Shown here piece by piece: positions 1 to 64,000 of a stretch of 64,000 nucleotides of DNA (position 1 is the stretch's first letter; each line of letters starts with the position of its first letter). The notes beneath the pieces are model-generated. The model did no database searches. It had not been told where the DNA came from and worked only from the letters and a program-made list of their open reading frames with translations. The stretch covers positions 10,581,450-10,645,449 of the forward strand of contig NC_067200.1 in assembly GCF_000699445.3 (NCBI RefSeq), in the 5' to 3' direction. The DNA is from Schistosoma haematobium. Its lineage: Eukaryota > Platyhelminthes > Trematoda > Strigeidida > Schistosomatidae. The translations under genes were made by a program, and so were the position numbers.

Positions 1-492
1 AATAGAAAACAACATTTTATACAATATTCAACAAGTGAACAGATATCGACCAACAGGAAATGTCCATTTAAAGTACAAGGACACCATTGGACTTAACATC
101 ATAATTATTGGTCTATTCCTCCGCATCCACAACAGTTGAATATGGATAAACAAATATTGTTGAATTTTGACTTGTCAACTACTAACTAACTCAAGTGGAT
201 ACAATGAAATATTATGCGAACTGAAACATAACTACTTATAAGTAGAACTACAATATATGATTTCAATATTTTAATTCATTTGGTGTTTGATTTGCAAAAC
301 ATATAAACTAGACAAGTAATATTTCACGATGAAATTAACGACAATTTCAAGTTTGAAATAAAACTGTACAATTGTATATTGATATAAAGTGATATGATTA
401 CAAATTCATCTGCTACAGTGTACTTGTTTGCAATGAATGAAATCTATGGAGTACAGCCTATCTTTAGTGGATTTATGAACTTAAAACTTTGT
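1..492. other. AT-rich sequence without a recognised feature
   Basis: No coding or repeat signal recognised; probably intron of the phosphatase gene. Confidence 0.4.
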
Positions 493-494
493 GT

Positions 495-870
495 TATGTT
501 TGTGATGGGGTTTTGTTCTTTCAGCTGGATGGTTTGGTCGTGGAGCTTTCATCATTCTTCTGAACGACATCATCAACACAAATTTCAGGTATAATTGAAG
601 TGTTTGAATTTCTCTACATGTGGTTCACAGCTTGTCCTGTACACCTCGATGTTGATTGGTTGTTGTTGACCTTGTTGTCCAATCAAAATCGAGGTGTACA
701 GGACAAGCTGTGAACCACATGTGGAGAAATTCGAACACTTCACTTCTACCTAAAATTTGTGTTGATGATTTCGTTCAGAAGAACAATGAAAGCTCCACTA
801 CCAAACCATCCATCTCAGAGAACAAAACTCCATGAAAATCATCCACCTGAGCTACAAATCTTCACCATCT
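495..870. repeat. Family E foldback element (long inverted repeat)
   Basis: Left arm about 503-659 and right arm about 679-845 are reverse complements at roughly 90% identity, separated by only about 20 bases. The arms share blocks such as TGTGGTTCACAGCTTGTCCT and its complement. The right arm ends in a fragment complementary to GTAGCTCAGG. Related copies or pieces lie at 10615-10685, 24285-24730 and 42819-42993. No coding capacity is seen; it looks like a foldback or MITE-like non-autonomous element. Confidence 0.7.
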
Positions 871-1283
871 CTGTGTTATACTAGATTGATGTGTTTATGT
901 ACGCTTATGTTTAAGGGGCTAATTGTACTGCTTGGCACTAAAAAAATGACCTGGTAATTGAAGTCAAGCACTTAAATAATCAGACAATGACTTTGTTCTC
1001 AGATCATAAATATGAGGGTAAACCTTGAAATCAATTTAAGAATTACTAAAGTGAACAACTGAGATTGAAATTTAGCTGTTTAAATATATCATACTCAATA
1101 CAGAGTTCAAACGCTCTCTGTTTAATTTATTGTAAAATCATAGCCATGCTAAACTACACAAATATCTAAATTTTTATTAATCATACAACAATCGACCAAA
1201 TAAATCTGGAATAAACCAGTCATTAGTTCTATTGTACATTGAGAACCGGACAAGTATAATTAAAACAAAACTTTTTATCAGAT

Positions 1284-1385
1284 GAGGTTTGTGGAGGAGT
1301 CCTTCAATAGGACGAAACGGCCGCCCAGTGCTTCCAGGTTTTCCATAGTGGTCTAGCTTCAACTTACTCATGATCTTAACCATTG
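1284..1385 (+). repeat. SINE family B, 5'-truncated 3' end
   Basis: Contains the ribozyme stem II, the GAAAC block, and the family 3' end (CTTCCAGGTTTTCCATAGTG...CTCATGAT). The 5' half of the hammerhead core is missing (GTGGAGGA instead of CTGAGGA) and the cleavage triplet is GCC, so it cannot cleave. Confidence 0.65.
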
Positions 1386-1474
1386 AAAAAACTTTTTATT
1401 TCTATTGACAATTTATTTAATTTTTCAAATATTTTACAATTGACAGCCAACATATTGGCCAAATTTACAATCAG

Positions 1475-3912
1475 CACGTCATGGTTTCCTAGTAGTTGAT
1501 CCAATTGCTATTTATACAATGCCAGCTTATATTATGCGTGAATTACGTTTAACTGATACTCGTGATGGTTCCACACGAACTGTACGTCAATTTGATGCAA
1601 GTTCAACAGCCGATGCATTAATTCATTTAGAAAGACAAATTTATTATTCTATATCTAATAAATTAGATTTTAATGAATTAATTGAATCATCTAGACCGAT
1701 AGCAGGATCGACAATAACAACAGCATCATCAACAATGACATCATTTCCACCTAATCCTTCATCAATGTTAGAAACGTCATTTACTGAAGATGATTTTCTT
1801 AGATTTAATCAAATACCAACTCATGTGATCTCAACGTTTAGACAATGTTATCAACCAATATGTGAATCGATGCTTGAGTTAATTAGTCAAGTACATAAAA
1901 CCAAAGAACATTTTGGTATAGATGGACCAATCACTGTACATTGCAAGTATGTTTTATTCACTCTATCTCTTCTTTTTTGTATAATATTCAGTTTAACATC
2001 CGTCACAGATTATCAAGAAGACAATACAAAATCCTTTGATTATGTATCAGGTGAATCAAAATAATGCTTATGATGTTATCTGGTAAAGTGTTTGCCATCT
2101 CGACAAAGTATGTGCATTGACCACACCAATAAGAATCAGGTTCAGTACTTTTGAATCCCACAATGAACGCTTACACTTTAAACTCCTAAGTTGCTAGCTC
2201 ACGGTTTACATTTCTAATTTCGCTTGATTCCCGATAATCCGTAACAACTATACCTTATCTTTGGCGATATTCGCCTTACACGTAACACAGTTTCACTCCA
2301 ATTGTGTCACGACTTATGACTAGCAGACGTAACAGTATTATTATCACATTACATTTTCGACGCCACCGATTTTGAAAAAGAGAGATACACAACGTTACAC
2401 TACTTGGGATGTAAAACTGCCTTTCATTATTTTATTCAGTCTTAGCCAGTGTATTGTTAACGCTAACGAACGACTAAGTGTAATTGGGATTGATTTTGTG
2501 TTTGTGGTTACGAATGATGTATGAACTGATAACCCGTATAGTCAGTCATGTCGACACCAAGACTGTGACTTATCAGTTATATCAAGTAGAAATATTGTTT
2601 TATCCAACATTAACTAATGCTGCAAAGTAATACCATGATGATCGCTACACCAAGAAGTGTTTTGTAGGAGTTCACACAAACAAAAGATAAATGATGAACA
2701 CAAGTTCATATCATTGCCAACGATTGATCTCTAACTTTAGTAAATAAAGAACATTGAAATTTTTTTAAAATTAACTAGCTTATACAGAAGCTGTTTGCTA
2801 GTTAAAAATTTTGAGAGGAAGTCTACCGTTTAGGTTTTTTTATGGTTGACATTCATGGTTGTATGGAACTTATCTGCAGCAATTATTGACAACCTATTCA
2901 GGATTCAAATACAGAACATTCATGTCTGGCGGTGTGCTACAAACCTTGGGACTACTGAGTCAGCAGTCACATTATTACGTAATCCCGTACTAAGTCGAAA
3001 CGGTTGTCCAGTGTTTCTTGGTTTCCGACGATCGCCTAACTATAGTCAGTCTCTGATGTAAATAACAACAGTCAAAAAGCTTTAAAAACTTTACAGATTG
3101 AGAAAAAGTACACCAATTAAGAGAAATAATAAGGAATAATTCTAAATACAATTAAATGTAATATTCTAATAGGCAACAACAACCTTGAGAAGTATGAAAT
3201 ACTTTTATTGTAAAAGATTGCGTTTTACTGTTCCGAAAGTTGATGGCCAACTGAACAAATTTGCTCAGCGGATTACGCATTGTTGCCTGAAGCCAAATTT
3301 TCTAGGTTCAAGTGTTGTTGAGAACATCAACAATAGGACAAAAACACACATTCCACACTTAACTGTTAGATACCGTCTAAAATCGTGAAATAATCTATTT
3401 CATCTTGCGATAAACACATTTCTATCATCAGTGGTTTTGATGTTAGACTTCTATACCAATGGGTTCTGGATCTGTTATTCGAAGGTTTAAGGTAGTATAT
3501 TCATTCCCTGTCAGTGGAATCGAAAATACCTACCGTTGAGGGGTCCAATACTAGGACAATGTAACTGTCCAGAGCTTTTAGGTTTTCATTAGTTGTCTAA
3601 CTTCAGTTGATTCATAATCTTATTTGCATTAAATAATCTTTACGAATACCCATACTAATAATCATTACTGTTTATTTTCACTACATTTCTTTTTCTTTTT
3701 TATTCAGTTTGGGTTCTGGAATAACCGGTGTCTTCTTAGCCAGTTCTTTAGTACTTGAACGAATGCGTTATGAAGGTGTAATTGATATGTTTCAAACTGT
3801 TAAATTATTAAGATGGCAACGACCAGGTTTAGTACAAACCGTTAGTGAATATGCATTCTGTTATGCTACAGCATTAGAATATCTTGAGTCTTTCGAACGA
3901 TATACAACATAA
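1475..3912 (+). CDS. LAR-type receptor tyrosine phosphatase, C-terminal (D2) exons; 5' part lies outside the window
   Basis: Two exons: 1475-1946 and 3708-3912, with an intron at 1947-3707 (donor GTATGT, acceptor TTTATTCAG). The exon before the first begins left of the window or is not visible. Translation gives [17 protein letters not shown], then [14 protein letters not shown], then [21 protein letters not shown], and after the intron [20 protein letters not shown] and [18 protein letters not shown] before TAA. These match, block for block, the second phosphatase domain and C-terminus of LAR/PTPRS/PTPRD proteins, membrane receptors in axon and cell-adhesion signalling. Two features are odd. 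The signature HCxxGxxR reads HCNLGSGI, so the catalytic Arg is Ile and this domain cannot be a normal phosphatase. The stretch that should hold the WPD/WPE loop is replaced by about 75 Ser/Thr-rich residues. Inactive or weak D2 domains are usual in this family, so the gene may well be functional. Family call is confident; exact orthology is not. Confidence 0.9.
2900..3060 (+). repeat. SINE family B, heavily decayed copy
   Basis: Within the phosphatase intron. Recognisable only by the GTCGAAACGGTTGTCCAGTG block and the following CTTGGTTTCC...CTAAC 3' region. Confidence 0.4.
3455..3625 (+). repeat. SINE family B, heavily decayed copy
   Basis: Second decayed copy in the same intron: TGAGGGGTCCAATACTAGGA, then GTCCAGAGCTTTTAGG and a degraded family 3' end. 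Confidence 0.45.
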
Positions 3913-4385
3913 ATAGATTTTTGTATAAATTCAATGAAAATGAATCATAATTCATTTTGTTAATAATACATAGACATATACTACTGAAATTTCTTTTTCT
4001 TTTTCTTTATATAACATATTGAAACGGTGTGAATATTAGATCTCTTTTCCCTTGTTTCTATGCACATAATTGATTGCCAATTCGAACAAAATATTAGAAA
4101 AAATCTTTCTTAACTTCATATTGAATTTATACGTTTCCTTGATTGTTTTCTGTTGTATAGATTATAAAATATTCTTCACTATTTTGCATTTATTCACCCC
4201 TCCCCTACCCCCACCCCTTACACTAAATCTCACTTCAATCAATATAACGTTTATACACTTAGATACTCTTTAAAACAAACTGAATTTCCTGTTAAAGTTT
4301 TGTTTCATATTTCAATGGTTATGTGAAATATTTTTGTACAATGTTCAAGGTATTTTGTTTTGTCACTATGACCGATGGTGGATAA

Positions 4386-4413
4386 AATAAAATTGTGCAA
4401 ACAAAACAATAAA
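4386..4413 (+). terminator. Polyadenylation signals for the phosphatase gene
   Basis: AATAAA occurs at 4386-4391 and again at 4408-4413, about 470-500 bases after the stop codon, in AT-rich sequence with a C/T-rich tract just beyond. These are the first well-placed pairs of signals downstream; actual use is inferred. Confidence 0.4.
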
Positions 4414-4419
4414 CACAGT

Positions 4420-5270
4420 TATGTCTTCCCCCCCCCTTCAACCATCCACCCACACACTCACCCCCTATATCGACTTTTATTTATCATAAAAATGATATAA
4501 TCTATTGAATATTTCAAATTGTACATTCATTTTATACTATTCTGTTTTCTGCTTGTTCGATTCATGTTATTTATTATTGAATCTTCTATACACAACAGGC
4601 ATATGAATAGTTTGTTGACTTTTTAAATGTTATATTGTTGAACAATTTAATCATGTACAGTATATGTATTCATCTAATCTGTAATGAACGTTCTGCTTGC
4701 ATAAAAGGCTTCATTCATTGTTTAAGTATATTGTTATATAAAGTGTATATTCAACCTATACAAATGTAAACATCATTTGAATGGATCTGTGTAATAGCAT
4801 TTCAGCTGTTTATTCACAATTAATTAATACGAATTCAATTAAAAGATCATTCGTCTAGGTGATATTGGTTAAAGAATTTCTTATTTTAAAACTATCTTAT
4901 TTAGGTATCATTGAAACATTGGATATAAATAAACAGCTCTGAATGAATTAAGTTTATTTCATGTATATTTTTATTTCTATAGGAAAGGTACAGTTTGAAC
5001 AGAAGAATGGGAAATATTCCCCCAAGTTGTCTAACTAACTAAATAAATAAATGATTGGTGATGTAAAAGATGGTTGTTTTTCTGGTATCTGATTTGTTTT
5101 TCAATGAGTATTCTTGTATTGTTTATAGTGCTGTATTGGATTTGAACGGAGAATGTTATTCATCCTATCTGGAAAATTAAGAAAATAAGGAAACTTGTTT
5201 AAATAATACTGTTTATTGTAAGTATTTATAGTCACTTAATGTTTTTATTATTTTATTTTATTTAAACACA
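4420..5270. other. Intergenic AT-rich sequence
   Basis: Poly-C and AT-rich stretches; no gene or named repeat recognised between the phosphatase 3' end and the family F repeat. Confidence 0.4.
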
Positions 5271-5277
5271 TAAACAT

Positions 5278-5765
5278 ACGTACAAGAAGGTACCAAATGG
5301 ATATGCTTCACATAAATCATTTGATTTGTGTGAGGGCTAGGATACTGCCCGGGTGCCCTAACCGAAGCAGATGGTTTTCTTGGGGGGCCACACCCCGAGC
5401 CTTTGACCTTAACGTCTAATCCATAAGGCAGTGGAGCAACGTAAGCAGTTGCAATCCCATGGTAGTCGGTGACCGAAAATAGGCTCATATACCATTTGTT
5501 CCCTCAGGATCCTGGAATCCATGTGCACCGTCGGTTTGGAACCAGGGTTTCCCGACTTCCCTAGGTAGATCCTGAATATCCATCAACCCAGTTAAGACGT
5601 CAGACATTCGCCTTTCATCCTATCAATTTCGTAAACAACACCGCCGTTGCGAGAAGGTAGTGAGTAGGACTTCCCTAGCAGTGGTTGCATGCATTTGGCC
5701 ATGTGAAAGCGTTTCAGCCGTACCACGGCACTCAATGAGTTGTACATGAGATTATTATCATTTGA
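5278..5765. repeat. Family F interspersed repeat, copy 1
   Basis: About 490 bp, markedly GC-richer than its surroundings. It shares ordered blocks with copies at 7465-8000 and 61860-62350, including ATTTGATTTGTGTG, AATCCCATGGTAG, CAGGATCCTGGAATCCATGT and a GAGAAGGTAGTGAGTAGGAC block. No long reading frame and no terminal repeats were found, so the class is unknown; it could be an LTR fragment or the UTR of a larger retroelement. Confidence 0.6.
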
Positions 5766-5956
5766 ATGTTAAATTAATAATGAAATGATATTGGATTATT
5801 CGACTGATGATATTTCAACTAATAATTTATCAGTCCTAGTTAGTATCTGTGCATTCTATGTGGGATCATTTTAAAATGGTCATTGTGACACATGTTTAAA
5901 TAGAACAATGGAATTTGACACATGTGTTTTGTTCTATTTGATATTTGTTAGCTTGA

Positions 5957-8900
5957 TTTATTTGCATCCCATAGTTGATTTCTATTCTAAGATATGCATA
6001 ACCAACAATTTGATTATTTAAATCATTTAAAATCAAGTTGCAATCAATCTAATAATCACATCTTCACACAAAAAAGACGTATTTATGGAAGTAAACAATA
6101 TCTCACAGTGTATCTCATTTTGTCAGTGATATAACTACCATTGATAAAGTGTTTACTACTTCGATTCCATCAAAACAATTAATCAAACACAAGGTGTTTA
6201 CTGAAATATACTGAGTCATTGAAAATCTAAATAATTGCTAGTAAATGAATGAATGACTTACTGAGAATTTCGTGTTCTTGGCTGTTAGCATTAATTGATT
6301 GATCAATCCGTCAATGTAAAAAGACATAGAGATATAATTCAAGACAAAGATATATTTAACATCAATTGCATCTAACAACTTTATGGTTAGTAATGATGAA
6401 CTTTTGAGTGATTTCTGCTCACTGTGAGGTTGACAGTTACCAAGTTCCATCTGTGGGTGGATGGATCGTTTCCGGATATTGAGGAGTCTTATATGAACAC
6501 TTAGCAGATTTCTAGTGTTTCATGATCTTCAAATGTTGCCTAATCAACATCATTCTGTGATGTAAATCATGATCATTTCCTATTTTGTAAAGTTGACGTC
6601 GATAATTGAAACTTTTAGTGTTCAGTATTTCTTCAAGTAGTACACTCCATGTTTATATTATCACATCAATAGTAAATACTATGTGGTTGATAATTTGCAT
6701 AAATTTTTCATAGTTTTAGATTTTAAAAGTCTACATTTCTAATGTACTTGACTTTATGACAGATCAATGATTTGATGACAGGATGATAATATCCTATATC
6801 TCAAACCAAACTAAGTCCAATGTCACTGGAACCTAAAACTTAATCATTGAAAGTTGAGTTGTTTTTTAGCTACTAAAGTTTAATTATACTTGTGATCATT
6901 GCAGTAAATAATTAATAATGTGAAATAAAATAAATGACTTACAATTCTTCTATAATTCAAATGGAAGCGATAAGATTTTGTTTAATGAATGAACTGTTTA
7001 TGAATTTGTTTGAAAGTGAATTGTTCCAGAAAAGAGTATGATCAAGCAATTGGATGTAGATATTTAAAGAAAGGGGGATTCCTCAGATCATATTCATTTG
7101 TAAGACAGTCACCGAAATAATGTTACTTATCAACATGTTTGGTTCAGACATCACCAACTAGATATCTTGAATAACTGTAAATGGCACTTAAAAGTGGAAC
7201 GGTTCTTTTAAAGAAAACTAAACTAAAATAATGACTAGAACAGTAAAAAACGATCACGTAAATTCAATGTTCACTCTCATTCTCAGTTGATAAATACAAA
7301 TCATATGACAGTTACATATTCATCAAAATAAACTGAATGTTTAAAAGAATTTCAAGTAGTATGGTTCTTTGTTTTATTAGTATGAAAGTGGAAATAATGA
7401 CCGGAACTGTTTCTGGTAAGATTTAAACAAAAATAAATAGCTAATTAGTAATTATTATTACTATTATTGTTTGAACACGTAAATACTGGTACAAAGGGGC
7501 ACCGAATTCATAAGTGACACACAATTCACTTGATTTGTGTGTGGGCTGTGATACTGCCTAGGTGCTCAGAGTGAAGCAGGTGATTTTCTTAGGGGCCACA
7601 CTCGGAGCCTCTGACCTAAAGGTCTGATCAACAAGACAATGGAGCAACGTAAGGAGGTGCAGTCCCATGGTAGCCGGTGACCAAAAATAGGTTCATACGT
7701 CTTTTGTTCCATCAGGATCCTGGAATCCATGTGCACCGTTGGTTTGGAAACAGGGTTTTCCAACTCCCCTAGGTGGACTGTCCATGTCCACCAACCCGGT
7801 TAGAGTCCCGGACATTCACTTTTCGTCCCTTTAATCTCTAAGAAAACATCCTTTTCGCGAGGTAGGTAGTGAGTAGTTAGTAGGACTTTCCTGGTAAAGG
7901 CTATATATACGTGGCCATATGAGAGGAGGAGCTAACTTTCTCCACCCTCGTCTGTTCCAAGACATTTATGGGCTAATAAGTAACTGCAGTAACTTGAGAA
8001 TCTTTCCATAATACATTGATGAAGAAAGTGTTTTTGAATGTACACTCAGTTTATTCTTATAAGTTTAAAAATCATACGAATATTTCAAACATTAATCAAC
8101 TCATTTCATCATTGTTGACATAATCGACTTTCAAAGGAAGTTAAAACAGCGTTAACGGTTGAAACCTGATCGATTTGTGTGATCTTAGAAAACAGATTTA
8201 AAAACTGAATTGTTACTTCTAGAATAATATGATGTGACTTACTGTCCATTGAAGTTTTGAAGTCTTCTTTGCTATTGATGTGAAAAGATTCAGGTTATTA
8301 GAATGATATGATTAACATAGTGTGTATCGGTGACAACACATTGTTGATGGAACACAATACGTTATATGGGATACAAAACATTCCTGAATAAAAAGTTAGT
8401 CAGCTATCTGGAAAGCACTGGGAAATGTTTGAGTTGTTGAATTAATGTTAAAAATTTTTATTTGTACTGATGAATCATTCAGATGAACTTCTACACGTCA
8501 TTTCTCAATTCAGTAATAATGTTCCATCTCGATATCACTGGAAATTGGATTACATTTGAGTCTGATATACGGTTCCATTACATAGTACACTTCCTTCTTC
8601 GTTTCCCATATGGTGTAAAATTCTCAATGCTAATCTTATCCGACTGCTTAATAATTATCTCTACCATATTAAATGGTTATCAAAGACTGGAGAGTTTAAA
8701 ACTGCCATACTATTGATTCGCAATTAAAGATTCATTTTTATCGAATACAGTTGAATTGTGGTTTGAAAAGTCATTCACATAGCGAGGTCGATAACACTCA
8801 TCACATTTGTGATATGACTGAATTTTATAGATCACAACTTTGTAATGAATATGAGTTGTGTAGCTCGTGGACTGGAATCATTTTGAGGTTGTGAATATAT

Positions 8901-11900
8901 ATAGAGCTCTATAGACACAATTTAAAGTATACCATGGTTAAGTATTCTCTTCTTTTCAAATGATATCAGTCAGTTTTAGATGGTGGTTGGAGGTAGTCAA
9001 CAGGAAACCCTGGACCCGGGTTTCGTGCTACTTGGCACTCGTCAGCAAGGTGTACCTGTAATCTTGAGGGAACTGGTGCTCCCTGGCTGATTCGATCTCG
9101 TGTCACTCAGCTTCACATTCAGAGACGTTGCCACTGAGCTATCCGAGCCGTGACTAATAAGGACTAGACAAGCATGACATTGATCACCACCCAGTGATCA
9201 ATCAATTGTGATTACATCTCAGTCCTACAGGAGGTTAGTCACAGCTCGGATAGCTCAGTGGTAACGTCTCTGACTGTGAAGCTGAGTGACACGAGATCGA
9301 ATCAGCCAGGGAGCACCAGTTCCCTCAAGATTACAGGTACACCTTGCTGACGAGTGCCAAGTAGCACGAAACCCGGGTCCAGGGTTTCCTGTTGACTACC
9401 TCCAACCACCATCTAAATCTCAATACATAATGCCCGCAGTGTCGAGTCACCTAGACTGGTGGCCACATTGCAACATGATCGATAGCATTCGATCTGCACT
9501 AATAGGGACTAGACAAGCATGACATTGATCACCACCCAGTGATCAATCAATTGTGATCTCAGTCAGTGTTCAAAACTGAAGTAACCGTAAATCAAATTAC
9601 GCAAATGTTAATAATCAGTGAACTTTGAGTACAGAATACAAAACTTTCATCTGCAAACGTATTTGTAAAACAAAATAATACAGTAATAATATGAACTCAC
9701 TGGACAAAGCTGAAATTCATGTAGATTGTTGATTTGTTATCAAAGAAGAATTGGTCGACATGAATTATGTTTACACGTTTCTACATATATCTGGGTCAAA
9801 TGCCTACATTAGTCTAAAATTATGTAAAATTTCCTAATTATCTGTTTTGGTGCACGAGTGACATGAAATGATCTGAAATCTCTCCTGTTCAGTATTATCG
9901 ATATACACAGGGCTTTGAAAGTTTTAAATAAGAATTTATGAGAGCTTAAACTATTCCATTGATGGATTTCAAGTCTACCTTCTAATTAGTCTTTGATGGC
10001 ATATATACATTCTGTGTTGCTGGCATCGATTCATACATTCTGTTAAAGCATTTTAGAAGAGATGGGATTAAAGGATGTTCAATTAGTAATATCTAGTTCT
10101 CATCATACTGGATGAACGTTCATTTAGTCCTGGTGTTCACAAATAGAACGAAACGAGCTTTCTAGATCCTACTATTAGCTATGATTAATCAATTCCGATA
10201 TGATTTTTACTCCAAAATTTACAACTACTTCATGTGAAAATGTAACTTGGTTAATTCCACATTCTGCTTTAAAACTTGAAAATGAATTCAATTATTTCAT
10301 GCAAATATGCCTAGACGCTTTCATATCGATTTATTTTTGAATATTCTGTCAAGCCTTGGTTAAACTATTGATCATCAGTTCATTCAATTTTTGGTAGTAG
10401 GTTACGAACGTAAGTACAAAAACCTGTCATTGATCTTTTATCAAAATGTTTGTTGGTTATAAGTAGTTCTTTTCAAAGGTCATCTGCCGACTTTCCGCAA
10501 GAAATCTTTCATTCATTTATCAAATTATTAAAAATTAAATAAACTACTCAAAACACTTACATGTTTGAACTGGATAAAGGTTTTAAACATACAAATATTT
10601 AAGATAGTAAAGATTTGTAGCTCAGGCGGATGATTTTAGAGCTCCACGACCAAACCATCCAACTCAGAGAACAAAACCCCATCAAAATACAAATATTTAA
10701 CATTAATACAGCCATTGGAAATAATTCTCATTACTTTATATGCGAAGTACAATGTCAGTTAAAATGTTTGAATCTCAATGAGTAACTATGATTTCTTGAT
10801 ATTTAACCAAACATCTTTTCAACTAAATCTTGACTGCTTGTCAATAGGCAGAAAGTTCTACTGTGGTGCGTTCTACTTATATTCATATAAGTAGTTTATG
10901 ACGCGAGTCAGGAATGTAATATCTGGCAGCAGAAGATGGGGAAGATCAGGAAAGGAAGAACGGGACTAGAAAGTAATTAGTATGGGAATGCAAGAACAAG
11001 GAAGTTCAAGACAATTATTGAACATTTTTTAAATTAAGTATTATAGTATGGTTTTTCTATTTTACCAACTCTGTAATTTTGTGTTAGATATAATTCGATT
11101 GTCCCCACCCGTGTTCTGTTCACTACACTACTACTTCAAATTACTGTTTGATGGGAATAATTTGAATTGTAAACCTGTTAGAAACTTAATTGATCATTTA
11201 ATTGAATCAATCAATTTCGACTGAAACTATTATTCCGCTACATAGTTATACTCACTTGAGTATTTCGTTTGTCAGATTGAAATCATGAGTCAGTTGAAGC
11301 TAGACCACCATGGAAAACCTGGAAGCACTGGACGGCCGTTTCGTCCTAGTATGGGACTCCTCAGCAGCGCGCACTGCTGACTCATGATTTCAATCTGTGA
11401 AATTTCTAAAATCTCCACAAACCCCTTCTGATATTTCATTTGTGTTAAAATACACGTATTTCATTTTTACTAACTAATGATAACAATAATAATAGTTGTT
11501 TTCAGTTAGAAATTAACTGTTGCCGGATAATATTGCTACATTCCATGTAAAATGAATTTGAAGAGTATAGTTCAGATTCTGTTTGTGTTTATCATCAAAA
11601 TCTTTAATGTTTCTTTTTAACATTCATTTTTAGAAGCAGTGATGTAATTGTTGAGAGTAAAACTTTTTAAGTTAGATGAACTTACTCTACGAGCCTTGAA
11701 AATGTGAAGAATTGCAAGTAAAGTACATATGTTAAAAGATGTAGATGTTGTAAGCAAAGATGGATGATGGTTAGCAATGGAATCTAGTACGCGCTTTTCG
11801 TCCTATTTGGGACACATCAGCTGGATGTACCTGCATCTCAGAGTTGATATTCACTCCGAGACTCGAACCTAGTACCATTTGCTTCAAATACCATTACATT

Positions 11901-14900
11901 ATTCGCTTAGGACGAAACGCGTGTCCTGAAAACTGTTCATTTTGAATAAAACGTCTAACAATTGAATGTAATCGATACAAAATAAAATGACCCTGAATGT
12001 GAAGTAACTCTGTTGTTAAACCTTTACCTAATTAACATAATTTGGGTTTCGATATAGCTTGGTATAGGAGACAAATGAGTAGTAGTAAATAAGATGAGCG
12101 ACAGTAAAGAATGGGCATAAAAGTGTGAGTAATCGTTATCGTCATTATCATAAACCAGTAGATGATACTTAACATATTATAAATTCATCTGATCACATGA
12201 AATCAGCCTTCAAGTATATGTAAATTAATTTTTTAAACAAATTTGATTTAATCAAGTTAACATGAAATCAGTAGTCAACTGAATTTCGATCTACTAATTG
12301 TGTAGTATTATGGTTGTCATTTGGAATGGAAAGTATGTCCTCAATCTCATGGCATGTCTTGCTGGTAGACATTCATAATTTGTCAAAGTCAAAAAGAATA
12401 TCTAATTCGTAAGTGGTCTAAACATGAATGCTTGACGCTATCAATTTATCGATACAATAAATATCAGAAAGGGTTTATTGTAGATTTTAGTAATTTCAGT
12501 AGTTGGGATCATGACTCAATTAAAGCTAGACCAGCATGGAAAACCTGGAAGTACTGGACGGCCGTTTTGTCCCATTGTGGGACTCCTCAGCACTGTGCAT
12601 CCATGACCCGACCTCACGGGATTCGAACCCGACCTGATCATATTTCTTCAAACCATTTAAATTGTGATAATGGTCACTTATCCTATCAACAATTAAATAT
12701 CTGCTTTCTTACGATAAATATTTAATAAGATCAATTATCTGTAGCAATATGTACCAATAAAATGAACAATATCAATGGTCCAGTGTATGACGAAATAGAA
12801 TAATAGAGGAATTACAAATTTGGCACACAACAACAAATTCATAGATAAGATTTATAAATATATGGTATTTCTCACATAAGGTATCTGTAAAATCCGAGCA
12901 ATACAAAATAAACAAAGACATACATTTCATCATAATCCTGAGTGTTTTGTTTTATAGGAATTTGTTTCATCATCTTAGATCAATTTATCATGTTAGATCA
13001 TTCAATGCACGTATTTCTATGGAATGTGTTTTGAAGCACAATAGTCAATCTACACTTGATACTGTGTTAGTCAGACAGTAGTCAGAAATGTTGAAGCCAT
13101 CATAAATATTGTCATAGCCTAAGGCCGCCAATCAGAAGCAGTGAATTATCGATCGGATCAAGGACGCGTAAAACACGCGTGAGCAGTCTAGAGTCCTGAT
13201 TGGTCCTGCTTTCCGCCTAGCCCAGCCAATTAAGTCCAAAACACCTATCCGAACCTCTGCAATATGAATCATTATATGCCAAACATACTGAGTTCATATA
13301 CCAATCAAACAGACCACAACGTACCATTAAAATATGAAACAACATTTGTACAAGATTTGGCCAAATGTGGCTGTGAATGTGGGACGCAGTGACTAACAGA
13401 TAGGGCATAATTCAACAATAGTAAAACGTATGATAATGGTTCATAGGTCAAAATGAAGTTTATAATAATAGGAATGTGAATATGAATAGTTTTGTTATCT
13501 AACAATTATACGATAGAAATATACGTTTAGTATTGGTCCATAAATGGATCCCAAAGTTACCATCCATTATGTTTATCGGGACCTAACAAATATGTATCAG
13601 TTTATGTTGTCATATCCAAATTAGTATATTGAGATAAGATTATCATGACAAGAATTGAAGTAATGATAGATACTAAGAACAGTGTCCAAGCAAAATATAC
13701 AATTGGTTTATAGAGGAGTGAAAATAGTAGAATAGAACTTACGTTACAATCCTAAGGTTAATTTTGAATAACAGAGAGATGATTTATATTTGGTAGTTAT
13801 TAAATGACAATCTAACAAATTTTGATGAAAATATCTCAATGAATGTCCTCTCACTACTGATAGTAATATTGTATTCAATTACTTAAACTATTTGACATAA
13901 CAAACATCAAGGAGAATTGAATTATGCTTAAAAGCGACTCATTGTACTAAGCTCACTTTTAAAGAATGTAATTAGTATTGTGATGTGTGCTACTTATATC
14001 GATATAAGTAGTATATGACGCTAGTCAGGATTAAAACGTCTGGTAGCAGAAGGTTAGGATGATCGAGGAGGAAAGAACGGGAACATAATGTAATTGGGAT
14101 GGAGATGCATGAACATTGAAGTCTGAGATAATTGACTGACATTTGCAAAAGGAACAGTCAAGTTTAAGACAATTGATTGACATTTTGCAAATGAAGAACT
14201 AATTCTTTTTATTAAGCTTTAATTGTTACTGATATATTGAGATAAAATGACAATAAACACTTCATGTAGTATACAAGATTATCCGATCAACAAGTAACCA
14301 TCTACTTTCTAATGAGTTACATCGGAAATCATCGAACAATGATGTTGTTTAATAAATTTATCATGAGTGTATTGTAAGTTTTCTAATTTCTTAAAATTAA
14401 TTGAGTCTGTTTTCCATGTACCTCAAATAATGGTTTCTCTGGTTGTCAGAAGGAGCATCAGCCACGTGACTTTCGAAGGAACTCGAATTTCACTATGAGG
14501 CCTCATAACTCTTCTAAATGGAGACCTTCTAACTCCCAGGGAAGAGTTTAAATGTTTTGAATTGTTTTCTGGTTAGCGTTTTTTTAGCGAGTTAGTTTTC
14601 TACGGGCAGCATCATTGATGAACACGGTGGATCTGATGCAGATGCGGAGGCACGAATCCAACTGAAGAACATCTGGAACTCAAAAAACTGTCTATCAACC
14701 AACAACAAGGTCAGAATTTTCAATGCATATGTCAAAACAGTTCTACTGTTAAGGGTGGAAACTTGGAGAACTAATAAAGCCATCATCCAGAAGATACAAG
14801 TGTTTATTAACAGTTGTCTACGCAAAATACTTCAGATCCGTTGACCAGACACTACCAGCAACAACCTACTGTGGGAGAGAACAGACCAGACTTCAGAGGA

Positions 14901-17657
14901 GAAAGAAATCAGGAAGAAGCGCTGGAAGTGGATAGACCACACATTGAGGAAAGCACCCAACTGCGTCACAAGACAAGCCCTCACATGGAATCCTGAAGGC
15001 CAATGGAGGAGAGGAAGACCAAAGTACATATTACGCCGAGAGATGGAGACAGACATGAGAAGAATGAACAACAATTGGATATAACTAGATAGGAAGGCCC
15101 AGGACAGAGTGGGTTGGAGAATGCTGGTCGGCGGCCTATGATCGATTGGGAGTAACAGGCTTAAGTAAGTAAGTAAATTTAGTGTTTCAGTATGATTAGT
15201 TCTCTCTTTTAATTTAAATCAATTGCATTATGTGTTGATAAACATTAAATTTATGTACATTTAATAATCCCTATATTTAAACAAATACATTTAACATTTA
15301 AGATGTAAAATCAACTTACATCATCCGACTACGGTAATGAATGGAATGAATTGATTTAGTTACAAAAATAATATGTCCCCTTACAGTTTTGAAACTTGTC
15401 TTAATGTATGTTATTCATCAAATGTAGCATTTGGAAATCTTATCCGATAATTGTCAAACTGATATAGTTTGTTAAATCGGTATTCACTTATCTAGATAGC
15501 TGTTCTTCATTTCATAAAGATCCCTCATGGATTATTATAATTTAAATCTGAATTCGTTTTATGAAATAAGATTAAAATAGTTGGGTCATGTTAATATGTC
15601 CTAGGAATCAATGTATTTTATCTGTGTTTCTTCCATTGTCGTATGTCTTTATCAACAAACCTTATGGAAATTTGGTGTAATCCTCCTACAAATAATTCAA
15701 GGAGTTATATGGAGATTCGCCTAATTTGTGTATTGTACTTATTATATGTTGATCCCAGTGAGGATGCAATAACTGATACATAGTCTTGATTCTTATATTA
15801 TTTTATATATGAATTATTATCTTGGCTGGTCAAATTTATCCGTTATTCATTACTTCAGATTAAGATATCCAAAAATTCACTTTATATCTATTCACAAGGA
15901 AGTGAATGATCTAAATTACACCATATGAGTAGGACATTTCAACCATAGACGAAATTGCTAACTAGTATCTCAATGATTCTCTATTAGATGTTATGCGTAG
16001 CTGTAAATTTCTTTTCACTTTTGTAATAATTATAAAGCAAGTAATGCATTCGATTGGTCCTTTCAATGAACAACAATTTATCATCATTTGGAAAAATCTT
16101 GACTTACTAATTGCCTAGAGTTTTCAACTGAATAAAAATAGAATTTACAGGTATATTGGAAGAAGTATTATGATCATTGTTGAAATGATCCAGAAAATTG
16201 TTTGCAAAAGACAAGCAAGCATCAGGAAACACTAAGAAGCGTTTCATCCAGTCAGCGTTCACTTGAAGTCTTAGCCAAAAATATCAAAGAAGCGAAACGT
16301 CACATGTAGAGGTTCTGATTGGCTGATTGCCACACTGCTACTATGTTTAGTACCATTTCCAGAATCTTCTAGCAACCCAAGGACATTTAAAAACATTATA
16401 AAAACCCTGTATCTTCTGTATTAAAATGAACCTTGGAGTAAACCACTTCTCGCATACTTTGAGTCTTCTCTGTCGTGTTCAGGTCGCTGTATAGTTCTAG
16501 CTTGGGAGTTACAGAATAGCTTAGGAGACGAATATAGCGTTCAATCCGCAAGACTTATCAGTCATACACTTAAATCATAGTTTCATTAGTGAAATAAGAT
16601 TGATCACAATGGTGAACAACCGATGACGATGTATGGAAATGATCAAGTAGACCATTTGAATGTCTGACAATTATTTTACGGAGAAGTCTTATTATTTATC
16701 GTCCTACACGTCAGTTAGACAAGACAACAAGACAATTAATAGATTGGAATATTTGTAAAAGGATGCGCGAATAGTATTTTGCATATTTATCTATAGCAAC
16801 TCACGTGCAATTGAGTTTGTTCTCATTTAATTCATTTAAACCCTTTTGTTAACTTATTTATTTAGCAGACAAAGTCATCCGTACTATAACAACTTATTGT
16901 ACCTTTATTATTGTTGTGCTTGTATGAAATATGTATGCTTGAACATTACTTACTGCCTACGCATATATTCGTTCTGCTAGCTTTATTGTTAACTGCTTAG
17001 TTGATTCGATGATCCATTCATTTCCCTATATATATGCATGTACATTTAACACTCTACACTCTCGGTTCGCTGACTCACTCACTCGCCTCACTGATTTGTG
17101 ATCTGAGTTATCTACTAATAAAACTGTAGTCGCTGCTTCTCTTTGCCTTCTGATTTTAAACACCGTTGAGGATTATATGATAACGATTACGAGGGTGATT
17201 GGTCAACGATGCACAGCCACTACATATCTATCTTATTCATCCAGCAATAAGTATTTTAATGTTATACCCCTTTGTTAACAATAAAGGAAACAGTGTTTGT
17301 GTATGTTCATACGAAACAACCAAAAAAAAACAGAATTTCCGAAATACTTTACAGAAAAAACATTTTTAGATATATATGGTGTAATTTTATGATACGAATA
17401 ATTGCATACTTCATAATGTATCCTACGGCTAATTTAATAATTTCATCATCAAACTATGGCGTTTCAATACATCTTCAGTATGGTTTATACAACATGATAC
17501 TGATTTCTGTAGTGTCATGAAGTTACATAGCAACCTCTGATGATCATTTATTGAAAACATTAAAATGTCTAATTAACAATGCAAAATACCTACCAGGTGT
17601 TGAATTGATCGTCACACAGATCAACGCAGTCAGAGTTAAACAGAAGATTACTTTCAT
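5957..17657 (-). CDS. Probable micro-exon gene (MEG-like) encoding a short secreted protein
   Basis: Exon 1 (17657-17594) starts [20 protein letters not shown], a clear signal peptide, and ends at donor GTAGGT. Downstream on the minus strand are nine tiny exons, each with AG before it and GTAAGT or GTGAGT straight after: 16114-16108 (7 nt), 15328-15320 (9), 13751-13743 (9), 11694-11686 (9), 10570-10562 (9), 9709-9701 (9), 8271-8243 (29), 6949-6943 (7) and 6281-6262 (20). Joined, they stay open and read [37 protein letters not shown]. The last exon is unresolved; one candidate begins at 6200 after TTTCAG, and AATAAA lies at 5962-5957. Schistosome MEGs have this layout: a signal-peptide exon, then symmetric micro-exons, giving secreted variant proteins in glands and tegument. 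Exon 1 is strong, the five 9-nt exons good, the 7-, 20- and 29-nt exons less certain because alternative acceptors exist. The introns hold families C, D, F, G, H, I and R. I do not recognise a numbered MEG family. Confidence 0.6.
7465..8000. repeat. Family F interspersed repeat, copy 2
   Basis: Same ordered blocks as 5278-5765: TCACTTGATTTGTGTG, GTCCCATGGTAGCCGGTGAC, CAGGATCCTGGAATCCATGT. It lies in an intron of the micro-exon gene. Confidence 0.6.
9007..9051 (-). ncRNA. Hammerhead ribozyme, intact core (SINE D, left copy)
   Basis: On the minus strand: stem I ACCTTG pairs with CAGGGT, core CTGACGA, stem II GTGC/GCAC closing CAAGTA, then GAA, stem III ACCC/GGGT without a loop, cleavage triplet GTC. 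All conserved core bases are present. Type I architecture with very short stem III, as in Sm-alpha ribozymes. Confidence 0.8.
9342..9386 (+). ncRNA. Hammerhead ribozyme, intact core (SINE D, right copy)
   Basis: Same sequence as the left copy in opposite orientation. Predicted cleavage is after the C at 9380. Confidence 0.8.
10615..10685. repeat. Family E foldback, internal-deleted fragment
   Basis: GATTTGTAGCTCAGGCGGAT followed directly by the GAGCTCCACGACCAAACCAT block; the middle of the element is missing. Confidence 0.5.
10866..11120 (+). repeat. Family C repeat
   Basis: Starts with TGTGGTGCGTTCTACTTATA and its near-palindromic partner, then the GGCAGCAGAAGATGGGGAAG block, and ends near CCCACCCGTGTTCTGTTCAC. 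Other copies: 13980-14190, 24100-24240, 27895-28205, 54340-54605, 60265-60400 and 62885-63510. No coding capacity. Confidence 0.55.
11273..11397 (-). repeat. SINE family B, short form with 21-bp perfect terminal inverted repeats
   Basis: A 125-bp copy reduced to the hammerhead and the 3' end. Positions 11273-11293 and 11377-11397 are perfect reverse complements; both are the family 3'-terminal sequence (containing GACTCATGATTTCAATC). The tRNA-like head is absent. Confidence 0.7.
11325..11370 (-). ncRNA. Hammerhead ribozyme, intact core (SINE B)
   Basis: Minus strand: stem I GCGCTG/CAGTGC (one G-U), core CTGAGGA, stem II GTCC/GGAC, GAA, stem III ACGG/CCGT, cleavage triplet GTC. This is the only family B copy in the window that I judge fully intact; the others have at least one core or cleavage-site change. 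Confidence 0.7.
11750..11935 (-). repeat. SINE family A (Sm-alpha-like), decayed ribozyme
   Basis: Minus strand: tRNA-like head with GGTTCGAGTCTC-like B box, then CCAGCTGATGTGTCCCAAAT...GAAA. The core has A9 changed to T and the cleavage triplet is GTA. At 11910-11930 a short plus-strand piece (GGACGAAACGCGTGTCCTG) gives a snap-back end. Confidence 0.65.
12504..12650 (-). repeat. SINE family B copy
   Basis: Contains the 3' end, a hammerhead with GAAA changed to AAAA (G12 lost), and a B box (CGGGATTCGAACCC on the plus strand). Confidence 0.65.
13110..13588 (-). mobile_element. Solo LTR, family G
   Basis: 479 bp. On the minus strand it begins TGTTAGGTCCCGATAAACA and ends TGACA. The 5-bp duplication AATAT flanks it exactly (13105-13109 and 13589-13593). 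It carries a TATA-like element on the minus strand in the middle. No internal gag-pol remains, so this is a recombined solo LTR. Confidence 0.75.
13980..14190 (+). repeat. Family C repeat with perfect palindrome
   Basis: A 22-bp perfect palindrome lies at 13990-14011 (half site CTACTTATATC), followed by the TCTGGTAGCAGAAGGTTAGG block and the ACAATTGATTGACATTTTGC region. Confidence 0.55.
14565..15178 (+). mobile_element. RTE/SR2-like retrotransposon, internally deleted copy
   Basis: Begins with a 5' UTR piece (GGTTAGCGTTTTTTTAGCGA...TTCTACGGG, 14565-14606) joined directly to the C-terminal reverse-transcriptase region. Translating the plus strand across frame breaks gives [57 protein letters not shown]. 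It ends in AAGTAAGTAAGTAA, the short tandem tail typical of RTE elements. Non-functional. Confidence 0.7.
16186..16560 (+). repeat. Family H 375-bp LTR-like repeat, copy 1
   Basis: Starts TGATCC and ends TTATCA (TG...CA). It contains CATTATAAAAACCC as a possible TATA box and AATCTTCTAGCAACCC. Nearly identical to 23609-23983 (about 3 differences by eye). No clear target duplication at either copy. Confidence 0.55.
16792..17224 (+). mobile_element. Solo LTR, family I, copy 1
   Basis: 433 bp from TATAGCAACTCACG to GCCACTACA, flanked by the 4-bp duplication TATC (16788-16791, 17225-17228). It carries CCCTATATATATGC (TATA) and AATAAAACTG (poly(A)). The second copy at 48067-48543 is in reverse orientation. 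It lies in the first intron of the micro-exon gene. Confidence 0.65.
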
Positions 17658-17716
17658 GATGATCTACTTGCTTCTTTCTTCTCCGGTTCTGTCTAAATAC
17701 CGTAAACTGATTTCTA

Positions 17717-17724
17717 CTTTTATA
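17717..17724 (-). promoter_or_regulatory. TATA box of the micro-exon gene
   Basis: TATAAAAG on the minus strand, 60 bases upstream of the signal-peptide ATG at 17657. It leaves room for a short 5' UTR. Confidence 0.5.
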
Positions 17725-18029
17725 CTTTTTTTACGGATGCTGAACTTTACGATCAGATGAAGTGTGAAAATTTGATTGGTTAAGTTATTTTATATGTGCC
17801 AATGGATAACTGTCAGTTAATGAGAAGTAAACAGTGACAAACATAGTTTATGAAATTGTAATTTGATAAAATATATCCGATTACTTCATGAAATGGGATG
17901 ATATTGTATTGTATCTGATTGATTTGTCTAGCTGATATTTTCCAACTCACACATGGATCGAACTAACTGAGTCAATTGCTTATAGGTGTAGTTTTACAAG
18001 TTGCATTGATGACAGATTGATCTGAATCG

Positions 18030-18130
18030 TAGTGGAAACGGAGAGCTGAAATCACTGAACAGTTTATTTTCCCTGGTATGACACTCCTCAGTATTGATCA
18101 CTCATGATTGCATTACGGATTGAACCGTAA
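18030..18130 (-). repeat. SINE family B, decayed
   Basis: GGTATGACACTCCTCAGTAT block followed by CACTCATGATTGCATTACGG; otherwise degraded. Confidence 0.35.
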
Positions 18131-19224
18131 ACCTTCAGGTCTCTCACCTAATATTGAAATATTAGAGCTACTGGTTTGATGTCCAATTCTGTAGTGCCAA
18201 CTTAAATTATTTGGAATATAGCGCAGCTACTATTCATTTCCATTAGTAACAACTGTTTCGCTCATAACACGACTGAATTCCATCAGCCTTAAACTTTAAC
18301 TGCAACTTCAGGAACGTGTTGAAGTACGTCACTAGTGAGCTGACTAAATAACAAGTGAGTGATTCTAATTTTGTCACAAGCTGATATTTGTAAGGGAATT
18401 AATATCAACTAAAAAATTATATTGTTTAGGAATCTGTATCGTGAATAAGATCTTTACTTTATTCATTCATTCACTCTACAATTGAGTTTTGTATGGCACT
18501 ATCGACATCCAGTAGGTTGTCATCAGTATCAAGCAATTGTTACTATTGGAAAAAAATAATGGGGTATGAAGGATCATACTGATGAGTATGAATCACATAT
18601 TTGCATAAACTCGATTACACCAACTAGACTATCGAGAGGGATGTGTAATCGGTCGTTCTGATGAATTCACAAACATGTAATAGACAGTCTCATACATTTG
18701 AGTAACACAGTTTAGTAAAACTAAATAGTGAGCACAACTGAAGTTCATGTTCATCAAACTAATGATAGAATGCTTTTTTTGTTATACATACACAGAGCAT
18801 GATTAATGAACCAACTATCCTCATTTTATCCTACAGTTGTTTTACTGTAAATCAATTGAACCCAATTAACCATCAGTGAGTGATATAGCTTTGTGTAAAA
18901 TATGCCTTAGTTGTGTAGATAGTGAGATTTATGAAATAAAATGTATTATGTGTTAAGAGTCCATTCGGATTCCCTAACCATGTCTTCCGAATCCGTGAAA
19001 AAGCTGAAAACGCTTCATTCATTCACTTTGCAACAGAGGCCAAGAAACAATAGGCTATCAGTAATATCCTGACTGAATAGTTTTCAAATTTGCCACAGAA
19101 ATCTGAGTACTTATAGTGGTTTATTGGATATCAAAGTCAAGTATAAAATTCCGAATCTCCATGTTTTTTTATAATTAGTAGAACTTCTCCCATACTTTCC
19201 GTATATTGTCATCTGTGACAACAT

Positions 19225-19600
19225 ATGCTCATTAGTAACTAACTTCAAGATGTAACTCCTGGAGTCCTAATGAAAAGTCATGGCCAATGGAGTACAATCT
19301 GTGTTGGGTGTGAGACAGTTATCCATTTCAGACAATGTATGGATGTTTGCGCAAGATCATGGATGAATTGAAATTAGTCATTAACACCGTTGAATGTCGG
19401 TCTGCTCAGTGATCCATAGTTTGAACATTTGTGCGCAACACCGAAAGTTGTGAGTTCGAGTCCCCTTCGTTTAAGATCATGGATGTACACTGTTGAGGAT
19501 TCCCATGTTAGAACGAGACAGCTATCCAGTGTTTTCAGGTTCTTCTTGGTAGTCTAGCATCAATTAACTCATGATCTCAACTATTGAAATTACTATAATA
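19225..19600 (+). repeat. SINE family B, near full-length, decayed ribozyme
   Basis: 5' region (AACTTCAAGATGTAACTCCT), tRNA-like segment with B box GAGTTCGAGTCCC, hammerhead remnant TTGAGGATTCCCATGTTAGA and family 3' end. It shows the complete order of the family: 5' region, head, ribozyme, 3' end. Confidence 0.6.
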
Positions 19601-19609
19601 TCTACACAC

Positions 19610-20008
19610 AAAAAACCCTTTCTGATATATGTTGACCTATAGTTGAGTATTCCGTTTGAATAGAACATATTTGGCATAGATTTGTATTTTATACAACAAC
19701 AAAAAACAAAAGAATAAACAAAATTGTGATTTTTCACCAAAAAAATGCATAAAAATAAAGAGAATGAGTTTTTTTCTCGGTTTTTTTTTGAAAATTCTTT
19801 TCTGATTTCTAGAATTCCTTGAAAACAACTGAGGTCGTTCTGTCAACCTGGTGAAATTTATGTCTGTTTTTTTTATTCAAAATTAAATTTTTTTTAAGTT
19901 TTTAATTAATTTTATGATAAATTTAAACCCGTTATCATAATCGGTTAATGAACAAAAGGAATTATTCTTGATTGTTCCTGACTATTCAACATTATGAACA
20001 GAATAGGG
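19610..20008. other. A/T-rich low-complexity sequence
   Basis: Poly-A and poly-T runs with no recognisable gene. Confidence 0.4.
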
Positions 20009-20022
20009 GAGAGGTAGTAATG

Positions 20023-20332
20023 AGATTTAGATGGTAGTTGGAGGTAGTCGACAGGAAACCCTGGACCTGAGTTCCGTGCTACTTGGCACTCGTCAGCAAG
20101 GTGTACCTGTAACGTTGAGGGTACTGGTGCTCCCTGGCGGATTCGATCTCGTGTCACGCAGCTTCACAGTCAGAAACGTTACTACTGAGCTATCCGAGCC
20201 GCAACCGACCTCCTGTGTGTCGAGTCACTTAAACTGGTGGCCACATTGCAACATGATGAATAGCATTCGATCTGCACTAATAAGGACTAGACACGCATGA
20301 CATTGATCACTACCCAGTGATCAATCAATTGT
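20023..20332 (-). repeat. SINE family D, 5'-inverted copy with 14-bp target duplication
   Basis: The head with a mutated ribozyme (GAAA changed to GGAA) is in minus orientation (about 20028-20214); the tail (about 20215-20332) is in plus orientation. GAGAGGTAGTAATG at 20009-20022 and 20333-20346 flanks the whole unit. This is the twin-priming signature seen with LINE-driven insertions. Confidence 0.75.
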
Positions 20333-20349
20333 GAGAGGTAGTAATGTTA

Positions 20350-20720
20350 ATAGTTGAATTCATGAATCGATGTAAGCTAGACTACCATTGAAAAACTGGA
20401 AGTACTAAATGACCGTTTCTTCCTAGTATGAGACTCCTTAGAAATGCACATCCACGTTCGCGCACCAAAGGGACTTGAACTCACAACTTTCTGAATCACT
20501 AAGTCAACTGGAATTCAACGGTGTTAATGTCTAATTTCAATCCATTCATAAACTTGTGCAACCCTTCATCTATTGTCTGAGGTAGATACCTGTCTCTACT
20601 CGATACAGATTGTACTCGACTGGTTACGGTTTCTTACTAGAACTCCAGGAAATCATCTTGAAGTTAGTCACTAATGAGCATATGATGATTATGATCAGAA
20701 CTGAGGTTTGTAGAGATTGT
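20350..20720 (-). repeat. SINE family B, near full-length, decayed
   Basis: All family segments in minus orientation, from the 3' end (near ATGAATCGATGTAAGCTAGA) to the 5' end (TGATGATTATGATCAGAA). Confidence 0.55.
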
Positions 20721-20739
20721 AGTAATTTTAATAGTTGAA

Positions 20740-20870
20740 TACATGAGTCATGGATGAGCATGACTGGAGATTCCCATACTAGGACGAAACGGCTGTCCAG
20801 TATTTCAGGTCTTCGATGATGGCCTAGCTTACATAGACTCACGAATTCGACTACCCAGAGTTTGTTGAAT
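20740..20870 (+). repeat. SINE family B 3' fragment
   Basis: GATTCCCATACTAGGACGAA, then ACGGCTGTCCAGTATTTCAG and the family 3' end. The core is partly deleted. Confidence 0.5.
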
Positions 20871-20879
20871 TTCATCTTC

Positions 20880-22230
20880 ATAAAGACTGAACAGAAACTA
20901 TCTCTTGAAATGATGCAGAAAACTGACAACGAAGTAAGAAAAGTTGAAAAGGAATTGAAATTCTGATTTACTGATTAGATGACAAATGAGGATTGAAATG
21001 GATTTGAATGAAGACGGACACACAAGAAGTATTGGAAGTGAATCAAGTTATTTTAGTCATCTAGACAGTGATTTGTCATTTATATAAGTGAAGAAGATAA
21101 TCGTTCAAAACTGTTTTTCAGATTCATTTTCCAACTGTCGTTTGATTAGTTTCCACTACTCGTTAAATAATGAATTATCGTGTTTGTTGTTCTAACACAC
21201 AGTACAAATATTCCCACATCATTTGAGTAGCAAATCTGTGACTGGTCTAAAGAATTGAGTGAATAAATCATTAGAAGAATTTTTTATTATTTTAGTGAAA
21301 TCATAATTTATTGACGACATTTGAGCATTACTAAAGTGACCTTGAGATAATGTTCACTTACTTACTAGAGTTAAATGAGGACTAGAAAGCTGTGGGAAGA
21401 ATACAGATTATGATTTACAATTGATGATTAGCGTTCGGAATTATATTTACGGTCTTCATCACGAACTGATATCAGCTAAAATGCCGAAATTCTGCTTAGC
21501 CAAATGAATGAATGAGTTTCGTATCAAAATCTAAGACCTGTTATCCTAAATCTGATCGGTTCATTTATAAATTATAGTCTCGTCGATACTATCATTGGTG
21601 AGTTCAGTAATTGGGACATTAAATGTGTATTTATATAGATATTATGGAAATAATTATTCCTCAAAGTGGATGATGTATGTTAAAATCCTAACTGGTAGGA
21701 TCGTTTCCCACATGAATACAGCTATCGAGAAATGATGTGAATGGATTCTCGATTAATAGCTACCTGTAGACTAAATCCCACTAACTAATCTTATGTCGAT
21801 CACTTCTGTCCAAACAACTGAGCAATATTCCTGTGTTAAGTCTGCCAATCAGCATTTTGAATGTGATTTCTCTGCCGCGTGTTTGTCATTTCGTCTGTAG
21901 CCTTATACTTGATTCATGATACCATCAAACAGACACAATTAATCTTGATTTGATGTAATCTAATCTTCTACCGGTCCACCTATTCACAGTTCATCCTTCA
22001 AACCCCGTCTTTGATTCGAAACAGAAGACTGGAGTACAGCTATATTATATTATATTTCAAAAAACCAGCTGCATTTATTTCCTCTACTTACAGATGACTA
22101 TTATCATTCCGTCGATTACCACACTGGAAATGAATGTAAATACATCCTTCATATATCAACAGGATTTCTATTTACAAATAATTAATCATTGCTGAATGAT
22201 GCCCTGCACGCTCTAATCCACGTGACAAAT
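20880..22230. other. Intergenic sequence
   Basis: No gene or repeat recognised. One possible 6-nt exon (ACTTAC at 22087, then CT) was seen but has no supporting neighbours. Confidence 0.35.
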
Positions 22231-22238
22231 GTACTATC

Positions 22239-22700
22239 TAAACTGTTATATCCCGACGATACTACTTAAAGGAAACTGTTTCGGATCTATTTATGGTCTA
22301 ATATTACACACATATTCTTAATGTATAACTAGTGTGTAACTAGTTTATGTAAATTCATATCCTTCTTATTATAAACTTTATTCTGACTTACAGACTATCA
22401 TTATACAATTTACTATCCTTAAGTTATGCCCAGTCTATTAATTATAGTCTCCAACAATCACAGATACTTTCTGGCTTAATCTTGTAGAAATGTTGTTTTC
22501 TATTTATGTCATGATGTGGTCTATTTTGCTTGTATTAAGGCTGAGTATGTTTGAAATGTATAATTCATATAGCGCAGACTGAGATTAATGTTCTGGACTC
22601 AATAGGCTGGAAAAACCACCAATCATTACTCTAGGCTGTTCGTTCAGGTGTATGCGTCATTTGTTGGTCATATAAGTCCGCGTATCTAAATTTGACAATC
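22239..22700 (+). repeat. Family G-related LTR, diverged
   Basis: Begins CTGTTATATCCCGACGATAC and holds the TTCATATCCTTCTTATTATA and TTCTGGACTCAATAGG blocks shared with 43573-43990 and, in reverse, the solo LTRs at 13110 and 31090. Confidence 0.45.
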
Positions 22701-22894
22701 GTATTCGCGGTTAATGTATAAGCTTAGGACATAACATAAACAGTTGTTTTGAATTCTCACACTTCGAACAATCTAAAATTATAAATCGGTCTTTGGCGTT
22801 TGACATTCACATTGACATCAAACTCATTATCCCTATAAACTGGCAGAAATTATGTTGCGACTTTCAATATATATATTAATAGTTGAGATGACGA

Positions 22895-23205
22895 TGAAAT
22901 TGAAGCTAGAACACCATGGAAAACCTGTAAGCACTGGACGGCCGTTTAATCTTATTTGTCTGTTGTGAGATAGTAACTCACTGAAGACAATGGTAGATGT
23001 GTCGTTCAATTTCGTGGATTAGTTGAAGTTAGACATTAACAACGTTGGATGCCAAATCAGTGGTCTGATGGTTAAGCGCTCACGCTCGGGACCCATTGAT
23101 CCTGGGTCCGAATCTCTCGAGGCGGGATCGTGGATACATACTGCTGAGGAGTCCCACAATAGGACAAAACGGCCGTTCATTGCTTCCAGGTTTTCTATAA
23201 TCCAC
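22895..23205 (+). repeat. SINE family B, head-to-head pair
   Basis: A minus-strand 3' fragment (22895-22955) is joined to a plus-strand copy with head, B box GGGTCCGAATCTC, ribozyme and 3' end. The plus ribozyme reads CTGAGGA...GGACAAAACGG, so G12 is lost, and the cleavage triplet is GTT. Confidence 0.6.
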
Positions 23206-23608
23206 AAGACTCCTAATATATTTATTTATTTATATGAAATCAGTATTTTCCACAGTTAGGTTGAAATGTTACCGTTATTTGATAAGCATTGAATTATTAC
23301 ATTTGGTTGTCTAGGGTACAAGATAAATACTTCAATGTTATTTAGACAGATAATTCAATGGAATTCACAAATGATCATCTACAATTAAATAAATAATTGT
23401 TATGCATTTTTTATGTGAAATCATACCATTCTACAAAAGAATGAACTCATCCACCTCAAGTGTAAGGGTGTTGATGAACTCAAAAATGGTACTTAAAAAG
23501 AAAAGAAAAGAAAATTATAGAAAACCAAAACATTTCAAGAATAGTTTTGTGATTATTTTTCAATAAATGAAACAGAGTTTAATAAGATGTTGAGATATTG
23601 TTGTTGGG

Positions 23609-23983
23609 TGATCCAGAAAATTGCTTGCAAAAGACAAGCAAGCATCAGGAAACACTAAGAAGCGTTTCATCCAGTCAGCGTTCACTTGAAGTCTTAGCCA
23701 AAAATATCAAAGAAGCGAAACGTCACATGTAGAGGTTCTGATTGGCTGATTGCCACACTGCTACTATGTTTAGTACCATTTCCAGAATCTTCTAGCAACC
23801 CAAGGACATTTAAAAACATTATAAAAACCCTGTATCTTCTGTATTAAAATGAACCTTGGAGTAAACCACTTCTCGCATACTTTGAGTCTTCTCTGTCGTG
23901 TTCAGGTCGCTGTATAGTTCTAGCTTGGGAGTTACAGAATAGCTTAGGAGACGAATATAGAGTTCAATCTGCAAGACTTATCA
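23609..23983 (+). repeat. Family H 375-bp LTR-like repeat, copy 2
   Basis: Same length and orientation as 16186-16560, with about 3 base differences seen by eye. Confidence 0.55.
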
Positions 23984-24099
23984 ATTGCCATGAATGAGAA
24001 TGAATAAGTGAAGACAATCGAATGTATTCGAATACAGAACATCTTAGTAAAATCTAAGAACCATACAATAATTGTCTTATACTTCATTGTTCCTTTGTT

Positions 24100-24240
24100 T
24101 TTACATCGATTATTAACTGTTCTTTTTCTGTTTTCTTTGTCTTTCTTAATCTTCTGCTGCCAGGTATTTCACTTTTGATTGATGATATATACTACTTATA
24201 TCTGTTAACATCAATAGCACACACCACAATATGAACTGAT
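24100..24240 (-). repeat. Family C repeat, partial
   Basis: Reverse of the family start: CTTAATCTTCTGCTGCCAGG then TACTACTTATATC and CACACACCACAAT. Confidence 0.45.
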
Positions 24241-24284
24241 ATAAGCATTAATGAGTAGTGAATAAAAATTGTGTATACTTAAAT

Positions 24285-24730
24285 ATTATGAAAATTTTGA
24301 CGAAGTTTTGTTCTCTGAGCTGGATGGTTTGATTATGAAGAATTCATTGTTATTCTGAACAATGTCATCAATACAAACTTCAGGTAGAACTGAAGTGATA
24401 GAATCTCTCCATATATGGTTCACAGCTTGTCCTGTAGACCTCGATGTTCTCATTGTACGAAAATGGGTGAATTTCGCTAAAAGATAGGCTTCCACTCGAG
24501 AACAACTGTATTTTCTCCATGAGTGTATTCATCAGCATGTTCTGTCAACAAGTATAAGATACTGACCTCTAATCAACTTCACCTTGTGATGGAGAATGTC
24601 TAAGCAAAGTGGAAGAAAAATAGTTTGTGTTGATGATGTCGTTCAGAATAAAGACGAAAGATCTACGATCAACCCATCCAGCTTAGAGAACAAACAGTCA
24701 AAGTCATCCGCCTGAGCTACAAATTTTCTC
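24285..24730. repeat. Family E foldback, long-loop form
   Basis: Arms at about 24295-24455 and 24630-24720 match the arms at 495-870. The loop is about 170 bp here, so this may be nearer the complete element. Confidence 0.55.
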
Positions 24731-24739
24731 CACCATTTG

Positions 24740-26505
24740 TAAATCATGAAAATGTGAGTATAATGTTCATAGTATAAAACATAATTGATTTTACTTAATT
24801 GTGTTTACATGTGAACAATCAACACCTTGATTAAAAAACAAAACAACGAATTGCATCATATCTGTTGAATCTATCAAAGCGTCTAAATCACACGATCGAG
24901 ATATACGTAAGGAATTAAACATAAATTAATTACAAAACTCAACTTGTGAGGTATCTATGGCACTTAGCGCGTCTGTGAGTTTGAAAGAAAAAGGGATTTT
25001 TGCTTTACCAACATCAAGACTAATTATGACATACGATAATGTTAATGACAACTGATAGCTGAGTCTACATATGATAACAATTTATCAATAAGCAAAAACA
25101 GAACCAGGAGCAAACAATTATGTGAACTATTGCGTTTAGACAAAGATAAAACAAACATAAAAACTGAGAATGATTGTTATGGTGATTTAGAGAAAGGAAT
25201 TATAATGATAAATAGAATAAATGTTATAAGTATATGTAATTATTCAAGAATATTACACGACAGGGTTGAGTTACAACATAAGCGTAGAAATTACTAGAAA
25301 CAGAACTGTTTACTGAATATTAATAAGTAGTATAGAACAACAAACAAAAGACTTGAAGGAAAAAGACTGTAAACAAACTTAACATGTAAGAAGAAAATGA
25401 TGAAATAAGATTTCTGTATTAATCAACATTCATTAACACTATGTATCTGGTTGTGCCTATGTGTGATAACTGTTTAAACAGTTCAGTATAGACGTGTTCT
25501 AGACAATAATCCAACAAATATGGGACATTTTACAGAAAATTATAGTGTGAGTAAGTACTTGAAATACTTTATATAAGTCAGTTAAGATAATTAATATCTG
25601 CACATGCCTAAAGATTGATTCAAATCTAGTTTTAACCATTAAAACTATGAAGAGAAACTTACATTATCATAATTTCTTTGCAAAGTGTTATTTATAGCTG
25701 AGCAGATTGATAGATATGCCTGTTTTTAAGTGCCTGTATCAATTAATAGTTAAAGTTGAACGACACGTAAAGTAATAACTTTGAGCCCTCGTGTGAATAT
25801 AAACACTAAAACTTAAGTACATCCATATGGTAAATCCCAAAAACAATATGAGTCCTGGATTCTATGATTAATCACCCTCTAACTGTGAGTAAACCTTGTT
25901 ACAAAATAACAATACTAAGTTCCTCCACACGAGATGAAAAATTGGCAAGCGAGGTTGATTAATTCCACTTCAAAACGTGAACGACCGGAAGTTACAAACA
26001 CTTACAAACTGGGAATATTCTCAGTTTATTTCTTTTTTGATGAATTCAAAACAAATCAGATCATAATTCTTAAGAACTATGATATTACTTAACAAGAGAC
26101 AAACCCACGTATATTCGATCGTTTTATAAAGTGTGCGTTATATAGGGCTAAGAATAAATTAATAGGTTGTCTCAATACTACTGATTTGTAAATAGTAGTT
26201 TCTACTGGAATTTTTCAATTACTGTGTCTATACCATAATTTATACACGAACCAATCAGATTTAGGGTAACAAGTTATGGATTTTGGCGCGAAATTTATTC
26301 ACCTAGTAAGTTGGTGAACATTCTCAAGATCACGTTGGTGTCGCTCGAAGGTCGTCCATGAATTACGGTCTCCCCGATTTTGTTGACGAAAAGCCTTTTG
26401 TTAGTGTAGAAATTATGACTATAATTATCGAAACACTTAATTTAACTGAATAGTGTTTAATTTAGATGATGAACAGACCAGATAATTAACTATTACCCTA
26501 GCGTT
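24740..26505. other. Intergenic AT-rich sequence
   Basis: No gene, RNA or repeat recognised. Confidence 0.35.
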
Positions 26506-26684
26506 GAAATTGTTTATGATACACTGTAGCCTTAAGTATTACGAATTCAATCATGGCAGTCATAAGTCTGAATGATAAAAGCTACACATAAATATTCATT
26601 TGACTTTGTGAAATTCTGATTAATAAACCGGAAACATGAAAATGCATACAACCTTAAGAACGTTTAATTAGAATCATCAACCTC

Positions 26685-27060
26685 TCTAAGTTAGACAACT
26701 ATCGATAACCTGAAAGCATTAGGCAGTCGTTTCGTCTTGATATTACACGTCTCAGAAGTGCACATCCACAAAACTGTATGCGCAAATTGAACACACGAAC
26801 ACTACTCTCACACGCAAAAGGTTAACCAATAAACCACTGAGCCGGCAACAACGTTGTTAATGCCCAACTTCAACTAACCCATTATATTTCGCCATCATTT
26901 TCTGTCGTCTTCAATGGGTAACTACCTCACCCCCAACACAGTTGATCTGCACTGATCACAGCTTCTCACTAGAACTCCGGAAATCTACTCTCAATGCTAA
27001 TCACAGGTTTGCAACGGAGATCTACCTCCAATCGCTTCATGATATCTATGCAATTCAACT
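26685..27060 (-). repeat. SINE family B, near full-length, decayed (inside duplicated segment)
   Basis: Family order in minus orientation; the B box region is degraded. Mirrored at about 53060-53435 in the other arm. Confidence 0.5.
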
Positions 27061-27894
27061 ATCTCTATAACCTCGCACTGAACATTTAATTTACTTGACG
27101 AGCATGATGACGGGATGGGTGACGATAAAAATAACTCCAGGTTAGCCTAGAGGTAATTATATTCAAATGGTCTGAAGGCATCCTGTTCATCATGAGATCA
27201 ATGAGTGATTAATGTACGGTGATAATGAGTTTGCAATTGCGCAAACACAGTTATTCAAATCACATACTTTCATAATAACAATTCAATAGAGAACTCGTTA
27301 ATACAAACTGACTATCAGTTAAAAAAGTCCTCAAACTTTCAATTCAGTCACTAACATTCGACAGGATAAACAAGTCATCAGGATCTCTCTGCTAACCACA
27401 TTCTGTTGATTATTTCGATGTATAACTAAAGTGTTTATATCAGTAAAACACAGTACCACAATGCATTCCCAACAAATGCAGAACCACGACGTACTTTGAT
27501 AAAAAGATGCACAAAATATTGTGATATCAGCTGATATTTTGTTAATGAAAATGAAGAAAAATGAATATGATAATGATGAATGTAGTATTCATTTGTGCGG
27601 GATCATTATATCACACTCGACATCGTCACAAAAATAGATACAATCGAATGATGGGAAAATCAATGGAATCAAAGTGATCATCTTAAATACAGAAGTTTCA
27701 GTGATTTCTTGATAAATATACGTTCAACAAAAGGCTAGTAAGAATGTCAAACTATAATGTGAATAAAAACATCAAACATATCCAGTCATTCGTGCTTTCC
27801 GATCATTAATTCATCATTTGGTTTGACTGATGATGAAGCTGAACAGTCTGAATTCCACAGAGTTCTATGGAGATTCTGAACAATGGGAACGTAA

Positions 27895-28205
27895 AGCAAA
27901 CAAACAGTAAACCAGAATATTTATTGCCACATATGCCGACAGATATAAACAGTAGTATGCAACATCAATTGAAAGTGGAATACTGAACAGCAGAAGGTTG
28001 AGCAGATCGATTAGAAGAGAACGAGAACAGAGAGTGATTGGTATGAGAATGAACGACCAACAATGTCTGAGACAGTTAATGGACATTTACAAATGAAGTA
28101 TTTCTTGCATGACTCTCAGTTCTTACTAAGCGATTCTGTAATTTTGTGTTCAAATACATTTGATTATCCCAATTGCAGTTCTCATTCACTACACCTTAAA
28201 TCTTG
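27895..28205 (+). repeat. Family C repeat (inside duplicated segment)
   Basis: Contains ACAGATATAAACAGTAGTAT, GAACAGCAGAAGGTTGAGCA and a 3' end near CAGTTCTCATTCACTACAC. Mirrored at about 51916-52226. Confidence 0.5.
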
Positions 28206-28513
28206 TACAATAATGCAGCTTGTTTTCATTGAATCAGTTTGTATGTATTTTTTTCAGACAGTCTGCATGAAATGAATGATTAAAACCATGGTGACATTAA
28301 AAGGTTTAATTAGACAAATATTGATTTATTCATTGGCAATTAGCATCGTTATATCTACACTACAGTACTGAAATCTTTTATCAAATTAAATTATCTCATA
28401 TTTTAATAAAAGTAAATATCATCCCTTCAGTTATAAAATGCTTTAATTCAATGTTTCCTACATTGAGTGTTTAGTATACCGCAATAATCAAATGGCGTCA
28501 TTTCGGTTCATCA

Positions 28514-28517
28514 ATGT

Positions 28518-28571
<54 letters not shown>
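28514..28571. repeat. GATA microsatellite
   Basis: About 14 uninterrupted GATA units; the complement occurs at 51550-51607. Confidence 0.9.
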
Positions 28572-29019
28572 GTGGATAAAGCGAACAAAGCACATAATTT
28601 CATAGACGAATTCATGAGTCAATTGAAGTTAGACTACCATGGGAGACCTTGAAGAAGTGGACGGCCATTTCTTCCTATTATGGGAATGTTTAGCATTGTG
28701 TATGTACGATCCTGCACGAGGGATCCGAACGCAGAACTTTCCGGTCTAACTTCAACTAATTCATGTAACTTCAATGCGCATATTAATCGATAAATCAAAT
28801 CGGTGTCGCTGATTTTCCCCATTCAAATAAATACTTTATTCATCTTATAAATAAATGACTTAGCTGAACATTGAACACATTCACAACACTGTTCACATCA
28901 TTGTTTGCTCTATTTAATCACATATAGTTCATTCATTCATTCATTGAGTGATAAAGCATACACTCTATGTGAATTCAACACAATTTTGGGAATTTGTGGA
29001 GTTTGTATTACTTTCAAAG

Positions 29020-29285
29020 TTGAATTCGTGAGTCCATCTAAGCTAGACTACCATTGAAAACCTGGAAGCACTGTATTATCGTTTTGTCCTAGTATGAAAA
29101 TTCATAGAGGTGCACATCCACGATCCAGGCACAGACCTCTGCTCTCGTGCGCCAACTCTCTAGACCACTGGTCTGGCACCCATTGGTGTTAATATCTAAC
29201 TCCGATTGATCTGTTATCTTGTCCAACCATTCTTGCATTGATATGGATAACTGTCTCACATCCCACACGGATTAGAGTCTACTGA
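29020..29285 (-). repeat. SINE family B, decayed
   Basis: 3' end, degraded ribozyme (GTTTTGTCCTAGTATG), head region and part of the 5' region in minus orientation. Confidence 0.5.
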
Positions 29286-29289
29286 ACTC

Positions 29290-31080
29290 TACAAAAATAA
29301 ACCAAAATGTTGATGCCGATGATAATGATGAATGCAGTCGCTCGTTTTTATCCATTGTTCTTCAAATAATGAATATTTCTAACTTATAATGTTATTCGAA
29401 TGTTGATGTGAATATGTGGAAAATGTTATTCGACGTATTTTACATGTATAATATTCATGAATATATCAGTATGGATATACATTGTATGAAGAAAGCAATT
29501 CCACAATTGATTATCGACACCGATTCAAATAACGTACTTCATGGTTTAATGTTCAAATGTTGAACTACAATACACTGATGAATCGATCGACATCGAAATT
29601 CATATTTCATGTATCTTGACCATGTCAACTATCAATTGTAGCCAGTACCGTAATGTTATCAGTAGATGAATTTGAAAATCTGGTTGAAGTGGATGGAATA
29701 TTTGTAAAACAACAGATGTATAAGAGAAGGAAATGGTTTAGAATTAACAAACTAAGCAATTCCTACACAGATTGAAATTTTAGACTTTTATGAATTGGAA
29801 TAGATGTCTCTAGAATTGACAGGTGTAGACTGTCGAAAATGCCAAATTCACCACACACATTACTCTGATCAAATAGTACTTATAGCTAGAGATTATCATG
29901 TATATTGTTAATTGGATAGCCAAAAAGTCTCTTACGAGTCTAGGAGTCATTATTCAACAACAGCACTTTGTCAATTTTCGCTTCAAATCGTCATTTATAA
30001 TAACGATTATAATAAAATCTAGATGCCAAATGGATGAATACATGAGCGAGATTTTGCAACTGTAAATAATATTTTCATTTATCTCCTTACGTTTTTTAAG
30101 ACAGTTTTGTTCAATGATTTGTTAAAGATTATTACAATTTTACAACGTGGTGACTGTCATCATGAATTGGGCGAAACGGGAAAATATATCAACAACTAAA
30201 TATTTCCGAAATACTTGTTTGATTACAATTTGAGATTCCTCCAACAAGATCATCCTAACCAACAACTTGATTTGAAATGAACTTTCTTAGGTTTCAATGC
30301 AAACTTATAACATTTGAATTCGTACAAGAAAGACATCTAGACAATTATCAGTGATAGTGGATGATAGTCATGTTGTCTGATGAAATTAGCAAGAGTTAGA
30401 TGTTTAATCCATGAAAATGCGCTCTTATGTGTGCAATACTGAGTAATCCCATGACAAGATGGAAAAAATAGACCTAATTTTCATCTGATTATGGGTTGTG
30501 TCATAATCAATGTTAGTTCAAAACAAAAACCACCTTTCATTTTAAACTCATAGCTTAATTAGTTTGTTCTTTTCATTGCTTTTTCATTCACTCTGTTTTT
30601 GTGTATTACACGGTACTACTTATTAACATTCAGTTACTTATATACTATTAGCCATTTTTGAAGGCTTAGCTCATCACCCTTATTGGTTATAACATGTCAT
30701 ATTATTAAGAATTGAATGTTGTGGTATCTAACCCATCTATTGCTGTAACTGGATTCTTCCAGCATTTTCAACAATCCACTTTCATGACAAAAGTATTAGG
30801 TGTTACTTAGTTTATTATTAAGTGATACTTTGATGTATGTAAATAACTCATCATGTGCAAAATCCTTTATTCGAAATATGAATTTTACACTTGACTTAAT
30901 GTTGTAACTGAGGACAACTGATAGTTGAGAGAAAGTTTGAAATGAAATGAAGATATAATTGAAATGAAATAATTATAACTGAATCCGAAGAGAATTTCAC
31001 ATATCTTAAACTATAATTCAATTGAACTGAAATTTTCAAATTGGTCCTGAAGGCTAATTTTATACTAGAAAATTAACATA
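29290..31080. other. Intergenic AT-rich sequence
   Basis: No gene, RNA or repeat recognised. Confidence 0.35.
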
Positions 31081-31089
31081 ATGAGTTAC

Positions 31090-31603
31090 TGTTATAACTT
31101 TTAGCCTGAGTACCCTGTTAATGTATAACGTAACGATACCACCAATCAGAGAGCAGTGAATTATCGATCGGATCAAGGACGCGTAAAACATGTGCGAGCA
31201 GCCTAGAGTCCTGATTGGTCCTGCTTTCCACCTAGCCCAGCCAGTTAAGTCCAGAAAACCAGTCTCAGCCTCTGCAATATGAATCCTTATATTTCAAACA
31301 TACTGAGTTTATATACCAATCAAACAGACCACAACGTACCATTAAAATAGAAAATAACATTTGTACAAGATTTGGCCAAATGTGGCTTTGAATGTGGGAG
31401 GTAGTGACTAACAGATAGGGCACAACTCAAGAGTGGTAAAACGTATAATAATGGTTCATAGGTCAAAATAAAGTTTATAATAAGAGGAATATGTATACGA
31501 ATAGTTTAGTTATTTAACAATTATACGATAAAAATATACGTTTAGTATTAGTCCATAAAAAGATCCCAAAGTTACCATTCATTATGCTTATTGGGACCTA
31601 ACA
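31090..31603 (-). mobile_element. Solo LTR, family G
   Basis: 514 bp, minus orientation from TGTTAGGTCCCAATAAGCA to GTTATAACA, with the 5-bp duplication GTTAC at 31085-31089 and 31604-31608. The minus strand has TATATAAAC as a TATA box. Homologous to 13110-13588. Confidence 0.75.
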
Positions 31604-31744
31604 GTTACAAAACTAAATTGAGAAATACAGAACAAAAATCCTACTAAACAAAACTGTGATGGACCATTTATATTCCATCCTAACACTTAACAGTTTGATA
31701 CTAAGATTAGAAAACGATCTTAGTTAGTTAATCAGCGATAAGCA

Positions 31745-31870
31745 TGAAGCATTGGATAGTTCCACATGTTAATATATACATCCACAAACTCATAGGGGAT
31801 TGAACTCAAAACCTTCAAGTATCATGACGATCGTTTAATCTTTAAACCACTTAGTCGGTAACTAGAAGAT
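31745..31870 (-). repeat. SINE family B, heavily decayed
   Basis: Only the B-box area (GGGGATTGAACTCAAAACCT) and tRNA-like A region (ACCACTTAGTCGG) remain readable. Confidence 0.35.
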
Positions 31871-32552
31871 TTACATGTAAAACTTCAATAGTTTCACAAT
31901 GTTGCTTGTTCATCTCTCATTATGCAAACAAGAAAAGAATAAACAGTGAAAATCAACTTATCTCTTATTTCATTCCCGTTTTTTTTTTCGTATTAAAGTA
32001 AAAATCTATTTCATATAACAAAATAGAAAAATCAGAATTAAAATTATTTCCCCTGTAAAACTGAACGTACATTCATCCATCCACACGTACATACATACAT
32101 GTATAAGCACAAACACACTTACACACGCACACACATACCTACATATATACGTACACACATACATATCTTAACGATAGTCGAGTAAAAAAGTCCCCATACA
32201 AGTAGATAAGTGTTCACTTAAATAATATTAATTGTCTACTTACTATCTGTAAAAGTATTTTTTTCTCCCTTTAATATACTTTAAAATATAGAGAAATACT
32301 AGAAAATTTGGAGGACTTTTTCATTGAAACAAGAAAAACATATTTCTTCAACTATCTTCTGATCATTTTTTTGTTTTTTTTGCTTGGTTACACACGGAAA
32401 AGATGGATTTATGTACTCATTCAGTATACATTTACTACTTATATTGAAGCATTTGGTTGTTATAATGAAATCTGTAATGGATATTATTGAATTAATCTTA
32501 TTCTTCTCATTTTTTGTTGTTTTCAGGCCATTTTTGTTATTACAGTTAACAT

Positions 32553-33460
32553 TTCTGGTAAGCTTCAGACAAGGCTTTTTATTCTCTCCCTTCCTCTTTC
32601 TTCTGGTGGTCGACTGGATTATGAGGACCTCGACATCTGAAGGAAAACACGGAATACAACTAGACAGCTCAGAATCAATTAGACGATTTGGACTTCGCAG
32701 ATGACCTAGCCCTCCTATCACGTACACACGAACAGATGCAGATGAAGACAGCCAATGTAGCAGCAGTCTCTGCATCAGTAGGCCTCAACATACACAAAGG
32801 GAAAACTAAGGTCCTCAAATTCAAAGCGGAAAACAGCAATCCAATCACTCCTGATGGCGAAACTCTGGAAGATGTAGAGTCCTTCACATACCTAGGAAGC
32901 ATCATCGATAAACAAGGAGGTTCAGATGCAGACGTAAAGGCGACGATCGGCAAAGCAAGGGTCGCATTCCTACAATTGAAGAACATATGGAACTCAAAAC
33001 AACTTTCAGCCAATATCAAAGTGAGAATCTTCCATACGAACATCAAGGCAATTCTACTGTATGGAGCTGAAACTTGGACAACTACAACAACCACAATCAA
33101 GAAAGTACAAGTATTTATAACTAGTTGTCTACGCAGGATACTTAACAACCATTGACCGGATACCATCAGCAACAGCCTACTGTGGGAGAGAACAAACCAG
33201 CTTCAAGCTGAAGAAGAAATTAGGAAAAGACGATAGAAATGGATAGGACATACATTACGCAAATCATCAAACTGCATCACGAGACAAGCCTTAACTTGGA
33301 ATCCTGAAGGGAAGCGAAAAAGAGGAAGGCCAAAGAACACATTACGTCGAGAAATAGAAGCAGATATGGAAAGGATTGCCCAGGATAGGGTTGGATGGAG
33401 AATGCTGGTGAGCGGCCTATGCTCCTTCACGAGGAGTAACAGTGTAAGTAAGTAAGTAAG
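32553..33460 (+). mobile_element. RTE/SR2-like retrotransposon, 5'-truncated copy
   Basis: Flanked by TACAGTTAACAT at 32541-32552 and 33461-33472, so its limits are exact. It encodes the C-terminal half of a non-LTR reverse transcriptase across frame breaks: FLFLLVVDWIMRTSTSEGKH, then (32688-33155) MDFADDLALLSRTHEQMQ with the catalytic ADD, FTYLGSIIDKQGGSDADVKA, LLYGAETWTTTTTT, then NSLLWERTNQ. It ends with AAGTAAGTAAG repeats. Reverse transcription of such RNAs likely also mobilises SINEs here, but that is inference. Truncated and frameshifted, hence dead. Confidence 0.8.
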
Positions 33461-33824
33461 TACAGTTAACATCTCATGTAAGCTTGTTGATATTCAAGGG
33501 GTTGAATGTGCATTTCGTTAATATTTCGTTCATTTGATTACTTATCACATAAATGTGTACACACACAAAGAGAGAGAGAGAGGATGGCACATTAATTCTG
33601 ACGGGATAGTGTTTAACGGTTGTTTACTGTGCAGTGTTATCCAAAATTAAAGATTTGTATAATTATAGCTATGATTATCGACTAAGAATAACTGAAAAAA
33701 AACTATTAAAACCTATTAAATATTGAAAAGCTGTTTCATTGTAATGACATACTCTTCAGAAACGGTGTACCTACGATCATTACCTAATTATGCCTATTAA
33801 TATCTATAGAGAATAGGCTACTGA

Positions 33825-34030
33825 CAAAGATCTTCCAACCAACTCTGTCCTTAAATCCCCTTTCCAGTTGGTTTTAATATTTATTCATTCTTATTATGTT
33901 TATCCAAGATTTCCGGTGCAATTTTTCTTTTGTTTAGCTCCTTTCTTTTACCCTTGGGGGTTCCAAATTACGGCTTGTTTTGTGATGTAGTTCAATTTTC
34001 GTAATGTGTTTCTTATCCATCCACAGCATG
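33825..34030 (-). mobile_element. RTE-like retrotransposon 3' end, heavily decayed
   Basis: The minus strand retains a block aligned with the [19 protein letters not shown] region of the other copies. Many substitutions. Confidence 0.45.
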
Positions 34031-34412
34031 GTATTCGGCGGCCTGCTTGATCATCTGGGCTACCTGTTCCTGCCATCTAGATATTTCAACAAGTTATCTA
34101 TTTTTGTTTGTTTTAATATATCATTATGTTTATTAATCGCACAACCTATTCTGCTGCGTTTCTGAAAAGTGTACAACCTTTCGTTGTCAAAGTTACAAAC
34201 AACTCAATAAGGGACAATGTGGTTGCTGGCAATATACAACGGAAAGAATGCACATTATTCAGATGTTCATTTAGTGAACTGCTAACATCTAACTGGCGAT
34301 CACTCAATATTTATCGCCAGGACCGACGAAGAAGAAAGAAACGGAAACTTGTTGAAATACTTTACGCTGAGAATTCTATATTGTACCAAAAATATAATAT
34401 TGAATAAAGCTG

Positions 34413-34441
34413 ATAATAATAATAATAATAATAATAATAAT
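34413..34441. repeat. AAT/TAA microsatellite
   Basis: About nine uninterrupted trinucleotide units. Confidence 0.85.
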
Positions 34442-34469
34442 CTTTTCCTAATTTCCTTTTAATCAGGAA

Positions 34470-34830
34470 GCTGGTTTGTTCGGGGCCACAGTAGGTTTTA
34501 GCTGGTGGTGTTTGGCAATATTCATTCGACACCCTTTTGATCAAACTCCTTTGATTCTATGGATTATTTTAAAAGACGAATGTTTTGGAGCGATGTGTCC
34601 ACCGTTGATTAAATGCTCCTGTATAAAACTAGTAATTGTTTTTACATTCACCTTTTAAAATCCAAGCTGGATAGTGTTCTGAGATGCATTTAGAAAGTGA
34701 TTGCTTTTTGAGACCTATGTAACATACCCCACATGAGCAAGTAAATTTATAGATACATAATAATGTGGTCCAAAGCAGAAATTTATCCTTAACACATCCA
34801 AGAATGATAGGCCAGCCTAAGAAAACCATT
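34470..34830 (-). pseudogene. Penelope-like element fragment, GIY-YIG endonuclease end
   Basis: The minus-strand frame 34829-34629 reads IYKFTCSCGVCYIGLKKQSL and SEHYPAWILKGE, matching the Cys-rich GIY-YIG start (CSCGxxYIG) of Penelope-like endonucleases. Downstream a second frame reads SFIQEHLINGGHIAP and IIHRIKGV. It is a different, more diverged subfamily than the element at 38-40.6 kb. Stops and frameshifts make it dead. Confidence 0.6.
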
Positions 34831-34916
34831 CGTCGAAAAGAAATTCCTCCTCACCGAATTCTCTTTTTCTTATTCAATAGCATTATGTGTTGTTTTAAAA
34901 ATCATAAACTTTGGTT

Positions 34917-35235
34917 GATATCATGAACCGATTGATGTTAGACCTCCTTTGGAAATCTGGAAGCACTGGACGTCCGCTTCGTCCCATTGTGGGACTCCTC
35001 AGCAGTGCGCATCCACGATTCCACTCGCGGGATTCGAACCCAGGGCTTTCGCCCTCGCGCACAAACGCTTAGCCTACTGGACCACTGAGCGAGCATCTAG
35101 CGGTGATAGTGTCTAACATCAACCAATCCAAGATCATGAGTGCGTACTGCTAAGGAGTCCCACAATCGGACGAAACGGCCGTCCAGTGCTTCCAGATTTC
35201 CAAAGGAGGTCTAACATCAATCGGTTCATGATATC
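34917..35235. repeat. SINE family B inverted pair with about 96-bp arms
   Basis: Minus copy with ribozyme, B box (GCGGGATTCGAACCC on plus) and head at 34917-35125, then a plus copy at 35130-35235. Arms 34920-35015 and 35140-35233 are near-perfect complements carrying ribozyme plus 3' end. The left ribozyme has GAAA changed to GAAG; the right has CTGAGGA changed to CTAAGGA. Confidence 0.65.
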
Positions 35236-35404
35236 AATCAATCTCCACAACCCTTATACTAGTAATCATAAATTTATTAATGAAAGATCTCTTCATTGGA
35301 TTTCTCGTGTATTTTTTAAAAAAAATAATAATAAAAAGAAACTCAATCAAACCATTGAACACTCACTTCATTATAATTTCGTTTTAATTGTATCTCCTGA
35401 ACAC

Positions 35405-35460
35405 GTACACGCACATACACACGCACGCACGCACGCACACACGCACACACATAAATGCAC
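35405..35460. repeat. CA/CG-rich microsatellite
   Basis: Tandem ACAC and ACGC dinucleotides. Confidence 0.8.
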
Positions 35461-35829
35461 ACATTAAGAAATATAAGTAATACCAAGTAATTAATTTTTA
35501 ATTAATTCATTTAATTTTCATATACAATAAATGAAATGAAATGGTAGATAGAATACAATGAAAATGCGCAATTTATTATTATATATATACACTTAAAAAG
35601 GGAATATTTAATTTATTTATTATTTTCAGTCATCTGTATGTCAATATTCATAAGTAAGAGAGACAAAGAGTGGATTTAGTTTCTAGTCATTTGTAATTGA
35701 TTTATTCACTTCATTGTCAATATAAGGTTAAGGAGATTAGTGTATTTCATTGAAATTATGAATGGATCTAAGTTAGACAATCATTGAAAACCTGGAACCA
35801 TTAGATATCACGAAAGTGTATATCCATGA

Positions 35830-36057
35830 CAGATACACATTGCTGACGAGTGCCAAGTAGCACGAAACCCGGGTCCAGTGTTTCTTGTTCGCTACCTCCA
35901 ACCACCGTCTAATATTAACATAGTGCATGCAATTTCGAGTTACCTAGACTAGTGGTCACATTGTAACTTGGTAAATAGCATTCGATCTGCATTAAGAAGG
36001 ACTCGACACATATGACACTGATCACCACCTAGTGATCAATCAATTGTGATGCTTCGG
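35830..36057 (+). repeat. SINE family D, 5'-truncated, nested in SINE B
   Basis: Starts just before the ribozyme and runs to the family end CAATTGTGAT. AAGTGTATATCCATGA at 35814-35829 and 36058-36073 is the 16-bp target duplication. The insertion is younger than the host SINE. Confidence 0.75.
35837..35881 (+). ncRNA. Hammerhead ribozyme, intact core with compensated stem I (SINE D)
   Basis: Stem I is ACATTG/CAGTGT rather than ACCTTG/CAGGGT: both sides changed, turning a C-G pair into A-T. Core CTGACGA, stem II GTGC/GCAC, GAA, stem III ACCC/GGGT and GTC all intact. Confidence 0.8.
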
Positions 36058-36555
36058 AAGTGTATATCCATGATCCCGTAATCGGGAATCTAAACTTGGA
36101 TACTATATCTTACCCACGAACGATTAACCTATAAATCACTAAGTCAATATCTAATGATATTAATGTTTAACTTCAATCAATCCACGATATTGAGTGATTA
36201 TTTTCCATGGTTTTTGGTGGGTAACTATCTCACGCCCATTGATCATGGCTTCTCACTAGAACTCTAGAAATTTTCTTTCGAAGCTAGTGAGTACTTGATA
36301 AATGTTCATTAAAAATCCACTATTGATTATAATTATCTTGTAATGATGAGCTTAGTAAAATTATTGTTAAAATAAATGAATTGATCAAAAATAATTGACA
36401 ATCTGCTTACATGGAAAGAGATCCGTGAAGCTAAACAGAATAGAAAATTCGAAACTAATGAGACATTCACTGACTGAAAATATATGATTAAGAAATTAAC
36501 TGTGACAGTTATATCCAAAGTATTTAACTTTTTTTCATATCAGCGACTGATTTTA

Positions 36556-36975
36556 GCTAAACAACTTATAGAAGTCAAGAAGCTCTGAACTGCTGTTTTG
36601 TCCTTATGTGGTATTTGTGAGCAGTGTACATCCAAGACTTTACCGCTCCCTGAACATAGAGGCTGCAGTCCTCATGAAAAGTGATTACTGAAGTACTATT
36701 TGGAAATCATGTCGGGTAGAAATAAGTCACAACAAACATGAGACAAATATCATTAATGAGAGTGAACAGTGATTAAGAAGAGTCACGAAATAACTGATAT
36801 TAAGAATGTAAACAACTGGATGTCAGCTCAGTGACATGAAGCGCTTGTTATAAGAATTGAAGTTCCTGAATTTAAAACCATGACAGAGTCTTGTATGTTC
36901 ACTGCTGATGAATTCCATACCAGAGGTAAACAGCTACACAGCGCTTTCAGAGTTTTAATGGTTATGTAATCAACG
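36556..36975. repeat. SINE family B, two decayed fragments in opposite orientation
   Basis: A minus fragment (36556-36670) followed by a plus fragment (36690-36975), both recognisable only by short blocks. Confidence 0.35.
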
Positions 36976-37279
36976 TCAGCCAGGAATTTGAAAGAGTTAA
37001 TACTGACAATACCTTATGGTGACAGTATATTTATTTGAAATGATTGATCAATGTTACAATTAATGGTAGATCTACCTTTTTCGAAATTGTAAATTGTCAA
37101 CATTTATCTTATCCATCTTTTACAAAATTAAATAAACAGTTAAATGTAAAAGCGATTAAAAAAGGGTTCACTTGGTATTGTTTTGTACTTGTATCTTCCC
37201 ATTGAGGTTTAAGACTGCAATTGATCAGTCTGTTATTGGCATATGTGTTTACTGTGCGTATGCCTCGATATTGCCTTAA

Positions 37280-37480
37280 TTTACAAGCTTTTTGTAAGCA
37301 ATGATGGATAATGGCTAGCAGTGGAATCCAGGACGCGCATTTCGTCCTCTTTGGGACTCGTCAGCTGGATGTACCTGCATCTCAGAGAGTTGATGTTCAC
37401 TCTGAGACTCGAACCCAGTACCATTCGCTTCAAACGCCATCGCGTCATCCACTCAGCTACTGAGTCCTGATAGTCACTTG
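37280..37480 (-). repeat. SINE family A (Sm-alpha-like), near complete
   Basis: Minus strand: tRNA-like A box TAGCTGAGTGGATGACGCG, B box GGGTTCGAGTCTC, then the ribozyme and the CACTGCTAGCCATTATCCAT tail. Matches the schistosome Sm-alpha SINE layout known to encode a hammerhead. Confidence 0.8.
37326..37370 (-). ncRNA. Hammerhead ribozyme, intact core (SINE A, Sm-alpha type)
   Basis: Minus strand: stem I ATCCAG/CTGGAT, core CTGACGA, stem II GTCC/GGAC closing CAAAGA, GAA, stem III ATGC/GCGT (one wobble), cleavage triplet GTC. This is essentially the published Schistosoma hammerhead. Confidence 0.85.
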
Positions 37481-38077
37481 CTTGTGCAATTAGGTGAAGT
37501 TTTAATTGAAATAAGCATCCTGTGTTGCCTGGCAATCCATGATAAATAGGGTGATATTTTACGATTTTTTTAATGGTAATGATTACTTTTTCATCATGGA
37601 AATAACCTACGTTAATCAGCTACCTGAATAATTTCTTGAGCCTTATTTCCAACTAATCAGTGACCACCTACGAAAGTCACATGAAGTAAAACTAATAACG
37701 CTTATGTTGCTATGAGAATTCAATAGTCGAATAATACAACTACAATCAATCTCCGCAAATCCCCTATCTTAATATTACTCATAGATATTCAAAAACGAAG
37801 AATATTTGAGCGAACAATTGTTTTCAATAACTTCATCATCAGGCTCTACAGTTATAAGTCCATATTTATAATATTTTACAAAGGCCAAAAATAAGGCATG
37901 TTTTAATGAGTTTGACAATGTTATGTGTTAAAAATGGTGAACGTTTGCATCTGTTACGATATATATATATACTTCAAAAAGAAAAATTGTAAATTGGAAA
38001 GGTCATTCAATAAAGGTCAGTAAATTGTCCAGTTACAATAAGATAATAGTACTATTGCAAAACTGAAAATAATTTCG

Positions 38078-38635
38078 TCAACTGAGATAATAATAATATT
38101 GTTGTATGAATATAATATGTAATAAGGGGGGTGTTATCAAGGTAATTATGGTCAACAAATTGGGAATGATGGATATGAAGATTAACATAAAGATAATGAC
38201 AAATAATGATAATAAGGAAAATAAATAAAATAAAAGAAGGGGTAAGAGGTTTATAATATTCAGTCTAGGTATTCGGTGACACAGTCGTAGGCCATGGTAA
38301 ACATAGAGGCTGGATATATTTTTCTGGATGTATAAATTAGGTCTTCTGGAGTTGATGCAGATGGCTTCGGCTGTGTAAAGCAGTCGTAATCTAGCTCCTT
38401 GAGGTAGATATTTTGGAACTTGATATAAAACAGAGAAAGCTTCCTCTATTTTGAAATGATGTTCACTATCTACCAAGTGAGAAAGAATGGTGCTGTTAAT
38501 CGATTTGGTGACTCCTTTTCCCAACCATGCTGGCACATGTTCACGAACACGCAAGGATAAAGCCCTCTGAGTACGGCCTATGTAACTAGCTCCACAGGAG
38601 CAGTTGAATTGGTATACACACATGGAGAGGCCCAT
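38078..38635 (-). pseudogene. Penelope-like GIY-YIG endonuclease domain
   Basis: Reads CVYQFNCSCGASYIGRTQRA, then LRVREHVPAWLGKG, DSEHHFKIEE and LYTAEAICINSRRPNLYIQK. The Cys-x-Cys motif, YIG, the following Arg and the later Glu of the GIY-YIG fold are visible. It normally nicks target DNA for the element. The last 90 or so residues are hydrophobic low-complexity readthrough in AT-rich sequence and probably not part of the domain. The frame extends upstream to about 38805. Confidence 0.8.
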
Positions 38636-38801
38636 CTTCGGTAACTTTTCCTTGATTAGTTGTGTGAGTACTGGTTTAGTCGAGAAAGTTATGTGTATCT
38701 TGGCGGCATGAAACGTCCTCTCGACAGATCTTTTGAGTCGACGTGTTAGAATATCACCCGCTATGTCGCCTTTAAAGTCAAGTTTCAGATATAAGGTCTT
38801 T

Positions 38802-39656
38802 TTACTGACTGTGTTGCAATGTTTTCTCTTTTAATACTTTGCACGAGGTATTTTTGACGAAATTATCAGAATAGCCATTATTACGTAAAGTGTTCTTTAG
38901 TATAACTATTTCTTCCTCCACACTGTCTTCAGAACATAATAACTTGGTTCTGTGGTTGAGACACTTAACCAAATTTATTTTGTATTGCAGAGGTGTGAAG
39001 CTTTGGAAATGGGTATACTGACCCGTCCATGTACACTTTCTAAACATTTTTCGCTTTATGGAACCATCTATCCTTCTAGAGAGTCGGACATCTAGAAAAG
39101 CTATGCTATTGTCCTTCTCCTCCTCGCTGGTGAATTTAATGGCTGAGTGGACATTATTGAAAGCGTCTAACATCTCCTGTTTGTCGATATTTTCGTCACA
39201 TATGATTAATGTGTCATCTATGTATCGACAGTAATAATCAAGCTTATTTGGGATGTCTTTAAGCGGTCCATTTTCTAGTTTGGTCAGAAAAATATTAGCA
39301 AGGATCGGGCCTAGAGGTGATCCCATTGCTACCCCATCTACTTGTCGGAAAAATTCATTGTTAAACTTAAAGTAGATATTCATAGTGCATTTCAAGAGTT
39401 CTTTCATTTTATTTATTGGGATAGGAATCTCTATTTTCTTTTCTATCAGTTGTTCACATATATAATCTATAGTTTCAGTCAGAGGGATGTTAGTGAACAA
39501 AGATGTTATGTCCAGTGATAGCATGGTTTTTCCCTTTATATTCATATTTTTAATTGTATCAACAAATTCAAAGACGTCTTTAACACTATGCTTAGAAAGT
39601 TCTTGGTGCAATGGTTCTAATAACTTAACTAACCATTTTGCTGTTGAATTTGCCAT
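38802..39656 (-). pseudogene. Penelope-like reverse transcriptase domain
   Basis: 284 codons. Visible RT motifs in order: MLSLDITSLFTNIPL (first catalytic Asp), GVAMGSPLGPILANIF, YCRYIDDTLI (the YxDD-equivalent pair of Asp), and IAFLDVRLSR. Just upstream, in the same frame, LYGLPKTHKPDIPLRPI continues to the left of the first Met, showing that the Met is not the true start. Catalytic residues are intact; the protein as a whole is broken by neighbouring frameshifts. Confidence 0.85.
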
Positions 39657-39748
39657 ATCCAGTATCGGGCGTAGAGGAATATCAGGTTTATGGGTCTTAG
39701 GTAGACCATATAGTCGAGGGTATGTGTTTCAGAAGGCTTAAGCATATT

Positions 39749-40611
39749 TTAGGTATGTTCAGAGATGTGTTGGTGTTGATTTAGAAATTTTAATGCTGCA
39801 ATTAGTTGGCGTTCGGTCTTTTCATTGAGGTCTTTACATGACCCAAGCTTTTGGAATTTAGTTTGATCACTCAGTAGTGAATTCATCTTATCTATGTAGT
39901 CTGTCCTGTTTAGAATTACCGTGCCTGATCCTTTATCAGGTTTAGTGATAAGAATGTGTTCATTCAACTTGAGTTTCCGGATGGCCTCACGGTGTTTATC
40001 TGTCAATATACTATTTGTGTAGTGCTTATTGCTTTTAAATTGGTTACAGCAATCAACCAGCGTGATTTTGAATCGTTCATGTTCGACCTTTGTCGTGGGT
40101 TTTAAGTCTTGTGTCTGGGTAAATAGATTCTCGAACTGAACATCCATCTTCAAATGATCCACATGTCTACGACTATCACAAAACTTAGGACCTAATGATA
40201 ACACTTCTAGTTGAGTCCTATCAAGATTAACAGAGGAAAAGTTGAAAACATACCGCTTACAGTCGTCTGGAAAATCCGGTTTAAAGATCTGTTTGTCTAG
40301 TCCTTTGATTGGGTCGATTCTTTTTTGTTCTCCCTCGTTCTTTGCACTTCAAGGACATAAGTCATAAACGAATCCTTTAAGTTTGGGGGAAGGTCTTCAA
40401 CAGAATATAATCTCTGTGTAATATTCCTTTCTAATTCAACTATATACGTTTGAAGAGATTCGATTTGCCTAAGTGCATATCTCTTGAGCGACTTAATGTT
40501 ATGTTTAATTTTACATCGACGTAAGGATTTGCAATAGTCTTTCGGATATCGGTGTATAACAGTGCAATTACGGATAAAATCCAAATTAGTTTTCGCTTCC
40601 GTGAGTTTCAT
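39749..40611 (-). pseudogene. Penelope-like N-terminal region
   Basis: Two frames, 40611-40297 and 40204-39749, joined by an open stretch reading RIDPIKGLDKQIFKPDFPDD after a frameshift. It holds VLSLGPKFC and ITKPDKGSGTVILNRTDY, the conserved segments that precede the RT in Penelope-like proteins. Confidence 0.7.
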
Positions 40612-40619
40612 TATTTCAT

Positions 40620-41005
40620 TATTTACCTACATCCTACAATAGTTAACACTAGTACTTACAATAAAAATATATGATACAACGATAAATTTGTTGATATGCA
40701 ACTTGTTTATTAAACTTCCGAGATGTTGGTATGTATGAGTGTGTGTGCAGTTTAGTGTTCTAATAAGATTCGAATGATAATGATAATAATTATAAATGTT
40801 ACTGTCAACTAGTCATATTGTTCAATTTCTTTCTTTCTTTCTCTCTCCCTCTCTCTCCCTCTCTTTGTCATTCTGTCATTGTAGATGAGAATACACAACA
40901 AAGAGTTTTTCGCCTTATTAATTTTCCCTCCAACTTGTACACTATTTTTGACTGAATTCATCAATTAATTTTACAACACTTATCATGTCATTATAATGTG
41001 TAGAG
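40620..41005. other. Sequence between the Penelope-like element and the gap
   Basis: Contains a TC-rich microsatellite at about 40828-40865; no gene recognised. Confidence 0.4.
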
Positions 41006-41505
41006 NNNNNNNNNNNNNNNNNNNNNNNNNNNNNNNNNNNNNNNNNNNNNNNNNNNNNNNNNNNNNNNNNNNNNNNNNNNNNNNNNNNNNNNNNNNNNNN
41101 NNNNNNNNNNNNNNNNNNNNNNNNNNNNNNNNNNNNNNNNNNNNNNNNNNNNNNNNNNNNNNNNNNNNNNNNNNNNNNNNNNNNNNNNNNNNNNNNNNNN
41201 NNNNNNNNNNNNNNNNNNNNNNNNNNNNNNNNNNNNNNNNNNNNNNNNNNNNNNNNNNNNNNNNNNNNNNNNNNNNNNNNNNNNNNNNNNNNNNNNNNNN
41301 NNNNNNNNNNNNNNNNNNNNNNNNNNNNNNNNNNNNNNNNNNNNNNNNNNNNNNNNNNNNNNNNNNNNNNNNNNNNNNNNNNNNNNNNNNNNNNNNNNNN
41401 NNNNNNNNNNNNNNNNNNNNNNNNNNNNNNNNNNNNNNNNNNNNNNNNNNNNNNNNNNNNNNNNNNNNNNNNNNNNNNNNNNNNNNNNNNNNNNNNNNNN
41501 NNNNN
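41006..41505. other. Assembly gap of 500 N
   Basis: Exactly 500 N; a round number usual for scaffolding joins of unknown length. Confidence 0.99.
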
Positions 41506-41692
41506 GATCTTTTTTACTAAACCGTTTATTAGCTTATTTAAAACTGTGTTCATTATGTAATTGTAAACATGTTTTCGATAAGTATATGTGTATACGTCAA
41601 TCATATATATGTTTGTCTGTCTATCACATAATGTATCATAGATGACAGACATATACAAATGTATGAAAAGAAATAAAGTGAGCGAGATATAA

Positions 41693-41932
41693 ACAGATCA
41701 ATTAGTATTATCTTCTAAAGAAAGGTTCATTCATTTTGCCAAATCAACTTTTTCCGAAAAAGAAATAAAATTAAAGAAATGTGATAACGATGAATAAATG
41801 TCAAATGATGAATTTACACACAGTGAATTATTAAATGACATTAGTGGAGACAGTATTAAATTTATGAACAACTTCCCATCATCGGAAATAAAATTATTCA
41901 AGCGTATAAATTTCAAAAAGAAAAAGGATTAA
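41693..41932 (+). pseudogene. Unrecognised coding-like stretch with one in-frame stop
   Basis: The frame reads KERFIHFAKSTFSEKEIKL...CDNDE, stop (TAA 41795-41797), then MSNDEFTHSELLNDISGDSI, NNFPSSEIKLFKRINF and a Lys-rich end before TAA at 41930-41932. The composition (acidic then basic, few hydrophobic runs) is protein-like. I cannot name the family. It may be a broken exon, or a real short frame of 44 codons starting at the ATG at 41798. It lies close to the gap, so a missing upstream part is possible. Confidence 0.3.
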
Positions 41933-42059
41933 AAGTAAAAACAAGAAAGATCATCTTTTTCCTTTTTTTCTAATGTCACAATATGAAGTGTTGATATAAA
42001 AGAACAACAAAGAAATTGATCACCGATGGCGTGAAAATAAAGGGAATTATTGTTAAAGT

Positions 42060-42285
42060 TTATTGTTTGATGTTCGACATGAACACTGTTAGATGCCAGT
42101 TGGTTTGATTGATCTAGAATTTAATCATTCGCGTACAAAACCAGAGGTCCTGATTTCAAGTTACGCTCACACGGTTGTAGGATACATACTTTTGAGGAAA
42201 CCTTTGTTAGGATGAAACATTCGTCCAATGGTGTTAGGTTTCCAGCGGTGGTCGAGCTTAGGTCGACTTGTGATTTCAACTGGGA
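42060..42285 (+). repeat. SINE family B, decayed
   Basis: ACACTGTTAGATGCCAGTTG head start, then TTTTGAGGAAACCTTTGTTA in place of the ribozyme core, then the family 3' end. Confidence 0.45.
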
Positions 42286-42544
42286 AATATTAAAAGTGAT
42301 CAATTTTAATCAAATAAAAATATTGCCGTTGGTGTAATATTCATTAAAATTCTATTTATAAGACATAGAAGATGTTTACTAGGTACATAAACTCGTCACT
42401 AAGTGTTGGATTAAATACATGCATACTGATTAGCGTCGGACTGCCAGTTATAGACGGATACTATGATCTATCGGTTAGCAATGAAAAGGATAATAAAAAC
42501 TAATAAATACTATGAACCTCAAATTATACAAGATGTTTAATACT

Positions 42545-43145
42545 TTATTTGGAGATAGATGACGAGCAACGCGACATCTATGTTTAGCGTTAGTTTACAC
42601 TCGTCCCCAAAGTGTACCTAGAATCTTGAGGGGATTTATACTTCCTATCGATTTTAAACCTCTTCCACCCAGGTCCACAACCAAACTAGTACACGTAGTG
42701 TTGAGTCTTCACAATCGATTGATCACTGGGTGGTGATCAATGTAATGTGTGTCAAGTCCTTATAATTGCAGATCGAATCCTATCGACCAAGTTGCAATGT
42801 GCCAGCAGTCTACGTGACTTTTGATGGAGTTTTGTTATCTGAGCGGAATAGTTTGGTCGTGGAGCTGAACGACATCAGAAGAACGATGAAAGCTCGACGA
42901 CTGGACCATTCTGCCCAGAGAACAAAACTCTATCAAGATCATCCACCTGGGCTACAAATCTTCTTCACCACCTCAAAGTCTAAGTGATTCGGCATTGAGT
43001 GCACTATGTTGAGATTAGATGGTGGGGTGTGTTTCGGATGTTAAGTCACTTGGACTGGTTACCACATTATAACTCGATCAATAGAACTTAAAAGGCCAGA
43101 TAAACGTGACATTGATCGCTACTCGATGATCAATCACAGTCGTAA
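42545..43145. repeat. SINE family D, decayed and rearranged, with a family E insertion
   Basis: D tail sequence (GATCACTGGGTGGTGATCAA, 42721-42740) in minus orientation is interrupted at 42819-42993 by a compact family E foldback, after which D sequence resumes (GGCATTGAGTGCACTATG). A second D tail in plus orientation ends near 43140. Confidence 0.5.
42819..42993. repeat. Family E foldback, compact form
   Basis: GATGGAGTTTTGTTATCTGA and the complementary CAGAGAACAAAACTCTATCA at the two ends; the loop is almost gone. Confidence 0.5.
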
Positions 43146-43264
43146 CAATAAACGATTTCAAGTATTTTAAAGAGAACTTCAGACGTTCAATTATCTGTAC
43201 AACAGAATGACAATAATCATACCAGTTATTGCATCCGTATATCAGATACTAGATTATTGTTTAC

Positions 43265-43490
43265 AACTGTCATAACTTGTGGCCTGTTTGCCTTCTTAAT
43301 GTATAACGTAACGATACTGCTAATTAGAGAGCAGTGAATTATCGATCGGATCAATAACGCATAAAATCCGTGCGAGCAGTTTAGAGTCCTTATTGGTCCA
43401 GCCAGTTAAGTTCAGAATATCATTCTCAGCTTCCGCGATATGAATCGTTTATTTCAAACATACTAGGTTTATATACCAACCAGACTAGAA
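43265..43490 (-). repeat. Family G LTR, partial
   Basis: Shares GAGCAGTGAATTATCGATCG and neighbouring blocks with 31090-31603, then stops near TATATACCAACCAG. Confidence 0.5.
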
Positions 43491-43572
43491 TTATTTAATT
43501 ATAACTTTCAATTTTTTTTAAATAATAAGTTTAATTTCAACATCTTCAACTACTTCTGATCTGACAACTATA

Positions 43573-43990
43573 TGCTGTTATATCCTAGCGAAGATTAAAT
43601 TACGAGTAACTCCTGAGATCTATTAATGGACTAATGTTATCTATATATTCTTATGGTATAACCATTCAGTAACTAGACTGTGCATATCCATATTCCTCTT
43701 ATTATAAGCTTCATTTTGGTGTATAGATTATTATTGTACAATTTACTGTTCTTAAGTTATACTCAGTTATTTGATTATCGTCTCCCACGTTCACAGCCAC
43801 TTTTGGCTGCGATGAGGTCTGTTTGTCTGGTATATAAACCAAGTATGTGTGAAATAAATTATTCGCATAGTGGAAGCTGGTATTGGTGTTCTGGACTCAA
43901 CTGGACGGGCTAGGCGAGCAAGAGACCAATAAGAAGGCTAGGCTGATCAGACCGGTCGAATGTCCTTGGTTTAGTACAGTACAAAAGTTA
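43573..43990 (+). repeat. Family G-related LTR in plus orientation
   Basis: TGTTATATCCTAGCGAAG start, TCTGGTATATAAACC (TATA), GAAATAAATT (poly(A)), and TTCTGGACTCAACTGG. With 43265-43490 it forms an inverted pair. Confidence 0.5.
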
Positions 43991-44654
43991 ATAAGTCGTA
44001 TTTTGATTGGCAAATAAATTATATGATAACTAGCCGGAAGTAAAGTCACAACATATACGAAAATACTGTATAAGACTAGAACCAATTATTTATCATTTGA
44101 ATACTAACTTCCTTATCAAGCTGTGGTAATTAGAGAGTCTTTTAATTTTAACATCTAACTAAAAATCTCTATGTAAATGAAATCCATCCCCACGATTCCG
44201 TTGTAATTCATAATCTATGTACTCTATAAAATGCGTGACAAAAATGATCAAATTGCGATAATCCACACATTAAAATTCATTCTTAAATATCAATATAGGA
44301 ATAATTCAAACCCTTACTAATAATGATATAAAAATCGTATCGGTTAAACAAATTGTTGACTACCTAGGTTTTGTAGTTCAGTGGATCACTTAGAGGTTTG
44401 ATGTGAACGATATTGGGTATAAGTCTTAATGTGTACATGAGTACCAGGAGACAGGTATATCCAGTCTGTGAGTTTCAGATTGGAAAATTGCAAATTCTGC
44501 ATTCTTATGCTAGCTACAATCCTTCTATTAAAAAAATCTACAAATATCGGCATTATCCAGATGCTGATATTCACGGCTGTATTGACCAACTCCTGTAGTA
44601 ATATGACCTTGTTTAACGAATAACGTCAAACTGCTCATGTTTATATTATAGGGA

Positions 44655-45500
44655 CTACTTACTTACTTACATTCTCCAACCCACTCTGTCCTGAACCTTC
44701 CTTTCAGTTCTATCTAATTGTCGTTCATTTTTCTCATGTCTGTAGCCATTTCTCAGCGTAATATGTTCTTTGGTCTTGCTCTCCTCCTTTCGTATTGAGA
44801 ACTCCAAGTGAAAGCTTGTCTTGTGACGCAGTTCGGTGCTTTCCTCAATGTGTGTCCCATCCACTTCCAGCGCGTCTTCCTGATTTCTTCCTCCGCTGGG
44901 ATCTGGTTTGTTCTCTCCCACAGTACGTTGTTGCTAATAGTGGCCGGCCAACGGATCTGAAGTATTTTGCGTAGACAACTATTAATAAACACCTGTATTT
45001 TCTGGATGATGGCTTTCGTAGTTCTTCAGGTTTCTGCCCCATACAGTAGAATTGTCTTGACATTTGTATTGAAGATCCTGACCTTGGTGTTGGTTGACAG
45101 TTGTTTTGAGTTCCAGATGTTCTTCAGTTGTAAATATGCTGCTCTTCATTTGCCGATCCGTGCCTTCACATCTGCATCAGATCCACCGTGTTCATCAATG
45201 ATGCTGCCCAGATATGCAAAAGTTTTTATATCTTCTAAAGCCTCTCCATCAATTGTGACTGCATTGGTGCATGCTGTGTTGCATCGGAGAATCTTACTTT
45301 TCCACTTGTGTGTACTGATACCTACTGCTGCTGAGGCTGCTGCTACACTGGTCATCTCTTGAATTTGTTGTCGCGTGTCCTCCGCCTAGAGCCCCTATTG
45401 GGCTACTGCCGGTCCCAAGCCTGGATAAAAGAGGAGGATTGGGCATGGAGCTAGCGACCCCATCCCGTAGAAAACTAAGTCGCTAAAAAACGCTAACCAG
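44655..45500 (-). mobile_element. RTE/SR2-like retrotransposon, internally deleted copy
   Basis: On the minus strand a 5' UTR of about 125 bases (from GGTTAGCGTTTTTTAGCGAC to ...CTAGGCGGAG) joins straight to the RT C-terminal part: [75 protein letters not shown]. It ends in an AAGT tandem tail. The junction differs from that at 14606. Frames are broken; probably non-autonomous. Confidence 0.75.
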
Positions 45501-45509
45501 AAAAAAATA

Positions 45510-46005
45510 ATTCAAACCATTATAGGAACTGAATAAACGATATTTATCATTAACAATTTATATTTCAACGTGAATATTAGAAGGTTAGATATAAAACTCT
45601 TGGATAGAAGAACTCAAATAAAAATAAGAGTTATTCAGACAAGTGAAATATGTCAAATTGTATGAATAGCTTGTTACTTTGAGTAGTAATGAACACTTGT
45701 GTTTAATTGACATTTGGCTATCAGTAACTACTTATTTAATTGAGTAGTATATATATATATATATTTACATATTTCAACTCAGAAGTTTCTTATCTATCAA
45801 AATTATGACATTTCTTATGAATTATTTAGTTATAAACAAGAATAATATCGTATGAAATGTACTTTAGAGCTAAAAAAATACATTCCGATAAACATCTTCC
45901 AAATAGTAGAAAACTACAAATGAAGGAAAAATCTACTTCAATTTCATGTTTATTTTATCCTCTCATCTAAGCGTTCACATTTGATAATAGAAAAAAACAA
46001 ATTAC
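45510..46005. other. Intergenic AT-rich sequence with a TA microsatellite
   Basis: TA repeat at about 45748-45765; nothing else recognised. Confidence 0.4.
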
Positions 46006-46009
46006 CAAG

Positions 46010-46165
46010 CTTTATAAGCAAATATGGATAGTGGCTAAAAGTGGAATCCAAGACATGTGTTTCGTCCTATTTGGGACTGGTCAGCTGGATGTACCTGTAT
46101 CTCAGTATTGATGTTCATTGTAGGATTCGAACCCAGTACCATTCGCCTCAAACCAAGTGAGAAAA
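46010..46165 (-). repeat. SINE family A copy, inactive ribozyme
   Basis: Core reads CTGACCA (G8 lost) though GAAA and GTC are kept; B box GGGTTCGAATCC on the minus strand. Confidence 0.65.
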
Positions 46166-46319
46166 ATTATCAGTTTTAAATGTTGTTTTCAACCAGAAAC
46201 TAAATTCTACACTTTTTATCACTGTTTTCTGGTTTCTTTTTAAACAAAAGAATAAACAATGGATTGGTTTTTAGAAGTTCATTTTTGTTACCAATGACAG
46301 ATAGAATTGGAGGGTTGAA

Positions 46320-46350
46320 TCTCTCTCTCTCTCTCTCTCTCTCTCCCTAT
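46320..46350. repeat. TC microsatellite
   Basis: Uninterrupted CT dinucleotides ahead of a short C-rich interruption. Confidence 0.8.
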
Positions 46351-46914
46351 CTCTGTATTTATCTCGTCATCTTGATTGATAACATAAATTGATAAATTAC
46401 TAAGTGAATGGAAATATAGATTAGATTGAAAGAGTTGTTTTTCCCTTGGTTTTTTTTCCTTTAATTCTAACAAATCAGTCTACATTAGATGATAGAGAAT
46501 CATACAACACAATTGCTTTATTATAATCAGATAGAACAATAAACGGAACATTGAACATTTTGCGTATTTCTTGTGTGTGTGTGTGTGTGTTGAAAACAAT
46601 GACAATGAACCATTTTATAACAAATCTAGACCCTTTTAAAACTGTTTTTAGCTTAGACAGTTGATATAAACACATCATGTAATAAAAATATCATAAGATT
46701 TTGATGGATCCAATTCATATAGAAGATGAAGTAACTTGATTGATAATTTCATTCAAGAGAACAATCTTGAAACAATCTTATTTAAATAGATTTTCATTAA
46801 TTTGATTACACCTGAGATACACAGATTATGAAATAGGATTGTTAACAAACAATAAGTAATTTTGATCTGTTATTTATCAATCATCAATCTTATTGGCTTA
46901 TTATTTTTTTGATT

Positions 46915-47102
46915 GAGATCGTGAACCGATTGATATTAAACCACCTTTGGAAACCTGGAAGCACTGGGTGGCCGTTTCGTCCTATTATGGAACTCCTCAG
47001 CATTGCGCATCAACAATCTCGCTCGTGGGATCCGAACCCAGGGCTTTCAGTCCAGTGCTTCCAAGTTTCCAAAGGTGGTCTAACATCAATCGGTTCGTGA
47101 TC
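46915..47102 (-). repeat. SINE family B with 52-bp snap-back end
   Basis: A minus copy (3' end, ribozyme CTGAGGA...GAAA, B box) runs into a plus-strand copy of the 3' end at 47051-47102. Arms 46915-46968 and 47051-47102 are near-perfect complements. The cleavage site is ACC, so inactive. Confidence 0.65.
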
Positions 47103-47249
47103 TCTATCAAAAACTTAATAATTTCTATAACCTCTATACTAGTTATTACTTTTTATCAGACCATCGGTTTCAATAAACAGAATACATCGACTCAAGAATT
47201 CAATTATTAGAATTAAGACAATCTCCAAAAACTACCATTCTGATCATAA

Positions 47250-47625
47250 TCATCATGTGTTCATTAGTGACTGAATTCAAGATGATTTTCTGGAATTCTA
47301 GTGAGAAGCTATGACCAGTGGAGTAGAATATTTGTCGGGTAGAGACAGGTATCTACCTCAGACAATGGATGAACAGTTGTGCAAGATCATGGATGGATTG
47401 AGATTAGACATTAACACCGTCGGATGTCAGTCGACTTAGTGGACTATGGGATAAGCGTTCGCGCACGAGACTGAAGGTCCCGAGTTCGACCCCCGCATGC
47501 ATGATTGTCGATGCTCAATCCTAAGGAGTCCCATGCTAGGACGAAATGGCCATCTAGTGCTCCTAGGTTTCATTAGTGGTCTAGCTTACATCGACTTATG
47601 ATTTCAACTATTAGAATTACCACCA
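47250..47625 (+). repeat. SINE family B, near full-length, inactive ribozyme
   Basis: 5' region, head (CGGATGTCAGTCGACTTAGT), B box GAGTTCGACCCC, ribozyme remnant CTAAGGA...GAAAT, and 3' end. Confidence 0.6.
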
Positions 47626-47984
47626 TCTCGACAGGCACTATTCTGATCAAAATACTAAATTATCAAAATCTCAGCATTCACACTAACTTACACATTAATA
47701 GATAACAGGTTTATACTATATATGCAGACATATATGATTAAATAACCTTACCAACTTAAGAGCTAGTGAAGTTTAAATTTGCGTTGTTTCTTTTCTTTTA
47801 AATTATTACTTAAATAAAGGGTATAAAGGTCATAAATATACTACTCTCTACAAGACAAGACGTTTGTTACTAACTATTATATGAAAAAAATATTGATTAT
47901 AATTAATGAATAAAAGATATTTGAACAAGAATTATATAATAATATCAAAAGGGGTTTTTGTGGATATTATAGTATCTTTAATAG

Positions 47985-48246
47985 TTGAGTTCATGAGTCC
48001 ATTAAAACTAGACCAGCATGAAAAACCCAGAAACACTGAACGGATGTCTCGTCCTATTGTTGGATTTGTAGTGGCTGTGCTTCGTTGATCAATCACCCTC
48101 TTAATCATTATCATATAATCCTCAACGGTGTTTAAAATCAGAAGGCAAAGAGAAGCAGCGACTACAGTTTTATTAGTAGATAACTCACACCACAAAGCAG
48201 TGAGGTGAGTGAATGAATCAGCGAACCGAGAGTGTAGTGTTAAATG

Positions 48247-48311
<65 letters not shown>

Positions 48312-48655
48312 AAATGAATGGATCATCGAATCAACTAAGCAGTTAACAATAAAGCTAGCAGAATGAATATATGCGTAGGCAGTAAGCAATGTTCAAGCAT
48401 ACATATTTCATGCAAGCACAACAATAATAAAGGTAAAATAAGTTGTTATAGTACGGATGACTTTGTCCGCTAAATAAATAAGTTAACAAAAGGGTTTAAA
48501 TGAATTAAATGAGAACAAACTCAATTGCACGTGAGTTGCTATAGATTCTTCAATAGCGCGCATTCACAATTTCGCCTAGACTCGAACCCAGAATCTATCG
48601 GTCTCGCACGTGAACGCTTAACCTCTAGATCAATGAGCCGGCAACTAACGGTTAA
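47985..48655 (-). repeat. SINE family B, split by a solo LTR
   Basis: Left piece 47985-48066 and right piece 48544-48655 join to a continuous SINE; the LTR sits inside ribozyme stem II/core. Confidence 0.65.
48067..48543 (-). mobile_element. Solo LTR, family I, copy 2
   Basis: 477 bp, reverse orientation to 16792-17224, from TGTAGTGGCTGTGC to GAGTTGCTATA, with the 4-bp duplication GATT (48063-48066 and 48544-48547). It is longer than copy 1 because of a TA expansion at 48252-48308. Confidence 0.7.
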
Positions 48656-48929
48656 TACAATATTTATTAAAATAAACATTTGTTTTCTTTTTTAAAGAAT
48701 ATTATTTCTCTCACCCTTAATATATGAAAGGATCAGGACAAAAGGTAATCAATTAAAAATTTTTGTATGCTCTAATAATTATAGAAAATTAAGGTAGATT
48801 ATTTAAATGGTGATTGAAGATGTGAAGTGAAGAGTAAAAAACAATTTGCGTGTAGATGATTAGTGAAGTTTTATACAACTATTATATTGTATATTCAACA
48901 AAAATGAAGGGTATATGTTTATGTCATGA

Positions 48930-49305
48930 ATAACTGCTCACTAGTGACTGATTTCAAGAGATACTTCTGGAGTTCTAGTAAGAAGCTGTAACCAGAGGAG
49001 TTCAACCGGGTCAGTTGTGAGATATCAACTCGCTGAAGACAATGGTATACGGTGGCCCAACTTCGTGGATTGGTTGAAGTTAGACATTAACACCGTTGTA
49101 TGTCGGTCGGCTCAGTGGTCTAATTCTTAAGCGCTGGAGCGTGAGACTGACAGGTCCTGGGTTCGAATCTCGCGGGGTGCGGGATAGTGGATGCGCACTA
49201 CCGAGGAGTCCCATACTAGGACGAAACGGCCATCCAGTGCTTCCAGGTTTTCCATAGTGGTCTAGCTTCAATTAACTCATGATTTCAATCTGTGATATTT
49301 GTAAT
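48930..49305 (+). repeat. SINE family B, full-length reference copy
   Basis: Best-preserved full copy: 5' region (CAAGAGATACTTCTGGAGTT), tRNA-like head GGCTCAGTGGTCTAATTC with B box GGGTTCGAATCTC, ribozyme, 3' end CTCATGATTTCAATC. The ribozyme is inactive: core CCGAGGA and cleavage triplet ATC. Confidence 0.75.
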
Positions 49306-49472
49306 GAGTTCAGTTATTTCAAACGGAGGATTTTGTGAGTTAATTATCATTTTGAAATATGAAAATGTTGAATGTTACAAATAATATGAATATAGTTACA
49401 TACGAAGTATAGAATGCGTTGTGTTAAGTAATTATATTGAAAAGTTGCAATTTTACTGAACATCTTTCATGC

Positions 49473-51175
49473 TTACATACTTACTTACTTACTTACTTTA
49501 CTTACTTCACTCACCTACTTACTAACGCCTGTTACCCCACGCCGTGGAAGAGCATAAGCCGCTCAACAGCACTCTCCATCCAACTCTATCCTGGACAATT
49601 CTTTCCAGTTCTTTCCAGTTGATATTCATCTTTTTCATGTCTACTTCCAATTCCCGACGTAGTGTATTCTTCAGCCTTTCTCTTTTTCGTTTACCTTCAG
49701 AATTACAGGTTAGCGCTTAACTCGTGATGCAGTTTAGTGATTTTCACAATGTATGTTCTATCCATCTCCAGTGTATTTCCTGAATTTCCTCCTCAGGTGG
49801 AAGCTGGTTTGTTCTCTCCTACAGAGATCTGTTGCTAATGGTTCCCGGCCAACTGTCATTCAGTATCTTGCGTAAACAACTGTTTATAAATACTTGTGCC
49901 TTTTTGATGATGGTTGTGGTAGTTCTCCACTTTTCAGTCCCGTACAGTAGGACTGTGTTGATGTTCGTATTGAAGATTCTGACTTTGATATTGGTTAACA
50001 GTTATTTTGATTTCCATGTGTTCTTCAAGTGTAGGAATGAGGCCCTTGCTTTGCCAATCCCCGACTTTACTTGTGCATCAGATCCTCCTTGTCCATCGAT
50101 GATGCTTTCCAGGGATGTGGAAGATTCCACCCCTTCCAGAGCTTCTCAATCGACTGTGACTGGGTTGATGTTCTCTATATTGCATTAGAGGATCTTGCTT
50201 TTTCTTTTGTGTATGTTGAGGCCTACTGATGCAGCGGCTACTATTACATTGGTTGTCTTCATCTGCATTAGTTCGTGTGTATGGAATAGAATAGCTAGGT
50301 CATCTCTGGAGTCAAAATCTAATTGATTCCGAACTGTTCATTGTATTCCGTGCCTTCCTTCACATGTCGAGGCCTTCATAATCCAGTCGACCATCAGAAG
50401 AAAGTGGAAGGACGAGAGTAAGCAGCCTTGTCTAACTCTGGTCTTTACTTGGAATGCATCTGTCAGCTATCCTCCATGCACCACTTTGCACTGCAGTCCA
50501 TCATATGAATTCTGTATGATTTTGACGATCTTCTCGGCTGCTCACTCAATAGTATCGAAGAAGTTTCCATAAAGTCCTCTTATTCACACCATCAAACTCC
50601 TTCTTACAGTCAATTAAGTTGATGTATAGTAACGAGTTCTACTCAACTGATTATTCAACGGTGATCCGTAGTGTCAAGATTTGGTCTGTACACGACCGAT
50701 CCTTACTGAATCCAGCCTGTTGATCTCGAATTTGAGCATATGCTGCGTCTTTTATCCGGTTCAGCAACACTCAGTTGAAAGGTTCTCATGGTACTGACAG
50801 TAGTGTTATGCCTCTGTAGTTTTCACATTTGCTCAGATCTATTTTCTTTAGCATCTTGATGAAGTGTCCCTCTTTCCAGTCTGTCTGTGGTACTTGTTCT
50901 TCCTCCAAAACCTTCCTAAATAGAACGTGAAACATACTTGCAATTACTCCGATGTCTGATTTCAAAGCTTCAGCTGATATATTGTCAGGTCCTGCTGCTT
51001 TCCTGCTCTTGATTTGTCCGACGGCCATCTCGGTTACTTCGATCGTTGGTGGAGTGGCATCTATAGGAAGGTCTGTGTGTGCTGCTTCGATGTCCAGTGG
51101 ATTCACTGCAGTTGGTCTATTCAAGAGCTCCTCGAAGAATTCTGCCCATCTGTTGTTGATCTGAAGCCATGTCAG
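49473..51175 (-). mobile_element. RTE/SR2-like retrotransposon, longest copy, decayed
   Basis: Minus strand from RWAEFFEELLNRPTAVNPLD through QIKSRKAAGPDNISAEAL, DWKEGHFIKM...DLSKCENYRGITLLSVP, to the RT palm (damaged) and the C-terminal region, ending in an AAGT tandem tail at 49473-49500. 5'-truncated, with many stops and frameshifts. It supplies the upstream RT part missing from the other copies. Confidence 0.75.
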
Positions 51176-51229
51176 CACCTCTTCTGGTTCTCATGTCCTC
51201 TATTGACCTGAATTTTTATTGATGTAAAT

Positions 51230-51505
51230 ATGATCGATCCGGTTCTATGTAGTGTGATCCAACTCGAGCGTGAAACAGTTATCCACCTCAGACAATGGAT
51301 GAAGGGTTGGGCAATACAGACATTAACACGTTCAATCCAAATTAATAGTCTGGAGATAGAGCTTTCATACGTGAAACCGATAGGTCGTGTGTTCGGATCC
51401 CGCGGGCGCGATCGTGCATGCACAGTGCTAAACAGTCCCATAATAGGAAGAAATGGCCGTCCACTTCTTCAAGGTCTCCCATGGTAGTCTAACTTCAATT
51501 GACTC
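51230..51505 (+). repeat. SINE family B at the edge of the inverted duplication
   Basis: Plus-strand copy with head, B box TGTTCGGATCC, inactive ribozyme (CTAAACA, GAAGAAAT) and 3' end. The last part belongs to the duplicated arm; the rest does not. Confidence 0.55.
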
Positions 51506-51549
51506 ATGAATTCGTCTATGAAATTATGTGCTTTGTTCGCTTTATCCAC

Positions 51550-51603
<54 letters not shown>

Positions 51604-53609
51604 ACATTGATGAACCGAAATGACGCCATTTGATTATTGCGGTATATTAAACACTCAATGTAGGAAACATTGAATTAAAGCATTTTATAACTGAAGGGAT
51701 GATATTTACTTTTATTAAAATATGAGATAATTTAATTTGATAAAAGATTTCAGTACTGTAGTGTAGATATAACGATGCTAATTGCCAATGAATAAATCAA
51801 TATTTGTCTAATTAAACCTTTTAATGTCACCATGGTTTTAATCATTCATTTCATGCAGACTGTCTGAAAAAAATACATACAAACTGATTCAATGAAAACA
51901 AGCTGCATTATTGTACAAGATTTAAGGTGTAGTGAATGAGAACTGCAATTGGGATAATCAAATGTATTTGAACACAAAATTACAGAATCGCTTAGTAAGA
52001 ACTGAGAGTCATGCAAGAAATACTTCATTTGTAAATGTCCATTAACTGTCTCAGACATTGTTGGTCGTTCATTCTCATACCAATCACTCTCTGTTCTCGT
52101 TCTCTTCTAATCGATCTGCTCAACCTTCTGCTGTTCAGTATTCCACTTTCAATTGATGTTGCATACTACTGTTTATATCTGTCGGCATATGTGGCAATAA
52201 ATATTCTGGTTTACTGTTTGTTTGCTTTACGTTCCCATTGTTCAGAATCTCCATAGAACTCTGTGGAATTCAGACTGTTCAGCTTCATCATCAGTCAAAC
52301 CAAATGATGAATTAATGATCGGAAAGCACGAATGACTGGATATGTTTGATGTTTTTATTCACATTATAGTTTGACATTCTTACTAGCCTTTTGTTGAACG
52401 TATATTTATCAAGAAATCACTGAAACTTCTGTATTTAAGATGATCACTTTGATTCCATTGATTTTCCCATCATTCGATTGTATCTATTTTTGTGACGATG
52501 TCGAGTGTGATATAATGATCCCGCACAAATGAATACTACATTCATCATTATCATATTCATTTTTCTTCATTTTCATTAACAAAATATCAGCTGATATCAC
52601 AATGTTTTGTGCATCTTTTTATCAAAGTACGTCGTAGTTCTGCATTTGTTGGGAATGCATTGTGGTACTGTGTTTTACTGATATAAACACTTTAGTTATA
52701 CATCGAAATAATCAACAGAATGTGGTTAGCAGAGAGATCCTGATGACTTGTTTATCCTGTCGAATGTTAGTGACTGAATTGAAAGTTTGAGGACTTTTTT
52801 AACTGATAGTCAGTTTGCATTAACGAGTTCTCTATTGAATTGTTATTATGAAAGTATGTGATTTGAATAGCTGTGTTTGCGCAATTGCAAACTCATTATC
52901 ACCGTACATTAATCACTCATTGATCTCATGATGAACAGGATGCCTTCAGACCATTTGAATATAATTACCTCTAGGCTAACCTGGAGTTATTTTTATCGTC
53001 ACCCATCCCGTCATCATGCTCGTCAAGTAAATTAAATGTTCAGTGCGAGGTTATAGAGATAGTTGAATTGCATAGATATCATGAAGCGATTGGAGGTAGA
53101 TCTCCGTTGCAAACCTGTGATTAGCATTGAGAGTAGATTTCCGGAGTTCTAGTGAGAAGCTGTGATCAGTGCAGATCAACTGTGTTGGGGGTGAGGTAGT
53201 TACCCATTGAAGACGACAGAAAATGATGGCGAAATATAATGGGTTAGTTGAAGTTGGGCATTAACAACGTTGTTGCCGGCTCAGTGGTTTATTGGTTAAC
53301 CTTTTGCGTGTGAGAGTAGTGTTCGTGTGTTCAATTTGCGCATACAGTTTTGTGGATGTGCACTTCTGAGACGTGTAATATCAAGACGAAACGACTGCCT
53401 AATGCTTTCAGGTTATCGATAGTTGTCTAACTTAGAGAGGTTGGTGATTCTAATTAAACGTTCTTAAGGTTGTATGCATTTTCATGTTTCCGGTTTATTA
53501 ATCAGAAAATCAGATTCAGATGAATATTTATGTGTAGCTTTTATCATTCAGACTTATGACTGCCATGATTGAATTCGTAATACTTAAGGCTACAGTGTAT
53601 CATAAATAA
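51436..53609 (-). repeat. Inverted segmental duplication, right arm
   Basis: Reverse complement of 26512-28685 (see that entry); contains the mirrored SINE B, family C and TATC microsatellite. Confidence 0.85.
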
Positions 53610-53639
53610 TCTCAAAGCTAAGATAAAGTCTTATAATTA

Positions 53640-54330
53640 TTTAGGTTGAAATTTGTAAGTACTCTGGAGTTGAGGGGGATTGTTGAATTTTCACTAATTA
53701 ATGAACCATTGAAGCACCAACATGCATTGGATATCTGTTTTTATAAATCTTTGTCACCTGCTGACGAATTGCACTTACGACATTCTAATACCGTGGTAAA
53801 CACAACTATTGAACCAAAGTTTTGGTAACCAGAACAAACATTTTCAATTTCTCATCAGTTCACAATATTACATGACCATCACTCATTGTCCTTCCTCGGT
53901 GATGATATTTGTTTCATACACAATATAATTGAATTACACTATGATCACAGTTCTTCACCAAAACTTGAATTTAGTTACCAATATACACTCGTTAGATTGT
54001 CTAGCCAAATTTCGTATTTATCCAGTTTTACTCTTAACTTTGCCTCATAGAAACTAGTCATTACAGAACAGAAGACGGATATTTACATTCATAATGTTTT
54101 TTTTTATTATATTCAAGTGATTTTTGCATCAGTCAACAGAACTATAGAGTGAACAATCAAAGATTCATTGGTTCATAACATAAACTCTCTTGGAACCTTT
54201 CGCTTTGTTCTCTAAATGGTTATATTTACTTTTTTGAATTTATAGGCAAACTTCAAGCATTTATTAATGTTTTTACGCAATTAATGTTCACCTGTTAATA
54301 CGATAGTACTACTACTACCATTACTAGTAG
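53640..54330. other. Intergenic sequence, no confident gene
   Basis: One 60-codon frame (53646-53828) without recognised similarity; otherwise no feature. Confidence 0.35.
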
Positions 54331-54339
54331 TGTGGCAGA

Positions 54340-54605
54340 TGCTACTTATATCTGTCTACACAAATAGTATGTAACAACAATCTGAAGTAAAAACCCTGGC
54401 AGCAAAAGGCTGGGAAGATCAAATTGAAGAGAATAAAAAAGGAAATAGAAAGGAATTGCGAATAGAAAGATTCATACAGAATGTGAAGGGCAAGTAATGA
54501 AAATTTACAAATGAGCTATTCAGTGCATGGTTCGTATATTTTACCAAGAGATTCCGAAATTTCCCCATCTGTGTTCTCGTTCACAACAGTAATATTAGTC
54601 GTAAT
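54340..54605 (+). repeat. Family C repeat
   Basis: CTACTTATATCTGTCTACAC start, GGCAGCAAAAGGCTGGGAAG block, end near TCTGTGTTCTCGTTCACAAC. Confidence 0.5.
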
Positions 54606-54609
54606 GATA

Positions 54610-55150
54610 GTGATCATAATAATGATTTTAGTAGTGATAGTCGTAATAATCTTAACATTAAGGGCTGGTTGATTGAATAAATTATTAGTTCAGTGACCAC
54701 TATTTTTGGTTGCGTTATTAGTATCACTTACTGTCCAATGGTATTGTGAATAACCTTATGGTTGAATGAATTTCTACATGAATTTTCAAATTGATCTATA
54801 TGGAAAAGAGATTTAGTGAATTTTATCTTCTCCAAAAATATTATAGATAAATGTTTATTTATAATGAAGCAATTATAGTTAGCTATGTAGTTAACACTAG
54901 TTGACTGACTGTTGAGAAATTATCATGTACACATGTGTATAGGAATGAATGAGTGAATATTTATTCGATTGATTGATTGGTTAAACGAATGAGACTCAAA
55001 TCTATGTACAATGAGAGTACAATAAGTGAGTATTGTGACCAAAATAAGCGTATTGATCATAATAATAAGTATACTGTGTTTACAATAGATGGTAGACTAA
55101 TTTTACTTGTAGTGAGGCAAACATTGAGAACAACACAAAGTAAGTGTTTG
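54610..55150. other. Intergenic AT-rich sequence
   Basis: Imperfect AAT/GAT-type repeats; no gene recognised. Confidence 0.35.
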
Positions 55151-55154
55151 TATT

Positions 55155-55345
55155 CCAAGATTGAAATCATGAATTGACCGGTGTTAGACCACTTTTGAAA
55201 ACCTGGAAGCACTGGACGGCCGTTTCGTCTTAGTGTGGGACTCCTCAGAAGTTCTCATCTAAGATCCCGCATGCGTGACTCAAACCGAAGGTTCTGAGTG
55301 GTCTAACATTGGTCGATTCACGACCTCAATCAAAAACTCAACATT
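55155..55345 (-). repeat. SINE family B, short form with inverted ends
   Basis: Ends (about 34 bp each, GATTGAAATCATGAATTGAC... and its diverged complement) face each other. The ribozyme has CTGAGGA, GAAA and GTC but weakened stems I and II. Confidence 0.6.
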
Positions 55346-55499
55346 CTCCACAACGTCATGCTGATAATTTAATGTGTTGAATAACAGATTTTTGGCTAGT
55401 TCCTACAAAATAGGAATACTGTTCAACAAACAATTCTTCTTTCAAATGTGAGACAGATCACAATAATTGTGCATCCTGTACGGATTGTCACGATACTAC

Positions 55500-55690
55500 T
55501 TAAAGTCACATGTATCATAAGTAAAGATGGATAGTGGCTAGCAGTAGAATCCAGGACACTCGTTTCGTCCTACTTGGGACACGTCAGATGAATGTACCTG
55601 TATTCCACAGTTCATGTTTGCTCCGGTACTCAAACCTAATAACACTTCCTTCAAACGGCATCGCGTTATCTAATTAGTTACCAAGTTTCA
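55500..55690 (-). repeat. SINE family A copy, inactive ribozyme
   Basis: Core CTGACGT (A9 lost), GAAA and GTC kept; head region decayed. Confidence 0.6.
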
Positions 55691-55946
55691 TTGTGTAGTT
55701 TCTACAGGTTGATTAAATTTGAAAACTGTTAATACCCAGTCATTTTAAAGTATTCTGTGTTTTAAGTGACATTTATATCATACAATAAAATTTCATTATT
55801 TGCATAATGACACATAAAAATAAGTGTAAATTGAATTGATCGGATCTACTTCATTGGCATCCACTTCACTTATTCTCATCCATAAGTTTATCAATATAAT
55901 GAATTACATATTCTGTGAAAAACTATGCACCTCGAACGTTTACGTG

Positions 55947-55949
<3 letters not shown>

Positions 55950-56007
<58 letters not shown>
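55950..56007. repeat. TA microsatellite
   Basis: Pure TA run followed by a short GA run. Confidence 0.9.
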
Positions 56008-56009
<2 letters not shown>

Positions 56010-56019
56010 AGAGAGAGAG

Positions 56020-56072
56020 AGAGATGGGTGGCCTATGCTCCTCCACGAGGAGTAACAGGCATAAGCAAGTAT
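56020..56072 (+). mobile_element. RTE/SR2-like 3'-terminal fragment
   Basis: GGTGGCCTATGCTCCTCCAC and GAGGAGTAACAGGCATAAGC are the last bases of the R family element. Confidence 0.6.
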
Positions 56073-56552
56073 TGAGAGATGTCTACAAACTACATTCTAT
56101 TACTAAATGAAATGATAAGAGATTACATTAAAGTTATATACATTAATTAAATTTCTTATCCCATTGGTTATTATTAACCGAATTTCCTTTGATTTCCATT
56201 TATTGACTTCTATTCTTTCATATCTTGTTCTACGCTTCTGTTTTACCAATAATGAGATATAAGCTGAGAATTGTAATTTTCTTCTTTTTTATAACAAGAT
56301 ATAAAACAAGAATATGGAACTGTGTATTGAGAATTCGAGACATTTTGTAATTTATAAGTCACTAGGTTTAGCCTTTTTGCTCTCTCTCTCTCTCTTTCAC
56401 TCTCATACATTCTCTTTGTCTTTCACTTTAGGAATAATAAGATATCATTTGCATAACTGAATAATTAACTAAATAAGTAACTCTCTTTCGTATATTCTTC
56501 TTACTGATTCTAGCGTATCTTTTTTGTTGTCATGGCCATATATTGAGATGGT

Positions 56553-56557
<5 letters not shown>

Positions 56558-56585
<28 letters not shown>
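56558..56585. repeat. TA microsatellite
   Basis: Pure TA run of about 28 bases. Confidence 0.85.
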
Positions 56586-56587
<2 letters not shown>

Positions 56588-57104
56588 GATAATGTTTATA
56601 GTAATAACGAGAGAAGCTTTTTCGCCCATTTAAACCACACAATATTTATTTATTGATCAGGAATGTTGTATAGGTGAGCTTTACTGATAAATACTCAATG
56701 GTTTTAAACTTAGGTGGAGTGTCTTCTGATGACTACCTGTAATCCTCTAACATTTCAAAATAGTGTAAATAATGTGAAGTTACTTGGATAAATGACCACA
56801 TTAAAACTTCATCGATAATATTCAAAGGACATGACAAATATGAGATTGGTCTTTAATAGATAGTCGACCAGTACTCCACTCCAATTAAAGAATTGTCATA
56901 TTTCATACTATTTTATTTATATATGAATGTGTACAGTCAAACATGAACCTAGAATCTGTCAATGAATGCTTACATTTAATCCATTAAACTATTGAATCCA
57001 GATAGGTATCAAATAGTTTCCACTAGTATGTTATTATTTACAAAGATTTATATTTTCTTATCAGAGTGGGTTTTGTGGAGATTTTTAGAGATTTCACTGG
57101 TTGA

Positions 57105-57355
57105 AATCATGAGTCAATTGAAGCTAGACCACTATGGAAAACCTGGAAGCACTAGACGACCGTTTCATCCTAGTATGGGACTCCTCACCAGTGCGCACCT
57201 ACGATTCCGCCCCCCTCCCGACCTAGTGACTGACTTCAGGAGATACCCCTGGAGTTCTAGTGAGAAGTCGTTACCAGTGGAGTTCAACTAGGTCTCTTGT
57301 GAGATATCAGCTCACTGAAGACAATGGTGTACGGTGGCGCAACTTCGTGGATTTA
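57105..57355 (-). repeat. SINE family B, 5'-inverted copy
   Basis: The 3' half with ribozyme is minus (57107-57222); the 5' region is plus (57223-57355). Core reads GTGAGGA, so the ribozyme is dead. Confidence 0.6.
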
Positions 57356-57839
57356 TATTTTCTAACTATTTACTGGATCACCTTCTCAAACTTCTGTATT
57401 TTTATTTTATTAAACGTGGATTTATTGTCATAAATTTTCCGGTTTAAGATTATTTACAAAGTAATTGATGTCCATTTACCATGTGTATACTTACTCACTT
57501 TCGTACCATGTTTACAATCTACCATGGATTTATTAGTTTGGGAAACTTAAAAGGTGCCACTATGATGTTTCATACATTTTTCTCATTATCCTTTGCTCTT
57601 TTAAGAAACGGTGATGGACTACGACAGTATTCATTCATCAACTACATTCAGCAAGGAAAGGAGATTTTATAGTCTCATAAGTAAATGTAAACAGTGATAA
57701 ATAAATTTAAATGAATGTTAGTTACTATTCAAAAAAGATTTTAAATGTATATTATTGTTTAGAATATTCATAGGTTAGTTGCTTATACAACAATAAATGC
57801 TTTGCAGTATTGTATATTTTTGATAAATATTCTGCTTGA

Positions 57840-58215
57840 AGGTTTGAATCGGTTTCCTGAGCTCTTCTAATAACCTCAGGCAAAATCTAGATAACAACTT
57901 GAACACGAGAGAAAAAGCGCGAAATATGGAAAGAAATCTTTAATTTAAGGTTAGTTTATGTATAGAAAATTAAACGTATTTATAACATTTCAGATGATCT
58001 TGAGCTTTTGGAAGATTCTGAAATCCTAGCAAACATAGTACCAGAATAGGTAATCATCCAATAAGAAATGTGATACGTGACTCCTCACTTTCTAGATGCT
58101 TTTGAGAAACTTCTATTCAATACTGATTGGACAAAATGTTTCCGAAAGTTTTCAGGGTCCCTCTATACTTTTCTCGAGGAATATTCTGAGTCTTCTCCGC
58201 TGAAAGTTCTTTAAT
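57840..58215 (-). repeat. Possible diverged family H copy
   Basis: On the minus strand, GGTACTATGTTTGCTAGG and ATTGGATGATTACC resemble the central part of 16186-16560. Many differences; tentative. Confidence 0.25.
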
Positions 58216-58397
58216 ATTATCAAAACATTATGTTAATTAATTCTAACTTAACAGTCTGAAGGTAACATATTCATTGTTAGATAAAAAAGTTGAACAGTGG
58301 TGAGAAATCTTATACATTCAAAGTGAAACACTTGTCCGGAACTTCTTATTTTTCAATATTACTAACTCTAACAAGTAAAGGAAAACTACATAGAAAT

Positions 58398-58530
58398 TGA
58401 ACTCCGCCTGGAGCTTCCCTGGGGCTACTGCCGATCTCAAGCTCGGATAAAGGAGGAGGGTCGGGCATGAGGTTAGCGACCCCATCCCGTAGAAAACTAA
58501 CTAGCTAAAAAAACGCTAACCAGACAAACA
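58398..58530 (-). mobile_element. RTE/SR2-like 5' UTR fragment
   Basis: Minus strand GGTTAGCGTTTTTTTAGCTA...CTACGGGATGGGGTCGCTAAC...GGCGGAG, the same 5' UTR as at 45377-45500 and 14565-14606. Confidence 0.65.
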
Positions 58531-58724
58531 TAGAAATTGATGAAAAAGGGCTGTATTTTCCCCAATATAAAAAATATATTTTCCTAAAATTAAAAAACTA
58601 CTAATTTCAACAATAGACTACTTATTCTCATTATAAAATCATAAAAAATATTTATTTGTAAAATACTCATAAAAATGAGGTTTTTTTCGCATACCGACTT
58701 AATATGTGTACAACTGTTGTGAAC

Positions 58725-58790
58725 GAGGATTCAGGTGGAGAACAACCAACTTATATCTGTCGAAATAAGTAGCATACATCACACAACTAA
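58725..58790 (-). repeat. Family C fragment
   Basis: AACTTATATCTGTCGAAATA and CATACATCACACAAC resemble the family start. Confidence 0.3.
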
Positions 58791-58974
58791 TTGTACATCT
58801 TTGTACCGGTTTAAATATGTATGTGTGTGTTCAAATAAGCACTAATGAATATCTATATATATATATATATCTAATACATAGATATTACTGTGCTTATGCA
58901 TTCAATATATGTGCATAAAAGTCAATACAAAACATATGAACATACTAAACATTCTTATTTATAATTTATAGAAA

Positions 58975-59575
58975 TATTGCTGGCACCTGCTGGGATCACC
59001 GGGTTAGTAATAGTGAGGTTAGATGCAGGGTATTAGGGAATGACGGTAAATCAGTTGATGAGGTTGGGAATCTCCATCGACTGAGATGGTTGGGCCACGT
59101 GTTACGTATGCCTGAACACTGATTACCACGACGTGCTATGCTAACCGGTGCTGGAGATGGTTGGAAGAAAGTTAGGGGCGGCCAAACAGAAATGTGGCAT
59201 CAGTGCTTGAAGTCACTAACTTCTAGTCTTAGCCATGTTGGTAGATGCAGATTACTTGGTTGGGGTCCGCGTGACTATCAATGGTTGGAGACTCTTGGTG
59301 ACATGGCTCAGAATCGATCACAATGACGTAGGAGTATACACTCTCTGTCTTCCTTTAAACTAAGAGATTAAATTCGCTTCATATCTTTCTTTCTACGAAC
59401 TAATTCTTTCTTCCTGTACTATATCCTTATTGCAGTCTTTCTTTTATACATTACCACCTCTGAATTAACTACTTTTATGAATCCGGTGTTCATCTTGTTG
59501 TGTTAATGAGGTATGGCAACTTGGACCGATGCATATATGTGTCTGGTCCAACGTTGTAGCTGACTGACTAACTGT
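58975..59575 (+). mobile_element. Non-LTR retrotransposon 3' end (CR1-like type)
   Basis: The plus strand reads HRLRWLGHVLRMPEH, a stop, then LPRRAMLTGAGDGWKKVRGG, QTEMWHQCLKSLTSSLSHVG and GDMAQNRSQ, the C-terminal tail of a non-LTR reverse transcriptase distinct from the R family. It is followed by a C/T-rich 3' UTR and ends near GTAGCTGACTGACTAACTG. Confidence 0.65.
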
Positions 59576-59579
59576 TTTA

Positions 59580-60260
59580 TAATTTATAAACTCTACATCG
59601 TTTTTCTCTCTATCGAATATACTATTTGCATATAACTGTCTCTATAACTATAGTAACTTATGTAATATGTATGATACAAATAATCTGGATGGATCTACAT
59701 ATTCACACACACAAACAAACACAAGTAGTGTGTGTTTTGAAGGAGATAAGAGAACTTATTTTTGTACGAATGAAAGATATAATTTCAACAAACTATATTT
59801 CTATTTATGATCTGTTGAATGAATTCATAAGTTGACGAAATAACACTGAACTATTAATACAAACATACATAAACAAACAAACAAACACATACACAAACAT
59901 ACTTACATACATACATACACATGTACACTGTGTAAGGTATCAATAAATAAGTAGATATTATGTTACATAAAATGTATAATTATTGTTTTGTCAATAATTA
60001 AACATAAACTACCTATTAATTATTTAGAGAGAAAATTAAGGAAGAAAAAAAAGAGCTCACCAATCAACCCAGTAACCAACTATTTACTAAACAAACAAGC
60101 AAGCACATAGAGAGTATATTCACTTTTGTTTGTTTAATTGAATAGTATTTTTTAGTCATGAATTGAATTTGATTACATTGCTGTTTCCAAACTGTCCTCA
60201 GACTTTTACGTCCTATTCTCAGAATTCTATACTTATCAATACTATCATTGGTACCGTTAC
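59580..60260. other. Intergenic AT-rich sequence
   Basis: ACAA/CATA-type short tandem repeats near 59870-59930; no gene recognised. Confidence 0.35.
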
Positions 60261-60264
60261 TACT

Positions 60265-60400
60265 GTGGTATGTGCTACTTATGTCGATATAAATAGTATA
60301 TAGCAAGAATAGAATGCCTAGCAGCAGAAGGTTAAGAAGATCGAGAAGGGAAGAATGGGAACAAAAAGTAATTGGTGTGGCATGTGAAGATTGGTGAGTT
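60265..60400 (+). repeat. Family C repeat, partial
   Basis: CTGTGGTATGTGCTACTTAT start, CCTAGCAGCAGAAGGTTAAG block. Confidence 0.45.
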
Positions 60401-60579
60401 TCATAGTTTACATTAGGAACTGATTTTAATTAGATAACTGTTAATTCTCTAACTTTCAGTCTAAAGCTTAAACAGGTATGAGGCAGTTACTTATCAATGA
60501 TATTAGAAGTTGTTTGAGCAGTATGATGAATTGATTGAATTTTGATTTAATGATGTAAATTTTAAGCATTCACAGTAAT

Positions 60580-60690
60580 ATATGAAGAGTTTGGGTTCAA
60601 TCCATATAGAGGTCATGGATGTTCACTGATGACGAGCCTCATACTAATACTGGCTATTGTCTAACTGGGGTCACTTTATGATGTAAGCTA
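60580..60690 (+). repeat. SINE family B, heavily decayed
   Basis: GGTTCAATCC, then CACTGATGACGAGCCTCATA, then the degraded 3' end. Confidence 0.35.
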
Positions 60691-61194
60691 ATAAAACGTT
60701 ATTCTGTTCCGATACATACAATGAAATGTTTTCGGTTTGCTTGTTTTAGTAAAGATTGAAATTGGATCATCTGATATTTAAATTAAACATATCAAGTCGA
60801 TATATACCTTCGTAGTATTGTGTTTTTATGTGTAGGACGATCTAATTAAAATACTTTTATTGATCTTTCAAGACGATCAGATCAGTGTTTAATTGAAACA
60901 AATAAACAACTTAATGAAGCTTTCTACCCATTCTCTTACATAACCTACCGAAATTTACAAATAATACATTATGAAAGTGAGTAAATCATGGTCGATCTTG
61001 TACGAGTTCAGTATTTCAACATAGAATTTATCATTCCTGAAACATGGATTTTTAAGCACATCGAGCTTCATAATTAATTTATTGAAAATAATTCTTAACT
61101 CAAATAGTCCTTGATATTTGATTTTAATCCTCTATAACGATCAGTTCATTTATTTATTTCTTTGAACACATAAATATTGTAAGAAGGGGTTTTG

Positions 61195-62350
<1,156 letters not shown>

Positions 62351-62359
62351 TAACGATCA

Positions 62360-62756
62360 TTAAATTATTAAAGTAACTCGAAAAAGAATTAATACTTTTG
62401 GTTAAAGAAATAAATAACAACCAAAAAAAAACATTGATATACTCCATCTTATTCAAACAATGTTCAATGTTCAATAAATCCAAATGAATTAAACCAGTAT
62501 AATAGGAATTAAAATAACAAAAAAGGATACAAAAGAACCATAAAGAAACAAAATGTTTATGTATATACCATATTCTAGTAATAAATTATTTATTGATGAT
62601 TATTATTTTTAGTAAAATGACAATGGTTATTAATATTTTATGAGAATCTATAACAGTAGTATATGTTAATGATAATAATTAATTAATTATTCTATGCTTT
62701 TCATGTAAGTATTGACAAACGAGAATCATCACTATAGCCTAGATACATTAATACGG

Positions 62757-62760
<4 letters not shown>
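62360..62760. other. AT-rich sequence without a recognised feature
   Basis: No gene or repeat recognised. Confidence 0.4.

Positions 62761-62844
<84 letters not shown>
62761..62844. repeat. TA microsatellite
   Basis: 84 bases of uninterrupted TA. Confidence 0.95.
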
Positions 62845-62847
<3 letters not shown>

Positions 62848-62884
62848 TACGCAACGGGTACATGAACACTAGTTGTTTACTAAA

Positions 62885-63510
62885 AAAACATAGATACACT
62901 ATGGTATGTACTGCTAATGTCAATAGATATAAGTAGTATGTATCAGCAATCGAAATTGAAATATCTAGTGGTAAAAGGTTAAGAAGATCAAAGAAAAAAG
63001 AACGAGAACAGTGAAAGATTACTGTGGAAAGAAAGGGACAATTGATTAATCACTGGGTGGTGATCAATGTCATGTGTATCAAGTCTTTATTAGTGCAGGT
63101 TGAATCCTATAGACCAAGTTACAATGTGGCCACTAGTCTAGGTGACTCGACATTGAGTGCACTATGTTTGAGATAAGATGGTGGTTGGAGGTAGTCAATA
63201 GGAAACCATGGACTCGGATTTCGTGCTACTTGGCACTTGTCAGCAAAATGTACCTGTAATCTTGAGGGAACTGGTGTTTCCTGACGGATTCGATCCCGTG
63301 ATTACATCTCAGTCCTACAGGAGATCGGTCGCGGCCCAGATAGTTTAATGGTAACATCTCTGAGTGTGAAGCTGAACGACACGGGAATACCTTCAACCAC
63401 CATCTAATCTCAAAAATTGATTGGTATTTTGCAAATGAAGTATTTACTATATGGTTTTGAGATTTTATTAAGAGATTGTAATTTTATGTTGAACCACATT
63501 TGATATATGT
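62885..63510 (+). repeat. Family C repeat interrupted by SINE D
   Basis: Family C runs 62885-63047 and 63415-63510. The intact family sequence ACAATTGATTGACATTTTGC (as at 14190) shows where the insertion occurred. Confidence 0.6.
63048..63414 (-). repeat. SINE family D, rearranged, nested in family C
   Basis: A minus copy from the tail to the B-box region, then a plus-strand head (GATTACATCTCAGTCCTACA...) and a small plus-strand 3' piece. AATTGATT at 63040-63047 and 63415-63422 is the target duplication. The minus ribozyme core is CTGACAA (G8 lost), so inactive. Confidence 0.65.
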
Positions 63511-63699
63511 CAACCAAAAAAAAAGAAAGAAAATAAAATAAATCAGTGTACATATTTAGATGGTCGAAATGGAGAATGAATATCGGTAAACTGTAAAAGT
63601 TTTTCCCCTAGTTTATATCACAAAATAACCTTAGTTAGAAAACAAATAAAAATCAAGGTTAATAGACATCTGTTTAGTTATAATTTGGAACTTCTAGGT

Positions 63700-63960
63700 A
63701 GCTTAAATTCATAACCTCACAATCGAGCTCAAATTTTCTTTTAGTTAATCGAGTGAATTAATCGAGTTTAGAGTTGTGAACTAGTGGTTTAGAGTAAATA
63801 AATTTTTGATTTGGTTATTTATTCTCTGAAGATGTGACACACTAAGTCGCGAAACATCAGAAAATCTAATGTTTCTACTCATTGGGATATCACAAATAAA
63901 ATATTTATTTATAACAATCTACCCAATGCTCAATTTATTCAAAATTATCAAGTCAAACCT
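63700..63960 (+). mobile_element. Possible Penelope-like terminal region
   Basis: TCTCTGAAGATGTGACACAC then AAGTCGCGAAACATCAG resembles the terminal repeat motif (CTGAAGATG...CGAAAC) of Penelope-like elements. No coding sequence is in the window; tentative. Confidence 0.25.
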
Positions 63961-64000
63961 TGGTAATGGCACCTATAGTGGTTTAGAGTTTAAGAACATG

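Follow-up and report, generated by a model that had tools for sequence, protein, structure and literature searches.

The question raised by this locus is whether a series of very short blocks on the minus strand of a 64,000-nt stretch of Schistosoma haematobium DNA (hereafter the window, contig NC_067200.1) represents the exons of a single micro-exon gene (MEG). A signal-peptide exon behind a TATA box and nine minus-strand blocks of 7-29 nt, each bounded by AG and GTAAGT or GTGAGT, had been claimed in the original prediction, and all of these elements are present. With a probability of roughly 0.84, the blocks are spliced into one MEG, the product of which would be a small basic peptide (about 70 residues) that is likely secreted.

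The gene model comprises 12 exons, all of them on the minus strand. The TATA box (TATAAAAG, 17717-17724) lies 67 nt 5' of the ATG at 17657, with which the 64-nt coding part of the first exon (E1, 17594-17657, donor GTAGGT) begins. The start of E1 is signal-peptide-like as judged by hydropathy alone, and the combination of ATG, hydrophobic core, TATA box and donor was found at six places in 264 kb (both strands), E1 included. E2 (16108-16127, 20 nt), which has the highest acceptor score of the set and leads from phase 1 to phase 0, is followed by six exons of exactly 9 nt, namely E3 (15320-15328, SDD), E4 (13743-13751, DCN), E5 (12876-12884, IPY), E6 (11686-11694, ARR), E7 (10561-10569, FKH) and E8 (9701-9709, LCP). 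Downstream of these are E9 (8243-8271), with a length of 29 nt (24 or 21 nt if inner AGs are used), E10 (6943-6949, 7 nt), E11 (6262-6281, 20 nt) and the terminal exon E12 (5957-6200), in which the stop codon, the 3' UTR and an AATAAA (first base 5962) are located. The ten internal blocks (E2-E11, 7-29 nt) are all bounded by AG and GT; the donors of E2-E4 and E6-E11 are GTAAGT or GTGAGT, and that of E5 is GTGAGA. E4, with a GTAAGT donor and a weak acceptor (score -1.9), is the least certain of the six 9-nt exons. The predicted introns are 1466, 779, 1568, 858, 1181, 1116, 851, 1429, 1293, 661 and 61 nt in length, respectively. The five 9-nt blocks listed originally are thus all retained, and the list itself had to be extended by a sixth one (E5) and by the terminal exon. 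One or two further candidates lie outside the model, that is, a 26-nt exon (12713-12738), which would shift the downstream frame, and a 28-nt exon between E10 and E11 (6423-6450), which has a GTGAGC donor, a strong acceptor and no other match in 264 kb and would give an alternative C-terminus.

By joining the 12 exons, a single open frame of 71 codons was obtained, with the phases 1,0,0,0,0,0,0,0,2,0,2 at the exon ends. The frame without E5, presumed to correspond to the exon set originally said to stay open throughout, is likewise open (68 codons). The predicted product has 71 aa, a mass of 8.3 kDa with the signal peptide and a pI of 9.8. Insertion of the 28-nt block into the 12-exon chain also left the frame open, with its stop in the TAA at the very start of E12. 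Each of E3-E8 is divisible by three and, in the model, in phase 0, so that any of them could be skipped with the frame kept, and 64 combinations are available on paper by cassette skipping. The lengths of E2, E9, E10 and E11 are no multiples of three, and these exons would therefore be constitutive or paired (E9 and E10 together have 36 nt and are in frame as a pair). Transcription would proceed from the TATA box at 17724, the exons would be spliced in the listed order, and the signal peptide would be cleaved to release a secreted product; skipping among E3-E8 would then yield peptides differing by 3-residue steps. By analogy with known MEGs, such variable peptides may be secreted at the host interface.

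The 9-nt spacing was compared with chance in the 11.8-kb region holding the gene (5900-17700). Of the GTRAGT donors, 5 of 14 in the region have an AG exactly 9 nt upstream; in the remainder of the window, on both strands together, the count is 3 of 71 (Fisher p = 0.0025). The per-donor chance of an AG at 9 nt is about 3-4%, so the earlier estimate of 6% was somewhat high, and its conclusion that chance is unlikely was borne out. In order-4 Markov copies of the region, the mean count for GTRAGT was 0.48; five at 9 nt were reached in none of 300 copies, and five at any length in one of 300. With the laxer donor GTRAG, AG stood at 9 nt in 6/24 donors in the region versus 10/176 outside it, and six at 9 nt were obtained in 1/300 simulations. 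The comparison was also done by using donor and acceptor scores, which are based on generic frequencies with thresholds chosen after the region had been seen. Eleven scored micro-exon candidates (5-36 nt) were found in the region versus 3.4 expected from the surroundings, and five of the eleven are 9 nt long; E4 and E11 are below the strict splice-site thresholds. The rest of the window has 36 scored candidates, none of 9 nt, and the other 516 kb of strand (window plus 100 kb on each side, same contig) has 149, two of which are 9 nt. Five versus two under strict thresholds corresponds to a Poisson probability of about 1.6e-9, uncorrected for the chosen length, place and thresholds, and five versus eleven under loose thresholds to 6.7e-6, uncorrected for the chosen length and place. 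When donors and acceptors were slid against each other in the region, every other offset from 5 to 399 gave at most two under the strict setting, and with the thresholds relaxed in three ways the counts at 9 nt were 5, 5 and 6 versus 3, 4 and 5, respectively, for whichever other offset did best. The excess of 9-nt spacing is not due to chance.

The exons also avoid the repeats of the region. Repeats, defined as 14 intervals matching other places in 264 kb, make up 34.6% of 5900-17700, and none of the 12 model exons lies inside them. Taken with 60-nt flanks, 11 of the 12 exons have no second match in the 264 kb, and E12 has one. The DNA surrounding E1, the peptide of E1-E2 and the DNA of E11-E12 each match only themselves in the whole genome, so no close paralogue was seen. 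Together with the spacing statistics, the avoidance of repeats lends good support to the MEG layout proposed originally. Duplication was considered as a source of the 9-nt exons and rejected, since their 250-nt flanks have no common sequence apart from two short matches, one of 27 nt between E6 and E11 and one of 21 nt within the flanks of E7.

The exon set itself was examined by a frame-aware chain search. Without masking, five rival exons were picked (17111-17079, 14992-14985, 14890-14870, 13370-13325 and 11299-11256), which with their flanks have 2, 7, 10, 8 and 86 matches in 264 kb, respectively, self-matches included; all five overlap repeat intervals and were rejected for this reason. 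After repeat masking, the best chain at all four penalties includes E2, E3, E5-E10 and 6450-6423, and at penalties of 3.5, 4.0 and 4.5 (not 5.0) 12738-12713 is added, by which the downstream frame is changed and the ARR-FKH-LCP reading is lost. E4 appears in none of the masked-search chains listed, and the 71-codon chain was never the top one. These results bear on the explanation that the gene is real and its mature transcript is another one, with E4 unused, 6450-6423 or 12738-12713 used and the protein reading or ending differently, for which the odds are put at about even. The masked chains, and the fact that the frame stays open through 6450-6423 to the opening TAA of E12, argue for such a transcript; E4, however, is exactly 9 nt long and has a GTAAGT donor, an unlikely coincidence beside five others, 12738-12713 would put E6-E8 in another phase, and chains with different 3' ends, and hence different C-termini, score only about one unit apart. 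More confidence can therefore be placed in the core exon set than in E4, in the exact reading or in the C-terminus.

It is improbable that the pattern is an accidental run of AG-N9-GTRAG in AT-rich, intron-like DNA downstream of an unrelated ATG. Five candidates of any one length were obtained in none of 400 simulations under strict thresholds and in one of 400 under loose ones, the strict density (5 in 11.8 kb versus 2 in 516 kb) speaks against such a run, and so does the position of the exons outside repeats. Points in its favour are that the region was chosen for its pattern, that a search of 5.8 billion proteins yielded no homologue, that the GTRAG count was matched at some length in 14 of 300 simulations, and that under loose thresholds the other 516 kb yielded 11 nine-nt candidates and, at one place outside the region, five with a spacing of 34 nt, by which it is seen that same-length clusters do occur. 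The donors belong on the same side: most metazoan donors have G at -1 and donors relying on GTAAGT or GTGAGT alone are unusual, and here, with the 28-nt candidate included, just one donor in 12 has G at -1. The least probable explanation is that the MEG has decayed or fallen silent, with its splice sites surviving in a gene out of use. The weak E4 acceptor, the lack of a matching protein in the database searched and the repeat content of about 35% would suit a decayed gene, but every splice dinucleotide is intact, as are the TATA box, the AATAAA and the frame, neither gene end has a second copy in the genome, and enrichment in transposable elements is usual for MEGs according to the excerpted part of PMC4350168. 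A MEG spliced from the minus-strand blocks thus remains the preferred reading.

For this MEG, a further and unlikely elaboration would be an unannotated family of 3-residue cassettes in which splicing selects the size of a disulphide loop in the secreted basic peptide. The two cysteines of the cassettes are in E4 (DCN) and E8 (LCP), and both are retained in 16 of the possible combinations; skipping of E5, E6 or E7 would shrink the loop by exactly three residues at a time (CX11C, CX8C, CX5C or CX2C), and skipping of E4 or E8 would abolish it. The idea depends on E4, which is the weakest cassette.

The model was then compared with known MEGs as described in excerpts of the published papers. Schistosome MEGs have two long flanking exons, with the signal peptide in the 5' exon, and central micro-exons of less than 36 bp, and their products average about 10 kDa (PMC4671649); for the symmetric exons a size of 6-36 bp is given, and the products are described as secreted or exposed (PMC5825161). 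The locus is like schistosome MEGs in its 5'-exon signal peptide, which by hydropathy lies mostly or entirely in E1 as is described for the 5' flanking exon (PMC4671649), in its very short central exons (7-29 nt, under the 36 bp of the same source), in its skippable frame-neutral exons, in its small predicted product (71 aa, less than 10 kDa) and in its long repeat-bearing introns (661-1568 nt, all but the last). By the criteria given for Hymenolepis microstoma MEGs in the excerpted text of PMC7653826, the 12-exon model fits in exon number (12 predicted, at least seven required) and in micro-exon runs, with six consecutive 9-nt ones in E3-E8 (five without E4; the longest run would be three if 12738-12713 is used); these make up 6/12 of the exons in the model, 6/13 with the 28-nt exon and 5/11 without E4. 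The signal-peptide consensus of one H. microstoma family (PMC7653826) differs from E1 by eye.

Several differences were also noted. Micro-exons divisible by three number 6 of 10 here versus 26 of 33 in MEG-26 to -32 (PMC4671649). In S. mansoni MEGs, most exons have 15 bp and the minimum intron is 100 bp (PMC10526429), unlike the six consecutive 9-nt exons and the last predicted intron of 61 nt here, and no description of runs of exactly 9-nt exons was met in the excerpts of MEG literature examined. The motif FL-phi-phi-F-X6-W-p-(K/H/R), stated for all S. mansoni MEGs after the signal peptide (PMC10526429, in part), is absent here: by eye, the 71-aa model is without tryptophan and no model has FL, and the motif is no definition of the class. 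Of the motif C-X5/7/9-H-X3/5/7-C of the red-clade MEGs (MEG-1, -3, -9, -28, -29 and -31; PMC10526429), the model has C-X9-H if E4 is used, but H and the following C are separated by a single residue instead of the 3, 5 or 7 that the motif needs, and the CGGL and CLY motifs are absent from the model. Taken together, the gene is very likely a real MEG of an already known class.

Database and literature searches were done with the predicted peptides. Among 5.8 billion proteins, none of about 39-124 aa has three 5-residue words in common with either of two 71-aa models. As a control, the reverse-transcriptase ORF 38802-39656 was matched by proteins from S. rodhaini, S. mansoni, S. bovis, S. mattheei, S. 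curassoni and others, and no S. haematobium name was present among the 120 matches listed, many of which were nameless. Pfam, NCBIfam and PDB gave nothing above the cut-off for the models, and the PDB matches all had E > 0.5. A match to COX6B in Pfam (E = 0.01-0.04, below the cut-off) was obtained only with models having the 29-nt E9 and was gone with the 24-nt E9, and it was rejected. The strings of the model peptides and 'MEG-33' were not mentioned in the open-licence literature searched, the MEG families being numbered up to MEG-32 (PMC4671649, PMC5825161, PMC10526429), and 109 MEGs were counted in one S. mansoni release (PMC7653826, in part). Since no homologue was found in a database in which several Schistosoma species are represented, the gene is likely unannotated, in line with what had been expected of the locus. 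It could also be the S. haematobium counterpart of a numbered MEG, because, of 25 S. mansoni families, at least 23 are reported to have an equivalent in S. haematobium (PMC4350168, as excerpted).

Further features were recorded within the predicted introns. Of 13 type I hammerhead ribozymes (Rfam) in the window, four are located there, at 9007-9051, 11325-11370 and 11782-11826 on the minus strand and at 9341-9385 on the plus strand; the three that share the strand of the gene could cleave its transcript before splicing. In the predicted E8-E9 intron lies a 186-nt inverted repeat (8972-9157 and 9235-9420, 98% complementary, 77 nt between the arms), through which the transcript could form a long hairpin. 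Each arm has a hammerhead and, by eye, a tRNA-like stretch, and no tRNA was called in the arms by ARAGORN.

Other features lie away from the gene. On the plus strand, about 23.6-16.9 kb left of the window, well-scoring splice sites bound candidate micro-exons of 30, 30, 9 and 12 (or 30) nt, which possibly belong to a second micro-exon gene; no signal-peptide-like exon with TATA box and donor was found on that strand left of the window. Another signal-peptide-like first exon with TATA box and donor is located at about base 610 of L018 on the minus strand (MNTEIFFTSILLLFKCVVSFQFSR). An open histone H3-like ORF at 61368-61976 (minus strand, Pfam Histone 1.1e-44) has unusual tail residues, an added C-terminus and a start differing from the usual H3 start, and it is a variant or a retrocopy. 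Retroelement ORFs occupy 38078-40204 (minus strand), with an RVT_1 domain at 38802-39656 (81% identity to the best database match); the ORF 38078-38635 reads by eye like the GIY-YIG end of a Penelope-like element and was assigned no family by Pfam. A 181-aa ORF at 1519-2064 (plus strand), which matches tyrosine phosphatase below the threshold (E = 0.083), may be one exon of a phosphatase gene. The 500 consecutive N at 41006-41505 are an assembly gap or a withheld stretch.

MEGs are candidate host-interface secretions that are easily missed by gene finders, and a spacing test such as the one used here, in which scored splice sites are examined for an exact exon length and the hits are compared with repeats, can flag a MEG from DNA alone. 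With its six 9-nt cassettes, the gene would lend itself well to the question of how a spliceosome defines exons of only this length. If expressed, the gene adds an apparently unlisted secreted protein to a parasite of humans.
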